Assembly: GCF_900187365.1 (NCBI RefSeq)
Contig: NZ_FYDG01000001.1
Coordinates: forward strand, 744,001-808,000
From: Rhodoblastus acidophilus
GTDB lineage: Bacteria > Pseudomonadota > Alphaproteobacteria > Rhizobiales > Beijerinckiaceae
Reading direction: 5' to 3'
Length of the DNA stretch: 64,000 nucleotides
Within the stretch, counting starts at the first letter, position 1. Each line of letters begins with the position of its first letter. Shown here in pieces: positions 1-64,000 of this stretch. The notes under the pieces are model-generated. The model worked only from the letters and a program-made list of their open reading frames with translations, was not told the DNA's origin and made no database searches. Made by a program: the position numbers and the translations under genes.

Positions 1-102
1 TGCGTCACGATGCGCAAAGACAGGGAAGGCGTATATATGCCTCTCGGCTAGGAAGAGCGTCGAGCCACGGGTTTGAGCAAGGCGTTTTATAGCCTTGGAG
101 GT

Positions 103-282
103 ATGACTTTGCCCAAGATTCAACCCGCGACCGAAAAAGCCGACGAGAAGGCCAAGCCGAATTTTCCGCCGGCGGGACCGCACGCCCGCCCGGAGCTGAC
201 CAATTTCGACGCCTGCCCCGGTTGCGGCGCCCTGCCGGACGAAATGGAATTCGGCTTCGAGACCGATCCCGGCGCCGGCTGA
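103..282 (+). CDS. small hypothetical protein with CPGCG motif
   Basis: An open frame encodes about 59 residues, hydrophilic and proline/alanine-rich, with a CPGCG pair of cysteines near the C-terminus that could bind a metal. A longer frame starts at a TTG at 73. I prefer the ATG at 103 because a GGAGG lies just before it (97-101), although the spacing of one base is unusually short. I do not recognise a family. The gene stands alone on the plus strand, facing ychF across a gap that holds a palindrome. It could be a chance frame, but the composition agrees with the local coding bias. Confidence 0.4.
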   Translation: MTLPKIQPATEKADEKAKPNFPPAGPHARPELTNFDACPGCGALPDEMEFGFETDPGAG

Positions 283-338
283 TGCGCCCGACTCCGAATC
301 GCTTGTCTTAAGAGTTTTAGACGAAGAGATGGGCCGTC

Positions 339-360
339 ATGGCCGGGATGTCCCGGCCAT
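339..360. repeat. perfect palindrome, REP-like element
   Basis: Two ten-base arms, ATGGCCGGGA and TCCCGGCCAT, are separated by TG and form a perfect inverted repeat. It lies 55 bases past the ychF stop, in the gap between ychF and the small upstream gene. Near-identical palindromes built on ATGGCCGGG are dispersed in many Bradyrhizobium-type genomes (recalled, not searched). There is no T-run on either strand, so it is not a standard intrinsic terminator. Confidence 0.6.
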
Positions 361-414
361 GTTTGCGAACAGGCGCCATCAACGACCCGGTCGTCAGCCG
401 GCCGAAGCCGCCCG

Positions 415-1512
415 TCAGTTGGCGAATCTGAAATGCAGCACGTCGCCGTCGGCGACGACATATTCCTTGCCTTCCAGCCGGAATTTTCCCGCCTCGCGCG
501 CGCCCGCCTCGCCATTGCAGGCGACGTAATCGTCATAGGCGATGGTCTCGGCCCTGATAAAACCCTTTTCGAAGTCGGTGTGGATCACGCCCGCCGCCGC
601 CGGGGCCTTGGTGCCCTTCTCGATGGTCCAGGCGCGCGCCTCCTTGGGGCCGACCGTGAAATAGGTGATCAGGTGCAGCAGGCCGTAGCCGGCGCGGATC
701 ACCCGGTTGAGGCCCGGCTCCTCCAGCCCGACCGCTTCCAGATAGTCCTTCTGCTCGTCGTCGGGCATCACCGCGATTTCGCTTTCGATCTGCGCGGACA
801 CCACCACGGCGACCTCGCCTTCCTCGGCGGCGCGGGCGAACACTTTTTGCGAATGTTCATTGCCCTTGTCGGCGGAGCCTTCCTCGACATTGCAGACGTA
901 GAGCACCGGCTTGGACGACAGCAGGCCGAGCTGTGAGAAACTCTTGCGCTCCTCCGGCGCCCGCTCGACCAGCCGCGCCGGCTTGCCCTCGCGCAGCAGC
1001 ACGAGACAGCGGTTGACGAGATCGAGCAGCTCCTTGCTCTCCTTGTCGCCGCCCTTGGCCTTCTTTTCCAGATTGTTGACGCGCTTCTCCAACGATTCGA
1101 GATCGGCCAGCATCAGCTCGGTCTCGATCGTGTCGATGTCCCTGATAGGATCGACGTCGCCATCGACATGGGTGATGTCGCCATCGACGAAGCAGCGCAC
1201 CACATGGGCGATGGCGTCACATTCGCGGATATTGGCGAGGAACTGGTTGCCCAAGCCTTCGCCCTTGGAGGCGCCGCGCACCAGGCCGGCGATATCGACG
1301 AAGGTCAGCCGGGTCGGAATGATCTCCTTGGAGCCCGCGATCTTCGTCAGCACGTCGAGGCGTTTGTCCGGCACGGCGACGTCGCCGACATTCGGCTCGA
1401 TGGTGCAGAAGGGATAATTGGCCGCCTGCGCCGCCGCCGTCTGCGTCAGAGCGTTGAAAAGGGTCGACTTGCCGACATTCGGCAGGCCGACGATGCCGCA
1501 TTTAAAACCCAT
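415..1512 (-). CDS. ychF: redox-regulated ribosome-binding ATPase YchF
   Basis: This is an Obg-like P-loop ATPase of 365 residues, the normal family length. The P-loop reads GLPNVGKST at residues 9-17. The switch II region DIAGLVRGASKGEGLGNQ follows near residue 73. The base-recognition motif is NVEE near residue 207 rather than NKxD, as expected for YchF, which prefers ATP over GTP. A coiled-coil stretch lies at about 130-160, and the C-terminal TGS domain includes AGVIHTDFEKGFIRAE. YchF binds 70S ribosomes and is linked to oxidative-stress responses. The ATG at 1512 opens directly onto the P-loop strand. The gene is monocistronic here. Confidence 0.97.
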   Translation of the reverse strand: MGFKCGIVGLPNVGKSTLFNALTQTAAAQAANYPFCTIEPNVGDVAVPDKRLDVLTKIAGSKEIIPTRLTFVDIAGLVRGASKGEGLGNQFLANIRECDAIAHVVRCFVDGDITHVDGDVDPIRDIDTIETELMLADLESLEKRVNNLEKKAKGGDKESKELLDLVNRCLVLLREGKPARLVERAPEERKSFSQLGLLSSKPVLYVCNVEEGSADKGNEHSQKVFARAAEEGEVAVVVSAQIESEIAVMPDDEQKDYLEAVGLEEPGLNRVIRAGYGLLHLITYFTVGPKEARAWTIEKGTKAPAAAGVIHTDFEKGFIRAETIAYDDYVACNGEAGAREAGKFRLEGKEYVVADGDVLHFRFAN

Positions 1513-1626
1513 GGTTCGCGCTCGCTGTCGGAAGGTGGGACCAGCCTATGCGGCTCCAGGACGCAAAAGGCAAGGGGGCGCGTTGGCTGCTAAAACATTG
1601 CCGCAATCTTAATGTAAGCGAGCGGC

Positions 1627-2142
1627 ATGAAGAGAATGCTCGTCCTTTCCCTCATCGCTCTTGTCGGGGCCAGCAACGCGGCGCAGTCCGCCAATTGTCC
1701 ACGCGGCCAGATTTACCGCGTGTCCAAGCATGTCTGTGTCGATCGCGACGATGCCGTCAAACTCGGCATCGCCCATGGGACGGCGCGCAATGCGGCCAAG
1801 CCCGAGGCGGCGCCCCCCGCCGAAGCGGCGCCGCAGGTCGCCGACGACCCAGCCCCCGCGCCCGAAGCCGCGCCGCCGCAAGAAATCGCCGCGCCCTCGC
1901 CCGCCCCTGTGAAGGTCAAGACCGTGCGCACGATCAAGTTGACGCCGAAACCCGGCCCCGAACCCGCGAGTCCCGCCACTGTAGAGCCGGCCCCGCCGCA
2001 ACCGGCGGCGCGGACCGCGACAGGCCTGCGCCCGTCGGAAACCGCCGCGACCGCGCCGGTCGAAGCGAAGGCGGAATCGGCGAAGACCAGCCCCTTCGGC
2101 GTGCTTGATCCCGGCGGCGTCCCCATGTCGCAGGCGCGGTGA
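1627..2142 (+). CDS. secreted proline/alanine-rich hypothetical protein
   Basis: The 171-residue product begins with a clear signal peptide (MKRMLVLSLIALVGASNA), probably cleaved after AQSA. A short segment with two cysteines follows (NCPRGQIYR and KHVCVD, possibly one disulfide). From about residue 55 to the end it is low-complexity, rich in Pro, Ala and Glu, typical of a periplasmic spacer. I recognise no catalytic domain. The two-cysteine start resembles small periplasmic modules of Rhizobiales hypotheticals. It is followed by a YchJ-type gene 45 bases downstream on the same strand, so co-transcription is possible. Confidence 0.65.
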   Translation: MKRMLVLSLIALVGASNAAQSANCPRGQIYRVSKHVCVDRDDAVKLGIAHGTARNAAKPEAAPPAEAAPQVADDPAPAPEAAPPQEIAAPSPAPVKVKTVRTIKLTPKPGPEPASPATVEPAPPQPAARTATGLRPSETAATAPVEAKAESAKTSPFGVLDPGGVPMSQAR

Positions 2143-2187
2143 GTTCGCGCGCTTGCGCGACGCGCGGAATCGTCTAGTTATGCCGGC

Positions 2188-2700
2188 ATGACCCAAGACA
2201 TCTGCCCCTGCCGCGTCCGCGAGGACGACAAACGCGAATTCGCCGCCTGCTGCGGCCCTTATCTGGCCCGCACGGCGGCGCCGCCGACGGCGGAAGCGTT
2301 GATGCGCTCGCGCTACAGCGCCTTCGTCAAGCACGATATCGACTATCTCTGCGAGACCCTGACGGCGGAGCAGCGCAAGACGTTCGATCGCGAATCGACG
2401 ACGAACTGGGCCAATTCCGAATGGCTCGGCATCGACATTCACGAGACCGAGAACGGCCTTGAAGGCGACGAAATGGGCACGGTGACCTTCACCGCCCATT
2501 TCATTCATAAGGGCAAGCCCCTGCCGCACAAGGAAAAGTCGCTGTTCAATCGCGAAGGCCCGGAAAAGCGCTGGCATTTCGCGGGCGAGATCAGCATCAA
2601 GAACGCGCCGGTGGTGCTGGGCGAGCGCGCCGGCCGCAACGACCCCTGCCCCTGCGGGTCCGGCAAGAAATACAAGAAGTGCTGCGGAGCGGCGGCCTAA
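2188..2700 (+). CDS. YchJ family SEC-C motif protein
   Basis: This 170-residue protein matches the YchJ (UPF0225) family. It opens with a cysteine cluster (CPC at residues 6-8, CCGPY near 22), then the family signature [14 protein letters not shown], a middle NTF2-like region, and a C-terminal SEC-C zinc motif ([18 protein letters not shown]). The SEC-C motif binds Zn and in SecA contacts SecB and ribosomes; the role of YchJ itself is not established. The ATG at 2188 puts the first Cys pair at the very N-terminus, as in relatives. The gene ends in a convergent gap that holds a dispersed palindromic repeat. Confidence 0.9.
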
Positions 2701-2732
2701 GGCCGCCTTCCCCCCCATTTCGCGCTCGATAT

Positions 2733-2793
2733 TTTATTTTAGCGCGGCGTCTGTTCCGAAAACCGCGCACGCCTTTCCGGACTATGCGCGCGC
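2733..2793. repeat. dispersed intergenic palindromic repeat, copy A
   Basis: This stretch of about 60 bases is clearly related to one at 26945-27001. Both share TTCCGAAAACCG, then GCACGC, then an imperfect inverted half ending in TGCGC. The arms can form a stem with one bulge. It fills the convergent gap between the YchJ-type gene and the PAS-GAF-receiver gene, and ends two bases before the latter's stop. Similar sequences are common in Rhizobiales genomes (recalled). Confidence 0.65.
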
Positions 2794-2794
2794 C

Positions 2795-4033
2795 CTACTT
2801 CCCTTTCGCCGCGCGCAGGGCGGCGACGATCTTGTCGATCTTGTACGGCTTGCCCACGATGGGCTTGCCGGCGAAAGCCAGCGGCAGGTCGAGATCGTCG
2901 CCATGGCCGCTGGCGAACACAAACGGCTTGCCGCGCGCCTCCAATTGCTCGGCGACCGGGATCACATTTTCCCCTCCCAGCGTGTAGTCGAGCAGAGCGG
3001 CGTCGAACGTCTCGTCGAGCGCGTCCAGCGCCGCGCTCACCGTGCCGCAAATGCGCACCACCCGCGCGCCGGCTTCATCGAGCGCCGCGGCGAGTTGCGT
3101 CGCCACCATGTGCTGGTCCTCGACGATCAGCACGCTGAGAGGGTCCGCCGGGGCGTCCGGCGCCCAGGGCTGGTGATGCGCGGGCAACACCAGCCTGAGA
3201 CGCAGGGCCAGAGCTTCCGCAAACAGCTCGAGTGCGCCGCGCAGCCCCAGGCCGGGGAAGCGCGGCTGGCGGCCCAGCCCGACGATCAACGCCAGCCGCA
3301 AACCGTCTGACGCCACCGGCAGGAAAGCCGCCGAGCGGAAACCCGCCTCGCGCAGCCATTGCCGCAAGGGCTCGCCAGGCGCGCGCAGGGCGGTCATGCC
3401 GGCGTCGAGCGGCAGCATGTCCGGCTCCGAGCGCAAGGGAATTTCGGGAGCGTCGACATCGCCGACGGCGAACAGCCGCCGGCCCGGCCAGAACGCCTGC
3501 AGGCTTTCCGGCGCGGGCGGCGGCGCGCCGAGACGCCGATAGGCCCCGGCCAACCGGGCGTTGTCCGCCTCCAGCAACAGGAAAAACGTGTGCTCGGCGT
3601 CGAGCGCGGCGCCCACGAGCATGGCGGCGCGCTTGCCGATTTCGTCGGGACCGGCGAGATCGTCGAGCCGGTCGATCAAAGCGGCGGCGCGGTCGAGCGC
3701 GGCGAGGCCGCTGTGGGCGTCGCTCATTTCGAGCTCCAGCACCATGTCCTCGCCGTTGAAATGAACGGCGGCGTCGAACGCGCCTTCCACGCCGGGAAAA
3801 CGGCACCCCGACACCAGAGCCGGGCGCGCCGGCGCGGAAAAGCGCGACAGCAAGTTGCGCAGGCGGTGCGATTCCTCGGAACCGAGCAGTTCGCGCAGGC
3901 GCGCGCCGAGCAAAGGCCCGGCCTGCGGGAAAATATCCCCGAGATTGGCGGAATGTCGGCGCACGACACGCGCCTGATCGTCGCATGCGATCAGCCACCC
4001 GTGAGTCTGGATCGCCTCGCCCGGCGCCGCCAT
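2795..4033 (-). CDS. degenerate phytochrome-like PAS-GAF protein fused to a receiver domain
   Basis: The 412-residue product has three parts. Residues about 5-110 match the phytochrome PAS_2 fold (AIQTHGWLIACDD resembles the IQPHG start of bacteriophytochromes). Residues about 125-280 resemble a phytochrome GAF domain. Residues about 292-410 are a response-regulator receiver with the acidic pair (VEDQ), the phospho-acceptor Asp in ALLDYTLGG and the conserved Lys in VGKPYK. The bilin-attachment Cys that precedes PAS_2 is absent, the GAF DIP motif is missing, and there is neither a PHY domain nor a kinase. It probably acts as a phosphorylated partner of a separate histidine kinase. I chose the ATG at 4033 because AAGGA lies at good spacing; another ATG at 4048 has no ribosome-binding site. 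Confidence 0.8.
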   Translation of the reverse strand: MAAPGEAIQTHGWLIACDDQARVVRRHSANLGDIFPQAGPLLGARLRELLGSEESHRLRNLLSRFSAPARPALVSGCRFPGVEGAFDAAVHFNGEDMVLELEMSDAHSGLAALDRAAALIDRLDDLAGPDEIGKRAAMLVGAALDAEHTFFLLLEADNARLAGAYRRLGAPPPAPESLQAFWPGRRLFAVGDVDAPEIPLRSEPDMLPLDAGMTALRAPGEPLRQWLREAGFRSAAFLPVASDGLRLALIVGLGRQPRFPGLGLRGALELFAEALALRLRLVLPAHHQPWAPDAPADPLSVLIVEDQHMVATQLAAALDEAGARVVRICGTVSAALDALDETFDAALLDYTLGGENVIPVAEQLEARGKPFVFASGHGDDLDLPLAFAGKPIVGKPYKIDKIVAALRAAKGK

Positions 4034-4108
4034 AGCAAGTCCTTCCATTGCCGAGCCGTGACTATAGCGCGAAATCCGTCCACGACCAGAGCGGAGTTTA
4101 CCCCAAAT

Positions 4109-5092
4109 TTACCCGCGTATGCCTACCCGCAGCCCCGGCGCCGGACGTTCCTGCAACACTTCGCGGCGAAAACGGAACAAGGCGGCGGGTCGGCCGCCGG
4201 TGGCGTGCGACATCTGGCCGGTCGCTTCCACCACGGCCGAGGCCTCAACCAGACGGCGAAAATTCTGCTTGTGCAAATGCCGGCCCGAAATCGCTTCGAC
4301 CGTGGTCTGCAATTCCGTCAGGGTGAAACTTTCCGGCATCAGCTCGAAAATCACCGGGCGATATTTCAGCTTGGCGCGCAGCCGCCCCATGGCGGTGGCC
4401 AGAATGCGGCGATGGTCGGCCTGCATGCTTTCGCCGAGCCTTGGATTTTCGGAAAATCCCGGCGCGGGGTCGCGGCCGTCGCGCACGCTTTCCTCGATCA
4501 GCCCCGCCTCATAGAGCAGTTCATAGCGGTCGAGCACGTTTTCCTCGTCGAAACGCTCGCCCTCGTCGCCGAACAGGGCGCGGACGCGCTCGACGCGGGT
4601 CAGACCGCGCTTCAGGCCCGTCCCCTCGCCGCGCGCCACCAGCGCGCGCAAACCGGGCATGATCACGCTGTCGAGCAAGGCCGGCCGGCCCTGCCGCCAG
4701 TCTTCCCACGGGAAAAACCGATACCATTCGGCGAAGCCGGCGCCCGGCGCGATCACCCGCCCCGCCCCGGACAGACGGGTCAGCGCGAGATAGCCGACCG
4801 ACACCACATGGGGATCGCGGCTGTCGGCGCGGCTGTGGCGCCCGCGGTCGCCGAACGTATAGAGCTGCTCGACATAGCCGACCGGGGCGCCGGTCTGTTC
4901 GGCGACCCAGCCGCGCAGGCCGATCTCGAACGTGCGATGGTTGACCGGGTCGAACGGGCCGGAGGGCAAGGCCGCCGCCGCCGCGCCGGTCGCCGCCCGC
5001 GCCACCAGGATCAGCGGCGCGTCGCCGCGCAGCGCGACAATCGCGGCGGTGAGGTTGATTTCGACGGCGATGGGCGGGCGCGCCTCGTTCAT
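4109..5092 (-). CDS. NrtR-like NUDIX-domain transcriptional regulator
   Basis: The 327-residue protein has a NUDIX-fold N-terminal half (about 10-170) and a C-terminal winged helix (about 235-310, including LPESFTLTELQ-type spacing, FRRL and GRPAALFRF). This is the NrtR layout, in which the NUDIX domain senses ADP-ribose or NAD intermediates and the winged helix binds DNA. The NUDIX box is degenerate: the catalytic REUxEE becomes RGWVAEQ. This fits a sensor rather than a hydrolase. The longer open frame to 5467 runs antisense-like into the neighbour; the ATG at 5092 has GGAG eight bases upstream. The HD nucleotidase gene lies 94 bases upstream on the same strand. The target genes are not evident from the window. 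Confidence 0.8.
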   Translation of the reverse strand: MNEARPPIAVEINLTAAIVALRGDAPLILVARAATGAAAAALPSGPFDPVNHRTFEIGLRGWVAEQTGAPVGYVEQLYTFGDRGRHSRADSRDPHVVSVGYLALTRLSGAGRVIAPGAGFAEWYRFFPWEDWRQGRPALLDSVIMPGLRALVARGEGTGLKRGLTRVERVRALFGDEGERFDEENVLDRYELLYEAGLIEESVRDGRDPAPGFSENPRLGESMQADHRRILATAMGRLRAKLKYRPVIFELMPESFTLTELQTTVEAISGRHLHKQNFRRLVEASAVVEATGQMSHATGGRPAALFRFRREVLQERPAPGLRVGIRG

Positions 5093-5186
5093 ACCGTCTC
5101 CATACCGAACATCCCGCCTCCGTAGCAATCGGCGCCGCGCCGGATCGCGACCCTCAGCCTTTGGCGCGACAATAGCGTGTCGCCCA

Positions 5187-5801
5187 TCACAGCCGCCCCT
5201 CGATTTCAGCGAATTTTTGCAGGAAGGCGGCCTGCGCCGCCTCGGGCGCGACCGCCGCGAACAGCGGCGCGACCCGCTCGAAGGCGAAGTTCGGCGCGCC
5301 AAACAACGTTTTCGCCTCGCCCACGTCGAAACCGGCGTAAAGCGTGGCTTCGAAATAAGCGGAAATCCGATCGGCGCGCTTGGTGAGCCGGGCCAAGGCG
5401 GCGGGCGGTTCGGGCTTGAGCGCGAACCGCTGCAGGATCGCCTGCGCCAGCCGCGACTCCACCTCATGATAGACGCCGCCCAACGCCGCCTTGAACGGCG
5501 AGATCATGTCGCCGATCACATATTCCGGCGCGTCGTGCAGCAGGGCGAACAACAGCCAGCGCGCCGGCGCCGCCGGCTCGATCAGCGCCACAATGTCCGC
5601 CACCGCCACGGAATGCTGGGCGACGGAAAAGATTTCGCCGCCGCGCGTCTGGCCGTTCCAGCGCGCGACGCGGGCGAGACCGTGGGCGATGTCCTCGATC
5701 TCCACATCGAACGGCGAGGGATTGAGAATGTCGAGGCGGCGGCCCGACAACATGCGCTGCCAGGCGCGCGGCGGAGCTTCCCGCGACGGCCCGCCGTTCA
5801 C
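5187..5801 (-). CDS. HD-domain hydrolase, YfbR-like 5'-nucleotidase
   Basis: The 204-residue HD-superfamily phosphohydrolase carries the metal ligands in order: RVARWNGQ, then H in FSVAQHSVAVAD, then the HD pair in FALLHDAPEYVIGD, with a later Asp in KRADRISAYFE. This matches YfbR-type enzymes that dephosphorylate deoxynucleoside monophosphates. The GTG at 5801 overlaps the tag stop codon (GTGA) and has GGAG eight bases upstream, so translation is coupled to tag. Its position next to an NrtR-like regulator suggests nucleotide or NAD metabolism, which is inference. Confidence 0.82.
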   Translation of the reverse strand: MNGGPSREAPPRAWQRMLSGRRLDILNPSPFDVEIEDIAHGLARVARWNGQTRGGEIFSVAQHSVAVADIVALIEPAAPARWLLFALLHDAPEYVIGDMISPFKAALGGVYHEVESRLAQAILQRFALKPEPPAALARLTKRADRISAYFEATLYAGFDVGEAKTLFGAPNFAFERVAPLFAAVAPEAAQAAFLQKFAEIEGRL

Positions 5802-6412
5802 GGATGCGGCTCCCCCGCGCATTGCGCGTGCCGCCAGCAGTCCACCAGATGATCGTTGACCATGCCCACCGCTTGCATGAAGGCGTAGATGATGGTCGGG
5901 CCGCAGAATTTGAAGCCGCGCCGCTTGAGGTCGCGCGAAATTTTCTCGGACAGCGGCGTCGCCGCAGGAACCTCCGACAGGCTGGCGAAATGGTTGACGA
6001 TCGGGCGACCGTCGACAAAATCCCAAAGGTAGTGGGCGAACCCCTGCCCCGCCTCGATTTCGAGATAGGCCCGCGCGGAGGCGACGGCGCCGGCGATCTT
6101 GGCGCGGTTGCGCACGATGCCCGCGTCCTGCATCAGACTCGCGATCTTGTCTTCGTCATAGGCGGCGATCTTCAGCGGGTCGAACCCATCGAAGGCGGCG
6201 CGGAAATTGTCGCGCTTGCGCAGGATGGCGATCCACGACAGGCCCGCCTGAAACCCATCGAGCACCAGCTTTTCGTAAAGCGCGCGCGAGTCGCGCTCGG
6301 GCGCGCCCCATTCCTGATCGTGATAGGCCAGATAGACCGGATCATGGCCCGGCCAGGGACAGCGCAGCAGGCCATCCTCATGCGAGATCGCGCGTTTCAA
6401 AACTTCGTTCAT
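5798..6412 (-). CDS. tag: DNA-3-methyladenine glycosylase I
   Basis: The 204-residue product matches Tag, which removes 3-methyladenine from alkylated DNA to start base-excision repair. Zinc ligands are visible at both ends: Cys in LRCPWPG and His in LAYHDQEWG near the N-terminus, and His and Cys in NDHLVDCWRHAQC at the C-terminus. The family stretch FQAGLSWIAILRKRDNFRAAF and the catalytic-side region SRDLKRRGFKFCGPTIIYAF are intact. The ATG at 6412 gives the family's usual start. It is the first gene of a tag / HD hydrolase pair, overlapping the next gene by four bases. Confidence 0.95.
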   Translation of the reverse strand: MNEVLKRAISHEDGLLRCPWPGHDPVYLAYHDQEWGAPERDSRALYEKLVLDGFQAGLSWIAILRKRDNFRAAFDGFDPLKIAAYDEDKIASLMQDAGIVRNRAKIAGAVASARAYLEIEAGQGFAHYLWDFVDGRPIVNHFASLSEVPAATPLSEKISRDLKRRGFKFCGPTIIYAFMQAVGMVNDHLVDCWRHAQCAGEPHP

Positions 6413-6547
6413 GCGGTCAGACTTAGAACAAGTCGTCCCAGGAGGAAACCGTTCGGCGCGTCCCCGGAACCAGTGGGGAAGACACGTGTTTCGTTGAATG
6501 CAGGCGCGGGCATGCAGGCTCCGCGTCCGGGTTTCGGAGCCGTGGGC

Positions 6548-6970
6548 ATGTCCCGGAAAATCTCTCTCGTCCTTCTCGCCGCGCTCGCGGTGGCGTTCGG
6601 CCTCGCCTTCGTGATCGCGCCGACCAAGTTCGGCGAACTGATCGGGCTCGATCTCGGGCGCGCCGGCGCGATCGCCGCGCAATTGATGGGGGCGGCGACC
6701 CTGGCCTGGGGCTTGATCCTGTTCGCCGCGCGCCGGTTCGACGAGGAGGCTCGGCGCGCCATCCTGTTCGCCACCGGCCTCGGCGACGCCGTGGCCGCGG
6801 CCGTCGCCGCCGTCGCCGCCCTGTCGGGCCTGATGAATCTGTTGGGCTTCGGCGTCGCCACGATCTGCCTGCTGGCCGCCATGGGCTGCATGGCGGCGCT
6901 GGCCCACCGCCCTGAAGAGTCCAGAAGCGCCCCCGACGAGCTGGAATTGCAGTTGCATAATTACGAATAA
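6548..6970 (+). CDS. small four-helix integral membrane protein
   Basis: The product has about 140 residues with four hydrophobic segments (about 5-25, 40-60, 72-95 and 98-120), a typical DUF4345-like or MAPEG-sized membrane protein; I cannot name the family. I chose the ATG at 6548 because GGAG lies eight bases upstream. Another ATG at 6512 lacks one and would add a proline-rich tail before the first helix. It is followed by an AhpD-like gene 41 bases downstream, so the two are probably co-transcribed. Confidence 0.6.
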   Translation: MSRKISLVLLAALAVAFGLAFVIAPTKFGELIGLDLGRAGAIAAQLMGAATLAWGLILFAARRFDEEARRAILFATGLGDAVAAAVAAVAALSGLMNLLGFGVATICLLAAMGCMAALAHRPEESRSAPDELELQLHNYE

Positions 6971-7011
6971 TCGAATATTTGTTCGCCAACACGCGACAGA
7001 CGAGGTTGGCG

Positions 7012-7371
7012 ATGATTTCCGATTGGCCGCAAGCGACGCAAACCCTGTCCGCCCTGCTGCGCGACCTGCGCGGCGGCGCCGGCTCCAACGAAACCATGAA
7101 GAATTTTTCCGCCCTGGCGCAAAGCGCGACCAAGGCGGGGGCGCTCGACGCCAAGACCAAGGAGCTGATCGCCCTGGCCATTGGCGTGGCGGTGCGCTGC
7201 GACGATTGCATCGCCTTTCACGCCAAGGCGGCCGCGCAGTTGGGCGCGACCCGCGCGGAAGTCGAGGAGACGCTGGCCATGGCGATCTATATGGGCGCGG
7301 GGCCGTCAGTGATGTATTCCAGCCACGCGCTGCAGGCGTTCAACCAGTTTTCGCCGCCCAAGGCGGATTAA
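7012..7371 (+). CDS. carboxymuconolactone decarboxylase family protein, AhpD-like
   Basis: The 119-residue product has the AhpD-like fold, with the active-site pair in RCDDCIAFH (CxxC then His three residues on) and the helix LDAKTKELIALAIGVAV before it. Members with CxxC and a nearby His are typically thiol-disulfide oxidoreductases acting with alkyl hydroperoxidases, while decarboxylases lack the cysteines; a redox role is therefore more likely. The ATG at 7012 has GAGG six bases upstream; a TTG at 6979 is poorer. The stop overlaps the convergent ygfZ stop by four bases. Confidence 0.88.
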   Translation: MISDWPQATQTLSALLRDLRGGAGSNETMKNFSALAQSATKAGALDAKTKELIALAIGVAVRCDDCIAFHAKAAAQLGATRAEVEETLAMAIYMGAGPSVMYSSHALQAFNQFSPPKAD

Positions 7372-8180
7372 GCCAGCCGCAGCACGGTCTCGCCGCTTTT
7401 CAGCGGCAGGCCGGCCTGCGTCGCCTCCTCCACGCGATCGAGCCGCAGCAGGGCGAGTCCGACCCCGCCCGCGCTCGACCCCATGGTTCCCGCCGCTTTG
7501 TCGCCGGCCGTGATCGTCTCCCCCGGCGGCGGCGCGACGCCTTCCAGCAGAACTTTTGTCACGCGGGTGCGAACGGTGGCGCGATAATGCATGCGCGCCA
7601 CCACCTCCTGCCCGACGAAACAGCCCTTCTTGAAATCCACGCCATTGAACAGATCCATGTCCGCTTCGGCGGGAAAGGCGTCGCCATAGGCGAAATCGAC
7701 GCCGCCTTCAGGGACGCCCAGGGCGATGCGATGCGCTGCGTAATCGGCGAGGCCATCGTCGCCGCCGAGGGTCAGCAGCGTCGCATCCGCGCTGGCCGCC
7801 GCCACGATCAGGCGGGCGCCCATATCGGGGTGACGCGAATCCCTGGCCCCTTCCGCAACCGGGCCGCCATAAAGGGCGATCACGGTGGATTTTTCCGTCT
7901 CGTTGGCCACCTCGACCTGGGCGCGCAGCTTGTACATGGTCAGGCGCTTGACCAAATCTGCGGCTTGCTCCGCCTTCACATCGAGCAGAACCGCGTCGTC
8001 GGCCGCGCTCATCAGGAAATCGAACAGGATTTTGCCCTGCGGCGACAGCAGCGCCGCCCAGCGCGCCTCGCCCGGCTCCAACGTCTGGACATTGCCGGTC
8101 ACGAGGCCCTGCAAGAAACCGCGCGCGTCCGGGCCGCTGACGCGAACCAGACCGCGATCGGAGAGTTTGGCTGCTTTCAT
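7368..8180 (-). CDS. ygfZ: folate-binding Fe-S cluster repair protein YgfZ
   Basis: The 270-residue member of the GcvT/YgfZ family has the diagnostic KGCFVGQEVVARM motif near residue 190, with the Cys required for YgfZ function. The N-terminal GcvT-like part includes VSGPDARGFLQGLVTGNV, a typical YgfZ/CAF17 signature. YgfZ uses tetrahydrofolate to help maintain certain [4Fe-4S] enzymes. It is shorter than E. coli YgfZ (326 residues) but normal for alphaproteobacteria. It is divergent from the dihydroorotase gene with a 117-base gap. The suf operon at 34-40 kb supplies the same pathway but is not linked. Confidence 0.92.
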   Translation of the reverse strand: MKAAKLSDRGLVRVSGPDARGFLQGLVTGNVQTLEPGEARWAALLSPQGKILFDFLMSAADDAVLLDVKAEQAADLVKRLTMYKLRAQVEVANETEKSTVIALYGGPVAEGARDSRHPDMGARLIVAAASADATLLTLGGDDGLADYAAHRIALGVPEGGVDFAYGDAFPAEADMDLFNGVDFKKGCFVGQEVVARMHYRATVRTRVTKVLLEGVAPPPGETITAGDKAAGTMGSSAGGVGLALLRLDRVEEATQAGLPLKSGETVLRLA

Positions 8181-8297
8181 GTCGTCGCCTTCGCCTCACC
8201 TTTTTGTTGCGCCCGCGGGCGGACGCGCTTAAGCCGCCTAGGTAACGCCCCCATGCAAAACTTGGTCCCAAACCGGTAAATAAATCGGAGAGCGCCC

Positions 8298-9620
8298 GTG
8301 ACGAGCTATGATGTGATCCTGCGCGGCGGAACATTGGTCAACCAGGATGGCGTTGGCGCAGCGGACGTCGGCGTGATCGACGGCAAGATCGCCCGCATCG
8401 GCGACCTCGCGACGGCCGACGCCGGCGAAACCGTCGATTGCCGAGGTCTGCACATCCTGCCTGGCGTGATCGACAGCCAGGTGCATTTCCGCGAGCCCGG
8501 CCCGACGCACAAGGAAGACCTCGAAACCGGCTCGCGCGCGGCCGTGCTCGGCGGCGTCGCCGCCGTGTTTGAAATGCCCAACACCAACCCGCTGACCACC
8601 ACGCCCGAGGCTTTGGCCGACAAGGTGTCGCGCGCCAATGCGCGGATGCATTGCGATTTCGCCTTCTGGGTCGGCGGCACGCAGGACAACGCCAAACACG
8701 CCGCCGAACTGGAGCGCCTGCCGGGCGCGGCGGGCATCAAGGTGTTCATGGGCTCCTCTACCGGTTCGCTGCTGATCGCCGACGACGAGGGCGTGGGCGA
8801 AGTATTGAAACATATCCGCCGCCGCGCCGCCTTCCACAGCGAGGACGAGGCGCGGCTGAACGCGCGCAAGGGCGAGCGCATCCCCGGCGATCCCGCCTCG
8901 CATCCGGTCTGGCGCGACGAACTGACGGCGCTCACCAGCACCAAGCGATTGATCGCGCTGGCGGAGCGGCATCGCGCGCGCGTCCATGTCCTGCATGTGA
9001 CCACCGCCGAGGAAATCGAGTTTCTGGCGGCCTACAAGCATCTCGCCAGCGTCGAGGTGACGCCGCATCACCTGACGCTCACCGCCGACGATTACGCGCG
9101 GCTTGGCACGCTGATTCAGATGAATCCGCCGGTGCGCGCCCCGCGTCATCGCGATGCGCTGTGGGACGGCTTGCGGCAGGGCGTGGTGGACGTGCTCGGC
9201 TCCGACCACGCGCCGCACACGCTGGAGGAAAAGGCCAAGCCCTATCCGGACAGCCCCTCGGGCATGACCGGCGTGCAGACGCTGGTCCCCACCCTGCTCA
9301 ACCACGTCAACGCCGGGCGGCTGACCCTGCAGCGTTTCGTCGATCTCACCAGCGCGGGGCCGGCGCGGCTGTTCCAGATCGCCGGCAAGGGCCGTATCGC
9401 CCGGGGATATGACGCCGATTTCACCATCGTCGATCTCAATCGCGCGCAGACCATCCGCAACGAGTGGATCGCCTCGCGCTGCGGCTGGACGCCTTATGAC
9501 GGCAAGCCCGTGAAGGGCTGGCCGGTCGGGACGTTCGTGCGCGGCGCCAAGGTGATGTGGGAGGGCGAGATTTTGACGCCCTCCACCGGGCGCGCGGTGC
9601 GGTTTTTGGAGGCGCTGTGA
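8298..9620 (+). CDS. pyrC: dihydroorotase, class I-like
   Basis: The 440-residue amidohydrolase has the class I dihydroorotase layout: GVIDSQVHFREPG at 57-69, the carbamylated-lysine site GIKVFMG near 147, His in FHSEDEAR near 178, His in VLHVTTAEE near 232, and the catalytic Asp in GSDHAPH near 302. The first metal-binding His of the HxH motif is replaced by Gln (residue 61). I recall the same change in many alphaproteobacterial homologues annotated as dihydroorotases. The enzyme cyclises N-carbamoyl-aspartate in pyrimidine synthesis. The GTG start at 8298 has GGAG seven bases upstream. There is no pyrB or carAB next to it. Confidence 0.85.
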   Translation: MTSYDVILRGGTLVNQDGVGAADVGVIDGKIARIGDLATADAGETVDCRGLHILPGVIDSQVHFREPGPTHKEDLETGSRAAVLGGVAAVFEMPNTNPLTTTPEALADKVSRANARMHCDFAFWVGGTQDNAKHAAELERLPGAAGIKVFMGSSTGSLLIADDEGVGEVLKHIRRRAAFHSEDEARLNARKGERIPGDPASHPVWRDELTALTSTKRLIALAERHRARVHVLHVTTAEEIEFLAAYKHLASVEVTPHHLTLTADDYARLGTLIQMNPPVRAPRHRDALWDGLRQGVVDVLGSDHAPHTLEEKAKPYPDSPSGMTGVQTLVPTLLNHVNAGRLTLQRFVDLTSAGPARLFQIAGKGRIARGYDADFTIVDLNRAQTIRNEWIASRCGWTPYDGKPVKGWPVGTFVRGAKVMWEGEILTPSTGRAVRFLEAL

Positions 9621-9627
9621 CGTCGCC

Positions 9628-10257
9628 TCAACAGACGTCATAGGCGCGGCTTTCCGAAATTCGGCGTCGCGGTTTGGGCGACAGGGCCGCGACCGCCTCC
9701 GCGCTCTCGACCACGCGGGCGCAGGTTTTGGCGGCGGCGGCCAGCCCCGCCGCATGGGCCGCCTCGTCCATGTCCGCCACGCCGTCGGCGACGACAAACG
9801 CCCTGATGTCGCGCGCGAAGGCGTCCACCGCCGAATAGAGGCAGCCGATCGAGGTGTGGACGCCGACGATCAGCAAGGAGTCCCGCCCGAGACGGCGCAG
9901 CAAAAGCTCGAAATCGCTGCCGAAAAAGGCGCTGTAGCTGCGTTTGACGAGCGGCCGGACATGATGGGCGTCGAGGCCGAGGGCCGGCTCGAAATCGCAA
10001 TTCGCCAGCGAAGGCCCGGGCCCCCACATGTCCGCCATCAGCCCGCGTTCATCGAGGCGGCGCGCCCGCGGAACATGCGATGCGAAGATTGGGACGCCCT
10101 GCCGCGAACTGATTTCGCACAGCGCGCGCGCCGTGGCGACGATCTGGTCGCGGCGGTCGGCGGAGAGCGCGTCGAGATAATGCGGCTGCATGTCATGCAC
10201 GAGCAGCGCGCAGCGCTCCGGCTCGATGGGCCATTCCACCTTGTTCGAGAATATCAC
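9628..10257 (-). CDS. isochorismatase-family hydrolase, EntB/PhzD-like
   Basis: The 209-residue product matches true isochorismatases: EPERCALLVHDMQPHYLD (catalytic Asp), KRSYSAFFGSDFELLLR (active-site Lys) and VGVHTSIGCLYSAVDAF, in which the amidase-type Cys position is occupied as in EntB and PhzD. Such enzymes hydrolyse the vinyl ether of isochorismate or ADIC. The GTG at 10257 has a perfect GGAGG six bases upstream; the longer frame to 10377 has no ribosome-binding site. No siderophore, chorismate or phenazine genes are nearby, so the pathway is unknown. A 90-base leader with a micro-ORF and hairpins precedes it. Confidence 0.8.
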   Translation of the reverse strand: MIFSNKVEWPIEPERCALLVHDMQPHYLDALSADRRDQIVATARALCEISSRQGVPIFASHVPRARRLDERGLMADMWGPGPSLANCDFEPALGLDAHHVRPLVKRSYSAFFGSDFELLLRRLGRDSLLIVGVHTSIGCLYSAVDAFARDIRAFVVADGVADMDEAAHAAGLAAAAKTCARVVESAEAVAALSPKPRRRISESRAYDVC

Positions 10258-10286
10258 GGCTTGCCTCCTTGAAGGCCGCCGCACCG

Positions 10287-10352
10287 TCACGCGATATTGA
10301 GTTTCAACCACACGCCTGCCGATACGGCGGCCATGGTTATGGATGAACGCAT
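10287..10352 (-). CDS. candidate 21-codon micro-ORF in the isochorismatase leader
   Basis: On the minus strand an ATG at 10352 is preceded by GGGAG with five-base spacing and opens a frame of 21 codons ending in TGA. The peptide begins MRSSITMAAVSAG and ends VWLKLNIA. It lies 29 bases upstream of the isochorismatase GTG, in a different frame, and its start is inside an 8-bp hairpin arm. It could be a regulatory leader peptide or a small membrane peptide. I do not recognise it. The evidence is the strong Shine-Dalgarno sequence and the position only. Confidence 0.35.
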   Translation of the reverse strand: MRSSITMAAVSAGVWLKLNIA

Positions 10353-10373
10353 GGCCGCTCCCTAAAAGGAGCG
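10328..10373. other. two overlapping hairpins upstream of the isochorismatase gene
   Basis: CGGCCATG (10328-10335) pairs with CATGGCCG (10350-10357) around a 14-base loop. CGCTCC (10356-10361) pairs with GGAGCG (10368-10373). The two stems share two bases, so they would compete. In the minus-strand transcript they would cover the ribosome-binding site and start of the micro-ORF. There is no T-run, so this is not a classic attenuator. Confidence 0.4.
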
Positions 10374-10472
10374 CCAATACCCTGCGAAAGACGGGATTCG
10401 AGCGTGCGTCATGGCGACATGAACGCCATATCCCCGCTCCTTGTCAACCGCCCCAAATTGTCGCAGCCCGCC

Positions 10473-10802
10473 TCAGCCCGGATTGCGGCAAACCCGGACA
10501 TAGGGGTGATCGCGATCCCAGTCGTCGAAAACGACGCGATGACGCACCACGCAATTGGCGGCGCCCTCGTGCTCGCCATACAGCGTGTTGAAATAGAGCG
10601 CGGCGCCGGAAGGGCCGATCACCAGACGCATGTCCGGCTCCCGCGCGCCCGGCGCCTTGCCCGCGCCGATCGGTCCGGGATCGCCCTCATAGAACGATAC
10701 GCCGTGCAGCACCCTGATGTCGCCCGGACGCGCCGGCGCGGCAGAAGCCGCTGTGACGGCCGCGCCCAGCACAGCGCCAAACAAGACGCGGAAACCCTTC
10801 AT
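10473..10802 (-). CDS. small secreted hypothetical protein
   Basis: The product has 109 residues with a signal peptide (MKGFRVLFGAVLGAAVTAASA). The mature part contains two cysteines (ANCVVRH and VRVCRNPG), likely one disulfide, and ends at CRNPG. Charged stretches such as FDDWDRDHPYVRVC suggest a folded periplasmic domain. I recognise no family. It is on the same strand as the upstream PBP1A gene, with 101 bases between them. Confidence 0.6.
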   Translation of the reverse strand: MKGFRVLFGAVLGAAVTAASAAPARPGDIRVLHGVSFYEGDPGPIGAGKAPGAREPDMRLVIGPSGAALYFNTLYGEHEGAANCVVRHRVVFDDWDRDHPYVRVCRNPG

Positions 10803-10903
10803 GATTTTTCTCCGCGTCCGCGCCGGACGGGCGCGAACCGGTGCTCAATGCGCCGGGCGGGAGATCGTTCCGTCGCCTTTCGCGCGCGCGGCTAAATCCG
10901 CGC

Positions 10904-13159
10904 TCACTCGTCGCCGAACAGCTTTTCGAAGAAATTGCGGTCGTCGCGCGCCTGGCGCCGCCCCTCGGGAATATCGGCGGGCGGAATCGGGTCCTCGTCG
11001 CGATCGAACTGCGGGGCCTGACGGTCGTATTGGGGAACCCGCTCCACTTGTTGCGGCGGCATCGGCAGCGGCGATCCGCGTCCCGCGCCGGAGAACACGG
11101 CGGGGGCGGAGGGATTGCTGGTGTCGAGATGCTGAACCGGCTGGTCCGGCGGCGGGGGCTGCGGCGTCTCCGGCTGCGGCCATAGCGAGGAGGCCAGCCC
11201 GCCCAGGCTTTCGCTGCGCCAGCCGCCGCTCGGCAGGCCCGCGACCACTTGACCCTTCAAGGCTTCGCGCATGAAACGGCTCCAGATGTCCACCGGCAGA
11301 TTGGCGCCCGAGGCCTTTTTCGTCGGCGAATTGTCGTCATTGCCGAGCCAGACGCCGGTGGTGAGCTGGCTGGTGTAGCCGACGAACCACGCGTCGCGGT
11401 AATCTTGGCTGGTGCCGGTCTTGCCCGCCGCCTCCCAGCCGGGCAGGTCGGCCTTGCGCGCCGTGCCGATGATCAGGGTCTGCTCCAGCATGGAATTCAT
11501 CATGGCCACATAGGTCGGGTCGATCACCCGGCCGTTGCTGGAGCCTTTGCGCGCGTAGAGCAGCTTGCCGTCGGCCGTCCGCACCTTGGTGATGATGTGG
11601 CTCTGCACGCCGATGCCGCCATTGGCGAAGGGCACGTAAGCCGTGACCAGCTCCAGCGGCGACACCACCGACGTGCCCAGCGCGATGGAGGCGTTCGGAT
11701 CCAGTTTGGAGCCGATGCCGAGTCGATGCGCTGTGTCGATCACCGCGCGCGGGCCGACTTCGAGGCCGAGCCGCACCGCCACCGTATTGAGCGACAAGGC
11801 CAGCGCCGTGGTGAGATTGACCTCGCCCATATATTTATGGGTCGAGTTTTCCGGCTGCCAACCCTTCACGTCGATCGGCGCGTCCTCGCGGGTCGAATCG
11901 GGGGTCAGCCCCTTTTCCAGCGCGGTGAGATACACAAAAGGCTTGAACGAGGAGCCGGGCTGGCGGCGCGCGGACACGGCGCGGTTGAACTGGCTTTCCT
12001 CATAATTGCGCCCGCCGATCAGCGCGCGGATGGCGCCGGTCGAATCCAGCGACACCAGCGCGCCCTGGGTTACGCCGAACTTGCCGCCGCTTTGCGCCAG
12101 CACCGTGTTCAGCGCCTTTTCGCCCGCCGTCTGCATGGCGGGATTGATCGTCGAGGTGACGACGATGTCCTCGTCAATGGCGCCGATGGTGTCGTCGAGC
12201 ACATCCATCACATAGTCGGCGGCGTAATTCAGCGTGCTGGAATCCTTGCCCTTTACGGCATGGGCGGGTTTCGCCAGCGCCAGCTTCGCCATGGCCTCGG
12301 TGATGTGGCCCTCCTGCGCCATGGCGGCGACCACCTGGTCGGCGCGCTCGATGGCCGCCTTCTCATAATGGTTGGGCGCGAGTTTCGACGGCGATTTCAT
12401 CAGGCCCGCCAGCATGGCCGCTTCAGCCAGCGTGACGTCCTTCGCGGGATGGCCGAAATATTTCAGCGCCGCCGCGTCCACGCCGTAAGCGCCGCTGCCG
12501 AAATAGACGCGGTTGAGATAGAGTTCGAGAATCTGATCCTTGGAATATTTGCGCTCCAGCCACAGCGCCAGGATCGCCTCCTGGATTTTGCGCGACACCG
12601 TGCGCTCCTGCGTCAGGAACAGGTTTTTCGCGAGCTGCTGGGTGAGCGTCGAGCCGCCCTGCATGCCGCCGCGCCCCAGGGCGTTCCGCGCCAGCGCGCG
12701 CGCGACGCCGATGGGATCGACGCCGTAATGGCTGTAAAAACGGCGATCCTCGATGGCGACGAACGCCTTGGGCAGATAGGGCGGCAGATCCTGCAGCCGC
12801 ACCGCCGCGCCGCCGGTGTCGCCACGATTGGCGAGCAGGCTGCCGTCCACGCCGAGAATGGCGATGTTGGGCGGGCGCTTGGGCACGGCGAGCTGGTCGA
12901 TGGCCGGCAGTTGCGAGCCGTAATAGACGGCCAGACCGCCAACGCCGATCACTCCCCAGACCCCCAGAACGAAAGTCCAATAGATCAGCCCGCCAATCAG
13001 CGAGCGGCTTTTCCGCCGGGGCTTGGCGGCGGCTTTCGCTTTTTTGGCTTGGGGCTTCGGCTCGGCTTCGGGCTGCGCGCGCGATTCAGGTTCGACCCTG
13101 GGCGCGGCGGCGTCGAAAGTCGGCTCGATCCGCTCGCCGCCCGATTTCTTTCGCGCCAT
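10904..13159 (-). CDS. penicillin-binding protein 1A, bifunctional transglycosylase/transpeptidase
   Basis: The 751-residue class A PBP has a basic cytoplasmic tail (1-50), one membrane anchor (about 53-77) and a GT51 glycosyltransferase domain (about 110-290) with EDRRFYSHYGVDP near 136 and GGSTLTQQLAKNLF near 170. The transpeptidase domain has SSFK near 402, SLN near 457 and KTGTS near 580, so all three catalytic motifs are intact. A proline-rich tail of about 90 residues follows, with many Gln and Asp. It polymerises and cross-links peptidoglycan at the periplasmic side. The ATG at 13159 is followed by the expected short tail. Confidence 0.95.
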   Translation of the reverse strand: MARKKSGGERIEPTFDAAAPRVEPESRAQPEAEPKPQAKKAKAAAKPRRKSRSLIGGLIYWTFVLGVWGVIGVGGLAVYYGSQLPAIDQLAVPKRPPNIAILGVDGSLLANRGDTGGAAVRLQDLPPYLPKAFVAIEDRRFYSHYGVDPIGVARALARNALGRGGMQGGSTLTQQLAKNLFLTQERTVSRKIQEAILALWLERKYSKDQILELYLNRVYFGSGAYGVDAAALKYFGHPAKDVTLAEAAMLAGLMKSPSKLAPNHYEKAAIERADQVVAAMAQEGHITEAMAKLALAKPAHAVKGKDSSTLNYAADYVMDVLDDTIGAIDEDIVVTSTINPAMQTAGEKALNTVLAQSGGKFGVTQGALVSLDSTGAIRALIGGRNYEESQFNRAVSARRQPGSSFKPFVYLTALEKGLTPDSTREDAPIDVKGWQPENSTHKYMGEVNLTTALALSLNTVAVRLGLEVGPRAVIDTAHRLGIGSKLDPNASIALGTSVVSPLELVTAYVPFANGGIGVQSHIITKVRTADGKLLYARKGSSNGRVIDPTYVAMMNSMLEQTLIIGTARKADLPGWEAAGKTGTSQDYRDAWFVGYTSQLTTGVWLGNDDNSPTKKASGANLPVDIWSRFMREALKGQVVAGLPSGGWRSESLGGLASSLWPQPETPQPPPPDQPVQHLDTSNPSAPAVFSGAGRGSPLPMPPQQVERVPQYDRQAPQFDRDEDPIPPADIPEGRRQARDDRNFFEKLFGDE

Positions 13160-13267
13160 GAGTGCCGGTCCGAATTTGCATTGAACTGCGCCTTGTCGAG
13201 CGTAAGTAAGGCAAATTAAGGGCCGGTGAAGAATGAGCTCCCATCCCTGCGGGCGGCCGCGGCCACG

Positions 13268-13295
13268 AAAAAGCCCGGCTCGCGAAAGCCGGGCT
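13268..13295 (-). terminator. intrinsic terminator of the outer-membrane barrel gene
   Basis: AGCCCGGCT (13272-13280) pairs perfectly with AGCCGGGCT (13287-13295) around a six-base loop. On the minus strand the stem is followed by TTTTT (13268-13272). It lies 24 bases after the barrel gene stop and isolates that gene from PBP1A. Confidence 0.88.
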
Positions 13296-13319
13296 GATGC
13301 TGGGCGATGGAAAGTCGGC

Positions 13320-14045
13320 TCAGTATTTCGCGACCAGCGGCGCCGCCTCGGGCAAGCCGAACTTGTAGATGATCGCCGCGCGAACAGTGCTTTCGCTCGA
13401 CTTCACGCGCACGTCGTCATAGGTCAGCCCCGAAGCGGAGAGGAACCCATAGGTCGCCGACGGGACCTCGTCGTAGAGATATTCGACGCGGGCGATCCAG
13501 TTGGGCGTGAAGGCGTAATCGACGCCGCCGCCGATGGTCCAGCCCACACTGTCCTTGGTGATCGCGTAGGAGTTCGCGCCCGGCGAGGACACGGACAATT
13601 TCAGGTCGGAGAAGGACGCGCCGCCCGCGACGAAGATCAAGGCGTTGCCCAGGGCGTAGCCCAGGCGGCCGCGAATGCGGGCGGCATAATCGGTGCTCGA
13701 CTTGGTGGTGACGCCGAAGATGGTGGTGGAGCTTTCGAGACCCTGCCAGCCGCCTTCGCCTTCGAGACCGATCACGAAATTGGGGCTGAACTGATAGTTG
13801 TAGCCGACCAGGCCGCCGGCCGTTCCACCATTCGGGCTGGCGCTGGTCTTGAGGCCGAAGTTCACCGCCGTGCTCTTGCCGTCGCCGAAAGCGCCGCCGC
13901 CGTAAACGCCGACATAGACGCCGGTCCAGCTGAACGCGGGCGCCGGCGTGAAGACCGGAGCGGACTTGGTGGACGGGAGATCGGCGGCCACGGCCGAACC
14001 GGCCAGAACCGTGAAAGCGACGGAGGAGAGAAGAAGATTGCGCAA
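13320..14045 (-). CDS. Omp25/Omp31-type outer-membrane beta-barrel protein
   Basis: The product has 241 residues, with a signal peptide (MRNLLLSSVAFTVLAGSAVAA) cut before DLPSTKSAP. The mature start (PAPAFSWTGVYVGVYGGGAFG) is the hallmark of Rhizobiales Omp25/Omp31 barrels. Alternating strands follow (GGLVGYNYQFSPNFVIGLEG), then RIRGRLGYALGNALIFVAGG. The C-terminal strands end in KFGLPEAAPLVAKY, with an aromatic last residue as in BAM substrates. It probably gives structure to the outer membrane. It has its own strong terminator and sits downstream of a long AT-rich gap that may hold its promoter, so it is likely monocistronic and highly expressed. Confidence 0.92.
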   Translation of the reverse strand: MRNLLLSSVAFTVLAGSAVAADLPSTKSAPVFTPAPAFSWTGVYVGVYGGGAFGDGKSTAVNFGLKTSASPNGGTAGGLVGYNYQFSPNFVIGLEGEGGWQGLESSTTIFGVTTKSSTDYAARIRGRLGYALGNALIFVAGGASFSDLKLSVSSPGANSYAITKDSVGWTIGGGVDYAFTPNWIARVEYLYDEVPSATYGFLSASGLTYDDVRVKSSESTVRAAIIYKFGLPEAAPLVAKY

Positions 14046-14588
14046 AATTCACCTATGAATTTCAAGAGACGTGAAAGTCGGCGACGCCGGGATCGCTCTC
14101 ACGCGGACTGAACTTTAGTTTTACTTCGACGATCATTCTCGCTCGTCGCGCCGTGTCTTCATAGACGAACATGATTCAGTCGTTTTATCAATCGCCGCAT
14201 CGGTTTTTCACCGCACAGCCAACAACAAACCGCCGCATTGTTGCCTAAATACAACTCGCTCGCCATCTCTCGTCTTCCGGTTGTAAAAAGCAAATTTATT
14301 AAGCTTTCTCGATGCTTATGGACCCAAAAGGCGTGTCTCCCTCGCCTGCGTGCGGGGGCGAACGGGTTCGCGGACAGGCTGGGCCTATGAACGACGCCCC
14401 CCGTTTGCTCGCATCTCCAGCATACCATGCCTTACCGTAATAATATTTCCCCTGCGCTATATTTGCGTAGCTGTAATTAAAAAACATAATACCAAATGCT
14501 TATCTGTATCTATACACGATTTGTTTAATGTTTTTCACAACAATATCCTCCGCTTGGGCTTGAGCCTTTTTGCAGCAGAGACACACAG
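14046..14588. other. AT-rich intergenic gap of 543 bases
   Basis: This gap separates the divergent barrel and chemoreceptor genes. It is much richer in A+T than the rest of the window (for example around 14270-14300 and 14430-14540), interrupted by a GC-rich block at about 14330-14400. No open frame has a convincing start or composition. Promoters for both flanking genes are expected here. A short GGCT/AGCC hairpin followed by TTTTT occurs at about 14558-14572. I see no insertion-sequence ends. Confidence 0.5.
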
Positions 14589-16283
14589 ATGCGATACGTT
14601 GATTGGAGCATTGGCAGGAAGGTCGCCAGCCAGATGATCGTCCTCGGCGGCATCGCCGCGCTGGGGCTGGGCGTCGCGCTTTACCAGTTGCGCGGCGTCG
14701 ATACGGCCTACAGCCAGTTGATCGACGGACCGGCGACCGGAACGATCCAGTTGGCGCGGGCTAATCGTCATGCGCAGGCCGCCGTCTCCGCTCTGTATCA
14801 AAACATCTCCTCCACAAGCGACGAAGGCAATCAAACCGCCATCGAAAACCGCCTGAACTCGGTCAAGAACTTTGACGCCTACATCGCCAAAGCGCGCGGC
14901 AACCTGCCGGATTTCGCCTCGGCGCTGGACGCCCTCGGGCGAACTTTTCATGACCACCTGGACAGAACATGCGCCACGACCATCAGCATGGCGAATTCGA
15001 CTGATCCGGAAGGCAACGCCAAAGCCTCCGAGAACATGAAATCCCAATGCGAGCCGGCTCTGGTCCAGGTTATGGCGTCGCAGATCGACCTCACCGAAAA
15101 AGTCGTCGCTTCGATCGGCAAGGCTTCGGACAATCTCACAGCCTCCGTCCTTTCCACCATTCTCTGGACCGCGCTCGGCGTCGGGACTGGATTCCTTGCG
15201 GCTGTGGGCGCGGCGCTGTTGGTCGTCAGCCGCTATGTCACGCATCCGCTGGGCGCGCTCAAAGCCGCCATGAGCGCGGTCGGCCGCGGCGATTATGCGA
15301 CGGAGGTGGCGGACGGCGAACGTCAGGATGAAATCGGCGAGATGGCGCGGGAGCTGATGGGCATGCGCCAATGCCTGCGGAACGCCGAAACGCAGCGCAA
15401 GGAGGAAGCCGCGCGGGAAGAGGCGGGCCGCCAGCGGCTGCAGCGGCGCGAGACGCTTGCCAGCAAATTCGTGACGCATATGCAGGATCTGGCCAATGGC
15501 TTCGGGCGGTCGTCGTCCGAAGTCGCCGCCGCCGCGCGCGCCCTGGCGTCCACCGCGGAAGAAACGTCGCGGCAGGCCAGCGTCGTCGCGACCTCCGCCG
15601 CCTCGGCGTCGCACAGCGTCCAGACGGTGGCCTCCGCCTCCGAAGAACTGGCGGTTTCGGTGAGGGAAATCACCAGTCAGGTCAATCATTCCGCGAAAAT
15701 CGCCGAGGACGCCTTCAAGGAGGCGGAAACCACCAATGCGCAGATCAACGCGCTGTCCGCCAACGCCTCGGCCATCGGCGAAGTCGTCGACCTGATCCGC
15801 AACATCGCCAATCAAACCAACCTGCTCGCCCTCAACGCCACCATCGAATCCGCCCGGGCCGGCGAGGCGGGCCGCGGCTTCGCGGTGGTCGCGTCGGAGG
15901 TGAAGCAACTCGCCCTGCAAACCGCCAAGGCGACCGACGACATTTCCAGCAAGGTCGCGGAAATGCAGCAGGCGACCAATTCGACGGTCGCGTCCATCGA
16001 CGAGATCGTCAAAACCCTGTCGGACGTCAAAGACGTCTCGGTGGCCATCGCCACCTCGGTCGAGCAGCAAGGCGGCGCCATTGTCGAAGTCGCCAGCAAT
16101 TGCCAGAGGGCGGCCACGGGCGCCGAGGAGGTGACGCATAACATCTCGGAGGTGGGCCAGGCCGCCAATATGACGGGATCGGCCTCCAGCCAGCTGATGT
16201 CGCTGTCGGGCGGATTGTCGAACCAGGCCGACGATCTCAGACGCACCGTCGAGAGTTTTGTGCACGATCTCGCCGCGGCGTGA
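14589..16283 (+). CDS. methyl-accepting chemotaxis protein
   Basis: The 564-residue chemoreceptor has a membrane helix at about 13-33, a periplasmic four-helix-bundle-type ligand domain (about 35-185) and a second helix at about 190-213. A HAMP segment ([20 protein letters not shown]) follows, then a cytoplasmic signalling coiled coil. The hairpin tip is intact ([18 protein letters not shown] then [19 protein letters not shown]). Methylation-type Gln/Glu pairs flank the tip, and there is no C-terminal CheR-binding pentapeptide. It has no linked che genes in this window. The ATG at 14589 places the first helix at the usual distance. The ligand is unknown. Confidence 0.93.
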
Positions 16284-16310
16284 GGCGCCGTCGCCTCGAT
16301 CCGTTGCGCT

Positions 16311-17285
16311 TCAGTGCGGCCGGCGCGGGTTGAGGCGACGATGGGTCTGCGACGGCAATTCGCCGAACAGGGCGGCGTAATCCCTGGCGAAATGGCCGAA
16401 ATGCCAGAAGCCCCAATGCGCGGCCGCTTCGGTCACCGAGGCGGCGCCGCGCAACATGCGGCGCACGCCGTTCATGCGTACGGCGCGCAGGAAATGGGCC
16501 GGGCTCATGCCCAGAACCTCCTGAAAACAATTTTGCAGCGTGCGCCGGCTCACCCCAGTCTCCCGGCAAAGCTCGGCGATGCTGGTCGGCTCGTCCGGGC
16601 GGCTCAGGGCGAAATCGCGCGCCTGCGCGACAATGGCCCAGCGCCGCGCCGGCGTGGTTTCGCGCGGGTTTGCCGCATAGGCGGAAATCAGCGCGGCCAC
16701 ATTCGACAACAGCCCCTTGGCGAGCGCGTCCATGATCGGGCGGTTTTCCAACACTTGCGGCGCGGTCTCGGCAATGTCGAGCACCCCGCGCACAAAATCG
16801 CGCGCGCCCGAGGCGGCGTCGGCCTCAACACGGGCGAGGCGGGCGGAGCCAAATCTTTCGCGCAGCACGGCCTGCTCGGACTCGCTCAGCAAATCCATCA
16901 GCGCGGCGCGGGGCACCACCAGCCCCGCCATGGTCATGGCCCCCGGCGAGAGAAACTCGAAACCGCTGCCGCCGGAAAAGACATGCAGCGCATCGAAATC
17001 GTCCTGCATGCCGCAAAAAACGGCAGGCCCCGGCAGGGACAGCGGCAGGCCCAGCGCGAGAAGATCATCGGGCAGCAGGCCCGACTGCATCAGCGCCTGC
17101 CCGGTATGTTCGGAGAAAATGCGCGCCGGACCCAGCGCGACTTCCGTCACCGAACCGAAAAAGCGGCCGGCGGAGACCTGCGCATAGCTTTGATTCCAGC
17201 CCCGCAGCAGTTCGGCTTGATGGTCCACGTCCTCGGAGTCGGCGCGAAACAGCGCGGCGGTCTGATCGGCTTGGGCGAGCAACAT
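16311..17285 (-). CDS. AraC-family regulator next to ethanolamine genes, EutR-like
   Basis: The 324-residue protein has an N-terminal sensing half with no recognised fold and a C-terminal AraC double helix-turn-helix (about 215-320). The C-terminus includes TSIAELCRETGVSRRTLQNC and, for the second helix, HWGFWHFGHFARDYAALFGE followed by PSQTHRR. This family includes EutR, which binds ethanolamine and B12 signals to switch on eut genes. It lies 42 bases after eutC on the same strand, so it is probably the last gene of the eat-eutB-eutC unit and controls it. The length (324) is close to EutR (350). Confidence 0.85.
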   Translation of the reverse strand: MLLAQADQTAALFRADSEDVDHQAELLRGWNQSYAQVSAGRFFGSVTEVALGPARIFSEHTGQALMQSGLLPDDLLALGLPLSLPGPAVFCGMQDDFDALHVFSGGSGFEFLSPGAMTMAGLVVPRAALMDLLSESEQAVLRERFGSARLARVEADAASGARDFVRGVLDIAETAPQVLENRPIMDALAKGLLSNVAALISAYAANPRETTPARRWAIVAQARDFALSRPDEPTSIAELCRETGVSRRTLQNCFQEVLGMSPAHFLRAVRMNGVRRMLRGAASVTEAAAHWGFWHFGHFARDYAALFGELPSQTHRRLNPRRPH

Positions 17286-17327
17286 GTGAGGTCCCGGAAG
17301 GATTCCGCCGAAACCCCAACAACCGCC

Positions 17328-18101
17328 TCAGGCGCCCGACAGTTCCGGCCGGCTCTCCCTTGCAAGCGTCAGGCCATTCGCGTCGGTCTCGTCCTTGAGC
17401 CGCACGCCGCTGTAGGAAAGCCGCCGCGCTTCGCCAAGCAGATAAAGGGTTTTGCGGGCGGCGGCCTCGTAGGCCAGCCCCTCGGGCCGGATGTTGGAGA
17501 TGCAGTTGCGGTCGGCGTCGGTGCGGCCTTTTTCCGGCGCCCAGGTCAGATAGAGCCCCATGGAATCCGGCGACGACAGGCCGGGGCGTTCGCCGATCAG
17601 CACGACCACGATCTTGGCCTGCAACAGCGCGCCGATCTCGTCGCCAAGCGCCACCCGGCCTTGCAGGGCCAGCGCCACCGGGCCGAGCGCAAACCCCTTC
17701 AGCATCGGCAGCAGCGTGGCGAGGAACGGCGCCGCATGATTCTCGATGGCGAAGGAGGACAGGCCGTCGGCGACCACAAAGGCGAGATCGCATGGCTGTG
17801 GATGCAACAGGACGCGGGAGGCGTCGTCGAGACGGCGGCCGAGGTCGGGGCGTTGCAGATAGGTCGCACGATCCGGCGCCGCGCTGTGAACGCGCAGCAC
17901 GTCAAGATTTTGCGCGCGCAGCCCCGCCGCCACCGCCTCGGCGTCGAGCGGCCGATGCACGGCGTCGCGCGCGCGGGCGTGGTCGTATTGGAAATCGAGG
18001 TGGGCGGCGGTCGGCAGGCTGGTTCCGACGCGGCCCAGCGCGATCCGCGCGGCGGTGAGGCGGCGCAGCTCGCCCCAGGGATTTTTGATCACGTCGTTCA
18101 T
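17328..18101 (-). CDS. eutC: ethanolamine ammonia-lyase small subunit
   Basis: The 257-residue light chain of the coenzyme-B12-dependent lyase, with EutB, converts ethanolamine to acetaldehyde and ammonia. Recognisable segments are [15 protein letters not shown] near 20, [36 protein letters not shown], and [10 protein letters not shown] near 200 (the cobalamin-side region). The ATG at 18101 is seven bases after the eutB stop, with GAGGCGG upstream, so translation is coupled. The longer frame to 18209 lies inside eutB and is not used. Confidence 0.95.
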
Positions 18102-18108
18102 GACCGCC

Positions 18109-19491
18109 TCACCCAAACGCCAGGGCGCGCAGCGGCGCCGGCAGGCTTTCGCCCAGTTTCGCCGCCGAGGCGTCGGTGAAAATTCCCGCTCGCTCCAGCC
18201 AGGCGGCAAATTCCGGGGCCGGGGCGAGGTTCAGCACGCGGCGGGCGTAGAGCGCATCGTGGAACGAGGTCGTCTGATAGTTCAGCATGATGTCGTCGGA
18301 ACCGGGAATGCCCATGATGAAATTGACGCCGGCGGCGCCAAGCAGAGTGAGCAGCACATCCATGTCGTCCTGATCGGCTTCGGCATGATTGGTGTAGCAA
18401 ATATCGCAACCCATGGGGACGCCGAGCAGCTTGCCGCAGAAATGATCTTCCAGACCGGCGCGGATGATCTGCTTGCCATTGTACAAATATTCGGGACCGA
18501 TGAAGCCGACCACCGTATTGACCAGCAGCGGCTTGAAGGCGCGGGCCACGGCATAGGCGCGCGCCTCGACCGTCTGCTGATCGACGCCGTGATGCGCCTC
18601 CGCCGACAGAGCCGACCCCTGCCCGGTTTCAAAATACATGACATTGTCGCCGACGGTCCCACGCTGCAGCGACAGCGCGGCGTCGCGGCCCTCCTTCAGC
18701 ACGGCGAGATCGACGCCGAAACTCTTGTTGGCGGCCTCCGTGCCGGCGATGGACTGGAAGACGAGGTCGATGGGGGCGCCGCGGGAAATCGCCTCGATGC
18801 TGGTGGTGACATGGGTCAGCACGCACGACTGCGTCGGGATATTCTGCCGCGAGATGATCTCGTCGAGCATGGCCACCAGCTTCATCACCGCCGGAATGGA
18901 ATCCGAGGCCGGATTGATGCCGATCACCGCATCGCCCGAGCCGTACATCAGGCCGTCGAGCACGGAAGCGGCGATGCCGGCGGGATCGTCGGTCGGATGG
19001 TTGGGCTGCAATCGGGTCGAAAGTCGTCCCTTCAAACCAATGGTGTTGCGGAATTTGGTGACCACGCGGCATTTGCGCGCGACCAGCACCAGATCCTGCG
19101 CCCGCATGATTTTTGACGTCGCCGCGACCATTTCCGGGGTGAGGCCGGGCGCCAAGGCGGCGAGCGCGGCCTCGTCGGCGGCGTCGGACAACAAGAAGTT
19201 GCGGAAGTCGCCAACGGTCAGGTGCGACACCGGGGCGAAAGCCCCGGAATCATGACTGTCCACGATCAGGCGCGTGACTTCGTCCTGCTCGTAGGGGATG
19301 ACCTGCTCGTTCAAAAACGTCTTGAGCGGCAGATCGGCCAAGGCCCATTGCGCGGCGGCGCGCTCGCTGTCGTCCGCCGCCGCGATCCCGGCGAGCGCGT
19401 CGCCGGATCGGGCCGGCGTCGCCTTGGCGAGCAGGGTTTTCAGATCGTCGAACCGAAAACTCCGTCCCCTCACGCTGTGCGCATAGGCCAT
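18109..19491 (-). CDS. eutB: ethanolamine ammonia-lyase large subunit
   Basis: The 460-residue catalytic chain forms a TIM-barrel that binds ethanolamine and coenzyme B12. Conserved stretches include [11 protein letters not shown] near 105, [19 protein letters not shown] near 150, the cap region [20 protein letters not shown] with INPASDS, the [20 protein letters not shown] segment, and [14 protein letters not shown] near 365 (Asp and Asn close to the substrate). The ATG at 19491 has GGAGAG nine bases upstream. It is 14 bases after the permease gene. No carboxysome-like shell genes accompany it. Confidence 0.97.
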
Positions 19492-19505
19492 GGTCTTTTC
19501 TCTCC

Positions 19506-20945
19506 TCAGGCGCCGGCTTGCAGGTCGATGGCCAGTTCGGTCGGCGTCTCGATCATGGTGTCGAGCGGGGCCTCCTCGCGGCTCTTCTTGGTGAGCAGGA
19601 AGTAAACATAACCCAGCACGATGATCGACGCGAGAATGCCGGACAGCAGCAGGTTGTAATAGACCAGCGCGATCAGGGAAATCACGGCGAAACTCAGCGC
19701 AATGGCGGGAAACACTGGATAGAGCGGGGTTTTATAAGGGCGCTCCATCGCAGGCTCGCTGGCGCGCAGCTTGAACAGCGCGGCCATGCTGACGATATAC
19801 ATCACCACCGCGCCCATCGCGGAGAGCGTGACGATGTTGGCGGTGAGCGACTGGCCGTTGAAGCTGAGAACATCGTCGCTCAGGATCGCGCCGAGGCCGA
19901 TCACGCCGCCGAGCAGAATGGCGCGCACGGGCGTCTGGAAGCGCGGGCTCACCGCCGAAAAGCCGCGAGGCAGGTAGCCGGCGCGGGCCAGGGCGAAAAT
20001 CTGCCGCGAATAGCCCATGATGATGCCGTGGAACGAGGCGATCAGTCCGAACAGCCCGATCCACACCAGCATGTGCAGCCAGTTGGAGTTTTCGCCGACG
20101 ATGAACTGCATCGCCTTGGGCAGGGGATCGTTGATGTTGGACAGCTTGCTCCAGTCGCCGGCGCCGCCCGCGAAGATCATCACGCCGAGCGCCAGAACCA
20201 CCAGCGTCAGAATGCCGGCGATATAGGCGATGGGAATGGACTTTCGCGGATTCTTCGCTTCTTCGGCGGCCATGGCCACCCCTTCGATCGCCAGGAAGAA
20301 CCAGATTGCGAAGGGAATCGCGGCGAACATGCCGGAAATCGCGCCAAGCGAGAAATGGCTTTCGCCCGCCCAGCCGTTGGCGGCGAAATTGGCGAAGGAG
20401 AAGCCCGGCGAGACCACGCCCATGAACACCAGCAATTCGACGATGGCGAGCAGCGTGACCAGCAATTCGAACGTCGCCGCCACCTGCACGCCGACGATGT
20501 TCAGCGTCATGAACACGAAATACGCGCCCGCCGCCGCGATTTTCGGATCGAGCGCGGGAAACTGCACGTTGAGATAGGCGCCGATGGCCAGCGCGATGGC
20601 GGGCGGCGCGAACACGAATTCGATCAGCGTGGCGATGCCGGCGATATAGCCGCCGGTGTCGCCAAACGCGTGGCGCGCATAGGCGAACGGGCCGCCGGCG
20701 TGCGGAATGGAGGTGGTCAGTTCGGTGAAGGAGAAGATGAAGGTGGTGTACATCACCGCGATGAACACGGTCGAGATCAGGAAGCCCAGCGTGCCGGCGG
20801 AGGCCCATCCGTAGGACCAGCCGAAATATTCGCCGGAAATGACCAGACCGACGGCGATGCCCCACAATTGCAGGGTGGACAAGCTCTGCTTCAGCTCGTG
20901 ATGGGTCACCTTGCCGTGGTGGTGACCCGGCGTGAATCCTGACAT
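19506..20945 (-). CDS. eat: ethanolamine permease
   Basis: The 479-residue APC-superfamily transporter has about twelve membrane helices. The N-terminus (HHHGKVTHHELKQSLSTLQL) precedes the first helix (WGIAVGLVISGEYFGWSYGW), and the unwound helix signature SIPHAGGPFAYARHAFGD is typical of this superfamily. The Eat branch brings ethanolamine in for the lyase encoded just downstream. The ATG at 20945 is followed by the expected short polar N-terminus. It is the first gene of the eat-eutB-eutC-regulator unit, and its promoter must lie in the 293-base divergent gap shared with dnaN. Confidence 0.93.
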   Translation of the reverse strand: MSGFTPGHHHGKVTHHELKQSLSTLQLWGIAVGLVISGEYFGWSYGWASAGTLGFLISTVFIAVMYTTFIFSFTELTTSIPHAGGPFAYARHAFGDTGGYIAGIATLIEFVFAPPAIALAIGAYLNVQFPALDPKIAAAGAYFVFMTLNIVGVQVAATFELLVTLLAIVELLVFMGVVSPGFSFANFAANGWAGESHFSLGAISGMFAAIPFAIWFFLAIEGVAMAAEEAKNPRKSIPIAYIAGILTLVVLALGVMIFAGGAGDWSKLSNINDPLPKAMQFIVGENSNWLHMLVWIGLFGLIASFHGIIMGYSRQIFALARAGYLPRGFSAVSPRFQTPVRAILLGGVIGLGAILSDDVLSFNGQSLTANIVTLSAMGAVVMYIVSMAALFKLRASEPAMERPYKTPLYPVFPAIALSFAVISLIALVYYNLLLSGILASIIVLGYVYFLLTKKSREEAPLDTMIETPTELAIDLQAGA

Positions 20946-21238
20946 GTTCGGCTCCTTTCTCCTTCGCCGGCCGCGCCGGCCGACATAAATCGGTTAAAAA
21001 ATAGACTTTGGTCGCAGACGCCCGCTATCCAGGATCGGCATCCCCCGCGAAAAAGGTTTTGCTATTGTTTTGAAACGATTTTCAGAATCATTTTCCGCAA
21101 CGACATCCGCTGGAGCCGCGCGATTTCCCCCGATCCGGCAAATGCCGTGGATTTACGGCGCGACGCACTTGCCTTGTGCGCCGCAGCGAGGCAGTCTTGC
21201 CGCCCTAAAAAATTCAAAAGTTTCGGAACGCCGCCCAG

Positions 21239-22354
21239 ATGAAAGTCACGCTTGAGAGATCGGCCCTGCTCAAATCGCTCGGTCACGTGCATCGCGTCGT
21301 CGAGCGGCGCAACACCATTCCGATCCTGTCCAACGTGCTGCTCAGCGCCAGCGGCGACGGCTTGCAGCTCAAGGCCACCGACCTCGATCTTGAAGTGACG
21401 GAGACGACGCCCGCCGACGTCGGGCAGAAGGGCGCGACCACCCTGCCCGCGCACACGCTTTATGAAATTGTGCGCAAATTGCCCGATGGCGCGCAGGTGT
21501 CGCTGGAGGCCGGCGACAACGGCCAGCTGCAATTGCGCTCGGGACGCTCGCGCTTCAACCTGCAGAGCCTGCCCGAAGGCGATTTCCCCGATCTCGCCGC
21601 CGGCGAACTGACCCATGCCTTCAAGATCACCGCCTCCGAACTGAAGCGCCTGATCGACAAGACGCAATTCGCCATCTCCAGCGAGGAAACCCGCTATTAC
21701 CTCAACGGCGTGTTCATGCATGTCGCCGAGGTCGAGGGCCAGGCTTTTCTGCGCGCCGTCGCCACGGACGGACACCGGCTGGCGCGGCTGGAGACGCCGG
21801 CCCCGGCGGGCGCTGTGGGCATGCCCGGCATTATCGTTCCGCGCAAGGCCGTGGCCGAGGCGCAAAAGCTGATCGAGGACCCGGACGCGGAAATCGGCGT
21901 CGAGCTGTCGTCGACCAAAATCCGCTTCGGCATCGGCCCGGTCATGCTGACCACCAAGCTGATCGACGGCTCCTTCCCGGATTACGCGCGGGTGATCCCG
22001 ACGCAGAACGACAAGTTCCTCACCGTGGAGCGCAGGGATTTCGCCGAAGCGGTCGATCGCGTCTCGACCATTTCCTCGGAACGCGGACGGGCGGTCAAGC
22101 TCGCCGTGGCCGAGGGCAAGCTGGTGCTGTCGGTGACCAATCCGGATTCCGGCTCGGCCGTGGAGGAGCTGGAAGTCGATTACGACGGCGCGCCGCTCGA
22201 AATCGGCTTCAACGCCCGCTACCTGCTCGACATCGCCGGACAGCTCGACAGCGACACGGCGCTGTTCAAGATGAATGATTCGGGGTCTCCCACCATCATC
22301 ATGGACCGCGACGGGGCCAGCGCGCTCTATGTGCTGATGCCAATGCGGGTGTAA
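21239..22354 (+). CDS. dnaN: DNA polymerase III beta subunit (sliding clamp)
   Basis: The 371-residue clamp has three similar domains: about 1-118 (MKVTLERSALLKSLGHVHR), 125-245 (AFKITASELKRLIDKTQFAI) and 248-371, ending in the conserved YVLMPMRV tail. The ring tethers polymerase III to DNA. It is normal in length (E. coli 366). Neither dnaA nor recF is next to it: a leftward permease gene lies upstream and a response regulator downstream. This separation is common in Rhizobiales. The ATG at 21239 is supported by the family start. Confidence 0.97.
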   Translation: MKVTLERSALLKSLGHVHRVVERRNTIPILSNVLLSASGDGLQLKATDLDLEVTETTPADVGQKGATTLPAHTLYEIVRKLPDGAQVSLEAGDNGQLQLRSGRSRFNLQSLPEGDFPDLAAGELTHAFKITASELKRLIDKTQFAISSEETRYYLNGVFMHVAEVEGQAFLRAVATDGHRLARLETPAPAGAVGMPGIIVPRKAVAEAQKLIEDPDAEIGVELSSTKIRFGIGPVMLTTKLIDGSFPDYARVIPTQNDKFLTVERRDFAEAVDRVSTISSERGRAVKLAVAEGKLVLSVTNPDSGSAVEELEVDYDGAPLEIGFNARYLLDIAGQLDSDTALFKMNDSGSPTIIMDRDGASALYVLMPMRV

Positions 22355-22509
22355 GCGAGGCGAAAGCCTGACGAAATGCTGACCTCACGATAATGTGAAT
22401 CCGGTCTGACGCTTCGGCAGAATTTGCCGCCAAACCGCCCGAAACCAAGCAGGATCGGGCGTCTCCGCGCGTGCTGCAACGACGGGGGCGCCGGGCTGCA
22501 ATCTGCAGG

Positions 22510-22525
22510 TTAATGGACCGTTAAC
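22510..22525. promoter_or_regulatory. candidate CtrA-binding box (TTAA-N7-TTAAC)
   Basis: TTAA (22510-22513) and TTAAC (22521-22525) are separated by exactly seven bases, the full consensus for the alphaproteobacterial cell-cycle regulator CtrA. It lies 78 bases before the ATG of the response regulator, a sensible promoter distance. I looked for further full boxes in the other intergenic gaps and found none. Confidence 0.5.
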
Positions 22526-22602
22526 TTCTTCAGGCGCAACAATGATTTTGTCAATTGGCCCCGGTGTTTAACCGCGAGGGCGATACGACGCCGGGGGTCG
22601 CC

Positions 22603-22989
22603 ATGTCCGCCATTTGCATCATTGATGATGACTGCCTGATCCGCCTCGGCATCGAGATGGTGCTGGAAGACGCGGGCTTTCGGGTCCGGACGTTTTCCTC
22701 CGCCGCGGAATTTCTGCAAACCGGCGATTTCTCCGACATCGACTGCATCCTGACCGATGTTGAAATGCCCGGCGGCGTGACCGGGCTCGATCTGCTAGCC
22801 GAAATGGGCGGCGCCGCTCCGGCCTGCCCGATCGTGGTGATGACCGGCAAGGGCGAAGGCTCGTTCCGGCGGGCGGCCCTGGCGCTGGGCGCGCGCGGCT
22901 ATCTGGAGAAACCGGTCCCCGCCCCGCGCCTCGTCGCGGCCGTTTCCGATGCGCTACGGCCGGCGGCCCCGATCCTGGCAGCGGAATAG
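22603..22989 (+). CDS. single-domain response regulator
   Basis: The 128-residue receiver domain has no output domain: IIDDDCL (acidic pair), the phospho-acceptor Asp in CILTDVEMPGG near 51, Thr in VVMTGKGE, and Lys in YLEKPVP. It resembles FixJ-type receivers. Such proteins act in phosphorelays or bind targets directly. The ATG at 22603 begins the first strand exactly; the longer frame (TTG at 22555) adds a tail with no family match. No kinase gene is adjacent. A CtrA box precedes it. Confidence 0.88.
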   Translation: MSAICIIDDDCLIRLGIEMVLEDAGFRVRTFSSAAEFLQTGDFSDIDCILTDVEMPGGVTGLDLLAEMGGAAPACPIVVMTGKGEGSFRRAALALGARGYLEKPVPAPRLVAAVSDALRPAAPILAAE

Positions 22990-23001
22990 AAGGCGCGCCG
23001 A

Positions 23002-23430
23002 TCAGAGCTTTTTCGTCAGAAACACCCGCGCCGAGCCGGGTGGAAAATTGTCGATCTGGCCCGCCTTGGCGAAACCCCGGCGTTCATAAAACGCGCGCGC
23101 AGCCGGGCTGAACGTGTCGAGATAAATTCCCACGCAATCTGTTTCACGCGCGAGGCGCTCGGCGCGGTCCAGCAGCGCGCCGCCAACGCCCCGCCCGCGC
23201 GCCGGGGGCGCGACACGGAATTGCGCGACATAGAGCCAGCGCCAGTGGATGACGCCGTTGAGGCCGCCGACAACCGCTCCGGCGGCGGCGCGCGCGATCA
23301 GGGCGAAAGTCTGCTCCTCGCGTGGGCCGAATTGCGCGGCGACCTCGATTCCGAGCGCGCGCGCCGTCTCCGACGCTGCGCTGGACTCGCGGGCGACGAG
23401 GTCTATAGAAAACAGCTTGGGATCATTCAT
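23002..23430 (-). CDS. GNAT-family N-acetyltransferase
   Basis: The 142-residue product has the GNAT acetyl-CoA motif A in FRVAPPARGRGVGGALLDRAE (R/QxxGxG/A loop reads RGRGVGG) and motif B (TFSPAARAFYERRGF). The substrate cannot be predicted. The ATG at 23430 gives a full first strand; the longer frame to 23910 lies antisense to the next gene. Its start lies only nine bases from the start of the divergent deacetylase-like gene. Confidence 0.85.
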   Translation of the reverse strand: MNDPKLFSIDLVARESSAASETARALGIEVAAQFGPREEQTFALIARAAAGAVVGGLNGVIHWRWLYVAQFRVAPPARGRGVGGALLDRAERLARETDCVGIYLDTFSPAARAFYERRGFAKAGQIDNFPPGSARVFLTKKL

Positions 23431-23439
23431 GGATTGACG

Positions 23440-24420
23440 ATGAAACGCCTTGTCACGGCCATGGCGATCGCCGCCCTCGCTGGCGTCGGCGCGGCGCGGG
23501 CCGATTGCGCGCCGCCCGCGATTGAAGCGCCGCTGGAAGGGCCGGTCAAGCCGCTGGAGCGCGTCGCCGATTACCAGATGATTCTGGAAAGCTGCGTCCG
23601 CGACGACAAGACCGTTCTGGCGATCCGCATCATGAAGGTCGAGGGCGAGGAACTGCTGCTCACCGTCGATCCCGAGACATTGCAGACCCAATTGGAGCGC
23701 GCCGCCTGCTGGAGTTGCCGCGAGGCCAGCGCCGACGCGGCGAACAGCCGTTATTTGCGCGCGGTGGAAACTTATGGCGCCAGCATCGGCCAAAAGACGC
23801 GGCCCGGCGCGACCTGGCTGGAGAACGCCGGACTGATCCACGGGCGCGACAATCGCGGCGTGTTCGTCACCGGCGATCTCTGCCCCTCGCACAAGCCGCT
23901 GCAACGACAATTCCTACAAAACCTCGAAACGCGGAACGGAAAAATCGCGCTCTCACTCACCGGTTCGTGGGTCGCGCGACACGGCGACGATTTTCTCTGG
24001 CTGCGGCAAGAAAAGGCGGCGGGACGATTGGACATCGTGTGGACGAACCATTCGTTCACACATCCTTTTCGCCCCAGCCTGCCCGCTGGCGAAACCTTCA
24101 TCCTCACGCCGGGTCTCGATCCCGAGGATGAAATCGTCAATGTCGAACGCTTGCTGATCGCCAATGGCGAGACGCCCAGCGTGTTCTTCCGCTATCCTGG
24201 ACTGATTTCGGATTCCGCCTGGGGCGCGCGGCTGCGCGCCGCCCATTTGATTCCGCTGGGCGCGGATTCCTGGCTCGCTCTCGGCGAGAGGCCCAAACCC
24301 GGCGGCGTCATCCTGGTCCATCCCAATGGCAACGAGCCGGCGGGACTTGCGATTTTCGACAGGCTAAACCAGTCGGACGCTTTGCCAAAGCCATTCCGCA
24401 CGCTCATGGAAGCCCCCTGA
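23440..24420 (+). CDS. secreted polysaccharide-deacetylase-like protein
   Basis: The 326-residue product starts with a signal peptide (MKRLVTAMAIAALAGVGAARA). The first third is unassigned and carries Cys in CAPP, ESC and ACWSC. From about 135 a NodB-type fold is suggested: GVFVTGDLCPS (strand with Asp), WTNHSFTHPFRP (the H-S/T-xx-H metal-binding motif), then FFRYPGLISD (Arg/Tyr-Pro loop), and VILVHPNGN near the end. This fits a periplasmic carbohydrate deacetylase or an inactive relative. The ATG at 23440 is supported by the Lys-Arg of the signal peptide. Confidence 0.75.
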   Translation: MKRLVTAMAIAALAGVGAARADCAPPAIEAPLEGPVKPLERVADYQMILESCVRDDKTVLAIRIMKVEGEELLLTVDPETLQTQLERAACWSCREASADAANSRYLRAVETYGASIGQKTRPGATWLENAGLIHGRDNRGVFVTGDLCPSHKPLQRQFLQNLETRNGKIALSLTGSWVARHGDDFLWLRQEKAAGRLDIVWTNHSFTHPFRPSLPAGETFILTPGLDPEDEIVNVERLLIANGETPSVFFRYPGLISDSAWGARLRAAHLIPLGADSWLALGERPKPGGVILVHPNGNEPAGLAIFDRLNQSDALPKPFRTLMEAP

Positions 24421-24690
24421 TCAACCACACGCCAGACGCTGTTTCGCCGTCGCCGGCGTCACCGGCGCGAAGCAATCTTCAGGCGGATCGCGGTCCACTA
24501 CAATGCTGCGCGGCGCCACCGCTTCAGGATGCGGCGTCCGGTCGATCAGAAAGACCGGAACCACCTGCGCCGCCGCCGGTTTTGGCGCGGCGGGCCGCGC
24601 CGGTTGAGCCGGCTGGTGAGCGAGAGCGCCCAGCCCTCCCAACACGCCAGCGACCAGAAAAAGACGTCCGAACAGAGCCCACTGCTTCAT
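24421..24690 (-). CDS. small secreted hypothetical protein
   Basis: The 89-residue product has a hydrophobic N-terminal segment (about 8-26, FLVAGVLGGLGALAH), then a proline/alanine-rich linker and a short tail with two cysteines (EDCFAPV and LACG end). It is either a secreted or a membrane-anchored peptide. No family is recognised. Its stop abuts the convergent deacetylase-like gene with no gap. Confidence 0.5.
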   Translation of the reverse strand: MKQWALFGRLFLVAGVLGGLGALAHQPAQPARPAAPKPAAAQVVPVFLIDRTPHPEAVAPRSIVVDRDPPEDCFAPVTPATAKQRLACG

Positions 24691-24836
24691 GACCGCCCCC
24701 GAAATTCAGTGTCGGACTGTGAACAGAACGGTAGCGCTTTCGTTCCCTCGATTCGAATCACAAGCTCGTGTAGGTCGACGGCTTCACAAGAGGTGGTAAA
24801 GTTTCCGCCACGGCGACAAAGACAAATGGAGCGCGC

Positions 24837-25076
24837 ATGCAAGCCAACGATTCACAACCGACTTTCGAGGCCGCCATGCGCGAGCTGGAAGAGATCGTCA
24901 CCGCGTTGGAAAAGGGCAATGTCGATCTCGACAAGAGCATCGCGCTCTACGAACGCGGCGAGCAATTGAAGAAGCATTGCGACGCGCTGCTGAAGAACGC
25001 CGAGGCCCGGATCGAGAAGATCGTGCAGGGCGCCGACGGCGCCGCCAAGGACGTCGAGAAGCTGGAATTGGAGTGA
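24837..25076 (+). CDS. xseB: exodeoxyribonuclease VII small subunit
   Basis: The 79-residue product matches XseB: the signature FEAAMRELEEIVTALEKGNV, LDKSIALYERGEQLKKHC and a helical tail. With XseA it forms the single-strand-specific exonuclease VII. The length is normal (E. coli 80). The catalytic subunit gene is not in this window. The ATG at 24837 is the family start. The pirin gene follows 31 bases downstream. Confidence 0.95.
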   Translation: MQANDSQPTFEAAMRELEEIVTALEKGNVDLDKSIALYERGEQLKKHCDALLKNAEARIEKIVQGADGAAKDVEKLELE

Positions 25077-25107
25077 GCGCAAACCTGTCGAAACGAGGGA
25101 GGCCTTG

Positions 25108-26001
25108 ATGAGCGCATCCGGCGCGGCGGTGGAAATGCTGATCGTTCCCCCCATGCGGGACATTGGAGGGTTCGGCGTCCGCCGCGCCCTGCCCGCGCCG
25201 GGCCGCCGCTCGATCGGCCCCTTCGTCTTCCTCGACGAGATGGGCCCGGCGGATTTCGCGCCGGGCGCCGGAATGGACGTGCGGCCGCATCCGCATATCG
25301 GGCTGGCCACGCTGACCTATCTGCTCGACGGCGCGCTGTTTCACCGCGATTCGCTGCGGAACGACCAGGAGATCGCGCCGGGCGCCGTCAATCTGATGGT
25401 GGCCGGGCGCGGCATCGTCCATTCCGAGCGCGCGCCGCGCCATTTTCGCATGAGCGGCGGGCGCATGGCCGGGTTGCAATTCTGGCTGGCCTTGCCGCAG
25501 GCCCAGGCGGAAATCGCGCCGAGTTTTTCGCATTATGACGCCGGGCGCATTCCGGTGGTCGCAGGCGACGGTTTTCGGGCGCGCGCGGTGATCGGGGCGC
25601 TGGACGATGTGGCGGCGCCGGTCGACAATCCGTTCGGCCCCTGCGCGCTCGCCGAAATCGCGCTGGAGGCGGGCGGCGCCTACGAAATTCGCCGCCAATA
25701 CGAGGAACGGGCGGTCTATCTGATTTCCGGCGTCATCGAAATCGAAGGCCAGGTTTTCGCCGACAAAAGCCTGATCGTGCTCAAACCCGGCGCCGACGTC
25801 GCGCTGCGCGCGCGGACGGACGCGCGCGTCGCTCTGGTCGCGGGCGATCCGCTCGACGGCCCCCGATTCCTGTGGTGGAATTTTGTCGCATCGAGCCGCG
25901 AACGCATCGTGGCGGCGCGCGAGGACTGGATCGCCGGACGATTTCCGGGCATTGAGGGAGACGCGGATTTCATTCCCGCTCCCGAACTGAAAGCGCTATG
26001 A
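25108..26001 (+). CDS. pirin family protein
   Basis: The 297-residue bicupin of the pirin family has an N-terminal cupin with the metal-binding HPHIGLATLTYLLDG region (His pair near 63), GRGIVHSERAP near 110 and a C-terminal cupin domain. Bacterial pirins act as quercetin dioxygenases or regulatory proteins; the exact role here is unknown. The ATG at 25108 has GGAGG five bases upstream; a TTG at 25105 is a poor alternative. The stop overlaps ispE by four bases (ATGA), so the two are co-translated. Confidence 0.93.
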   Translation: MSASGAAVEMLIVPPMRDIGGFGVRRALPAPGRRSIGPFVFLDEMGPADFAPGAGMDVRPHPHIGLATLTYLLDGALFHRDSLRNDQEIAPGAVNLMVAGRGIVHSERAPRHFRMSGGRMAGLQFWLALPQAQAEIAPSFSHYDAGRIPVVAGDGFRARAVIGALDDVAAPVDNPFGPCALAEIALEAGGAYEIRRQYEERAVYLISGVIEIEGQVFADKSLIVLKPGADVALRARTDARVALVAGDPLDGPRFLWWNFVASSRERIVAAREDWIAGRFPGIEGDADFIPAPELKAL

Positions 26002-26873
26002 CCCAGAACCATCACGCCCGAGCGCCCGCGAAGATCAATCTCACGCTCCATATCGAAGGCCGCCGGATCGACGGCTACCACGAACTGACGAGTCTGGTCG
26101 CCTTCGCCGGCGCGGGCGATCTCCTGAGCTTCGCGCCCGACGAGCTGTTTTCGCTCGAAGTGTCCGGGCCGACCGCCATCGAGGCGGGCGACGGCGGCGA
26201 CAATCTGGTGGCGCGGGTCGAGCGCGCGCTGCGCGCGGAAAAGCCCGGCCTGCAATCGGGCGCCTTCCACCTGGTCAAGCGCCTGCCGGTGGCGGCGGGC
26301 ATTGGCGGGGGGTCGTCGGACGCCGCCGCCGCGCTGCGCCTGCTCGCGGCCGCCAACGGCCTTTCCCTCTCCGATCCCGCGCTCTACGAGGCGGCGCGGC
26401 GCACCGGCGCCGACGTGCCGGTCTGCCTCAATCCCCGCGCGAAATTCATGCGCGGAATCGGCGAACGGCTCGGCCCGGCGCTGAAACTGCCGCCGCTGCC
26501 CGCCGTGCTGATCAATCCGCGCGTGCCCGTCGAAACCAAGGCCGTCTTCCACAAACTCGGACTGAAACCGGGCCAGAGCCTGGGCTACGGCCCGCATCCC
26601 GCCATCGCCGACGGCATGGATTTCGAAACCCTGATTCGCGCCCTGAAAAAGGGCCGCAACGACATGGAGGACGCCGCCTGCGTAATCGCGCCGATCGTCG
26701 GCCATGTTCTGGCGACGCTCGCCGGCGCGCGCGGCTGCCGTCTCGCGCGCATGTCGGGCTCCGGCGCCACCTGCTTCGCCTTGTTCGACAGCTGCCGGCA
26801 GGCGGGGGCGGCGGCCAAGGCCATCAAGGCCGCGCACCCGGAATGGTGGGTGAAGCCGACGCTGTTGCGATAA
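25998..26873 (+). CDS. ispE: 4-diphosphocytidyl-2-C-methyl-D-erythritol kinase
   Basis: The 291-residue GHMP kinase has the start RAPAKINLTLHIEGRRIDGY (catalytic Lys and Asp region) and the ATP-binding glycine motif PVAAGIGGGSSDAAAALRLL near 100, then GADVPVCL and the C-terminal SGSGATCFALF. It phosphorylates CDP-ME in the MEP route to isoprenoids. The length is typical. The ATG overlaps the pirin stop (ATGA). A dispersed repeat lies in the gap after its stop. Confidence 0.96.
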   Translation: MTQNHHARAPAKINLTLHIEGRRIDGYHELTSLVAFAGAGDLLSFAPDELFSLEVSGPTAIEAGDGGDNLVARVERALRAEKPGLQSGAFHLVKRLPVAAGIGGGSSDAAAALRLLAAANGLSLSDPALYEAARRTGADVPVCLNPRAKFMRGIGERLGPALKLPPLPAVLINPRVPVETKAVFHKLGLKPGQSLGYGPHPAIADGMDFETLIRALKKGRNDMEDAACVIAPIVGHVLATLAGARGCRLARMSGSGATCFALFDSCRQAGAAAKAIKAAHPEWWVKPTLLR

Positions 26874-26944
26874 CGCCGACGCCGCGGGCGGCCCCGCCGA
26901 GAGTGCGTTCGATGAACCTCCGTTCACCGAACACACTTCAGCTT

Positions 26945-27001
26945 TTTATTTTGACGCATAGTCTTTTCCGAAAACCGGGCACGCTTTTCGGGAATCTGCG
27001 C
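26945..27001. repeat. dispersed intergenic palindromic repeat, copy B
   Basis: This is related to the copy at 2733-2793 over about 57 bases (shared core TTCCGAAAACCG, then GCACGC, then TTTCGGGA-like arm). CCGAAAA and TTTTCGG can pair with one bulge. It lies in the convergent gap between ispE and the glycosyltransferase gene, and ends exactly at the stop codon of the latter. Confidence 0.65.
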
Positions 27002-27942
27002 TAGACGCAGTTGGCGTCCTCGTTGCGGGAGCGCAGATAGCGGTCGAACGCTCGCTCCAGCTCCGGCTTGTCGCCGGAAAACTCCAGCACGCCCCAGGAA
27101 TTGCGGATCAGGTCGTTGACCGGGTCGAACTGGTGCTGCACGAACATATCCCAGCGCCCGACATAATTGCGCCGGACTTTGGAGCCGTGGAAAAGGTGCT
27201 CGACGGCGAACGGCAGCGCCCCCACCTTGCCCTTGACATGCTCGCGCGCCCGCGCCTCCCAGCGCTGCACCGCATTGAGGTAATTGCCATTGGCCTTGCC
27301 GTGCACCGACTTGTCGCCGAACCCCGCCAGCGCCAGCGCCATATGGTGGTCGCCCGACCCCATGCCGCCCACCTCGAACAGACCGCCGAGCTTGTCGAGA
27401 ACTTCGCGCGTATAGGCCCAGGCGTAGCCGCTGTGGGGATATTCGTAGGGGCCGCCGTCCGACTTCCACATTTTCGGGCCATTGGGCGCGACCGGCTGGC
27501 CCGCGTGCAGCAGAGAGGCGAAGCTCTTGTGGACGCCGATCAATTCGTCGTTCGGCCCGAGGTCGTAGCAGATTTCCCAGGGCTGGATCACCGGATAGAG
27601 GTGCAGCGCATTGATCACCTCCCTGGCCCAGCCGGGACGGCGGAACACGATATCGGCGTCGAACGAGCCAAAATATCTGGCATCCTCCGGCGAACGGGCA
27701 AACCCGATATTCATCAGGTTTTCCTTGTTCCAGACCAATGTCTTGGCGCGCACCGGCACATAGGTGATGCGGGGATAGCCGGCGAAGTCCTCCAATTCGT
27801 AGGGACGGTCGCCATAGGCGCATTCGACCAAGGTGACCCGGACCTCGGGCTCCTCCAGCCAGGAGCCGATCGCTCGTCGCGCCGTGGCGACGCGGCTCTT
27901 CCAAAGCAGCGGATTGGCTATTACTGTAACAATGTCAAGCAT
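27001..27942 (-). CDS. GT-A-type glycosyltransferase
   Basis: The 313-residue product has a GT-A nucleotide-sugar fold: strand MLDIVTVIANP, then ARYFGSFDADIVFRRPGW with a DAD metal-binding motif near 92. A second acidic/His region, GGMGSGDHHMALALAG, appears near 195 and would suit galactosyltransferase-type catalytic contacts. I cannot name the acceptor. I chose the ATG at 27942; a GTG at 27945 also opens the frame. It is downstream of a 370-base non-coding stretch, and a dispersed repeat borders its stop. Confidence 0.75.
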   Translation of the reverse strand: MLDIVTVIANPLLWKSRVATARRAIGSWLEEPEVRVTLVECAYGDRPYELEDFAGYPRITYVPVRAKTLVWNKENLMNIGFARSPEDARYFGSFDADIVFRRPGWAREVINALHLYPVIQPWEICYDLGPNDELIGVHKSFASLLHAGQPVAPNGPKMWKSDGGPYEYPHSGYAWAYTREVLDKLGGLFEVGGMGSGDHHMALALAGFGDKSVHGKANGNYLNAVQRWEARAREHVKGKVGALPFAVEHLFHGSKVRRNYVGRWDMFVQHQFDPVNDLIRNSWGVLEFSGDKPELERAFDRYLRSRNEDANCV

Positions 27943-27945
27943 CAC

Positions 27946-28315
27946 CCCCCCAAAAAGCTGGCCTCAGCTTTACAGGCAACGTTTCTCTCTCGGTGGATTC
28001 CCGTTCGTTCGCGCTCTGCGGCCGTCACATCTGTGATTCTATTGCGGCGCGTCTCAATTACAGGTTGTAGTTAATGGAATTTTCAGGAGCCAGCAAGCGC
28101 CGCGCTCATGGTCGCCTAATGATTTTTTTGCAGGATCAAGCTCTTGGCTTTCGCCGCCCGAACGGCTGCTTTTGCAGGCGAACAGGGCGTTTTTTCGCAC
28201 CGCCCCGCATCGGGCGCCCCGCCGCAATATCGCCACTGCGCTGACGAATGTCCGCCGCGTGAGTCTTTCTTGCAACGCTCGCGCGGAGAGAACCTCCCCA
28301 TGGGCGGCCGCGCAT
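27946..28315. other. 370-base gap without a supported gene
   Basis: This stretch lies between the glycosyltransferase start and the small-RNA terminator. Two short frames (plus strand from 28074, about 57 codons, and minus strand 28054-28275) have no ribosome-binding site and no recognisable product. It may hold the promoter of the leftward glycosyltransferase gene. I see no repeat or palindrome of note. Confidence 0.5.
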
Positions 28316-28343
28316 AAAAAAAAGGCCGCTGCGAACAGCGGCC
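28316..28343 (-). terminator. intrinsic terminator of the candidate small RNA
   Basis: GGCCGCTG (28324-28331) and CAGCGGCC (28336-28343) pair perfectly around a CGAA loop. On the minus strand they are followed by eight T residues (28316-28323). No protein gene on the minus strand ends nearby, so it must end an RNA-only unit. Confidence 0.9.
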
Positions 28344-28400
28344 CAAGTCTAGGGAGGAAACGCCCAAGGAGGGCTGCAGCACAGGCGAGGCCTGCGCTAC
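28316..28400 (-). ncRNA. candidate small RNA with anti-Shine-Dalgarno motifs
   Basis: A complete small transcription unit lies on the minus strand: a consensus promoter (28408-28436), about 85 bases, then an intrinsic terminator (28316-28343). The RNA would fold as a 7-bp hairpin (GCGCAGG with CCTGTGC, one G-U pair), a hairpin GCCC-TCCTT-GGGC with an anti-Shine-Dalgarno CCTCCTT segment in its loop, an unpaired GTTTCCTCCCTAGAC, and the terminator stem. This layout, with CU-rich loops facing ribosome-binding sites, matches what I recall of the alpha-r14 / NfeR1 family of Rhizobiales trans-acting small RNAs. I give that family name tentatively. It is divergent from the acid phosphatase gene. Confidence 0.7.
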
Positions 28401-28407
28401 GAGGTCT

Positions 28408-28436
28408 AATCTATGTTGCGACGCACAAAATGTCAA
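28408..28436 (-). promoter_or_regulatory. sigma-70-type promoter of the small RNA
   Basis: On the minus strand TTGACA (28431-28436) is followed by exactly 17 bases and then TAGATT (28408-28413). The -35 is perfect and the -10 matches TATAAT at four of six positions, with ideal spacing. Transcription would begin near 28400. Confidence 0.75.
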
Positions 28437-28529
28437 TGCTTTTGCTGCGACGCATCATTGCAAAGTCGCCAGCGGGCGGCGATACAGGCGCTCCGCCGTG
28501 TGTCGCGAGCATGGCCGCCTGGAGGAAAA

Positions 28530-29237
28530 ATGCAGAAATCCGCCCTTCTCGTCTCCGTCGCTCTGGTTTTGACGCCGGTTTCCGCCCTGGCGCGGGAGGC
28601 GGTGTTCGTCACGCCCGAACAATCCGAAGCTATCCTGATCGTGCCGCCGCCGCCGGCGGACGGGTCCGAGGCGCATCAGGCCGATCTGGCGCGGCTGCAC
28701 GAGATCGAGCGCACGCGCACGCCGCAACAGGAGGAGGCCGCGCGCGCCGACGCCGGCAACCAAACGATTTTCATGTTCAAGCCGCTGTTCGGCGATGTTT
28801 TTTCCGAAGCGAACCTGCCGCTGACGGTCGCCCTGGCCCGTCGCGTTTTCGAAGACGCCAAGGTCAATGTCGGCGCGGCCAAACATTTGTATAATCGCAA
28901 GCGGCCCTATGCGGCGGATCCGACGCTGCATCCGGCCTGCCCCACCACGCCCAAGGACGATTCTTATCCGAGCGGCCACAGCATGGTCGGCTGGCTGCTC
29001 GGCCTGACCCTGGTGGAAATGGTTCCCGAGCGGCGCGACGACATTCTCGCCCGCGCCGCCGGCTTCGCCTTCGCCCGCAATATCTGCGGCGTGCATTACC
29101 CCAGCGATATCGAAGCAGCCCGGGCGCTGGCCTATGCGGTTCACGGCGCGCTGGCGCAGAACCCGAGCTACAAGACGGAGCTGGCGGCGGCCCGCGCGGA
29201 ATTGCGCAAGGCGCTGAACCTGCCGGAGACGCCGTAA
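28530..29237 (+). CDS. class A acid phosphatase (PhoN-like)
   Basis: The 235-residue product has a signal peptide (MQKSALLVSVALVLTPVSALA) and the PAP2-type active site of class A nonspecific acid phosphatases: the KxxxxxxRP motif in KHLYNRKRPYAAD near 120, PSGHSMVGW near 153, and ARNICGVHYPSDIEAAR near 190, with a typical His and Asp (the usual SR becomes AR). Such periplasmic enzymes dephosphorylate organic phosphates. The ATG at 28530 has GGAGG at 28521-28525. It is divergent from the small RNA unit. Confidence 0.9.
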   Translation: MQKSALLVSVALVLTPVSALAREAVFVTPEQSEAILIVPPPPADGSEAHQADLARLHEIERTRTPQQEEAARADAGNQTIFMFKPLFGDVFSEANLPLTVALARRVFEDAKVNVGAAKHLYNRKRPYAADPTLHPACPTTPKDDSYPSGHSMVGWLLGLTLVEMVPERRDDILARAAGFAFARNICGVHYPSDIEAARALAYAVHGALAQNPSYKTELAAARAELRKALNLPETP

Positions 29238-29256
29238 ACCCGGCGCTCCCGGCGGA

Positions 29257-29574
29257 TCACTCCATGCCGGCGACGGTGTGGTCCTGATTGAAGCCGCGAT
29301 TGAGCATGATCGACTGGGCGTGGCCCTGCGCGTCATGCCATTTGGCGCGGCAGATCTGCGGACCGCACCAGATTTCGGGGAAGTGGTACAGCGGCTTGCC
29401 ATTGGCCATGCGCGCGCCATAGGAGGCGTCGGGCCTCCAGCCCTGGGCGATCAGGGCGGCGCGCGCTTCCATATAGGGCTCGCCGGAGGCGACCTGCGCC
29501 AGCGCCGGCGCCGCCAGCGCGCCGGCCAGCGCCAAGGTCGCCAACGTCGTCACCCCGAAAAAACCTGTCTTCAT
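29257..29574 (-). CDS. small secreted hypothetical protein
   Basis: The product has 105 residues with a signal peptide (MKTGFFGVTTLATLALAGALAAPALA). The mature part holds a Cys pair (EIWCGPQICRAKW) that likely forms a disulfide and a central segment ARAALIAQGWRPDAS typical of Rhizobiales secreted hypotheticals. No family can be named. It is on the same strand as the MltB-type gene, 13 bases after it, so they probably form a unit. Confidence 0.65.
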   Translation of the reverse strand: MKTGFFGVTTLATLALAGALAAPALAQVASGEPYMEARAALIAQGWRPDASYGARMANGKPLYHFPEIWCGPQICRAKWHDAQGHAQSIMLNRGFNQDHTVAGME

Positions 29575-29587
29575 TGCTCATTCTCCA

Positions 29588-30757
29588 TCAATTCGCGCGC
29601 AAAAGGTCGAGGACAGCGCGCGAGGGATACCCATCGGCCCTGGCCACCCCGGCGCCGCGTTGCAGGGCGTGAATGGCCAGCCGCGTCACCGGCCCGAATC
29701 GTCCGTCGATCTTGCCGTCGTACAGCCCCTTTTGCATCAGGCCACGCTGAATGTCCGCGCGCTCCTCCGCCGAAAGCGGCTGCGCCTCGGCCGGCCACGC
29801 CTGCCGCAGCGCGGGCCGGCCGGCGATGCGCTCAGCCAGCACCGAACCGGCGAAGGCGTAGGAGTCCGAAAAATTATAGGCCTTCAGCACGAAGAAATTT
29901 TCGGACAGCAGGAAGGCCGGCCCCTCGGCGCCGACCGGGAAGAACAGCATGGCCGCCCCGGCGCGCGGCAGATCGGCCTGCGCGCCGCCGTCCAGCGGCT
30001 TGAACCCCGCCGCGCGCCAGGCGGCAAAATCCTGCTTCAGCGTGGCATAGTCGAAACCTTCCGGCGCGCGCGTTTCGATCAGGGGAGCGAGGCCCGCCGC
30101 CCAGCTGCTTTCATGCAGGAAATTGCCGATCGACAGCAACGAATCCGGCGCGTTCCAGATGTCGGGCGCGCCGCCGGACGCACTTTTGGCGTATTTGAGA
30201 TAGGCGGAGGGCATGAATTGCGGATCGCCCATCGCCCCCGCCCAGGATCCCCGAAGCTTTTCGCGCGGCAGGCCCTTTTGCAGCAGGACGAGTCCGGCGA
30301 CGAATTCCTGCGCATAGACGGGATTATCGGGATGCAGGAACGCCAGCGTCGCGAGGGTGCGGAAAATGTCGCGGTCGCCGCGCGAGCGGCCGAAATCGCT
30401 TTCCATGCCCCACAGCGCGACGATCATCTCGCCGGGAACCCCGGCGGCGCGGGAAGCCGCGTTCAAGGCAGTGGCGTTTTTCTGCGCGGCGTCTCGCCCC
30501 GCCTTGGCGCGGGCGGGTGAAGCGGCCTCATCGACATAGGTTTTCAGCGGCCGGGTGAACTCGCCCTGCCCCGCGCGCTTGCCGGACAGCGACGGATCCT
30601 GGCTCAAGCCGCCGATCACGGATTCGAAAATCTCGTCGGACACGCCGGCGGCGCGGGCGGTACCGCGGAACCCCTCGACGAAGCCGGCGAAATCCTCCGC
30701 CCAGGCCGGGCTGGCGGCCAGCGCCGCCGCCAGGCTCAAGAATGCGCGTCGATCCAT
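29588..30757 (-). CDS. lytic murein transglycosylase, MltB family
   Basis: The 389-residue product has a Tat/Sec-type signal (MDRRAFLSLAAALAASPAWA) and an SLT domain (about 20-300) with the catalytic Glu in ALWGMESDFGRSRG near 125. Other family motifs include GSWAGAMGDPQFMPSAYLKYA (the family's G-A-M-GxxQFMPS segment) and NAPDSLLSIGNFLHESSW. A C-terminal peptidoglycan-binding domain (about 320-388, FGPVTRLAIHALQRGAGV) follows. It cleaves peptidoglycan to 1,6-anhydro products. It lies seven bases after the DMT transporter gene on the same strand and in turn is followed by a small secreted protein. Confidence 0.93.
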   Translation of the reverse strand: MDRRAFLSLAAALAASPAWAEDFAGFVEGFRGTARAAGVSDEIFESVIGGLSQDPSLSGKRAGQGEFTRPLKTYVDEAASPARAKAGRDAAQKNATALNAASRAAGVPGEMIVALWGMESDFGRSRGDRDIFRTLATLAFLHPDNPVYAQEFVAGLVLLQKGLPREKLRGSWAGAMGDPQFMPSAYLKYAKSASGGAPDIWNAPDSLLSIGNFLHESSWAAGLAPLIETRAPEGFDYATLKQDFAAWRAAGFKPLDGGAQADLPRAGAAMLFFPVGAEGPAFLLSENFFVLKAYNFSDSYAFAGSVLAERIAGRPALRQAWPAEAQPLSAEERADIQRGLMQKGLYDGKIDGRFGPVTRLAIHALQRGAGVARADGYPSRAVLDLLRAN

Positions 30758-30764
30758 GGTTCCC

Positions 30765-31676
30765 TCACCTGCGCCCGCCCCATTCAGCCAGAGCTATGCC
30801 AGACAAACCGAGAATCATGGCGGCGGCGTGATAGGGGTGAAACGGCTCGCCGAGCAGGCTTATCGCAAACACGGCCCCGAACAAAGGCGTCAGATTGGTG
30901 AAAATTCCGGCGCGCCCCGGCCCGATCAACTGCACCGCGCGCATGAAGAAAATCTGCGACATCAGCGACGGAAACAGCGCGACGAACAACACGAAGGCCC
31001 AGCCCGTGGGCGAGGGCCAGAAGAAGCCGCCGGAGGCGATCTCCCAAGCGAACAGGGGCAGCGATTCGACGAAAGCCGCCACCGCCATGCCGGCGAAAAA
31101 CACCAGCGGCGGCAGCGGCGGCCGGTCGCGCAGCGACACGGTGTAGAGCGCGTAGAGCACGCAGGCGACGAGCATCATCGCGTCGCCGCTGTTGAGCGAC
31201 AGCGCGCCCAGGCGCAACGGATCGCCCTGCGCGGCGATCAGGCCGACGCCGCAAAACGACAGGGCCATGCCGGCGAACTGCAGTGGACGCGCCGGGAAGC
31301 CCTTGAACAGGGCGCCGAGCGCCAGCACGCTCGCGGGAATCGCGCCTTGCAGCAGGCCGAGGTTGACGGCGCTGGTGCGCGATCCCGCAAGATAAAACAG
31401 CACGTTGAAGCCGGTATAGCCGCTCAGCGCCATCAGGCACATATACAGCTTGCGCGTCCGAAGAACAGGCCAGGCCTTGCGCAAGTCCTCGCGCAGGAAC
31501 GGCAGGATCATGGCGCACACCAGCAGCCAGCGCAGGGTGACGAGCGTGAGCGGCGGAACCTCGCCGACGGCGGCGCGGCTCACCACGCCATGCGCGCCCC
31601 ACATGGCGGCGGTCAGAACGAGCAAGGTCACCGCGCTGCCGTTGAGGGCGCGGTGGGCGCGAATCCATGCGGTCAC
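30765..31676 (-). CDS. EamA/DMT family transporter
   Basis: The 303-residue product has ten hydrophobic helices in two EamA repeats (about 15-150 and 160-300), typical drug/metabolite exporter size. The first repeat begins LLVLTAAMWGAHGVVSRAAV and the second ALSLNSGDAMMLVACVLYAL. The substrate is unknown. I chose the GTG at 31676 because GGAG lies seven bases upstream; the longer frame to 31739 lacks one. It leads a unit with the MltB-type gene. Confidence 0.88.
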   Translation of the reverse strand: MTAWIRAHRALNGSAVTLLVLTAAMWGAHGVVSRAAVGEVPPLTLVTLRWLLVCAMILPFLREDLRKAWPVLRTRKLYMCLMALSGYTGFNVLFYLAGSRTSAVNLGLLQGAIPASVLALGALFKGFPARPLQFAGMALSFCGVGLIAAQGDPLRLGALSLNSGDAMMLVACVLYALYTVSLRDRPPLPPLVFFAGMAVAAFVESLPLFAWEIASGGFFWPSPTGWAFVLFVALFPSLMSQIFFMRAVQLIGPGRAGIFTNLTPLFGAVFAISLLGEPFHPYHAAAMILGLSGIALAEWGGRR

Positions 31677-31813
31677 CTGTTTCTCCTTGGCCGAGACCTT
31701 TGGCGGCGCGCGCGCGAATGTCCAGCGCCGGCCGCGCAAGCGGCGCTTGCGCCGAAAAAAACGCGCAATCGCGCGGTTAGTGTGCGGCCAAGGTTCCGAC
31801 CCAGAGGATTTTC

Positions 31814-33433
31814 ATGCGCCTGTTGATTTCTTTCGCCGCCCTTTGCCTCGCCTGTCCCGCGCTCGCGGCGGAGATCGAAGCCGCCTCGCGGGTGGAGGCC
31901 GTCACGCTCTATCCCGACGCCGCCCAGGCCACCCGCGTGGTCGACGTCGATCTGCCCGCCGGCGCCAGCCGGGTGCTGCTGCGCGGCCTTCCGGCGACGC
32001 TCGACGCCGCCACGCTGCAAATCGCCGGCGCGGGCGAAGCGGCTCTGACGCTTGGCGCGGTGGATGTGCGCCGCGCGCCCGCGCCCAAATTGGACGGCGA
32101 GTTCGAGACCTCGCTGAAAGGCTTGCGCGACGAGCGCGACGCCGCGCAGGTCAAGGCCGACGCGCTCGCCGCCAAGGCGGCGATGATCCAGGCCTATGGG
32201 CAGAAAGGCCCGGCCCGGATCGACGACAAGCCGCTGTCGGCGCAGGAGTGGAGCGCGGCCTTCGATCTGGTGGGAAGCGCGCTGGCCAGGACCGGCGAGG
32301 AGCTGCGGCTGGCCCGCGCCGCCGTCGCGGAGATCGAGGCGAGGATCAAGGCCCAGGAAGCCGCCCGGCCGCCACACGGGCCGCGCGGCGCGGCGCAGGA
32401 TGTGGCTGTGGACGTCGAGGCGCCGTCAGCAGGCAAGTACAGCCTCAGCCTGACCTATCGCCTGCGCGGGGCCCGCTGGACGCCGGCCTATGAGGCGCGG
32501 CTGACCATGGGCGACAAGGGCAAGGGCGCGAAGCTGGAAGTGCTGCGCCGGGCCGCGATCAGCCAGCGCACCGGCGAGGATTGGAGCGACGTCAGTCTGA
32601 GCCTCGCCGCCTTCCCGGCCGCCTCCGGCGCCAGCGCGCCCGAGCCGCAGCCGCAAAAGCTGGAGTTTTTCGAGCCGCAGCCGATGGGAGGCCTGATGCG
32701 CGCCGTCCCGGCGCCCGCCGCCGCGCCGCCCGCCCCGGAGATGGCCGACGCCGCGCCCAAGCGCCGCGAGGCGGCGAAGCCGCAAATGGCGCAACTCGAC
32801 TTCAACGGCGTGCAGGCGTTGTTCCGCGCCCCTGGCAAGGTGAGCCTCGCCTCCGACGGGACAACGAAACTGGTGGCGCTGTCGACGCAATCGCCCGTCG
32901 CGGAGTTGAGCTGGAAAACCGCCCCGGCGCTCGACCCTCGCGCGTTTCTTTCGGCGCATTTCGTCAACGGCGAGGAGGCGCCGCTGCTGCCCGGCCCGGT
33001 GACGCTCTATCGCGACGGCGCGATGATCGGCCAGGGCGCGTTGAAGCTGATCGCCAGCCAGGAGGGCGCCGATCTCGGCTTCGGGCCGGACGAACGGGTG
33101 ACGGTCACGCGCAGCCCGGTTAAGCGCAAGGAAAACGAGCCGAGCTGGTACGGTCAGACCAAGACGGAAACGCGCGACTACAAGACCGTGCTGCGCAACC
33201 TGCACGACTTCCCCGTCGCTCTGCTGGCGATGGACCAGACGCCCTATTCCGAGACCAACGCCATTACGGTCGAGCTTCTGCCGCAGACCACGCAAGGCGC
33301 CGACAAGGACCCCGAGGGCAAGCGCGGCCTGCTCGAATGGCGCCTGACGCTGGCGCCGAACGAGAGCAAGGAGCTGCGCCTCGCCTATCGCATGAAATGG
33401 CCGGCGGATCGCGAGGTGATCGGCGCGCCCTGA
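31814..33433 (+). CDS. mucoidy inhibitor MuiA family protein (DUF4140-DUF4139)
   Basis: The 539-residue product has a signal peptide (MRLLISFAALCLACPALA) and the MuiA layout: N-terminal DUF4140 (RVEAVTLYPDAAQATRVVDV), a coiled-coil linker of about 60-100 residues (about 95-190), and a long C-terminal DUF4139 beta domain from about 205 (LSLTYRLRGARWTPAYEARL) ending LRLAYRMKWPADREVIGAP. The central region is disordered (PAPAAAPPAPEMADAAP). The function is unproven; relatives suppress mucoidy. It is monocistronic on the plus strand with a short gap from the divergent DMT gene. Confidence 0.88.
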   Translation: MRLLISFAALCLACPALAAEIEAASRVEAVTLYPDAAQATRVVDVDLPAGASRVLLRGLPATLDAATLQIAGAGEAALTLGAVDVRRAPAPKLDGEFETSLKGLRDERDAAQVKADALAAKAAMIQAYGQKGPARIDDKPLSAQEWSAAFDLVGSALARTGEELRLARAAVAEIEARIKAQEAARPPHGPRGAAQDVAVDVEAPSAGKYSLSLTYRLRGARWTPAYEARLTMGDKGKGAKLEVLRRAAISQRTGEDWSDVSLSLAAFPAASGASAPEPQPQKLEFFEPQPMGGLMRAVPAPAAAPPAPEMADAAPKRREAAKPQMAQLDFNGVQALFRAPGKVSLASDGTTKLVALSTQSPVAELSWKTAPALDPRAFLSAHFVNGEEAPLLPGPVTLYRDGAMIGQGALKLIASQEGADLGFGPDERVTVTRSPVKRKENEPSWYGQTKTETRDYKTVLRNLHDFPVALLAMDQTPYSETNAITVELLPQTTQGADKDPEGKRGLLEWRLTLAPNESKELRLAYRMKWPADREVIGAP

Positions 33434-33434
33434 G

Positions 33435-33795
33435 CGGCCCGCGCGGGGCCGAACGCCTGCGCGAAAGCGGCGGCGATCTCGTCAAGCCGTGCGGCGAGCC
33501 GAGCGCCACGCCCTCGGCGAAAGCGCGAAAGGTTTCCAGTCCCACGATGCGCGGCAGGATGTCGACGCTCACGTCGCCAAAACCGGCGCCGCGCGGCGCA
33601 GCCGGTTCATGGCGATGTGCTCAAAGGGATTGGCGTCCGTCGAATCCCAAACGCAGACATGATAGGCGCCGCCGGGCTTGAGGACGCGGCGCGCCTCACG
33701 ATGCGCCCGATCCTTACTGGCGGACGACGGCGTCAAAAGCGGCCTTCCGCAAAAGGCAGGCTTTGGGCGTCGGCGACTTGAACGGTCGTCATCTC
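33435..33795 (-). pseudogene. decayed SAM-dependent methyltransferase
   Basis: Pieces of one class I methyltransferase lie in different frames on the minus strand: MTTVQVADAQSLPFAEGRF (near 33737-33792), then DAVVRQ one base out of frame, then REARRVLKPGGAYHVCVWDS and TDANPFEHIAMNRLRRA (33600-33710). After a further shift comes LAARLDEIAAAFAQAFGPA (33435-33500). An extra T in GGCCGCTTTTGACG explains the first shift, and an internal deletion removes about ten residues before the KPGG segment. The glycine-rich SAM motif is missing at the 5' end. It sits just downstream of sufT, in the suf transcription direction. Confidence 0.75.
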
Positions 33796-33860
33796 GCCGC
33801 GCCATCGTCTCCGCGTAGTTTTCGCCCTCAGGCCGGCGAGATGCCAAGCGGCGGCTCCGC

Positions 33861-34232
33861 TCACCACATGTCGAGCGCGACGCGCGCCTCGTCCGACATG
33901 CGGCTCTGGTCCCACGGCGGATCGAACACCATTTTCACCTCGACGCCGGCGACGCCGGGAACGGCGGAAACCGCATTCTCCACCCAGATCGGCATTTCGC
34001 CCGCCACCGGACAGCCCGGCGCGGTCAAGGTCATGTCGATCTTGACGAAATGGCTGTCGTCGATCTCGACGCGATAGATCAGGCCGAGCTCGTAGATATC
34101 GGCGGGAATCTCCGGGTCGTAAACAGTCTTCAGCGCGGCGACGATGCCCTCGGTGAGTTGGTCGCAATCCTGCGCGCGCAAAGCCTCGGCGGCGATCTCG
34201 GGATGATTGGGCTGGGTGTCGGTCTCGGTCAT
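33861..34232 (-). CDS. sufT: Fe-S assembly protein SufT, DUF59
   Basis: The 123-residue DUF59/MIP18 protein has the family core IVAALKTVYDPEIPADIYELG and LTAPGCPVAGEMP with the conserved Cys, then VFDPPWDQSRMSDEAR. SufT helps mature Fe-S proteins. The ATG at 34232 is preceded by a gap of 26 bases from the sufS stop. The longer open frame to 34391 would run antisense-like through sufS, so I reject it. It is the last intact gene of the suf unit. Confidence 0.93.
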   Translation of the reverse strand: MTETDTQPNHPEIAAEALRAQDCDQLTEGIVAALKTVYDPEIPADIYELGLIYRVEIDDSHFVKIDMTLTAPGCPVAGEMPIWVENAVSAVPGVAGVEVKMVFDPPWDQSRMSDEARVALDMW

Positions 34233-34258
34233 CTTCGGGTCTATCCTGGCGAAATTCC

Positions 34259-35494
34259 TCAGGCGAACAAATCGGCGGCGTGTGTCAGGGCGACGACCAG
34301 CGCATCCACTTCCTCGCGCGTATTGTAAAGGGCGAAGGACGCCCGGCACGTCGATGTCACGCCATAGCGCGCCAGCAAGGGCTGGGCGCAATGCGTGCCG
34401 GCGCGCACCGCGACGCCGGCGCGGTCGATCACCGTCGCCACGTCATGGGCGTGCGCGCCGTTCATCTCGAACGAGAACAGCGCGCCCTTGCCCGGCGCCG
34501 TTCCGATCAGCCGCAGGAACGACAGATCGGCCAGACGCGCGCCGGCGTAGGCCGCAAGATCGGCCTCATGGGCGCGGATGGCGTCGCGGCCGAGCGTCTC
34601 CATATAGTCGAGCGCGGCGCCCAGGCCGATCGCCTCGACGATCGGCGGCGTGCCCGCCTCGAACCGATGCGGCGGAGCGCCATAAGTGACGTTTTCGCAG
34701 GTCACGGTTTCGATCATCTCGCCGCCGCCGGCGAAGGGCGGCAGTTTCGCCAGCCAGTCCAGCTTGCCGTAGAGCGCGCCGATTCCGGTGGGACCATACA
34801 GCTTGTGGCCGGTGACGACGTAGAAATCGACGTCGAGATCGCGCACGTCGACATGCGCGTGGACCGCGCCCTGAGAGCCGTCGATCAGCACGGGGATGCC
34901 GCGCGCATGGGCGATCCGCACGATCTCCTTCACCGGCGTCACCGTGCCCAGCACATTGGACATGTGGGTGAGCGCGACGATCTTGGTGCGATCCGTAAGA
35001 GCTTCCTCGAAGCGTTGCAGCGAGAAGCTTCCATCGTCCTCGACGTCGACCCATTTCAGCACGGCGCCTTTGCGCTCGCGCAGGAAATGCCAGGGCACGA
35101 TATTGGAATGATGCTCCATGATCGAGAGCACGATTTCATCGCCCGCATTGATATGCGCCTGGCCGAACGAGGAGGCGACGAGATTGAAAGCCTCGGTGGC
35201 GCCGCGGGTGAAAATGATTTCGTCGGTCGAGCCGGCGTTGAGGAAGGCGCGCACTTTTTCGCGCGCGGCTTCATAGGCGTCGGTCGCGACGTTGGCGAGG
35301 TAATGCAGGCCGCGATGCACATTGGAATATTCATGCTCGAAGGCATGAGTCACGCGCGAGATCACCTGACGCGGCTTTTGCGCGCTGGCGGCGTTATCCA
35401 GGTAAACCAGCGGCTTGCCATAGGGCCGTTCCGCAAGAATGGGAAAGTCCGCGCGGATTTTCGCGAGGTCGTAAATCGGCTTCATCTGATTCAT
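34259..35494 (-). CDS. sufS: cysteine desulfurase SufS
   Basis: The 411-residue class V PLP enzyme has the PLP Lys in VTGHKLYGPTGIG near 230, the SufS catalytic Cys in RAGTHCAQPLLARYG near 365, and His in MEHHSNIVPWHF near 128. It takes sulfur from cysteine and passes it to scaffold proteins. The ATG at 35494 overlaps the sufD stop by four bases (ATGA). The length is typical. The longer frame to 35773 runs through sufD and is rejected. Confidence 0.97.
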   Translation of the reverse strand: MNQMKPIYDLAKIRADFPILAERPYGKPLVYLDNAASAQKPRQVISRVTHAFEHEYSNVHRGLHYLANVATDAYEAAREKVRAFLNAGSTDEIIFTRGATEAFNLVASSFGQAHINAGDEIVLSIMEHHSNIVPWHFLRERKGAVLKWVDVEDDGSFSLQRFEEALTDRTKIVALTHMSNVLGTVTPVKEIVRIAHARGIPVLIDGSQGAVHAHVDVRDLDVDFYVVTGHKLYGPTGIGALYGKLDWLAKLPPFAGGGEMIETVTCENVTYGAPPHRFEAGTPPIVEAIGLGAALDYMETLGRDAIRAHEADLAAYAGARLADLSFLRLIGTAPGKGALFSFEMNGAHAHDVATVIDRAGVAVRAGTHCAQPLLARYGVTSTCRASFALYNTREEVDALVVALTHAADLFA

Positions 35495-36738
35495 GCCGGC
35501 TTCTCCTCGCCCAGCAGTTCGGACAGATCGGCGCGCAGCACATCGCGCAAAGCCTCGCTGTCCAGCATTTCGAAAACATCGGCGGCGAAGGCGTCGATCA
35601 GGATTTTTTCCGCCTCGATATGAGGCACGCCGCGCGTCTCCAGATAGAACAGCTGTTGCGCGTCGAGCTTGGTCACCGCCGCGCCATGGCCGCAGGCGAC
35701 GTCGTCGGCGAAAATCTCCAGCTCCGGCTTGGCCGACAGCGCGGCTTCGTCCGACAGCAGCAGGCCCCGGCACATCATCTTGCCGTCGGTTTTCTGCGCA
35801 TGCGGCGGCACGACGATCTTGCCCTGGAACACGCCATTGGCGTGATCGCCGAGCACATATTTGAACGTCTCGCGGCTGGTGCAGGCGGGCGCGTCGTGAC
35901 GCACCGCCAGCGTGACGTCGGCGTGATCGGTGCGGCCCAGAATGGCCGCGCCGGCGAGTTGCAATTCGGCGCCCTCGCCCGCGAGCGACACGAAATATTG
36001 CCGCCGCAGAAACGGCGTCTGCGCCAGCAGCGCGACGGAGCGCAGATTCGCCCGCGCCGCCAGCGTCACGTTGAGCGACTGCACCTCGACGCTGGCCGTC
36101 TCGCGGCAGCGGCAGGCGTAATCGAGTTGCGCGTCCTCGCCCAAGGCGATGAACAGCGCGCTGTCGCCGAAGCCGGCGAATCCCTCGTCGCGCGTCTCGA
36201 CAATTTTCGCGTGCGCACCCGCTCCGAGCCGGATGAGGTTGCGGCCGAAGCGGCTGCGGTCCGTCTCGGCGCCCGCCAGCGCGACGATCTCGATGACCGT
36301 TTCGACGCGCGCGCCCGCGGCGATGTCCAGCACGAAGCCGCCGCGCGCGAGCGCCGCATTGAGATCCAGCAGCGCATCGGCGGTCTCGCCCGCGAAATCC
36401 GCTTCGCCGGCGCGGATAATTTCGACGCCGGCCACGGCGGAAAAATCATCCGAAAGCTCCGGCGCATAAAAACCGTCCACGGTGACGACGCGCAAAAACG
36501 CGCCGGCCGCGAGCTTTTGCCGCGCCACGGCGCGCGCCGCCTCGTCCGGCGCCCGCGCCAGCGGGGGAACCGCGCGCAGCCGGGCGCGCAGGTCCGAATA
36601 ATGCCAGCTTTCGACGCGGCGATTGGGCAGGCCCGCCTTGCGGAACTGATCGAAGAACAGGCGCGCCGACGGCGACGCGTCCGCCGGCAGGAATGTCGCC
36701 AAATCCTCCTCGGCGGGATTGGGCGCGAGCGCGGTCAC
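35491..36738 (-). CDS. sufD: Fe-S assembly protein SufD
   Basis: The 415-residue beta-helix scaffold partner of SufB and SufC ends with the family tail DVACGHGAAVTKLDAQQLFYL followed by ETRGVPHIEAEKILIDAF. The central region RARANLRSVALLAQ-type strands form the helix (here ANLRSVALLAQTPFLR). It lacks SufB's Cys cluster as expected. It overlaps sufC upstream by four bases and sufS downstream by four bases, so the three are tightly coupled. Confidence 0.96.
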   Translation of the reverse strand: MTALAPNPAEEDLATFLPADASPSARLFFDQFRKAGLPNRRVESWHYSDLRARLRAVPPLARAPDEAARAVARQKLAAGAFLRVVTVDGFYAPELSDDFSAVAGVEIIRAGEADFAGETADALLDLNAALARGGFVLDIAAGARVETVIEIVALAGAETDRSRFGRNLIRLGAGAHAKIVETRDEGFAGFGDSALFIALGEDAQLDYACRCRETASVEVQSLNVTLAARANLRSVALLAQTPFLRRQYFVSLAGEGAELQLAGAAILGRTDHADVTLAVRHDAPACTSRETFKYVLGDHANGVFQGKIVVPPHAQKTDGKMMCRGLLLSDEAALSAKPELEIFADDVACGHGAAVTKLDAQQLFYLETRGVPHIEAEKILIDAFAADVFEMLDSEALRDVLRADLSELLGEEKPA

Positions 36739-37487
36739 GCGGCGGCTCCTTCCGTGTAATCGGCGTAGCCGGTGGCCTCCAGCGCCAGCGCCAGGTCGGG
36801 GCCGCCGCTTCTGACGATCTTGCCGCGCGACATCACATGGACCACGTCGGGCGGGATGAAGTTGAGCAGGCGCTGGTAATGGGTGATCACCAGCAGGCTG
36901 CGCCCCTCGCCGCGCAGGGCGTTGACGCCTTCCGCGCAGGTTTTCAGCGCGTCGATGTCGAGGCCGGAATCCATTTCGTCGAGAATGGCGAAGCGCGGCT
37001 CCAGCAAGGCCATTTGCAGAACTTCCATGCGCTTCTTCTCGCCGCCGGAAAAGCCGACGTTGACCGGGCGCTTGAGCATGTCCTGAGAAATGTTCAATTT
37101 CGCGGCGGCAGCGCGCACCTGCTTCATGAATTCGAGCGTCGGCAGCTCCGCTTCGCCGCGCGCCTTGCGTTGGGCGTTGAGGGCGGCCTTGAGGAAGGTC
37201 ATGGTGGCGACGCCGGGGATTTCCAGCGGATACTGGAACACCAGGAAAAGGCCGCGCGCCGCGCGTTCGGCCGGCGACATTTCCAGAATGTCCGCGCCGT
37301 CGAGCTTGATGCTCCCCTGCTCCACCTCGTAATCGGCGCGGCCGGCGACGACATAGGAGAGCGTCGATTTTCCCGAGCCGTTCGGCCCCATGATGGCTGC
37401 GACTTGTCCGTCCTCGACCGTCAGATTCAAACCGTCGAGAATTTTCTTGCCCGCCACCCTGACGTGAAGATTTTCGATCTCAAGCAT
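36735..37487 (-). CDS. sufC: Fe-S assembly ATPase SufC
   Basis: The 250-residue ABC ATPase shows Walker A (GPNGSGKSTLSYVVAG), the signature (GFSGGEKKRMEVLQM) and Walker B (ILDEMDSGLDID), with the H-loop in LVITHYQRLL. It powers cluster assembly on SufB-SufD and is not a transporter. The length is standard. Its stop overlaps sufD by four bases (ATGA), and it starts 14 bases after the sufB stop. Confidence 0.97.
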   Translation of the reverse strand: MLEIENLHVRVAGKKILDGLNLTVEDGQVAAIMGPNGSGKSTLSYVVAGRADYEVEQGSIKLDGADILEMSPAERAARGLFLVFQYPLEIPGVATMTFLKAALNAQRKARGEAELPTLEFMKQVRAAAAKLNISQDMLKRPVNVGFSGGEKKRMEVLQMALLEPRFAILDEMDSGLDIDALKTCAEGVNALRGEGRSLLVITHYQRLLNFIPPDVVHVMSRGKIVRSGGPDLALALEATGYADYTEGAAA

Positions 37488-37501
37488 GGTGCAAAATCCT
37501 G

Positions 37502-38971
37502 TCAGCCGACGCTGCCTTCGAGCGAAATCGCGATGAGTTTCTGCGCCTCCACGGCGAACTCCATCGGCAATTGCTGCAGCACGTCGCGCACGAAACCATT
37601 GACGATCAGCGCGGTCGCCTCCTCCGCCTCCAACCCGCGCTGCATGCAGTAGAACAGCTGGTCGTCGGAGATTTTCGACGTGGTCGCCTCATGCTCGAAT
37701 TGCGCGGTGGAATTCTTCGCCTCGATGTAAGGCACGGTGTGGGCGCCGCATTGGTCGCCGATCAACAAGCTGTCGCAATTGGTGAAATTGCGCGCGTTCT
37801 GCGCCTTGCGATGCGCGAACACCTGGCCTCTATACGTGTTCTGCGACTGTCCCGCCGAAATGCCCTTGGAGATGATCCGGCTCGACGTGTTCTTGCCGAG
37901 ATGCAGCATTTTCGTGCCGGAATCGACCTGTTGATGTCCGTTCGAGATCGCGATCGAGTAGAACTCGCCGCGCGAATGATCCCCGCGCAGGATGCAGGAC
38001 GGATATTTCCAGGTGATGGCCGATCCCGTCTCCACCTGCGTCCAGGAAATCTTGGAGCGCGCGCCCCGGCAATCGCCGCGCTTGGTGACGAAATTGTAGA
38101 TGCCGCCGCGTCCCTCGCTGTCGCCGGGATACCAGTTCTGCACGGTGGAATATTTGATCTCGGCGTCTTCGAGCGCGATCAGCTCGACCACGGCGGCGTG
38201 CAGCTGGTTCTCGTCGCGCTTGGGCGCGGTGCAGCCCTCCAGATAGGACACGTAGGAGCCGGCGTCCGCGATGATCAGCGTGCGCTCGAACTGGCCGGTG
38301 TTCTGCTCGTTGATGCGGAAATACGTGCTCAGTTCCATCGGGCAGCGCACGCCCGGCGGAATGTAGACGAAGGAGCCGTCGGAAAACACCGCCGAGTTCA
38401 AGGTCGCAAAGTAATTGTCGGTGACCGGAACCACCGAGCCCAGATATTTGCGCACCAGTTCGGGATAAGCCCGCACCGCCTCGGAAATCGGGCAGAAGAT
38501 CACGCCAGCTTTCCCCAGCTCCTCCTTGAAGGTGGTGACCACCGACACGGAATCGAACACGGCGTCCACGGCGACGCGGCGCTCCTGCACGCCCGCCAGA
38601 ATTTCCTGCTCGCTCAAGGGGATGCCGAGTTTTTCATAGGTGCGCAGCAGTTCGGGATCGACCTCGGCGAGCGTCTTCGGCCCCGCCGTCCCTTTCGGGG
38701 CGGAGTAATAATAAAGATCCTGATAGTTGATCTTCGGGTAATCGACCCGCGCCCAGCGCGGCTCCGCCATCGTCTCCCAACGCCTGTAGGCGTCGAGGCG
38801 CCATTGCGTCAGCCAGTCCGGCTCGCGCTTGCGGGCCGAAATGAAGCGAACGGTGTCCTCGTTCAGCCCCTTCGGGGCCTTGTCGGATTCGATCTCGGTG
38901 GTGAAACCGTATTTATAGGCGTCGACGTCAAGCGTCTTCACTGTGTCGACTGTCTGTTGGACCGCCGCCAT
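37502..38971 (-). CDS. sufB: Fe-S assembly scaffold SufB
   Basis: The 489-residue scaffold has conserved segments: [14 protein letters not shown] near 90, [20 protein letters not shown] with the structural Cys, [40 protein letters not shown] and WYPGD, and the C-terminal [20 protein letters not shown] with Cys, then [20 protein letters not shown]. SufB holds the nascent cluster. The ATG at 38971 fits the family start. It lies 63 bases after the iscS-like gene. Confidence 0.97.
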
Positions 38972-39034
38972 TCATCTCTCCTCACCTAACGCGGGTTCAA
39001 GGCCCGCTGGTTGAGTATGGGCTGGCTGCCTCAG

Positions 39035-40159
39035 CTAGCGCCGCTGCATCCTGTGTCGCACTCTAGCCAAAATTGTAGCAAAAGCCACGCCCTCCGGTTC
39101 ATTATTTGGCCACCCGAGCGAAATCCGCAAGGCGCAACGGGAAATCTCGGGCGGGATCCCCATGGCCGCCAGCACGGCGGAAGGCGCGACCTTGCCCGAA
39201 GAACAGGCCGAGCCTGAGGAAATCGCCACCCCTTCCACATCCAGCGCCGCGACCAGGGTTTCGGCGGGGAGGCCCGGCAAGGCGAAGGCCAAGGTGTTGG
39301 GCAGGCGCGGCGCATTGGCGCCGAACGCCACCGCTTCCGGGGCCAACGCCCGAACGTCGGCCTCGATGCGGTCGCGCAGCGCGCCGAGCCGGACCATCTC
39401 GTCCGCGCCGGTCGCGCAAACCTCCTGAAACGCCGCGCCCAAACCGGCGATGGCCGCGACATTTTCGGTGCCGCCGCGTTTGCCGCGCTCCTGCCCGCCG
39501 CCGCGCAACAAGGCTTGCGCCGGCATGACGGCGCGGCGCGAAAAAATCGCCGCGCCGACGCCCTTGGGGCCGCCGATCTTGTGGCTGGAGACGAACAGGA
39601 CGTCGGCGCCGGTCGCCTCGAACGAACAGTCGATCCGGCCCAGCGCCTGCACCGCGTCGCACACCACAACGCCGCCGGCGTCATGAACCAGCGCGGCGGC
39701 CTCGGTGACGGGTTGAATGACGCCGGTTTCGTTATTGGCCGCCTGCAGCGCCAGCAGCGGCGTGACCACATCCACGAGGCGCGCGCGCAAATCGTTAAGG
39801 TCAAGCCGCCCGTCGGCGTCCAGCGCGACGGGGGACGCCGCGCCAAAACCATGGCCGGCGGCCACGCAGGGGTGTTCGCCGCCGCCGATCAGCAGCGTTT
39901 CGCAGGCGTATCCCGCCAGCGCGGGCTGCAAAACCATATTGGCCGACTCGGTCGCGCCGGAGGTGAAGACCACCAGTTCCGGCTTCACGCCGAAAGCGCG
40001 GGCGAGATGCGCGCGGGCGGTTTCGATCAGCGCCCGCGCCGCCCGTCCTTCCGCGTGCACCGACGAGGCGTTGCCGGCGTCGAGCGCCGCGATCATCGCC
40101 GCGCGCGCTGCTGGGCGCAGCGTCGAGGTCGCGTTATGGTCGAAATAGATGCGCGCCAT
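39035..40159 (-). CDS. IscS/NifS-like cysteine desulfurase
   Basis: The 374-residue class V aminotransferase begins IYFDHNATSTLRPAARAAM. The PLP Lys is in LFVSSHKIGGPKGVGA near 200, and the short Cys loop is SSGSACSSGK near 325, with the nearby HPCVAAGHG His. The loop type is NifS/IscS rather than SufS. It is commonly the first gene of alphaproteobacterial suf units, supplying sulfur in parallel with SufS. The ATG at 40159 is 64 bases (or 24 by the GTG reading) from the divergent decarboxylase gene. No Rrf2-type regulator lies beside it. Confidence 0.93.
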   Translation of the reverse strand: MARIYFDHNATSTLRPAARAAMIAALDAGNASSVHAEGRAARALIETARAHLARAFGVKPELVVFTSGATESANMVLQPALAGYACETLLIGGGEHPCVAAGHGFGAASPVALDADGRLDLNDLRARLVDVVTPLLALQAANNETGVIQPVTEAAALVHDAGGVVVCDAVQALGRIDCSFEATGADVLFVSSHKIGGPKGVGAAIFSRRAVMPAQALLRGGGQERGKRGGTENVAAIAGLGAAFQEVCATGADEMVRLGALRDRIEADVRALAPEAVAFGANAPRLPNTLAFALPGLPAETLVAALDVEGVAISSGSACSSGKVAPSAVLAAMGIPPEISRCALRISLGWPNNEPEGVAFATILARVRHRMQRR

Positions 40160-40222
40160 TGAAAAGCTCCGGGCAAGTCGGGAGTGTCACTTAAGCCCGG
40201 CGCGCACAAGCGGAATTTGCTC

Positions 40223-41647
40223 ATGTCCCAGACCTCGTCCCTCGATCCCGAAGACTGGGACGCATTCCGGCGCCTGAGCCACCAGGCGCTCGACGCCGCG
40301 CTCGACGATCTCATGCGCGTCCCGCAAGGCCCGGTCTGGCGCGAAACGCCGCCCGAGGTTCTGGCGCGCCTCGACGACGCCGCGCCCGAAGCGGGCGTCG
40401 GGCTCGAACAGGTTCTCGGCGAATTCGCGCGGGACATCCAGCCTTTTGGCGTCGGCAACCGCCATCCCGCCTTTTTCGGCTGGGCGCATGGCGCGGGAAC
40501 GCCGGTCGGCATGATCGCCGAAATGCTCGCCGGCGAGCTGAACCTCAACTGCGGCGGGCGCAATCATATTGGCGTGGCGCTGGAACGGAAGATCGCCGCC
40601 GCTATGGCGGGAAAATTCGGCTTTCCCGCCACGGCGTCCGGCCTGTTCGTCACCGGCGCGTCGCAAGCCAATTTCCATGGCGTGCTGCTGGCCCGCCGCG
40701 CCGCTCTAGGCCCGGAGGTCCGCGTAAATGGCGTCGCGGGCGCGCCGTTGCGCGCCTATGCCTCGATTCAGGCCCATGCCTGTGTCGAACAGGCGATGGA
40801 TCTCGCGGGGCTGGGTACGCAGGCGCTGCGGCCGATCCCCTGCGACGCGGAGGGGCGGATGCGGCTCGATCTGCTGCGCGACGCCATCGCCGCCGACCGC
40901 GACGCCGGCGCGCGGCCCTTCCTGCTGGTCGGCACGGCGGGAACAGTGAATTTCGGGGCGTTCGACCCATTGCCGGATTTGGCCGACATTGCGGCGCAGG
41001 AAAAGCTGTGGCTGCATGTGGACGGCGCGTTTGGCGCGCTGACGGTCTTTTCCGAACAGCTCAGGCCGCTGATCGCGGGGATTGAACGCGCTGATTCCCT
41101 CGCCTTCGACTTTCACAAATGGGCGCATGTTCCCTATGACGCCGGCTTCATCCTGGCGCGCGACGGCGCGGCGCAACGCGCGGCCTTCGCCGCCCCGGCG
41201 GCCTATCTGTCGCGGACCGAAACCGGCCTCGCCAAGGGCGAGACGTGGCCCTGCGACCTCGGCCCGGATCTTTCACGCGGATTTCGTGCGCTCAAAGTGT
41301 GGATGACGCTGCGCGCCTATGGCGTGGACCGGATCGGCGCCTGCATGGCGCGCAATTGCGCCGACGCCCGCGCGCTGGCGGCCCTGATCGACGAATCCAT
41401 GGAATTCGAGCGGGCGGCGCCGGTTCCGCTCAATATTGTGTGCTTCCGCTTGCGGGATGGCGACGACGCCGCCAATCGCGCGCTGGTCGAGCGCCTGCAG
41501 GTCGCGGGCCTCGCGGCGCCCTCGCTGACGCGGCTCGAGGGCCGCACCGCGATCCGCTGCGCGCTGTTCAACCATCGCACCGGCGGTGAAGACGTGCGGG
41601 CCTTTTTCGACGCGGCGCGCCAACAGGCGAAAGCCGTTCAGAAATAA
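40223..41647 (+). CDS. PLP-dependent group II amino-acid decarboxylase
   Basis: The 474-residue product matches group II decarboxylases: FFGWAHGAGTPVGMIAEML near 80, TGASQANFHGVLLARR near 135, WLHVDGAFGALTVFS near 260 (His and Asp contact the ring), and the PLP-binding Lys in FDFHKWAHVPYDAG near 295. The substrate (an aromatic amino acid or a close relative) cannot be set from the sequence. I prefer the ATG at 40223; a GTG at 40184 is possible. It overlaps the convergent small membrane gene by ten bases and is divergent from the suf unit. Confidence 0.88.
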   Translation: MSQTSSLDPEDWDAFRRLSHQALDAALDDLMRVPQGPVWRETPPEVLARLDDAAPEAGVGLEQVLGEFARDIQPFGVGNRHPAFFGWAHGAGTPVGMIAEMLAGELNLNCGGRNHIGVALERKIAAAMAGKFGFPATASGLFVTGASQANFHGVLLARRAALGPEVRVNGVAGAPLRAYASIQAHACVEQAMDLAGLGTQALRPIPCDAEGRMRLDLLRDAIAADRDAGARPFLLVGTAGTVNFGAFDPLPDLADIAAQEKLWLHVDGAFGALTVFSEQLRPLIAGIERADSLAFDFHKWAHVPYDAGFILARDGAAQRAAFAAPAAYLSRTETGLAKGETWPCDLGPDLSRGFRALKVWMTLRAYGVDRIGACMARNCADARALAALIDESMEFERAAPVPLNIVCFRLRDGDDAANRALVERLQVAGLAAPSLTRLEGRTAIRCALFNHRTGGEDVRAFFDAARQQAKAVQK

Positions 41648-41832
41648 TGACCCATGACGCGCATGAAGAAGGGCGAATCGCCGGTCGCCATCATCCAGGC
41701 GACGCTGCTGACGAACGCCACCGCCAGCGTTCCCAAAAACAAGCGTCCGAGGAAGGCGCGGGTTTCTCCGGTGGCGTCGTGCTTGCCGAGTAGCCGGCTC
41801 TGATCCTCGAAACGATGAACGAAACGTCCCAT
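41638..41832 (-). CDS. small single-helix membrane protein
   Basis: The 64-residue product has a polar N-terminal half (MGRFVHRFEDQSRLLGKHD) and one membrane helix (about 32-50, LFLGTLAVAFVSSVAWMM). The ATG at 41832 is preceded by GGGAGG with five-base spacing. Its stop overlaps the decarboxylase stop by ten bases. A longer frame to 43743 is antisense to the glycosyltransferase gene. No family is recognised. Confidence 0.65.
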   Translation of the reverse strand: MGRFVHRFEDQSRLLGKHDATGETRAFLGRLFLGTLAVAFVSSVAWMMATGDSPFFMRVMGHYF

Positions 41833-41892
41833 GCGGCCCTCCCGTCGGCCAAGAACGGCCAAGCTATTGCAACCATTGGTTGTTGTTGCAAG

Positions 41893-41921
41893 TTGACGGC
41901 GGAAGCTTGCTTTTTTGTTAA
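41893..41921 (+). promoter_or_regulatory. possible promoter of the first composite glycosyltransferase
   Basis: TTGACG (41893-41898), 17 bases, then TGTTAA (41916-41921) resembles a sigma-70 promoter with a weak -10. It lies 83 bases before the ATG at 42004 and is divergent from the small membrane gene. Confidence 0.35.
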
Positions 41922-42003
41922 TGCGGGCGCGCTGCGGGTTTCTCGCCTCTCGCGCGAAAAGGCCGTATGAGAGATCCCATCGGTTTGCTTTACGGGACAC
42001 GCC

Positions 42004-43737
42004 ATGGCGCGCGAGGGGCTTTTCGACGATCTGGATTGGGCCAATGAGGCCAATGCGCCGTTCTACGTCTGGCCCGCCGCGCGGCGATGGGATTTGGTCC
42101 TTACCTGCGGCGACCGGCTGGCGCCCGGCGCAGGCGGCGTCGGCGAAGACATTCTCCAACTGGTCGCCGCGCTGAAGGCGGAGGCTCCGGGGCGGGCCAT
42201 TCTGCTGATTTGCGCCGAACCCGTCGATGCCCAGGCGAAGCCGGCGCTCGCGGGCGTTTGCGTCCTGGTCGCCCCGCCGCGCCGCTACGCCTTCGGCCGC
42301 TATGTCCATTTCCTCGAAGCGGCCGAGCTGCGTTTCGCCTACGCCGCGGCCGAACTGCTGGCGGAGCTGCAGCGGCGCGGCCATGAATTCGCCCTGGCCT
42401 GCTGCCCCGATCGCGGCGCCGAGGCGTTCTACCTGCAGAAGATGCGCCGCCACGGCCAGTTGCGTATCGACGGACTCACCCTGCGGCTTTATGGCCCGAC
42501 GGCGCTGGATATGGCGGGGCCGCTGTGCGACGTGTCGCCGCAGACCCGCAACCTGCTGGTGGAGGAAATCGCCTGCCTCCAGCGCGCCGACCTGCTCGCG
42601 CATCGCGACGACGCCCTTTTCGCGCGCGTCGCCGAGCTGTGCCAGCGGTTCGGCTTCGACCCCGCGCCGCGCGGCCGGCGCGAGGGCGCGTCGCTGTGGA
42701 GCGCCCTGACCCCGCCGCCGCAGCCTGCGCGCGCCGAGCCGGCGGACCTCCCGGTCGGCTTCGTCATCCCGCACTTCAACGCCACCGAATATATCGAGGA
42801 TTGCCTGATTTCGACCCGCGCCTGCGCGGAAGACGACGACGAAATCCTGGTGGTGGACGACGCCTCGCGGGCCGACGAAAAGACGGCGCTGCGCGCCATG
42901 ATCGCGCGGCTGAACGCCGAAGGCGGCGTGCAGATCGTCCTGCATGAACTGCCGCACAACAGCGGCCCCGCCGCCGCCCGCAACGCCGGCGTCGCCCGGC
43001 TGACGCGCGCCCAGGCCCTCCAGTTCATCGACGCCGACGACGCGCTCAATCCCGACGGGTTCCGCGCCACGCGCCGCGCCCTGCGGCTCAACCCCGACCT
43101 CGCCATGGTCTATGGCCTGCAGCGCAATTTCGGCGCGGACCGGTTCTATTGGGTGACGATGGACGCCAACCCGCTCACCGCGTTCGAGGAAAACTATTGC
43201 CACAGTGCGCCGCTGGTGCGCCGCGCGGCTTTCGAGGCGCTGGGCGGGCAGACGCCGGGGATGCGCTATCATTATGAGGACTGGGAGTTCAACGTCCGCC
43301 TGTGCCTGTCCGGCCTCGCCGGCGAATTGGTGATCGCGCAGACCCAGCACTATCGGATGGGCCATGCCTCCCGCACGCTCGCCCATCTCGACCGGCTCGA
43401 CCGATCCCGCCAGGACCTGTTCGCCCATATCGCGCGCGCGCCGCTGTCGGGAGACCCGCGCCGCGACCGTCTGGCCGCGACTCTCGCCAACTATGCGTCC
43501 ATGCTCGAACGCGCTGGCCTGCTGCAGCCCGGCGCGGGGCAGCGCCGCGACACGCCGGATCCGCCCGCGCCGGAACCGGAGCCGGAGCCCATCGTGGAGC
43601 GCCGGACCGTGGAAATCGTCGAGATCGTCGATCTCGAGGAACGGATCAAGGCGCTCCCCCTGCCGCTTTGGCGGCGCAAGCTGGCCCGCTTCGCGCTGTC
43701 GGCCTCGCGCCGCATCGGCGGCGCGCGCCGCAAATAA
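42004..43737 (+). CDS. composite glycosyltransferase, truncated GT4-like plus GT2
   Basis: In this 577-residue protein, residues about 20-215 align with the N-terminal half of a GT4 (GT-B) enzyme (RRWDLVLTCGDRLAPGAGGVG), but the GT4 nucleotide-binding half with its EX7E motif is missing. Residues about 250-470 are a GT2 domain (VGFVIPHFNATEYIEDCL, the ILVVDDASRADE DD, FIDADDALNPDGF, then YEDWEFNVRLCLSG). A charged tail with a heptad-like stretch (about 520-577) follows. It is a clear paralogue of the protein at 45908-48244. It probably builds or decorates a surface glycan. Confidence 0.85.
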   Translation: MAREGLFDDLDWANEANAPFYVWPAARRWDLVLTCGDRLAPGAGGVGEDILQLVAALKAEAPGRAILLICAEPVDAQAKPALAGVCVLVAPPRRYAFGRYVHFLEAAELRFAYAAAELLAELQRRGHEFALACCPDRGAEAFYLQKMRRHGQLRIDGLTLRLYGPTALDMAGPLCDVSPQTRNLLVEEIACLQRADLLAHRDDALFARVAELCQRFGFDPAPRGRREGASLWSALTPPPQPARAEPADLPVGFVIPHFNATEYIEDCLISTRACAEDDDEILVVDDASRADEKTALRAMIARLNAEGGVQIVLHELPHNSGPAAARNAGVARLTRAQALQFIDADDALNPDGFRATRRALRLNPDLAMVYGLQRNFGADRFYWVTMDANPLTAFEENYCHSAPLVRRAAFEALGGQTPGMRYHYEDWEFNVRLCLSGLAGELVIAQTQHYRMGHASRTLAHLDRLDRSRQDLFAHIARAPLSGDPRRDRLAATLANYASMLERAGLLQPGAGQRRDTPDPPAPEPEPEPIVERRTVEIVEIVDLEERIKALPLPLWRRKLARFALSASRRIGGARRK

Positions 43738-43750
43738 GCTCAAGCCCCTT

Positions 43751-43783
43751 CGGCGAAGCGGTTTCCGCTTCGCTTGAAACGCT
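43751..43783. repeat. palindromic element in a convergent gap
   Basis: GCGAAGCGG (43753-43761) pairs perfectly with CCGCTTCGC (43765-43773) around TTT, followed by TTGAAACGCT. It lies in the 52-base convergent gap between the composite glycosyltransferase and DUF4422-GT8 genes. It resembles Rhizobiales repeats of the AGCGTTTCAAGCGAAG type (recalled), and may end transcription from both sides. Confidence 0.55.
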
Positions 43784-43789
43784 CTGGCG

Positions 43790-45604
43790 TCAGGCCTGAC
43801 TCGTGAACAAGCGGCCGATCGCCTTGACGCGCGGCCGCATGCGGCGCTCGAACTGGCGCGCGAAATCGCGGTTGCGCCAGCGCCAGGCGGTCAGGTTGAA
43901 CGCCAGCCTCGCCAAGGCGCCGCGCCGCCAGGGCGTCTCGTTGCGCCAGCGCCAATAGAGCGAGACCAGCGGGTGCTCGCAGCGCGGGTTCCAGGGCTTT
44001 GACGAATCTGTGTAATGAATCAGCCCCGGATGGAGCGCGGCGTCCTGGGCTTCGGTCTCGGAATATTTGTATTCCAGATCGTTCCAGCGGTAGAGCCGCG
44101 CATTGGCGTTCCAGCGCAACGGCAGAAGCTTCGTCTTGTCACAAAAGGCGATGTTGAGAATATCCTGGTCCTGAAGCGAGATCAGTTTCCGGTTATACGC
44201 ATAGGATTCGAGATAGAGCAGATCGGCGTCGCAACCGCGCAGCTTTTCCAGGTTGAACACGCACACGCCCGCATTGAAATAGGTGTGGCTGAGCGGCAAG
44301 CCGAGCCGTCGTGTTTGCAGAACGCCGCCCTCGTCGGCGCAGGCGGCGGCGAAATTATCTTCGAGATCGACCCAAATCCGGCAGATGTTGTCGGCGAGAA
44401 TCACATCGGCGTCGATATAGATGGTCTTCTTCACTTCCGCCGGCAAAACCTTGTGCAGCACCAGCCGGTAATAGGTCGCGCGGGAAATATGGGCGCGGTT
44501 GTTGGGGAAGAAGTCGAAATCCTTCGCCGGGATTTCGATGAAGTCGATCTGGGTTTCGGGGCGGCGCAGCAGCGAGGCCAACAGGCCGCGGCTGCGCGGC
44601 GACAGCGTCTCGTCGTGCAGAATGTGGATGGTGAGTTGCTGCCGCTCATGGATGTTGCCGAGCAGGGAGGCGATGGCGGCGCCGCAATGCGGGGCGTATG
44701 TGTCGTCGATGGCGAAAGTGACATGGACGCGCTCGGGGACGAGATAATCGCGCGCCGGCGCCGTTTGCGCTTCGATGTTGCGCAGCGCCTGGGCGCCGTC
44801 CGTGACAGGCTTGGCGAACACCCCGAAAACGACGCCGGCCTCGGCGACGCGCGCGCCCCGCGTCGCCTTGAGATAATCGATATAGGCGCCGCACAGGCGC
44901 TCGGACAGGAAGCCGAACACGCGCTTCTGATAGGAATCGTAGCCGGAAATATCGATCGCCTTCTCCGCCTCGAACAGGACGTCGAACAGCCATTCGGCGT
45001 AAGACTTGAAGTAATCCGAGCGCATCGCCATCAAGTTCGCGAAGGTGCAGCGCTCGGAATAGAGATAACGCAGCAAGAACGGGAAAATGTCCGGATATTT
45101 ATTCTTGACGACCTCGATCACCGCATCGAGATCGCGAATATTGTGCTCCTTGGCGTAAAAGTCGTAATTGCTCATCACCAGATGACCCAATCCGACCGGA
45201 TGCACATTCCAACGCGGCGAGGTGACAATGTCATATTGCTGGAAAACAGCCTCGATCTTCGGCCGCGTCCATCCGAGTTGCTCGACCTTTTCGCGGCTGA
45301 AATCGTTGAACGTATTGCTGGGCGCGCCGATGCGCTTGAAATTCAAAAAGCGGCGATACTGGAACAAGCCATAATATTCGGCGTCCACGTTCTTCCACAT
45401 CCAGTAGAGCGCGGTCAGCTCGCAATAGCTCGGATTTTTCGACGAGATATTCTCACCCTCGTCGTCACGCACGCATTGCGGCAGCGGCGCCTTGGCCAGG
45501 GCGGCGCCCACCTGAATAGGCGTGAAAATCTCGTCGCGGAACAGCGGGCCGGGCTTGTGATGACAAACGAAAAACGCAAATTTTCGGTTAGAGTCCTGAG
45601 TCAT
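43790..45604 (-). CDS. DUF4422-GT8 fusion glycosyltransferase
   Basis: The 604-residue product joins an N-terminal DUF4422 domain (about 8-250: FAFFVCHHKPGPLF, YCELTALYWMWKNVDAEYYG, LFQYRRFL) to a C-terminal GT8 domain (about 290-560: VHVTFAIDDTYAPHCGAAI, ATYYRLVLHKVLPAEVKKTI, the metal-binding YIDADVILADN near 398, SHTYFNAGVCVFNLEKLRG, LISLQDQDILNIAF and IHYTDSSKPW). DUF4422 is itself a glycosyltransferase-like fold seen in polysaccharide loci. The ATG at 45604 fits. It is the only leftward gene between two rightward paralogues and probably works with them on one surface glycan. Confidence 0.88.
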   Translation of the reverse strand: MTQDSNRKFAFFVCHHKPGPLFRDEIFTPIQVGAALAKAPLPQCVRDDEGENISSKNPSYCELTALYWMWKNVDAEYYGLFQYRRFLNFKRIGAPSNTFNDFSREKVEQLGWTRPKIEAVFQQYDIVTSPRWNVHPVGLGHLVMSNYDFYAKEHNIRDLDAVIEVVKNKYPDIFPFLLRYLYSERCTFANLMAMRSDYFKSYAEWLFDVLFEAEKAIDISGYDSYQKRVFGFLSERLCGAYIDYLKATRGARVAEAGVVFGVFAKPVTDGAQALRNIEAQTAPARDYLVPERVHVTFAIDDTYAPHCGAAIASLLGNIHERQQLTIHILHDETLSPRSRGLLASLLRRPETQIDFIEIPAKDFDFFPNNRAHISRATYYRLVLHKVLPAEVKKTIYIDADVILADNICRIWVDLEDNFAAACADEGGVLQTRRLGLPLSHTYFNAGVCVFNLEKLRGCDADLLYLESYAYNRKLISLQDQDILNIAFCDKTKLLPLRWNANARLYRWNDLEYKYSETEAQDAALHPGLIHYTDSSKPWNPRCEHPLVSLYWRWRNETPWRRGALARLAFNLTAWRWRNRDFARQFERRMRPRVKAIGRLFTSQA

Positions 45605-45907
45605 TCGTCACCAAAAAGTTAAGACGCCGAAAGCGGGGCCAGCGTACGAATACAACCTCGTTAACCGCAGCGGTTCCCGCAAGTCAAGCAGAAATGACAG
45701 CATCCCGAATTTCGGGATAAACTTGGCGATTACCATCAAATCGTCACATGCGCGCCTCAGCCAACCAAAGACAGACTGTACGACAAGGCCTTGAAACAGT
45801 CCGGCGCGCCGCGCCTTGACGCGGCCGCCTTCCCAAGCGGAAACTTGACGGCAAGCCGATTTCATGGACTCCCCTTCAAGTCCTCCGACTCAGGAAACGT
45901 ACAGCCG

Positions 45908-48244
45908 TTGACGCCCCTGTTTGAAGATCGCCACGAAAGTTTCAACCTCGCTCCGCGGCGCTGGGATTTCGTCCTGACCTGCTACGAGCCCCTGAGCCTG
46001 GTGACAGGCGGCATCGGCACGTATTCGCGGCTGTTGCTGCGCCTGTTGTCGCAACACGCCGACGGCCGCGCCATCCTGCTGATCTGCGCCGCCGATCTCG
46101 ACCCACGCCTGAGGGATTTGCTGCCGAACATCTCGGTGATCGTGGCGCCGCCGATCCATCATCGCGCCGGCCTGCATATCGAGGATGTCGGCAACGACCA
46201 CATGCGGTTTTCGCTGGCGGTGGCGGAGACGCTGCTGGCGCTGCAAAACCATGGCCACAGCTTCGGTTTGATCGAATTTCCCGATTACGGCATGGAGGGC
46301 TATTTCAGCCTGAAAATGCGCCGCCACGGGCAGTTGCGCGCGGAAAAGATGACCGTGCGGCTGCATTCGCCGCTGCTCATGCTGTTCGAGGATAACAACG
46401 ACCCGCTTTGCGCCGACGACGTAATCCGGCGGCGCTCGCTGGGATATGAATTGTTCTGCTGTCGCCATGCCGACGCGCTGACCTATGGCGCGACCGCGAT
46501 GCGCGAGCGGATCGAGGCGATCTGCCGCCGCAATGGCGTGGACATCGCCGCGCGCGTCGTCCGCATTGCCCATCCCAAGCCCGAGCCCGGCCTGTTCGGG
46601 CTGCAAACCGAGCACGAAGCGGCCCCGGAGGATGCGGCGACCCGCCCAGACGACCGCCCGCTCACCGTCTGCTATGTCGGCCGGTTGGAGAACCGCAAGG
46701 GAATCGCTCATTTCTTCGAGACCGTCGCCGACTCGCCGGACATTGTCGCCCTGATCAAGGCGCGGGGGCTGCGCTTCCAGCTGCTGGGCCTCGATCTGCC
46801 GCACGACGACAAGCGCAGCAACAGCGATGTGATCCGCGCCGCCGCCGAGCGGGCCGGCATCGCCGCCCAGGTCGAAATTTTCGGTTACATCGATCAGCAA
46901 CGGCTGCCCTCGGAATTTCTGCCGCAGGCCGACGCCTTCGTGTTCCCGTCGATCTTCGAGAATTATCCCAACGCGCTGCTGGAGACGCTGCCGTTCGGCA
47001 AGCCGACGCTGGTCAGTTCGCGCGGCGGCATGCCGGAAATCGCCGCCCCCTTCCCCGCCGTGCGCTGCTACGACCCGCTGGCGCCCGATGCGCCCGAGGC
47101 CATTCTCGCCTTTCTGTCCGGGCTGACGCCCGGCGCGGGCGACCCTCAGGCGCGGCAAAAATTCAACCAGGTGGCGCGCGAGTCCAACGCCAAAATGCTC
47201 GCCGCCTATTTCGCCCTGGCCGAGGCGCCCGCCGCGCCACCGGCGGTGGAAGGCCCGGATTTCAGCGTCGCCTTCATCGTGCCGCATTACCACTGCGCCG
47301 ACGATCTCGCCGATTGCCTCGCGTCGATCCGCGCCAGCGCCCAACCGGGCGATGAGATCATCGTGGTGGACGACGCCTCGGCGGCCGAGGAGGCGGCGCG
47401 CGTGGCGGCGATCGTGGCGCAGGCCAACGCCGCGGGAGCGCCGGACGTCCGCCTGATCGTCATGGCGCAAAACGGCGGCCCTTCGGCGGCGCGCAATTGC
47501 GGCGCGGCGGCGGTCGAACAGGCGCAGGCGCTGCAGTTTCTCGACGCCGACGACATGCTGGACGCCGACGGCTTCCGCGCGACACGCCGCGCCCTGCGCC
47601 TGAACCCTGACATCGACATGGTCTATGGCGTGCAGCGCTCCCACGGCGCGCGCAATCATTTCTGGTTCCCCACCGACGCCAATCCCATGACCGTGCTCGA
47701 CGAAAATTGCGCCCACAGCGCCATTCTCGTGCGGAAATCCGCCTTCGACCGTCTTGGCGGCTATGCGCCGGAGATGCGCGCCCTGTTCGAGGACTGGGAG
47801 TTCAACGCCCGGTTCTGTCTGGCCGGCCTCACCGGCGAAACGGTGATGGCGCCGACGCAGCTCTACCGGGTGCGCCCGGCCTCGCGCTCGACCGACAACG
47901 CCGGCGCGCTGTTCGACGCGCGGCAGACCCTGCTCGCCCATCTCGCCCGCTGCGACAAGATCACCGGCGACGCGTTCTCGGATCTGCTGATCGCCGGGAT
48001 CGCCGGCTACGCCTCGGTCCTGGTCCGGCACGGGCTGATCTCGCGCGCCGCGCTGCAGGACCCCGACGCCTTCAAGAAGGAGCCGGAGCGGATCGTGATC
48101 GAGGAGGTCGTGCATGTCGCGCGCGACGCCACCGTGCGCGATCTGCGCCAGCGCATCAAGCGCAACGATCTGCCGGGCTGGCGCAAGCTGGCGTCGAGCC
48201 TGCTGCTGTCGCTGACGAAAAAACTGGGCCGGCTGCCGGTCTGA
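45908..48244 (+). CDS. composite glycosyltransferase, GT4 plus GT2
   Basis: The protein has about 778 residues. The N-terminal part (about 15-430) is a full GT4: RRWDFVLTCYEPLSLVTGGI and GTYS near the start, LTVCYVGRLENRKGIAHFFE in the middle, and the nucleotide-sugar EX7E motif in FPSIFENYPNALLETLPFGK. The C-terminal part (about 450-690) is a GT2 (VAFIVPHYHCADDLADCL, IIVVDDAS, FLDADDMLDADGF, FEDWEFNARFCLAG). The tail is charged. I prefer the TTG at 45908 because it aligns with the paralogue at 42004; a TTG at 45791 would add 39 residues with no match. The 303-base gap before it faces the DUF4422-GT8 start and must hold both promoters. Confidence 0.85.
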   Translation: MTPLFEDRHESFNLAPRRWDFVLTCYEPLSLVTGGIGTYSRLLLRLLSQHADGRAILLICAADLDPRLRDLLPNISVIVAPPIHHRAGLHIEDVGNDHMRFSLAVAETLLALQNHGHSFGLIEFPDYGMEGYFSLKMRRHGQLRAEKMTVRLHSPLLMLFEDNNDPLCADDVIRRRSLGYELFCCRHADALTYGATAMRERIEAICRRNGVDIAARVVRIAHPKPEPGLFGLQTEHEAAPEDAATRPDDRPLTVCYVGRLENRKGIAHFFETVADSPDIVALIKARGLRFQLLGLDLPHDDKRSNSDVIRAAAERAGIAAQVEIFGYIDQQRLPSEFLPQADAFVFPSIFENYPNALLETLPFGKPTLVSSRGGMPEIAAPFPAVRCYDPLAPDAPEAILAFLSGLTPGAGDPQARQKFNQVARESNAKMLAAYFALAEAPAAPPAVEGPDFSVAFIVPHYHCADDLADCLASIRASAQPGDEIIVVDDASAAEEAARVAAIVAQANAAGAPDVRLIVMAQNGGPSAARNCGAAAVEQAQALQFLDADDMLDADGFRATRRALRLNPDIDMVYGVQRSHGARNHFWFPTDANPMTVLDENCAHSAILVRKSAFDRLGGYAPEMRALFEDWEFNARFCLAGLTGETVMAPTQLYRVRPASRSTDNAGALFDARQTLLAHLARCDKITGDAFSDLLIAGIAGYASVLVRHGLISRAALQDPDAFKKEPERIVIEEVVHVARDATVRDLRQRIKRNDLPGWRKLASSLLLSLTKKLGRLPV

Positions 48245-48272
48245 CGGCCGCCGCGTTATTCCCTGGCTTGAG

Positions 48273-49202
48273 CTAGACGCCCATGAGCGTCAGCACATGG
48301 GCGGCGGCGGAGCGCGCCAGCCCGTCGAGATCGTAGCCGCCTTCCAGCAGCGACACGACGCGGCCGCCGCATTTGCGGTCGGCGACGTCCATGAGCTTGG
48401 CGGTGGCCCAGCCGAAATCCGCCTCGGTCAGGTTGAGATTGGCCAGCGGGTCGCGCCGGTGACCATCGAAGCCGGCGGAAATGATCAGCAGGTCCGGGTT
48501 GAAATCCTCCAGCCGCGGCAGAATCGCGACTTCCATCGCCTCGCGGAAGTTCATGCCGCCGTCCCCGGCGGCGAGCGGCGCATTGACCATGTTGTTGTAT
48601 TCGCCGCGCTCGCCGGCGGAACCGGTGCCGGGATACAGCGGCATTTCATGGGTCGAGGCGTACATCACCCGCGCGTCCGACCAGAAGATGTCCTGGGTGC
48701 CATTGCCGTGATGGGCGTCGAAATCCATGATGGCGACGCGTTCGGCGGCATGGATGGCGAGAGCGTGACGGGCGGCCACGGCGGCGTTGTTGAAGAAGCA
48801 GAAGCCCATGGGCGTCGCGCGTTCGGCGTGATGACCCGGCGGCCGCATGGCGACGAAGGCGTTGTCCACCTTGCGCGTCATCACCTCATCGACGGCCTGG
48901 CAGCAGCCGCCGATGGCGCGATAGGCGGCGGCCAGCGTGCCCGGGCTCATGGTGGTGTCGCTGTCGAGCTTGGCGAAACCGTCGCGCGGCGACGCCTGCT
49001 CCAGCGCCAACAGATAGGATTCGGGATGGACCCGCAGCACCTGCTCGCGCGACCCCTCGACCGCCTGGTCGCGGATCAGCGTCATGAATTTCTCATGTTC
49101 GAGGATGCGCTCCACCACCCGAACGCGGTCGGGACGTTCGGGATGCCCCGGCCCATTGTCGTGATCAAGCCCGCTGGGATGCGTGATGAGAAGCGTGTTC
49201 AC
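48273..49202 (-). CDS. histone deacetylase-family (AcuC-like) hydrolase
   Basis: The 309-residue zinc deacetylase has FVAMRPPGHHAERATPMGFC near 115, the metal-binding IMDFDAHHGNGTQDI near 157 and LLIISAGFDGHRRDP near 240 (second Asp), then SLLEGGYDL. Bacterial members deacetylate proteins, polyamines or acetoin-related molecules; the substrate is unknown. The GTG at 49202 gives the family start (NTLLITHPSGLDH). It is followed downstream by the convergent composite glycosyltransferase gene, and a 538-base gap lies upstream. Confidence 0.93.
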   Translation of the reverse strand: MNTLLITHPSGLDHDNGPGHPERPDRVRVVERILEHEKFMTLIRDQAVEGSREQVLRVHPESYLLALEQASPRDGFAKLDSDTTMSPGTLAAAYRAIGGCCQAVDEVMTRKVDNAFVAMRPPGHHAERATPMGFCFFNNAAVAARHALAIHAAERVAIMDFDAHHGNGTQDIFWSDARVMYASTHEMPLYPGTGSAGERGEYNNMVNAPLAAGDGGMNFREAMEVAILPRLEDFNPDLLIISAGFDGHRRDPLANLNLTEADFGWATAKLMDVADRKCGGRVVSLLEGGYDLDGLARSAAAHVLTLMGV

Positions 49203-49740
49203 TTTCTACTCGCCCATGTCCTCGACGGGCCCGCGCGCCACGCCTGCGAGCCGGCGGCGAAGTCCCGTGGATTTCCAGCTTCTGAACATGTCAAGCCAAG
49301 AGGCGGCGGAAAACGAAATCCGCCGCGTTTCCGGCCAAATCATTTCACGCGCGGGAAAAACCTCGGCGTCTACCTTCCCCAAACCTGCTTTTACGTGAAG
49401 CTCCGCCATAAGGCTGGCCTCACGCGTTTCTTGGCGGGAAAAGTCGCCCCTCCCGCTGCGGGATCAACATCGCGCTATTTGCCGGTCCTGTCCAACGTTG
49501 TTTGCCGTCTTGGCCGAAAGTCGTGTAAGCGGAGCCGCAAATTAACGCTGTCGCGCAAATCTCGTGCGACGATGGTTTTGCCCTTGCTGTGTCATTTTTA
49601 AGTAACGGTGTGGCTCATCGGTCACAGCGCCCGGCTTTTCGGGCGATTGCACGCCTTCGCGGGTGCAACCGGGGTGACGGGGCGGCTCGATATGTTAATT
49701 ATCCAATCAATACACCGGGCGGATCAATTCGGGGCGGGCG
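49203..49740. other. 538-base gap with two hairpins
   Basis: This gap lies between the divergent deacetylase and L,D-transpeptidase genes. No frame has a convincing start. Near its right end are two hairpins, CGCCCG (49628-49633) with CGGGCG (49640-49645), and TTGCAC (49647-49652) with GTGCAA (49663-49668). They are about 75-110 bases before the transpeptidase ATG and could be a leader structure or an element remnant. Confidence 0.45.
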
Positions 49741-50355
49741 ATGAATTTTCGAATATTGGCGGTTTACGGTTTGATGGCGGCGGCTTTGGCCGGCTGCAAC
49801 GGCGTGGGCGGCGTCCGCACGCCCGACCCCACCCTCAATTCCCGTGATAAGGAATTCCTGTCGCTGGCGCCCAATACAAATGTCGGCGGCGAATATGAAC
49901 GCTTCATCGTGGACGATCCCACCGGCGCCGCGCCGGGTACGATCACCATCGATTCCAGCAAGAACTTCCTGTATTTCTCCATGCCCAACAAGAAGGCGAT
50001 CCGCTACGGCGTCGCCACCGGCAGCGAGGCGGCCGGCTGGCGGGGCGAGGCGCGCGTCGGCAAGCTGGCGGAATGGCCCGGCTGGATGCCGCCGGCCGAT
50101 ATGCTGGAGCGTTGGCCGCACCTGCGCCCGACGGCGGAAGCCGGCGGCCTGCCGGGCGGCCCGGACAATCCGCTGGGCGCCCGCGCCATGTATCTGTTCC
50201 AGGGCAACAAGGACACGCTGTATCGCATCCACGGCACCAACGAGCCGGACAAGATCGGCCAGCACGTGTCGTCGGGCTGCATCCGCATGCGCAATGTCGA
50301 TGCGATCGACCTTTACAACCGCGTCAAGATCGGAACCAAGGTCGTCGTGCTCTGA
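49741..50355 (+). CDS. L,D-transpeptidase lipoprotein (YkuD fold)
   Basis: The 204-residue product has a lipoprotein signal with lipobox LAGC at residues 16-19. The YkuD catalytic signature is RIHGTNEPDKIGQHVSSGCI followed by RM near 165-185, with the His and the nucleophilic Cys. It forms or trims peptidoglycan cross-links or links outer-membrane proteins to the wall. The Gly-rich ENP-type insert (WPGWMPPADMLERWPHL) is typical of Rhizobiales homologues. The ATG at 49741 lies directly before the signal peptide. A strong terminator follows the stop. Confidence 0.93.
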   Translation: MNFRILAVYGLMAAALAGCNGVGGVRTPDPTLNSRDKEFLSLAPNTNVGGEYERFIVDDPTGAAPGTITIDSSKNFLYFSMPNKKAIRYGVATGSEAAGWRGEARVGKLAEWPGWMPPADMLERWPHLRPTAEAGGLPGGPDNPLGARAMYLFQGNKDTLYRIHGTNEPDKIGQHVSSGCIRMRNVDAIDLYNRVKIGTKVVVL

Positions 50356-50378
50356 GCGCGACGCATTCCGATAAACCA

Positions 50379-50404
50379 ACGCCCCCGGAAACGGGGGCGT
50401 TTTG
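50379..50404 (+). terminator. intrinsic terminator of the L,D-transpeptidase gene
   Basis: ACGCCCCCG (50379-50387) and CGGGGGCGT (50392-50400) pair perfectly around GAAA, followed by TTTTGC on the plus strand. It lies 24 bases past the stop codon. Confidence 0.88.
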
Positions 50405-50506
50405 CTTTGGCGGGAGCGAAGAATTCCCTCTCCCCGTCTCGGGCGAGGGCCGCAAGATCTCTGCAAGATCCCGGAAGAACCCGGCGACGTCGTTCGAAAC
50501 GACGCG

Positions 50507-50716
50507 TCAGGCGGCTTTGCTGGGGAAGGTCACGACCTCGGCCGACGCGGCGCCAACCGTCTGGCGCTGCTCGATTTCCGCCAGCAGAAGATCCGGCGCA
50601 AACAGGGCCGCTTCGACGGCGGCCAGACCGATCTCTCGATAAAGCCGCGACTGCAGATCGCGCGCGTCCTGCCTGGGCGGCTGGGCGGGGATGGTTTTGG
50701 TGAACAACTCGCTCAT
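50507..50716 (-). CDS. small hypothetical protein
   Basis: A frame of 69 residues starts at an ATG at 50716 (MSELFTKTIPAQPPRQDARD) and has a helical middle (YREIGLAAVEAALFAPDLLL). Composition is coding-like. The upstream extension to 50941 overlaps the amidase end and is dropped. No family is recognised, and its place downstream of the amidase gene (115 bases, same strand) suggests only possible co-transcription. Confidence 0.45.
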   Translation of the reverse strand: MSELFTKTIPAQPPRQDARDLQSRLYREIGLAAVEAALFAPDLLLAEIEQRQTVGAASAEVVTFPSKAA

Positions 50717-50831
50717 GGGACGACTCGGGGGCTTACGCGTGACACACGGACTCTCGTTCCTCGCGGACCACCAGGGTTCACAAGATGCGAAGACCGTAAG
50801 CGCAATTTGAACGATCAGCGTAAAACCGGCG

Positions 50832-52310
50832 TTAAGCCGGCCCCGCCGCCCCTGTGCCAAAAGGAAATGGCGGCGCCCTGAAACCGCCGCCCGCCTCCTC
50901 CAGCAACCGCGCCAGCGCGATGGCCGAACGGTCCTCGTCATAGGCGCAGATGAGTTGCACGCCGCGCGGCAGGCCGGACGGACCGGGCGTCACCGGAACC
51001 GCCGCCGCCGGCAGATGCGCCAGCGCCGCCACGCAGGCCCATTTCAGCAGATCGTGATACGGCAGATCGCCGCCGCGCAGCGGCAGGCGCCGCGCGAACG
51101 CGTCGGGCGAAAGGTCGTGTTCGATCGCCAGACAGGGCGCCAGCGGGCAGAGGATCGCGTCATACCGCCCGAAAAACTCGGCGAAAGCCCGCTTCATCAC
51201 GGCGCGCCGCGTCATCAGACCGGCGTAAGCCGCCGCGTCCATCCGCGCCGCCCGCGCCCGCAGCGCCGGCCAGAATCCCTCGCCCTCCTGCGCCGCGCGG
51301 GCGCGAACCTCCGGCGGCGCGCCGGCGAAGCCGATGGCGAAATTGAGCAAGGCGTAGATGTCCAACGCCTCCTCCAGCGCGAAATCCGGCCGGGCCGGCT
51401 CGACCCGCGCGCCCGTCTCCCGCAACAGGTCGGCGGCGAGCAGCACCCCCTGCTCCACTTCGGGATCGACCGGCGCGAAATTCGGATCGAGCCACAGCGC
51501 CACGCGCCAGTCCTTCGCCGATTGACGCCGGGGCTTGGGCAGGAAGGCCGGGCCGGAGGCGTTGACCGGGCCGGCGATCACCGAGAGCGCCAGCTCCAGA
51601 TCGCCCGCCGACCGCGCCAATGGCCCGGCGACGCCGAGATCGGGCGGGTTCTTGAGCTTGATCGACGGCAGCGGCGGAATGTGGCCCAGCATGGGAACCT
51701 GGCTCCAGCTGGTCTTGAGGCCGAACAGGCCGCAGCCATGCGCCGGCCAGCGGATCGAGCCGCCGAGATCGGAGCCAAGTTCGAAGGCGGTCAGGCCGGC
51801 GACGACCGAGGCCGCCGCGCCGCCCGACGAACCGCCGGGCGAACGCGACAGGTCCCAGGGATTGCAGGTGGCGCCGAACAGCGCGTTATACGTCTGGAAA
51901 TCGCCGGTCAGGCGCGGCACGTTGCTCTTGGCGAAAATCACGGCGCCGGCCGCGCGCAGCCGCGCCACCGCCAGCGCATCCTCCTCGGGAACGTAATCCG
52001 CGAGTTCCTCGGCGCCGCAGGTCGTGGTCAGGCCCGCCGTGGCGAAACTGTCCTTGATCGACAGCGGCAGCCCGTCGAGCGGCAGGCGTTCGCGGCGCGC
52101 CAGCCGCTTGTCGGATTCGTCGGCGGCGCGGCGGGCGCCGTCCTCGTCCCAGGCGATCAGCGCGTTGACAGCCGGATTGCGCTCCATCACCCGCGCCCAA
52201 ACCGCCTCGAACAATTCGCGGGCGGAAAAGTCGCGTTTGCGCAAGGCGTCGCGCCAGGCCTCGGCCGACGCGGTGAAGAACGCTTCGTCAAATCCGGTCA
52301 AATCGGCCAA
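50832..52310 (-). CDS. amidase signature family enzyme
   Basis: The 492-residue product has the catalytic Ser-cisSer-Lys triad: Lys in LPLSIKDSFATAGLTTTCG near 82, and the serine-rich loop LSRSPGGSSGGAAASVVAG near 155, then FELGSDLGGSIRWPAHGCG with the nucleophilic Ser near 180. It hydrolyses an amide; the substrate is unknown (it is not GatA by context). The TTG at 52310 follows the MarR stop at once and has GGA about eight bases upstream, so translation is coupled to marR. Confidence 0.9.
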   Translation of the reverse strand: MADLTGFDEAFFTASAEAWRDALRKRDFSARELFEAVWARVMERNPAVNALIAWDEDGARRAADESDKRLARRERLPLDGLPLSIKDSFATAGLTTTCGAEELADYVPEEDALAVARLRAAGAVIFAKSNVPRLTGDFQTYNALFGATCNPWDLSRSPGGSSGGAAASVVAGLTAFELGSDLGGSIRWPAHGCGLFGLKTSWSQVPMLGHIPPLPSIKLKNPPDLGVAGPLARSAGDLELALSVIAGPVNASGPAFLPKPRRQSAKDWRVALWLDPNFAPVDPEVEQGVLLAADLLRETGARVEPARPDFALEEALDIYALLNFAIGFAGAPPEVRARAAQEGEGFWPALRARAARMDAAAYAGLMTRRAVMKRAFAEFFGRYDAILCPLAPCLAIEHDLSPDAFARRLPLRGGDLPYHDLLKWACVAALAHLPAAAVPVTPGPSGLPRGVQLICAYDEDRSAIALARLLEEAGGGFRAPPFPFGTGAAGPA

Positions 52311-52311
52311 A

Positions 52312-52770
52312 TCAGGCTTCCTGCTCGATCGGCTCGCCCGTCGCCCGAACGAGTTCGCGCAATTCCACCAGCAGGCCGTCGAGCTGGGCCAGCCGTTCCG
52401 GCTCGATTCGCCCGAACGTCTCCGCGACGAAAGCCTGCTGCGCCTCGATGCCTTTTCGCGCGAGATCCCGTCCCGCCGGGGTCAGGTGAATGGCGTGGGA
52501 GCGGCGATCGCTCTGCAGGGTGCGGCGCTCGACCAGCCCGCTGGCGACGAGACGGTCCACCAGCCCGGAAATATTGCCCTTGGTGACGTAAAGCCGCGCC
52601 GCCAACTCCTGCTGCGACATGCCCTCACGCTCTGTCAGGGTGGTGAGGACGTCGCATTGCGGAACGGACAGGTCATAGGCGCGCAGCCGGTTGGCGATGG
52701 CCATTCGGCTGCGCGTATGCAGGCGGATCAGGCGAAACCAGACCCGCAAGGCGTCAGTGTCTTGTGTCAT
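52312..52770 (-). CDS. MarR-family transcriptional regulator
   Basis: The 152-residue winged-helix protein has its core at 25-110: YDLSVPQCDVLTTLTEREGM, SQQELAARLYVTKGNISGLV (recognition helix) and the wing LVASGLVERRTLQSDRRSHA then IHLTPAG. The ATG at 52770 removes a 13-residue tail of the longer frame that lacks family similarity. It lies between the Pls-type NRPS and the amidase gene on the same strand, so it could control either. Confidence 0.9.
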   Translation of the reverse strand: MTQDTDALRVWFRLIRLHTRSRMAIANRLRAYDLSVPQCDVLTTLTEREGMSQQELAARLYVTKGNISGLVDRLVASGLVERRTLQSDRRSHAIHLTPAGRDLARKGIEAQQAFVAETFGRIEPERLAQLDGLLVELRELVRATGEPIEQEA

Positions 52771-52833
52771 ACAGGCGCAAGCCTCCCCGGAACGACCGTA
52801 ACCGCACAATTCCGAGGCCGCAAGACGCGCAGC

Positions 52834-55800
52834 TCAGGCGTTGCCGGGTTGGGCCGGGGCGGCCGGCGAACCCGCCCATTCGGTGTTGGCCGGAATGGAT
52901 TCGCCCTTCATCACAATGGTCTGCGGCCCGAGCCGGGCGAAATCGCCGACATGGGAATCGTAGAGCACGGTGGAGCCCGCGCCGACGGTCACGCCGGAGC
53001 CGAGGCGGACGCGGCCCACCTTCATCACGCGATCCTCGTACAAATGGGTCTGCAGCGCGCAGAGCACGTTCAGGGAGCAGAAGTCGCCGACCTCGACGCA
53101 GTCGAATTCGGTGATGTCGGTCATGTCGAACACGCAGCCCTTGCCGATCTTCGCGCCGAACATCCGCATGAACCACGGCAGGAACGGCGTGCAGCGCAGA
53201 TGCTCCAGCATGACGCGGCCGGCGAGGCCCCAATAGAGCACGGCGACGGCCTCGGTGCGCATCGCCCACCACGACCACATCGGTTTGGTCACAGGCTCGT
53301 AGCGCCCCATGGTCGCCCATTTCACGCCGACGACCACCAGCGTCATGGCCGCCGCGATCAAAGTCGAAGCCGCGACGAACTTCCAGAACACCTCGCCATA
53401 GCGTCCTTCGAGCATGGCGGGGCCGAACCATTCGATGGCCCAGGTGCCGAAGGTGATGAACAGCATGGTCGGCAGCGAAATATGCACCGCCTCGAACACG
53501 CCGCGCGCGAAAACTTTCCATTTCGGCGCTTCATAGGTCCAGTTGGCGCCGGCGCTGTCAAACTTCTGGCGCACCGGCAGCTTGATCGGCGGCGAGCCGA
53601 ACCAGGTGTCGCCGGGCGACATCAATTCATTGGCCGGCGGCTTGGACTTGATGCCGATCAGCGCGCCGTCGGGGATGATGGCGCCGGGCGGCAGCACGCC
53701 GTCATTGCCGATGAACACGCGCGCGCCGGTTTTCAGCTTCTCCAGCGTCATCCAGCCGCGCCGGATGTCCTCGTCGCCGATGATCGCCTCGTCGGCGATA
53801 AAACACTTGTCGCCGATCTCGATCAGGTCGTAGCGGCCGGACAGGTTGGTGGAGATTTCCGAGCCTTGGCCGATTTTCGCGCCCATCAGTCGATACCACC
53901 AGCGCATGTAGATGGTGGCGTAGAGCGAGGACAGCGTTTCCAGCGTCACCTCGATGGCCAGGGCCACCGCCCATTTGCGCATGTAGAACCACGAGTAGAC
54001 CGAATAGCGGCCTTCGCGCACGCGCGGCAGCACGATCCAGCGCACGGCGGCGATGAAGCCCACGGTCACCAGCACCATGACGAAGGAGGTGGGCCAGGCC
54101 ATGACGGGAATCGCCGCCATATAGAGCTGCCGGCTCACCGCGGCGAGGCCGAGCGCCTCGTCGATGCGGTCGAACACCCAGAAGGCCGGGAACAACGGCA
54201 GCAGGCCGACCGGCGGGATCGCCAGCAGCAGCAGGGTGTAGAGGAAGGTCTGCAGGCTGCGGCGCCCGGACGAAACCTTGGCGGCGGGCGGCAGCGCCTC
54301 CTTGTTGACCGAACCGATGCAGCGCGCCGGCGATCCGTCCCAAATCTCCCAGGCGCCAAGCCGGGTGTGCGGCGAGATGGCGCTGAGGTCGCGCATTTCC
54401 GCGCCCTCCTCCAGCACGCAATTTTCCGAAATCGCGCAGGAGGAGCCGATGTAACATTCGGGGCCGATGTCGATAGTCCCGACGATCATCTCATTGCCGA
54501 CGAAGGACACATTGGCGAGCTTGGCGCGCACGCCGATTGTGGCCCCCGCCCCGATCGTCACCAGATCGAGCGCGCCGATCTCCAGTTCGGAAATATTGGC
54601 GTCCTGCCCGACCTTGACGCCGAGCGCCTGCAAATAGACCCGCATCAGCGGCGAGCACTGGAACCATTTGATATGGGTGAGGCCGAGCATGCGCTGCACC
54701 AGCCACCAGCGGAAATAATACAGCCCCCACAACGGATAGCGGCCCGGCTTGAACCGGCCGATCACGATCCATTTGGTCGCGATGGCGAGGCAGACCGTGA
54801 GAATGTTGACCACGACATAGACGCCGAGCAGCGACGCCACTTCCTGGCCGAAGCTGGCGTCCGTGTCGGTGAGCAGCATGTAGGACACGAAAATGCCCAG
54901 CCATTGCGCCGTGGCCAGCGCCAGCAGGAACGGCACGCAGACGGCCTGGGCGAGGCCGCACAGAAAGCGGCGCAACAGCGGCGGCGGCGTGAAGGTCAGG
55001 TCGGCGGGCGTCCCGGCGACGGCGACCTTTTCGTCGAGCAGGACGGCGATGGCGCGCAACGTGCGGGCGCTGTACATATCCTGAAGCGTAATGCCGGCGA
55101 GGCGCGGCGTCTGGCGCACAATGGAGACAAAGCGCGCCGCCAGCAGCGAATGTCCGCCCAGATCGGTGAAGAAATCGGCGTCGAACGGCACCGTTTGCGG
55201 CGGCAGCACTTTCAGCGCCGCCTCCAGCAGGATCGCCTCCGTCTCGGTCTGCGGATCCTCCTGCGCCTCGGTCGCGGCGGCCGGCGCGGTCAGCGGCTCC
55301 TTCTTCAGCGCCTTGCGGTCCACCTTGCCGGACGACAGGCGAGGCAAGATGTCGCGAATCTCGTATCGGGCCGGCGTCATGTAAGGCGGCAGCGTCGCGC
55401 GCAAGCCGGCGCGAAGGGCCTTGGGGTCGAGCGGCGCGTCGTTTTCGCGGACGAGGAAGGCCACCAGTTGATCGAGCCCGTCGTCCTGGCGCAGCACCAC
55501 GGCGGCCTGCTTGACGCCCGGCTGTTCCGACAGCTTGGCCTCGATCTCGCCCAGTTCGACGCGGAAGCCGCGGATTTTCACCTGATCGTCGATGCGGCCA
55601 TGGAACGAGAGGCGGCCGTCGGCCTCCATCACCACCGCGTCGCCGGAGCGGTACAGGATCGGGTCGTCGCCGGCGGAGTCGAAGGGATTGGCGATGAACT
55701 TTTGCGCCGTCAGAGCGTCGCGCTTCAAATAGCCGCGCGCCACGCCGGGGCCGCCGATCAGCAATTCGCCTTCCACGCCGCGCGGCAGCAGAGTGTTGGC

Positions 55801-56883
55801 CTCGTCGGCGACATAGCAGGTGTAGTTGGCGATGGGGCAGCCGATGGTCACGGCCTCGTTCGGACGAACCTCGGCCATGGTGGCGACCACGGTCGCCTCG
55901 GTCGGACCGTAGGAATTGAAAATGGTGCGGCCCGGCTTGCACCAGCGCACCGCGACCGACGGCGGGCAGGCCTCGCCGCCGAGAATGATGACGCGCAGAG
56001 AAGCCACATCACGCGGCAGCAGCGACAGCAGCGTCGGCACGGTGTCGAGCACGCTGACGCCGATTTCGTCCATCAGGTCCGGCAGGCGCTCGGCCTCGCC
56101 CATGACCTCGGGCGTGGCCACGAACAGTTCCGCCCCAACTAGATAGGGAATCCAGATTTCCTCCATCGACAGGTCGAAGGCGATGGAGGCGCCCTGGAAC
56201 ACCACATCGGCGCGGGTTACGCCATAATTGGCGTTGGCCGAACGCAGATAGTGGCAGATGTTGCGGTTGGTGACGACGATGCCTTTCGGCACGCCCGTCG
56301 ATCCCGACGTATAGATCATATAGGCGGGATGATCGGGCGTCGTCCCGCGCGCGCGGGCGTCCACCGGCGTCTGGTCGTTGGCGTCGATCAGATCGGCTTC
56401 GGTGACGATCGCCGCGCTGATGCCGCCGCGCGCCTTGGCCGCGAACGTCTCGGAGGTGAGCAGCGCCTTGGCCTGGGCGTCCTGCAGGCAGGTTTCGATG
56501 CGTTCGACCGGGGCGTCGGCGTCGAACGGCAGCCAGGCCGCGCCGGTCTTGGCGATGGCGATCTGGCTGATCAGCAGTTCGGGGCCGCGCGCGCCCCACA
56601 GGCCCACCACGTCGCCGGGGCCGATGCCGCGCCGCGCCAGCCCGCGCGCCAGGGCCGTCGCTTCGTGATCGACCCGCGCGTAGGACAGCTTGCGCTCCAT
56701 CGTGGTCATGGCGATGGCTTGCGGCGCCGCCTCGACCGTGGCCGCGAAAATTTCGGACAAAAGTTCGTCGCGCAGGAATTCGGGCCGTTTCGGGCCGCGC
56801 AGCATCGAAAGCTGCGTGCGGAATTCGGCGCCGCCGGCCCGAATTTCGGAAGCAACTATCGTTTCTGCGTCTGATTCGCTCAT
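52834..56883 (-). CDS. Pls/PosA-type membrane nonribosomal peptide synthetase
   Basis: The 1349-residue product has an adenylation domain (about 45-535: YTSGSTGVPKG near 190, NSYGPTEATV, YRSGD, PRLSSGKVDRK) and a carrier domain (about 550-615: DFFTDLGGHSLLAARFV with the pantetheine Ser near 577). A long C-terminal membrane region (640-1349) follows, with about six helices and repeated hexapeptide-like strands (ANISELEIGALDLVTIGAGA and KIGKGCVFDMTDIT), i.e. tandem left-handed beta-helix segments. This matches the terminal domain of epsilon-poly-lysine synthase and relatives that make cationic homopolymers without a condensation domain. The amino-acid substrate is not readable by eye. The gene is followed by marR and the amidase gene. 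Confidence 0.88.
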   Translation of the reverse strand: MSESDAETIVASEIRAGGAEFRTQLSMLRGPKRPEFLRDELLSEIFAATVEAAPQAIAMTTMERKLSYARVDHEATALARGLARRGIGPGDVVGLWGARGPELLISQIAIAKTGAAWLPFDADAPVERIETCLQDAQAKALLTSETFAAKARGGISAAIVTEADLIDANDQTPVDARARGTTPDHPAYMIYTSGSTGVPKGIVVTNRNICHYLRSANANYGVTRADVVFQGASIAFDLSMEEIWIPYLVGAELFVATPEVMGEAERLPDLMDEIGVSVLDTVPTLLSLLPRDVASLRVIILGGEACPPSVAVRWCKPGRTIFNSYGPTEATVVATMAEVRPNEAVTIGCPIANYTCYVADEANTLLPRGVEGELLIGGPGVARGYLKRDALTAQKFIANPFDSAGDDPILYRSGDAVVMEADGRLSFHGRIDDQVKIRGFRVELGEIEAKLSEQPGVKQAAVVLRQDDGLDQLVAFLVRENDAPLDPKALRAGLRATLPPYMTPARYEIRDILPRLSSGKVDRKALKKEPLTAPAAATEAQEDPQTETEAILLEAALKVLPPQTVPFDADFFTDLGGHSLLAARFVSIVRQTPRLAGITLQDMYSARTLRAIAVLLDEKVAVAGTPADLTFTPPPLLRRFLCGLAQAVCVPFLLALATAQWLGIFVSYMLLTDTDASFGQEVASLLGVYVVVNILTVCLAIATKWIVIGRFKPGRYPLWGLYYFRWWLVQRMLGLTHIKWFQCSPLMRVYLQALGVKVGQDANISELEIGALDLVTIGAGATIGVRAKLANVSFVGNEMIVGTIDIGPECYIGSSCAISENCVLEEGAEMRDLSAISPHTRLGAWEIWDGSPARCIGSVNKEALPPAAKVSSGRRSLQTFLYTLLLLAIPPVGLLPLFPAFWVFDRIDEALGLAAVSRQLYMAAIPVMAWPTSFVMVLVTVGFIAAVRWIVLPRVREGRYSVYSWFYMRKWAVALAIEVTLETLSSLYATIYMRWWYRLMGAKIGQGSEISTNLSGRYDLIEIGDKCFIADEAIIGDEDIRRGWMTLEKLKTGARVFIGNDGVLPPGAIIPDGALIGIKSKPPANELMSPGDTWFGSPPIKLPVRQKFDSAGANWTYEAPKWKVFARGVFEAVHISLPTMLFITFGTWAIEWFGPAMLEGRYGEVFWKFVAASTLIAAAMTLVVVGVKWATMGRYEPVTKPMWSWWAMRTEAVAVLYWGLAGRVMLEHLRCTPFLPWFMRMFGAKIGKGCVFDMTDITEFDCVEVGDFCSLNVLCALQTHLYEDRVMKVGRVRLGSGVTVGAGSTVLYDSHVGDFARLGPQTIVMKGESIPANTEWAGSPAAPAQPGNA

Positions 56884-57128
56884 TGTCTTGATCCGTCTGG
56901 AGCCCGGGGCGCTGATCGCGGCGACTTCGCGATCCGCCTGGCGTTGTGTCTCGACTACGTGGCTTGTCTGAAACTGCGCTCAAGACAAAGGGTCACGCGC
57001 CAGCGGGACGCGGGGCGGCTTCGTCTACCATGGTTTTCACTCGCGTCCTACCCGCAATCGTCGATTCGGCCGCTCAGCTTTCATGCAAATCACTGCGATG
57101 CTAGGAATAGGGAAAAGGAGGCGGGAAC

Positions 57129-57980
57129 ATGGCGCAAATGGATCGTTCGGTCTGGTTCGTCACCGGATGTTCGACCGGCTTCGGCCGCGAGATCGCCCGG
57201 CAATTGCTCGAAGCGGGCAAAAAGGTGATCGTGACCGCGCGCGACGCGGCGAAAATCGCCGATCTCGCCGCCCTGGCGCCGGACAACGCGCTGGCCCTCG
57301 GCCTTAATGTCGACAAGCCCGAACAGATCGCCGAGGCCGTCGCGGCGGCCCAACAAAAATTCGGGAGGATCGACGTCCTCGTCAACAACGCCGGCTATGG
57401 CTATCTGGCGGCGGTCGAGGAAGGCGAGGACGACGAGATCCGCGCGCTGTTCGAGACCAATGTGTTCGGCCTCGCCGCGCTGTGCCGCGCCGTTCTGCCG
57501 ATCATGCGGGCGCAGCGTTCCGGCGTGATCGTCAATCTCTCCTCCATGGGCGGCGTGTGCGGCTTCCCCGGCATCGGCTATTACAACGCCACCAAATTCG
57601 CCGTGGAGGGCCTGTCCGAAGCCATGGCGCAGGAACTGGCGCCGCTCGGCGTCAAGGTCCTGATCGTCGAGCCCGGCCCGTTCCGCACCGACTGGGCGGG
57701 GCGCTCGCTGAAAACCCCGAAACGGCCGATCGACGCCTATGCGGACACCGCCATCGCCCGCCGCGAGGCCACGCAGGCGTATAGCGGGACGCAATTGGGA
57801 GACCCGGCGCGCGGCGCGGCCGCCATCATCCGCGCCGCCGAGAGCGACGCCCCGCCGCTGCGGCTGGTGCTGGGCTCGGTGGCGCAAAATGTCATCGGCG
57901 CGCGCGCCGAGGCTTTTCGCAAGGAATTGGAGGCCGGGCGCGAAACCGCCCTGGCCTGCGACTTCCCCAAAGAGGCTTGA
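57129..57980 (+). CDS. short-chain dehydrogenase/reductase
   Basis: The 283-residue classical SDR has the cofactor motif VWFVTGCSTGFGREIA near 12, NNAGYGYL, the catalytic Ser in VNLSSMGGV and YxxxK in YYNATKFAVEGLS near 155. The T-G-C-S-T-G-F-G start is typical of the retinol-dehydrogenase-like group. The substrate is unknown. The ATG at 57129 has GGAGG eight bases upstream. It is divergent from the Pls-type gene (245 bases). Confidence 0.92.
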   Translation: MAQMDRSVWFVTGCSTGFGREIARQLLEAGKKVIVTARDAAKIADLAALAPDNALALGLNVDKPEQIAEAVAAAQQKFGRIDVLVNNAGYGYLAAVEEGEDDEIRALFETNVFGLAALCRAVLPIMRAQRSGVIVNLSSMGGVCGFPGIGYYNATKFAVEGLSEAMAQELAPLGVKVLIVEPGPFRTDWAGRSLKTPKRPIDAYADTAIARREATQAYSGTQLGDPARGAAAIIRAAESDAPPLRLVLGSVAQNVIGARAEAFRKELEAGRETALACDFPKEA

Positions 57981-58061
57981 AAACCCAGCCCTTGCCGGGG
58001 CCGCTTGACTCTTCTCGCAAGGTCACGCCAAGGTCGCGCCGGAACTTTCGGGATCAAGCGT

Positions 58062-58190
58062 ATGGCCAAAGTCTTGCGTATCGCCGCCGTTTTCGCCCTC
58101 GGCCTTGCGGCCTCGGCCTGCACGCCTTGCGGCGACTGGTCGAAGTTCAACAGTTTTCCCGGCGCCTGCCACTCGAGCGAGGCCAAATAG
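58062..58190 (+). CDS. small lipoprotein-like peptide
   Basis: The 42-residue product has a lipobox-type start (MAKVLRIAAVFALGLAASAC) and a cysteine-containing tail (TPCGDWSKFN, then PGACHSSEAK). A longer frame to 58005 gives only a non-hydrophobic tail, so I take the ATG at 58062. Short secreted peptides of this kind occur in many Rhizobiales genomes. No function is known. Confidence 0.55.
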   Translation: MAKVLRIAAVFALGLAASACTPCGDWSKFNSFPGACHSSEAK

Positions 58191-58276
58191 CGCGGCCAAG
58201 CCGCGCAAAGGCGCCAGACTTGCGCTTGACTTTCGCAGCCCGAGCGGTTTGACCGGGGGCCTTCCCGGAGGTCGCC

Positions 58277-59053
58277 GTGAGCCAACGTTCAAGAAAAACA
58301 AGAAAAGTCGCGCCGCGCATCGGCCTGATAGGTCTCGGCGCGTTTGGCCGGCTGATCGCCGCCCATCTCGGCGGCCGCTTCGCGCTGCTCGGCTACGACC
58401 CTCAGGTCCAGGCGCCGATCAAGGGCGTCATCGCGGCGACCCTGGCCGAAGCGGCGGCGTGCGACGTGGTGATCCTCGCGGCGCCGGTGCCGGCCCTGCG
58501 CGAAATCTGCCGCGAGATCCGCCCCTGCCTGCGTGCGGGCGCGCTGGTCCTCGACGTCGGCTCGGTCAAGGTGCTGCCGGCCCAGATCATGCGCGAGGAG
58601 CTGCCCGATCATGTGGACATTGTCGGCACGCATCCGATGTTCGGACCGCAGAGCGCGCGCGGCGGCGTCAAGGGGCTGAAAATCGTGCTGTGCCCGATCC
58701 GGGGCCATTGGACCCGGCCGCTGGCCGGCTGGCTGCGCCAGACCTTCCAGCTCGACGCCATCATCGCCACGCCGGAGCAGCACGACCGCGAAGCCGCCAT
58801 GGTGCAGGGCCTGACGCATCTGATCGCCAAGGTGCTGGTGGAGATGGAGCCCCTGCCCCGCTCGATGACCACCGTCAGCTTCGACCTGCTGATGCGCGCG
58901 GTGGACATGGTGCGTCACGACGCGCCGGAAGTTTTTTACGCCATCGAGCGCATGAATCCCTTTGTGCCGGACGTGCGCCGCAAGTTTTTCGGGCTGGCGG
59001 CGGACCTCGCCGAACATCTGGAGCACAACGGCGAAAGCCAAAGCTCACGGTAG
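58277..59053 (+). CDS. prephenate/arogenate dehydrogenase-like protein
   Basis: The 258-residue TyrA-type protein has a Rossmann start (IGLIGLGAFGRLIAAHLGG near 15) and the active-site GTHPMFGPQSARGGVKGL near 115, with the His that contacts substrate, then HLIAKVLVEMEP. It likely makes tyrosine precursors from prephenate or arogenate. The ACT domain is missing. The GTG at 58277 has GGAGG five bases upstream. The stop overlaps the convergent CorC-type gene by nine bases. Confidence 0.85.
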   Translation: MSQRSRKTRKVAPRIGLIGLGAFGRLIAAHLGGRFALLGYDPQVQAPIKGVIAATLAEAAACDVVILAAPVPALREICREIRPCLRAGALVLDVGSVKVLPAQIMREELPDHVDIVGTHPMFGPQSARGGVKGLKIVLCPIRGHWTRPLAGWLRQTFQLDAIIATPEQHDREAAMVQGLTHLIAKVLVEMEPLPRSMTTVSFDLLMRAVDMVRHDAPEVFYAIERMNPFVPDVRRKFFGLAADLAEHLEHNGESQSSR

Positions 59054-60343
59054 CGCCTCCGGGGCTGGCGGCGAAAGCGGACTCGCCAGCACCTTGTCGA
59101 TCCGGCGACCATCGAGATCGACCACTTCCAGGCGCCAGCCGGCGACATCGACGCAATCGCCGGTCGCCGGCAGCCGGCGCATGGCCTGCAACACCAGCCC
59201 GGCCATGGTCTCGTAGTCGCCGTCGGGCAGGCGAAACCCCAGTTGATCCGCCACTTCGTCGGCGGGCGTCGCGCCCGAGATCAGCCAGGACCCATTTGGG
59301 CGCCGGACCATTTCCGGCCCGTCGTCCGCCGCGTCGGAGCGGAACGCCCCGGCGATGGCGTCCAGCACATCCGCAGGCGTCGCCAGCCCCTCGAAATGAC
59401 CATATTCGTCATGCACCAGCGCCATCGGCGTCTCAGCGGCTTTAAGGGTCGCGAGCAGGTTGAGCGCATCCAGCCCGTCGGGCACGACCGGCGCGGTCTT
59501 GAGCAAGGCGCGAACGTCCAGCTCCGCGCCCGACAAAACCGCGTCGAGCGCGTCCTTGACATAGAGAACGCCGAGAATCTCGTCTGCGCCGCCGTCGAAA
59601 GCCGGAAGCCGCGAGTGGCGCGCCTTGCGCAGGGTTTCGCGAATCTCTGGCGCGGGCCGGGACAGGTCCAGCCATTGGACCTCGGTGCGCGGCGTCATTA
59701 ACGTGCGCGCGGTGCGGTCGCCCATGCGCAGCACGCCCGAAATCATGCGATGCTCGTCGCGCTCGATCACGCCGGCGCCGGCCGCTTCCGCGACCAGCGT
59801 CTTGATCTCGTCCTCGGTGATGGCGTGCTCGCCGGCGTCCGAAGCCCCGAACAGTCTCATGACCAGCCGGGTTGAGGCGTCCAGCAGCCAGATCAGCGGC
59901 GCGGCGGCGCGCGACAGCGCCACCATGGCCGGCGCCATGGCGCAGGCGATGGCTTCGGGATTGCGCAGCGCGAGCTGTTTCGGCACGAGTTCGCCCACCA
60001 CCACCGACAGATAGGCGATGAGGCCGAGCACCACGCCGTAGCCAGCTGTATCCGCGACCCAGCGCGAGGCGCCCTGCTCCAGCAGGATATCCGTCAAGGC
60101 CGCGCCCAGCGCGGCGCCGGAGAATGCGCCGGCGAGAACGCCGATCAGGGTGATGCCGATCTGGACGGTGGACAGGAACCGTCCCGGCGCCTCCGCCAGC
60201 GTCAAGGCCGACCGGGCGCCGGCGCGCCCGCCGTTCGCCAGCGCGGCGAGCCGGGATTTCCGGGATGAGACAACCGCCAGTTCCGACAGCGCGAAGACGG
60301 CGTTCAACGCGATCAGTCCGATCGCGACGGCGAGTTCGATCAA
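59045..60343 (-). CDS. CorC/HlyC family transporter (CNNM-type)
   Basis: The 432-residue product has an N-terminal DUF21 domain with four hydrophobic segments (about 3-180: LNAVFALSELAVVSSRKSRL then STVQIGITLIGVLAGAFSGA), two CBS domains (about 205-330: RTLMTPRTEVQWLDLSRPAP and LVHDEYGHFEGLATPADVLD) and a C-terminal CorC_HlyC domain. Relatives move Mg/Co or resist haemolysin stress. The start is a TTG at 60343, with the first helix beginning at once; no in-frame ATG is nearby. Confidence 0.92.
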   Translation of the reverse strand: MIELAVAIGLIALNAVFALSELAVVSSRKSRLAALANGGRAGARSALTLAEAPGRFLSTVQIGITLIGVLAGAFSGAALGAALTDILLEQGASRWVADTAGYGVVLGLIAYLSVVVGELVPKQLALRNPEAIACAMAPAMVALSRAAAPLIWLLDASTRLVMRLFGASDAGEHAITEDEIKTLVAEAAGAGVIERDEHRMISGVLRMGDRTARTLMTPRTEVQWLDLSRPAPEIRETLRKARHSRLPAFDGGADEILGVLYVKDALDAVLSGAELDVRALLKTAPVVPDGLDALNLLATLKAAETPMALVHDEYGHFEGLATPADVLDAIAGAFRSDAADDGPEMVRRPNGSWLISGATPADEVADQLGFRLPDGDYETMAGLVLQAMRRLPATGDCVDVAGWRLEVVDLDGRRIDKVLASPLSPPAPEALP

Positions 60344-60491
60344 TTTCCTGACATGGACCCGCGCATGGCCCTCCTCTGCGGCGCCTCGCCCTCAAGATAA
60401 GGGGAAATCCTGAAAGGCGAAACCGATCCTGGCCGCAAGAACCAGATTGCGACGCCGCGAAGCCGCGCGCCGGGAACGACGCCCCCTGGGT

Positions 60492-61109
60492 TCAAGCGTT
60501 GAGTTTGGGTTCCCCCGCCGTGGCGGCGAAGGCCGGAACGCGCTGTGTGAAATCGTCGAACCAGGCGACAAGGCGGGGATGAGCGGCGCGCCATTCGCCG
60601 GAAAAGCGCAGATCGAGATAGCCCAGCGCGCACGCCAGGGCGATCTGCCCGATGTCGGGCGTTCCGTCCAACGCCGGGGGCACCTGTTCCAACTGCGCCA
60701 GCGCGCGCTGGATCTTGCCTCCCTGGTGCGCCAGCCATTTCGCGCTGCGCTCCTGCGGCTCGCGATACCGCGATTCGTAAACGATGAGAACGGCGGAGTC
60801 GGTGAGCCCGTCCGCCAGAGCTTCAAGCACGAGGGCGCGCGTGCGCGCCTTCGGGTCGCGTGGGATGACGCCGCCGCCGCCGGCCTGCTCATCGAGCCAG
60901 GCGGCGATCACGGCGCTGTCGTAGATACATTCGCCGTCATTCGTCTCCAGCACGGGAATCTTCCCAAGCGGATTCTTGTCGCGAAGCGGGTCGGCCGGAT
61001 CAAGCGTATCCACCGGCGTCAGCGCCATGTCCTCGGAGAGCCGAAGCACGGCCGCGGCGACGCGAACCTTGCGCGAAAACGGCGAAGGCGGAGAATAATA
61101 CAGCTTCAT
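60492..61109 (-). CDS. glutathione S-transferase
   Basis: The 205-residue product has a thioredoxin-fold N-terminal domain (MKLYYSPPSPFSRKVRVAAA, then NPLGKIPVLETNDGECIYDS, the glutathione-contacting cis-Pro and Asp-Ser) and an all-helical C-terminal domain. It resembles the beta/other-class GSTs of alphaproteobacteria. The ATG at 61109 has GGGAGG six bases upstream; the longer frame to 61142 is not supported. It is followed by an independent CorC-type gene on the same strand. Confidence 0.93.
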   Translation of the reverse strand: MKLYYSPPSPFSRKVRVAAAVLRLSEDMALTPVDTLDPADPLRDKNPLGKIPVLETNDGECIYDSAVIAAWLDEQAGGGGVIPRDPKARTRALVLEALADGLTDSAVLIVYESRYREPQERSAKWLAHQGGKIQRALAQLEQVPPALDGTPDIGQIALACALGYLDLRFSGEWRAAHPRLVAWFDDFTQRVPAFAATAGEPKLNA

Positions 61110-61213
61110 CGGCGACCTCCCGGCGCATGTCGCGCGGACCAAAGGAAATCATGCCGATTTCCAGCGCGCGGGCAAGTGCGGATGGCGCATCCGAGACGTT
61201 CGAGCGCGTCGAA

Positions 61214-61426
61214 TTATTCGAGATGGAGATTGACCGCCTTGGGTCCCTTGCCCTTCTTGTCGGGCTCGACCTCGAAGGTCAGCCGTTGGCCTTCGTTCAG
61301 CGAAGCGAGGCCTGCCTGCTCCACCGCCGTGATATGGACGAAAATATCCTTTCCGCCATCGGTCGGCTTGATGAAGCCATAGCCTTTTTCCGCATTGAAA
61401 AACTTGATCACGCCCTGTTGCGTCAT
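61214..61426 (-). CDS. CspA-family cold-shock protein
   Basis: The 70-residue product has RNP1 (KGYGFI) and RNP2 (DIFVHI), and so binds single-stranded nucleic acid. The ATG at 61426 has GGAGGAAGG upstream; the longer frame to 61477 adds a tail outside the family. A leader gap of about 250 bases (61427-61677) precedes it, as is usual for cold-shock genes with structured leaders, although I could not find a clear promoter in it. Confidence 0.95.
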   Translation of the reverse strand: MTQQGVIKFFNAEKGYGFIKPTDGGKDIFVHITAVEQAGLASLNEGQRLTFEVEPDKKGKGPKAVNLHLE

Positions 61427-61677
61427 GACGCCCTTCCTCCGGTCATAAGCCGATCGGCGGGCGGCCGATATTGCCATTCCTGCAATCCTGAGCCCCCCAG
61501 CCGTTTCGGCTGATTGGGCGGATTGTCTTGCGTGTCAGAGTCTTCTTTTGTGCAAGACCGCGTCGCGGATGTTTCCGTCAGCGCCTTCGGCGTCAGCCGA
61601 AGCCCCTCCCAAATCGCCGCCAAGTTGCGGCATATTGACGCAAATGGCAAGAGGGAGCGCGCGCCTCCCCTATATCT

Positions 61678-62523
61678 TTATTGTGAAGGAACTTTAGAGG
61701 CGTCCGTTTTTTTGCCGAAAGGTTCGAGCCAAAACCGGGCCGTACCATCCTGCGCAAGCAGACGGGTCAACTCCGGAAGCAAGACGGAGGCTTCTTCTTC
61801 AAGAACATAAGGCGGATTGACGACGACCAGCCCGGTCCGGCCCAGCCCCTTGCCGGGCGCCCTCGCCTGCAGGTCGATGCGCAATCCCTCCGCCAGGCCG
61901 CCGATCTCGCGGCAAAACGCGTCCGCGATCTCCGGCTCCTTCACCGGCTGCCAGATCATGAACGTCCCGCCCGGCCATTTCTTCAGGGCGGCGGCGACCG
62001 AATCGAAGGCGCGCTCATAATCGTCGCGGCGCTCGAACGGCGGATCGATCAAAACGAGACCACGCCGCTCGGGCGGCGGAACGAAGGCGTTCAGGCCCTC
62101 GTAGCCGTCCCTCTCGATCACCTTGACCCGCGCGTCCCGTCCCAGCGCGCGGCGCAGGGCGGCCGCAGCCTGCGGCAGCAATTCGCAACACAGCGCTTTG
62201 TCTTGGGGGCGCAAAAAGCTTTGGGCGATTTTCGGCGAGCCAGGATAGAGCGGCCCGGCGCCGACGCTGTCGAGATAAGGCGCCAGCAATTCCGCGGCGG
62301 CGGGGGACAAGCTCGCGGCGCGCAGCCGGTCGATGCCGTCGCGCGCCTCGCCGGAGCGTTGCGCCTCCGATCCCGAGAGATCGTAAAGCCCCGCCCCGGA
62401 ATGGGTGTCGATGTAGCGGAACGCCTTGTCCTTGCGCCGCAAATACAGCAGCGTCCGCACCAGCAGCGCGTGTTTCAAAACATCGGCGAAATTGCCGGCG
62501 TGGAATTCGTGGCGATAATTCAT
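61678..62523 (-). CDS. rlmJ: 23S rRNA (adenine(2030)-N6)-methyltransferase RlmJ
   Basis: The 281-residue product starts with the RlmJ signature MNYRHEFHAGNFADVLKHA, then KAFRYIDTHSGAGLYDL (SAM-binding), and LVLIDPPFERRDDYERAF (the catalytic DPPF) near 165, then MIWQPVKEPE. It methylates A2030 of 23S rRNA and is needed for use of DNA as a carbon source in E. coli. The ATG at 62523 overlaps the stop of the RNase T2 gene by four bases (ATGA), so the two are coupled. The longer frame to 63234 runs through that gene. Confidence 0.97.
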   Translation of the reverse strand: MNYRHEFHAGNFADVLKHALLVRTLLYLRRKDKAFRYIDTHSGAGLYDLSGSEAQRSGEARDGIDRLRAASLSPAAAELLAPYLDSVGAGPLYPGSPKIAQSFLRPQDKALCCELLPQAAAALRRALGRDARVKVIERDGYEGLNAFVPPPERRGLVLIDPPFERRDDYERAFDSVAAALKKWPGGTFMIWQPVKEPEIADAFCREIGGLAEGLRIDLQARAPGKGLGRTGLVVVNPPYVLEEEASVLLPELTRLLAQDGTARFWLEPFGKKTDASKVPSQ

Positions 62524-63242
62524 CGTCCCGCCGGAACGACCATGCTCTGGCTGAAGCAGCCGCGCCGAACCACTTCTGGACACGCGACGAAATCGCGCAA
62601 GTCCTTCGACAGGCAGATACGGACTTCGGCCAACGCGCCGCGCGGACAGGTGACGGCCATCATGCCGGGCCGCAGGCGCGGGTTGGCGGCGACGAAGGCG
62701 CGCTGCACGTCGAGCGGCGCGAGCGTGAGAGATTGGCGCACGTCCTTCAACTCGGGCGGAATCGTCACGGCGTCGCGGGCGGCGCGCACATCGGCGAAAT
62801 AGCCGCTCGGGCTTTTGCCGGAACAGGCGCCATGGGCGCGCCATTCGTGCCGCGCCAGCCCCTCGTCGGGATAGAGATCGCCCAAGCCGGCCAGAACGCC
62901 CGAGGGCAAGCCGCCGCCATCGCAGGGCGGCGCGGCGCCCCTGGCGTATTGCTGCCAGAGGCCATGAACGACGAAGCCGGGATTGGCCCCCGGCGCACAT
63001 TGCCGCCGCGACCGCTCCGCGCCGCCATTGGCGCAGAACGACGGCGACCACGACAGCGCCAGAAGGTAATAGTCGAAATCGCCCGACGGCGCGGTTCCCC
63101 GCGGCCGAAAACGGCCGGCGTCGTCCGGCGCGCTGGCGCGGGAAGAAGCGGCCGGGCGCTGGTCGGCGCAATTGTCGAGAATGCAGTCGCTGGCGAAGGC
63201 CGGCGTCGCGGCCAGCAAAGCCGCCGCGACCCAAAGCTTCAT
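62520..63242 (-). CDS. RNase T2 family ribonuclease
   Basis: The 240-residue product has a signal peptide (MKLWVAAALLAATPAFA) and the T2 motifs: CAS I in FVVHGLWQQ and CAS II in HEWRAHGACS, including both catalytic His. Several Cys pairs are present (DCILDNCADQ, then VACPEVVRRGC). It would cut RNA in the periplasm via a 2',3'-cyclic intermediate. It is translationally coupled to rlmJ (overlap of four bases) and lies one base after a small secreted protein gene. Confidence 0.93.
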   Translation of the reverse strand: MKLWVAAALLAATPAFASDCILDNCADQRPAASSRASAPDDAGRFRPRGTAPSGDFDYYLLALSWSPSFCANGGAERSRRQCAPGANPGFVVHGLWQQYARGAAPPCDGGGLPSGVLAGLGDLYPDEGLARHEWRAHGACSGKSPSGYFADVRAARDAVTIPPELKDVRQSLTLAPLDVQRAFVAANPRLRPGMMAVTCPRGALAEVRICLSKDLRDFVACPEVVRRGCFSQSMVVPAGR

Positions 63243-63243
63243 G

Positions 63244-63711
63244 TCAGCGCACCGCGCCCGAGCAATGCGGCGGATAGGCGCGCGCCTTGTCCTCGCCGAC
63301 GGCGCAGAATTCCACTCCGGGTCCGAAGCCGACGAAGCCGCCGCGCTCGATGATGTTGTACTTCACCTCGCGGGGCCGCCCATCGTTGAACAGGGCCTTG
63401 ACCTCGCAATAGCGGCGCGGAATGAACTCTTCGCCGTGCTTGCGATAACCCAGTTCGCCGACCTGTTCGAAGGCGACGATCGAAAGATCGTTGTCGCCGA
63501 ACCAGAACTGCTTGGAGTCGAACTGGTCCTTGATGGCGCCGAGAATGCCGAAATCGTCGCAGGACGGAAGATCGCCGCTATACGGGATCGCACGATCCTC
63601 GGCGGGAAACGTATGGGGCGCGGAAGCGCCGGCCGCCAGGACGACGCCCGAACCGGCCAAAGTGAGAAAACCGAATGTGGCCGCAGCAAGAGCGGAACGC
63701 GAAAGAAGCAT
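63244..63711 (-). CDS. conserved secreted protein beside RNase T2
   Basis: The product has 155 residues with a signal peptide (MLLSRSALAAATFGFLTLAGSGVVLAA cut before ASAPHT) and cysteines in DLPSCDDFG, RRYCEVKA, EFCAVGED and PHCSGAVR (two disulfides are possible). I recognise no fold. Its stop is one base from the RNase T2 ATG and the same operon contains rlmJ, so it may assist secretion or activity of the RNase. This is inference. Confidence 0.7.
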   Translation of the reverse strand: MLLSRSALAAATFGFLTLAGSGVVLAAGASAPHTFPAEDRAIPYSGDLPSCDDFGILGAIKDQFDSKQFWFGDNDLSIVAFEQVGELGYRKHGEEFIPRRYCEVKALFNDGRPREVKYNIIERGGFVGFGPGVEFCAVGEDKARAYPPHCSGAVR

Positions 63712-63784
63712 GGGAATCCCCGATTGCCAATCGCGGCTGACGATGCGCGAAACGGCCGCGCAGCGTCAAGGCTTTTCTCGGCGG

Positions 63785-64000
63785 CTAACGCGCGGGCGAA
63801 ACGCCGGCGCGGGCGACGCCACGCGGCGCCGTCACGGCGAGCAGCCGCTGCTCGATGACGATCCGCGCCAGCAGCAGCGCGCATTTGGCGTAGCGGCCCG
63901 CCAACCGGCGCGGGTTGGAGGCCGCGCGCCACAGCCATTCCAGCCCGAGGCGCCGCATCGCCCGCGGCGCCCGCTTCTGCGCGCCGACGATGAAGTCCAC
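63785..64000 (-). CDS. WecG/TagA/CpsF-type glycosyltransferase, C-terminal part
   Basis: The last 71 residues of a larger gene cut by the window edge: DFIVGAQKRAPRAMRRLGLE then WLWRAASNPRRLAGRYAKCA, the tell-tale C-terminus of GT26 (WecG/TagA/CpsF) enzymes, followed by a short tail. The N-terminus is outside the window. GT26 enzymes add N-acetylmannosaminuronate-type or other sugars to polyprenyl-linked intermediates. The gap of 73 bases before the neighbouring secreted-protein gene (same strand) allows co-transcription. Confidence 0.8.
   Translation of the reverse strand: MDFIVGAQKRAPRAMRRLGLEWLWRAASNPRRLAGRYAKCALLLARIVIEQRLLAVTAPRGVARAGVSPAR

Follow-up and report, generated by a model that had tools for sequence, protein, structure and literature searches.

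A NadQ Orthologue of Rhodoblastus acidophilus and Its Predicted Operators at nadABC

In the window, which is the whole stretch of 64,000 nucleotides of Rhodoblastus acidophilus DNA that was analysed, positions 4109-6412 are filled by three genes on the minus strand: tag, a gene for an HD-domain phosphohydrolase (hereafter the HD gene), and nadQ. The tag gene (5798-6412) encodes DNA-3-methyladenine glycosylase I; its product scored above the TIGR00624 cut-off (252.4 versus 232.5 bits) and also matched PF03352. The HD gene (5187-5816) belongs to the YfbR-like 5'-deoxynucleotidase superfamily, with 37.2 bits for PF12917 (cut-off 25.9) and 29 bits for PF01966 (cut-off 22); it stayed below the NCBIfam 5'-deoxynucleotidase equivalog cut-off (17.3 versus 122 bits). 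An earlier note on this DNA, made from the sequence alone, had described a nucleotidase and Tag as a same-strand pair beside a regulator, and both are true neighbours that overlap by 19 bp, assuming that the HD gene begins at its first ATG. The third gene, nadQ (4109-5092), encodes a transcription factor of 327 amino acids with a Nudix-like effector domain at the N-terminus (residues about 9-150) and an NrtR-type winged-helix DNA-binding domain (PF21906; residues about 225-315). A degenerate Nudix box region, assigned from an alignment of 34 rows, covers residues 42-66 (LPSGPFDPVNHRTFEIGLRGWVAEQ; positions 4895-4969, minus strand).

The 94 bp gap between the HD gene and nadQ is spanned by a mini-ORF of 32 codons plus stop (5089-5187, minus strand), which starts on the stop of the HD gene (TGATG), ends on the start of nadQ (ATGA), and thereby overlaps both. 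By eye, it is similar in sequence to the C-terminus of a phosphatase-like protein. Relatives have a tyrosine-phosphatase-like gene at this place, and the mini-ORF is probably its decayed remnant; the phosphatase name rests on a Pfam score of 20.0, slightly below the cut-off of 20.9. Among the named matches listed (the best 80 of 584), the closest NadQ comes from a Rhodoblastus MAG. In a Rhodoblastus MAG whose NadQ is 83% identical (L129), the phosphatase-like gene is intact, and in another relative (L130) a remnant with stops is found. A more distant phosphatase-like homologue (47% identity) is located elsewhere in the genome from which the window was taken.

Judged from its sequence and fold, the regulator encoded at 5092-4109 is an orthologue of NadQ (COG4111), an already described repressor of NAD synthesis, and not a new regulator. 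The top PDB sequence match was Agrobacterium tumefaciens NadQ (7q91, phmmer E 1.7e-77), which covered residues 13-323 of the 327 in the query. A structure predicted with AlphaFold2 (mean pLDDT 81.5, pTM 0.84) matched Nudix folds, including NrtR and the NrtR Nudix domain (3gz5, 3gz6, and 3gz8). In the Foldseek ranking, the first 14 places were taken by 14 chains of A. tumefaciens NadQ at 43-48% identity (7q92_D, E 1.6e-32); AraR and NrtR followed at 17-18% identity. According to their PDB titles, 7q91-7q94 are the native, ATP, NAD, and DNA complexes of A. tumefaciens NadQ. The C-terminus of the protein scored 77.8 bits for PF21906 against a cut-off of 27, and the Pfam NUDIX family (PF00293) was not reported for the N-terminal part at E 0.01. 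A homologue in Sinorhizobium meliloti carries the annotation "NAD regulator", and NadQ is described as ATP-responsive in the title of a paper (PubMed 36332744) cited in PMC11452294 and PMC12421817.

The genomic context of the regulator was no help in linking it to nadABC, because nadQ is located on contig C29 and nadABC on contig C44. The genome was searched with the published NadQ operator consensus, ttATRCTCannntGAGYATaa, as it appears in excerpts of PMC5343134. Exactly two exact matches to the core ATRCTCANNNTGAGYAT were found in the 4,711,496 bases of the genome (C44:8789 and C44:8856). They are 67 bp apart and lie directly upstream of nadA-nadB-nadC, three consecutive minus-strand genes (nadA at C44:7693-8577) that all exceed their equivalog cut-offs. 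About 0.01 exact matches per genome are expected from base composition, with a GC content of 0.655, near that of the window, used as the genome value. After the exact pair, the next best sites listed carry two mismatches. With up to three mismatches, 203 sites were found versus 53 with the reversed control; therefore, only exact core sites were used. On L012, the operators are at 5790 and 5857; nadA probably starts at 5773, and they precede this start codon by about 15 to 100 bp. The longest nadA reading frame starts at L012:5845, a start that would place the first operator inside the frame. A looser pattern, ATRCTCNNNNNGAGYAT, gave 12 sites with at most one mismatch versus 3 with the reversed control, and its exact matches were the nadA pair only. 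Two of the ten other one-mismatch sites were inspected, one in the window and one on L004; both lie within reading frames. The site in the window (18854, inside the minus-strand ORF 18109-19491) was taken as a chance match.

The distribution of NadQ and its operator was investigated in 150 genomes of the order. NadQ was matched in 101 of them at E 1e-10; four weak matches limited to the winged helix (G038, G068, G114, and G144) were excluded, which left 97 NadQ genomes, including a few with fragments at contig ends. The nadA gene was found in 105 of the 150 genomes. Exact operators occurred in 54/150, and the reversed-pattern control at 0 mismatches gave zero in the genomes listed. Among the 91 genomes with both NadQ and nadA, 51 carry the exact core no more than 600 bp ahead of the nadA match. 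In the remaining 40, a stretch from 500 bp upstream of nadA to 120 bp inside the gene was scanned; all 12 fixed positions of the looser pattern were present in 28, with one mismatch in 7, two in 4, and three in 1. Thus, an operator at nadA with at most one of the 12 positions wrong was found in 86/91 nadA genomes with NadQ versus 1/14 nadA genomes without it, and 5/91 NadQ genomes with nadA have no nadA site at this threshold. The one positive genome without a NadQ match is G014 (430 contigs), which has an exact operator at nadA; the other 13 nadA genomes lacking NadQ show at least two mismatches. Shuffled stretches reached one mismatch or fewer in 1/800 and 0/280 trials. The Fisher p value for operator versus NadQ presence is 8e-12, a figure that ignores kinship and overstates independence because the counted genomes are related. 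These results show that the published operator and NadQ itself go together across the 150 genomes, and the conserved palindrome near NAD genes of relatives, which the earlier note had proposed to look for, was recovered in the 86 of 91 genomes named above.

The 150 genomes also contain 11 exact operator matches that are not at nadA. Those in G006 (C70) and G115 (C12) are within open reading frames and those in G011 (C24), G059, and G096 were judged by eye to be coding, and these sites were rejected as candidates; further sites are in G031, G074, G109, G114, and G011 (C54). In G131, which has NadQ and no nadA match, a perfect palindrome (L097:3001-3017) precedes an ABC-transporter substrate-binding gene (Peripla_BP_6), and the target is possibly the uptake of a NAD precursor. 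A NadQ match without a nadA match was also seen in G018, G026, G046, G051, and G122; some of the assemblies in this group of six are incomplete.

Taken together, the gene at 4109-5092 almost certainly encodes NadQ, the repressor of de novo NAD synthesis, predicted to act at the nadABC operators; a regulator of R. acidophilus is thereby assigned, with nadABC as its likely target. The earlier suggestion of a Nudix-like protein tied to NAD genes agrees with the Nudix fold of the model and with the operators at nadABC. By analogy with the co-structures of A. tumefaciens NadQ, the Nudix-like domain would bind a nucleotide, either ATP or NAD, and the bound nucleotide would probably be left unhydrolysed. 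Binding may alter the grip of the winged helix on the palindrome ATRCTCannntGAGYAT, and NadQ is predicted to occupy both nadA sites, 67 bp apart, and to repress nadA-nadB-nadC. In this scheme, nucleotide binding, repression, the direction of the ligand effect, and the lack of hydrolysis are extrapolated from the NadQ family.

The Nudix box consensus reads R-E-U-x-E-E-x-G. At these positions the window NadQ has G-W-V-A-E-Q-T-G. The earlier note had stated that the box lost its catalytic glutamates; this is right for R-E and for the second E of E-E, both of which are gone, and not for E65, which is kept. The 34-row alignment comprised 32 relatives plus the window locus, which was entered twice. 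Q66 and E56 occur in 34/34 rows, W62 in 27/34, and E65 in 21/34; across 27 aligned sequences, E56, L59, R60, and Q66 are invariant. Because it is common to the aligned relatives, the loss is a trait of the sampled family and not peculiar to the window protein; it is thus old, which fits a sensor role. A degenerate Nudix box is the normal state in the NadQ family and is no surprise here. The Nudix fold, together with E65, which is retained in the window and 21 of the 34 rows, might be read as a sign of an active Nudix hydrolase that carries a DNA-binding domain as an accessory; with R-E and the second E of E-E missing and Q66 in all 34 rows, this is extremely unlikely. The state of the box bears differently on the earlier proposal of an NrtR-like sensor, namely, an NrtR that senses ADP-ribose and whose Nudix box is dead. 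The NrtR of Mycobacterium smegmatis also has a degenerate motif, and according to the excerpted text of PMC6800001 no hydrolase activity was detected for it, so that a dead box alone cannot separate NadQ from NrtR. The NrtR-type winged helix (PF21906) and the Nudix fold are likewise common to both. However, the protein reached only 76.6 of the 400 bits of the NrtR equivalog, with the best stretch in the C-terminal domain; its match to NadQ over residues 13-323 is far better than that to Shewanella NrtR (E 4.3e-9), and the operator found is that of NadQ. Membership in NrtR was rejected on these grounds, and we consider it very improbable that the regulator is anything of this kind.

NadQ as a regulator of nadABC has also to be weighed against a regulator of its own cluster, which would tie the HD nucleotidase and Tag, and with them the nucleotide pool and alkylation repair, to the NAD state. 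The neighbourhood invites such an idea: the gene order Tag - HD phosphohydrolase - phosphatase-like - nadQ is conserved in many relatives (L108-L127 and L129-L208), and 70/97 NadQ genomes have a same-strand HD gene no more than 3 kb upstream of nadQ. In 25/97 the HD gene is farther off or on another contig, and 2/97 gave no match. From named genomes, 80 nadQ loci were collected (the top 80 among 584 confirmed matches), 7 of which had too little upstream DNA; within 3 kb upstream in the 73 usable loci, the HD gene was found in 69, the HD gene together with the tyrosine-phosphatase-like gene in 68, and Tag in 57. The operators tell against local control. No NadQ operator with at most one mismatch was found in window 3500-7500, which holds the nadQ cluster; the best match there has two mismatches and lies at 4425, inside nadQ. 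Of the best 80 of 584 matches, the 66 whose loci reached 6 kb or more were scanned over their first 3 kb. In 65 of these, the roughly 3 kb preceding nadQ contain no operator at a tolerance of one mismatch, the exception being L158. Autoregulation or local regulation by NadQ was therefore rejected for window 3500-7500; a palindrome before the regulator gene itself, which the earlier note had proposed to look for in relatives, is present at this threshold in only 1/66 of them. Moreover, the HD gene is not confined to genomes with NadQ; it is present in 140/150 genomes, that is, in 95/97 with NadQ and in 45/53 others. The lack of an operator in the cluster and the broad presence of the HD gene argue against a single circuit for NAD, nucleotides, and repair, and the earlier idea of linked nucleotide, NAD, and DNA-repair control finds no backing in them, though a shared function by other means is possible. 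Nothing here beyond the shared gene order supports a link between DNA repair and the control of NAD, and a regulator devoted to the local cluster is highly unlikely.

Of interest to specialists, nadQ is accompanied by genes for an HD phosphohydrolase and a phosphatase-like protein that do not share its operator. Conceivably, the HD - phosphatase-like - nadQ order has a function. The phosphatase, or the HD enzyme with a possible activity on a purine nucleotide or one related to NAD, would then determine which ligand or phosphorylation state is read by NadQ; what NadQ reports would be a processed nucleotide signal and not bulk ATP or NAD. We regard this as an unlikely explanation.

Among known systems, the R. 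acidophilus protein resembles A. tumefaciens NadQ (7q91-7q94) in sequence and fold over nearly the full length, in the degenerate box, and in the winged helix, and it shares with the NadQ family the published operator at nadABC. It differs from A. tumefaciens NadQ in sequence (43-48% identity), in the location of its gene on a contig other than that of the nad genes, and in the tandem operator pair at nadA. Shewanella oneidensis NrtR (3gz5/3gz6) shares the Nudix fold, the winged-helix type, and the regulation of NAD genes; it is set apart by the 17-18% identity in the fold alignment, by the NrtR family cut-off that the window protein does not reach, and by its effector, ADP-ribose. Bacteroides thetaiotaomicron AraR (5bs6, 5dd4, and 5deq) has a Nudix-like domain and the same type of winged helix at a similarly low fold-alignment identity (17-18%), whereas its ligand is L-arabinose, as the title of 5deq states, and it controls arabinose use. 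NadQ-like proteins also occur on plasmids: 268 plasmid records contain them, 177 from Rhizobium, with every best place below 60% identity, and among the 20 listed, several bear no annotation beyond hypothetical protein.

Follow-up and report, generated by a model that had tools for sequence, protein, structure and literature searches.

A predicted alpha-r8 (MmgR/suhB) small RNA gene of Rhodoblastus acidophilus with putative PhaR boxes in its promoter

To which family does a small RNA unit of Rhodoblastus acidophilus belong, and which signal might switch it on? The unit lies on the minus strand of a stretch of 64,000 nucleotides (hereafter the window), where a promoter, a predicted RNA of about 85 nt and a terminator follow each other from 28436 to 28316. 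A preliminary description had taken it for a complete small RNA unit with anti-Shine-Dalgarno segments, resembling the alpha-r14/NfeR1 family. The unit itself is borne out by a match to Rfam model RF00519, by its fold and by a promoter kept in the genus, and on sequence grounds it belongs to alpha-r8/MmgR (RF00519), another alphaproteobacterial family of anti-Shine-Dalgarno sRNAs. Our main reading, with a probability of roughly 0.8, is that the locus is a gene for a trans-acting antisense RNA of the alpha-r8 (MmgR/suhB) family, predicted to be controlled by PhaR, the repressor that senses PHB.

Table 1. Features of the small RNA locus and its neighbours (window coordinates).
Feature	Position	Strand	Basis
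Predicted PhaR box, TGCGTCGCA, before the -35 element; starts 29 bases away from the start of the spacer box	28446..28454	-	TGCGTCGCAGCA fits TGCRNYGCASMA in full
-35 element TTGACA	28431..28436	-	promoter scan; TTGAC invariant in 11/11 aligned genus copies
Predicted PhaR box, TGCGTCGCA, within the -35/-10 spacer	28417..28425	-	consensus of PMC6201568, PMC12542648
-10 element TAGATT, 17-base spacer	28408..28413	-	promoter scan; TA of the hexamer invariant in genus copies
Predicted sRNA transcript, ~85 nt: 5' hairpin, SL1 hairpin, single-stranded anti-Shine-Dalgarno linker, terminator	28316..28400	-	fold and genus alignment
5' hairpin, 11 pairs, sequence variable, structure kept, outside the Rfam model	28376..28400	-	fold and genus alignment
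Rfam RF00519 suhB/MmgR (alpha-r8) match, model 1-77 of 77	28308..28381	-	75.1 bits, gathering cut-off 41
SL1 hairpin, GCCC-UCCUU-GGGC	28362..28374	-	Rfam alignment and fold
alpha-r8 10-mer UUUCCUCCCU, anti-Shine-Dalgarno seed, mostly unpaired	28351..28360	-	fold; 10-mer per PMC12559287
Intrinsic terminator, GGGCCGCUG-UUCG-CAGCGGCCU, then U-run	28316..28344	-	terminator scan and fold
PAP2-family phosphatase gene, divergent neighbour	28530..29237	+	Pfam
Gene for a small hypothetical protein (105 aa) without a Pfam match	29257..29574	-	homologue search in flanks
ORF downstream of the sRNA (314 aa), without a Pfam match; not always a neighbour	27001..27945	-	homologue search in flanks

The promoter is sigma-70-like (TTGACA-17-TAGATT, 28436-28408) and agrees with the consensus at 10 of 12 bases. 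It is the sole site found in 27000-30000, where shuffled sequences gave a mean of 0.3 (sd 0.6), so that the match is modest when taken alone; the invariance of TTGAC in the genus counts beside it, and the consensus promoter of the preliminary description is upheld. The terminator stands as well: its stem of 9 pairs (28344-28323) leads into T residues. Across these 3 kb there were 3 terminator-like sites, with 3.1 expected, so the scan alone is not beyond chance. Folding of the RNA from 28400 to 28313 gave three hairpins and -45.5 kcal/mol (z = -6.3), and none of 200 shuffles was equally stable. The predicted hairpin loops are CUC, UCCUU and UUCG. Of two CU-rich segments said to be free for pairing with ribosome-binding sites, TTTCCTCCC is largely unpaired, whereas CCTCCTT is only partly looped, its CC being paired and the loop reduced to UCCUU. 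Nor is the locus quite devoid of protein frames, as had been proposed: two mechanical ORFs with TTG starts cross the sRNA, one of 106 aa on the minus strand and one of 240 aa on the plus strand, but the Rfam match and the conservation of base pairs favour an RNA over a protein frame. The RF00519 match (E = 1e-13 over the window), together with the conservation in relatives, rules out chance.

The 5' end would lie near 28400, given where the -10 box lies and where the 5' hairpin begins, and the conservation of this hairpin supports such a start. Among the 11 genus copies, four of its pairs were changed on both sides while 100% of the cells remained paired, as compensatory changes require. When the whole structure was compared with 500 shuffles, its covariation score was reached by none, its count of doubly changed pairs by one, and its number of further pair types by 235; sliding the partner broke the covariation signal. 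In the same copies SL1 is invariant and changes in the terminator are one-sided, and the covariation evidence covers neither. The 5' segments of a wider set of copies (set A, described below; 31 distinct segments of 28 bases) were also folded, and for 24 of them no more than 5% of 200 shuffles were equally stable.

A scan of the whole window with the curated cut-offs of Rfam 15 gave a single match, RF00519 at 28381-28308, with an alignment that is close from GCCCU through the U-run. The family hallmark UUUCCUCCCU is placed between the small hairpin SL1 and the terminator, where TTTCCTCCCT (28360-28351) has a mean unpaired probability of 0.92. This is the arrangement by which alpha-r8 RNAs were defined in Caulobacter, namely a terminator and an unpaired UUUCCUCCCU after a weak hairpin (PMC12559287). 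The gene has its own promoter and intrinsic terminator and is not tied to specific neighbours; within the genus one neighbouring gene (29257-29574) is kept and the others differ.

The genome (4.71 Mb, 74 contigs) contains five RF00519 matches, four of them over the cut-off, and the copy described here scores highest. Own genome included, 36 of the 41 close genomes have a match (over the cut-off in 31), as do 118 of the 193 genomes of the class (over the cut-off in 94); at E up to 0.001, none was found in 5 of the 41 relatives and in 75 of the 193. One genome of the same family, G023, has 14 matches, the next highest number among the 41 being 7. Tandem copies occur at L008 (two) and L029 (three), each with at least one PhaR-type box in its own promoter, and double or triple tandem copies are also present at L067 and L075 (Ancylobacter). 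Two sibling copies of the genome under study, L002 and L003 (G000:C68, C38), have another 5' segment in common, GTGACTTCACGTCGCAGATGCCCA, and lack a PhaR box; they may therefore answer other signals. Single alpha-r8 copies are reported to be linked to N-formylglutamate amidohydrolase (PMC12559287). In this genome FGase has two matches, on C31 and at C68:244894, and neither is beside any of the five RF00519 matches.

The closest known system is MmgR of Sinorhizobium meliloti, which is alike in covariance model, UUUCCUCCCU linker, terminator and a PhaR-type palindrome between -35 and -10. It differs in its length of 77 nt, against some 85 nt predicted here, and in lacking the long 5' hairpin. 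For the mmgR promoter one PhaR box is listed (PMC12542648, Table 3), whereas two are predicted here. MmgR is given as the sole alpha-r8 RNA of S. meliloti (PMC12559287), as opposed to five matches in our genome; against "sole", the number column of a table in PMC7143759 gives 3 for this species. SisA-SisD of Caulobacter crescentus, which have CrfA as a sponge, belong to the same family, with the same 10-mer seed and several copies that have unlike promoters.

What might control the gene is suggested by two palindromes, one upstream of the -35 element and one in the spacer. In Bradyrhizobium, a PhaR box TGCRNYGCASMA was deduced with the help of footprints (PMC6201568). The upstream box has no mismatch to this 12-mer and the spacer box one. 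In S. meliloti, PhaR (AniA) represses mmgR, and the purified protein bound the mmgR promoter efficiently in EMSA; the box is given as WNWD2NYGCRNYGCRNH2WNW (PMC12542648). Each box of the window has one mismatch to this 21-mer, as has the EMSA-tested mmgR site itself. That site ends 13 bases before the transcription start (site from PMC12542648, start from a table of PMC7143759), which would be about the position of the spacer box if transcription here starts at 28400. A review describes a conserved dyad between the -35 and -10 elements of mmgR (PMC8401924). A conserved heptamer, TTGTGCA, has reportedly been described in the mmgR spacer (the abstract of Ceizel Borella 2018). In the promoters of relatives, TTTTGTGCGNCGCA or close forms of it stand between -35 and -10 and fit the PhaR box. 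In more recent work on Bradyrhizobium, however, the PhaR consensus is much looser, and the authors caution that GC pairs of this type abound in the genome (PMC10888616).

The same boxes precede phasin genes. When TTTTGTGCRNYGCA, a pattern drawn from the promoters of relatives, was searched in the 4.71 Mb genome (98.5% complete), three matches were obtained, against none for the reversed control, and all three fell in the sRNA promoter and at two phasin loci. Upstream of the best-scoring phasin gene (C35), boxes lie 118 and 86 bases before the ATG, 32 apart, one before TTGAC and the other between TTGAC and TATAAA, which is the layout of the sRNA promoter. The second phasin gene (C48) has its match 120 bases before the ATG. 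Predicted box palindromes are then common to the sRNA promoter and to phasin genes of the same genome, which also encodes PhaR (PHB_acc_N, 6e-30). No boxes of this kind were present in the stretch before another phasin match, L160, which has two GC-rich single matches only (CGCGCCGCG and CGCGGCGCG), nor in the stretch before phaR, nor within 110 bases upstream of the seed position in the four other RF00519 copies. The phaP1 and phaP2 promoters of S. meliloti, which are controlled by PhaR, also have two boxes around -35 (PMC12542648); they drive phasins, while the promoter here drives an sRNA.

On alignment with related genomes (alignment A1: 11 genus copies from 10 of the 11 genus genomes), the promoter and both boxes were kept in every copy. 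Genome G008 was not included, since the boxes of its best copy, L034, are spaced differently. Variation in the upstream box is confined to the three middle bases, with constant arms (first base T or C), and in the spacer box to the middle base alone. For wider comparison we counted the pattern YGCRNYGCR within 95 bases upstream of SL1. The copies examined for boxes were the best-scoring ones, any tandem copies within the same loci and, separately, the four remaining copies of the genome under study. Set A comprised 34 distinct copies at 30 loci (window included; one locus from each of 30 genomes, out of the 36 that had a match). At least one box was found in 33 of them, the exception being a copy in L020, and at least two in 28, compared with 8.3 and 1.1 for dinucleotide shuffles; in six other 95-base blocks of the same loci, 0 to 7 of 34 had a box and none had two or more. 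Set B, picked by an exact core pattern, comprised 119 distinct copies out of at least 121, shares seven upstream blocks with set A, and includes 6 loci of 119 that gave no copy with 95 upstream bases. Among the matches listed, 115 of 119 had at least one box and 89 at least two. Five control blocks gave 6 to 14 of 112-122 and one gave 41 of 113, with two or more boxes in 0 or 1 per block. This last block, which starts at +550 from SL1, is far above the other controls, perhaps through a shared neighbouring gene, and it indicates that single boxes can be common in some stretches. At the level of the class, 28 new loci among the best 30 of the search had at least one box in 23 cases and at least two in 10, against 16 of 168 control blocks; these counts, like those of sets A and B, are not phylogenetically independent, and relatedness inflates all of them.

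Several other readings of the locus can be weighed against this evidence. Membership in alpha-r14/NfeR1, the resemblance first proposed, is hardly tenable, even if alpha-r14 and alpha-r8 are both alphaproteobacterial with anti-Shine-Dalgarno motifs and NfeR1 too has a sigma-70 promoter (PMC7143759). In the alpha-r14 layout the motif is unpaired in all loops of three hairpins (PMC7143759); here it is absent from some of the three loops and stands in full in the linker only, and it is RF00519 that fits over its full length. The alpha-r14 model, RF02344, gave seven weak matches genome-wide (E up to 10), all of them elsewhere and below the cut-off of 58.8 bits, for 150 scored out of 232 first-look candidates, the locus possibly not being among those scored. 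A listing of Rfam matches has no RF02344 line for the locus either, though overlap removal within the clan may hide one. The alpha-r15/AbcR model (RF02345) had one sub-threshold match, elsewhere in the genome, and SorY, anti-hemB and the other Rfam lines were far below their own cut-offs. Sub-threshold candidates of the genome include an ar14-like one (L164, G000:C29:93187-93292, 29.1 bits) and an ar15/AbcR-like one (L154, G000:C47:402788-402882, 32.3 bits). Could the RNA instead be a leader or attenuator acting in cis on the gene at 27945? The terminator does fall between the promoter and this ORF on the same strand, but the RNA ends 371 bases before it, and the downstream gene differs between relatives (L014, L024, L019), which makes a leader very improbable: the 314-aa gene is found about 0.9 kb downstream of the sRNA in L024, has a weak match of 51 aa only in L019, and has no match in the 1.5 kb flank of L014. 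The PAP2 gene was matched in L014 only (and L037, the same locus); for the majority of loci the flanks compared measured some 1.5 kb. For the 105-aa gene, a homologue is present in the flanks of the sRNA in the nine other genomes of alignment A1, and none was found in L034 (G008) or L045. Corbino et al. likewise considered the family most likely a noncoding RNA without specific neighbours (PMC1273637). A decayed or silent paralog is about as remote as a leader: there are five copies to choose from, and only one of six NfeR1 copies of S. meliloti was reliably seen on northern blots (PMC7143759), but the copy studied here is the highest-scoring of the five and is kept with both boxes throughout the aligned genus copies.

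A more serious alternative, which we still find unlikely, accepts the alpha-r8 sRNA and holds that a regulator other than PhaR binds its spacer palindromes, or that these are mere promoter sequence, so that the gene would give no response to PHB. PhaR binding here is a prediction, 5 of the 28 class-level copies have no box, and the Caulobacter siblings are reported without a shared promoter motif (PMC12559287). On the other side, the remaining TTTTGTGCRNYGCA sites of the genome all precede phasin genes, and the boxes fit the consensus deduced from footprints in Bradyrhizobium (PMC6201568), one of them sitting at about the place of the EMSA-tested S. meliloti site (PMC12542648).

With PhaR as the probable regulator of this alpha-r8 gene, we infer how transcription, PhaR and Hfq binding, targets and the direction of the physiological effect might fit together. 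Without PHB, PhaR would occupy both boxes and keep the sRNA gene off, and the phasin gene with the same promoter layout would be repressed likewise. As PHB granules form, PhaR would leave the DNA, and phasins and sRNA would come on together. The sRNA, probably held by Hfq, could then cover the Shine-Dalgarno sequences of selected mRNAs through its unpaired UUUCCUCCCU and stop their translation, acting as a built-in brake on carbon storage or uptake. In S. meliloti, PhaR is taken up by PHB and represses phasins and mmgR, and an mmgR mutant has more phasin protein with unchanged phasin mRNA (PMC12542648, PMC8401924, PMC9049629); PMC7143759 words the phasin effect of mmgR in the opposite way, and according to a review the effect may be direct or indirect.

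The gene is a well-formed member of the known MmgR family and adds an example to an established system, not a novel type of RNA; family, seed and PhaR control in one species are already published. What had been an sRNA vaguely resembling NfeR1 can now be assigned to a family by name, and its proposed input (PHB via PhaR) and output (the UUUCCUCCCU seed) can be tested. Among best-scoring copies, 23 of the 28 at class level and 33 of the 34 in the closer set have a box, which suggests that the PhaR-MmgR link of S. meliloti is general. If so, RNA braking of carbon storage would be a trait common to many Alphaproteobacteria. We give even odds to a further proposal, that control of one alpha-r8 copy by PhaR is an ancient wiring found across the class. 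The PHB sensor would switch on both the coat proteins of the granules and an RNA against ribosome-binding sites through one operator layout, as an incoherent feed-forward brake, while extra copies would have lost the boxes or never had them and would serve other signals. Class-wide PhaR boxes at alpha-r8 promoters may already be known; in the literature on mmgR with PhaR or AniA (titles and starts of abstracts, among the matches listed), no map of them was seen.

As to targets, the alpha-r8 10-mer of Caulobacter SisA pairs with an mRNA leader, as compensatory change showed (PMC12559287). Direct targeting of phasins, the favoured idea in S. meliloti, is unsupported here, because pairing of the linker with three phasin leaders was not above shuffles (fractions 0.317, 0.113 and 0.790); these represent three of the four Phasin_2 matches, all but L159. 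Pairing with the phaR leader was not above chance either (0.427). Seven GGGAGGAAA sites were collected, of which L172 (an 8-codon frame) and L174 and L177 (antisense of alpha-r8 copies) were dropped. Pairing was strong for the leaders L173, L175 and L176 (0.003, 0.020 and 0.017), with 0.077 for L171, but the result is circular because the leaders were picked by that pattern.

Five exact complements of the 10-mer, AGGGAGGAAA, exist in the genome. They were inspected by eye for a CrfA-like sponge: two are antisense strands of alpha-r8 copies, one stands at the start of a DUF2147 gene, and the other two were inspected together with their open frames. The DUF2147 gene (L210, G000:C29:878621-878630) has a signal-peptide-like start, and AGGGAGGAAAAATG at its ribosome-binding site is the exact complement of the whole 10-mer. 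Beside the sRNA itself, the PAP2 gene carries GGAGGAAA at 28521-28528 (+), one base before its ATG, and its start GGAGGAAAAATG (28521-28532, +) is complementary to eight seed bases (UUUCCUCC); it may be a local target, but such Shine-Dalgarno sequences are common.
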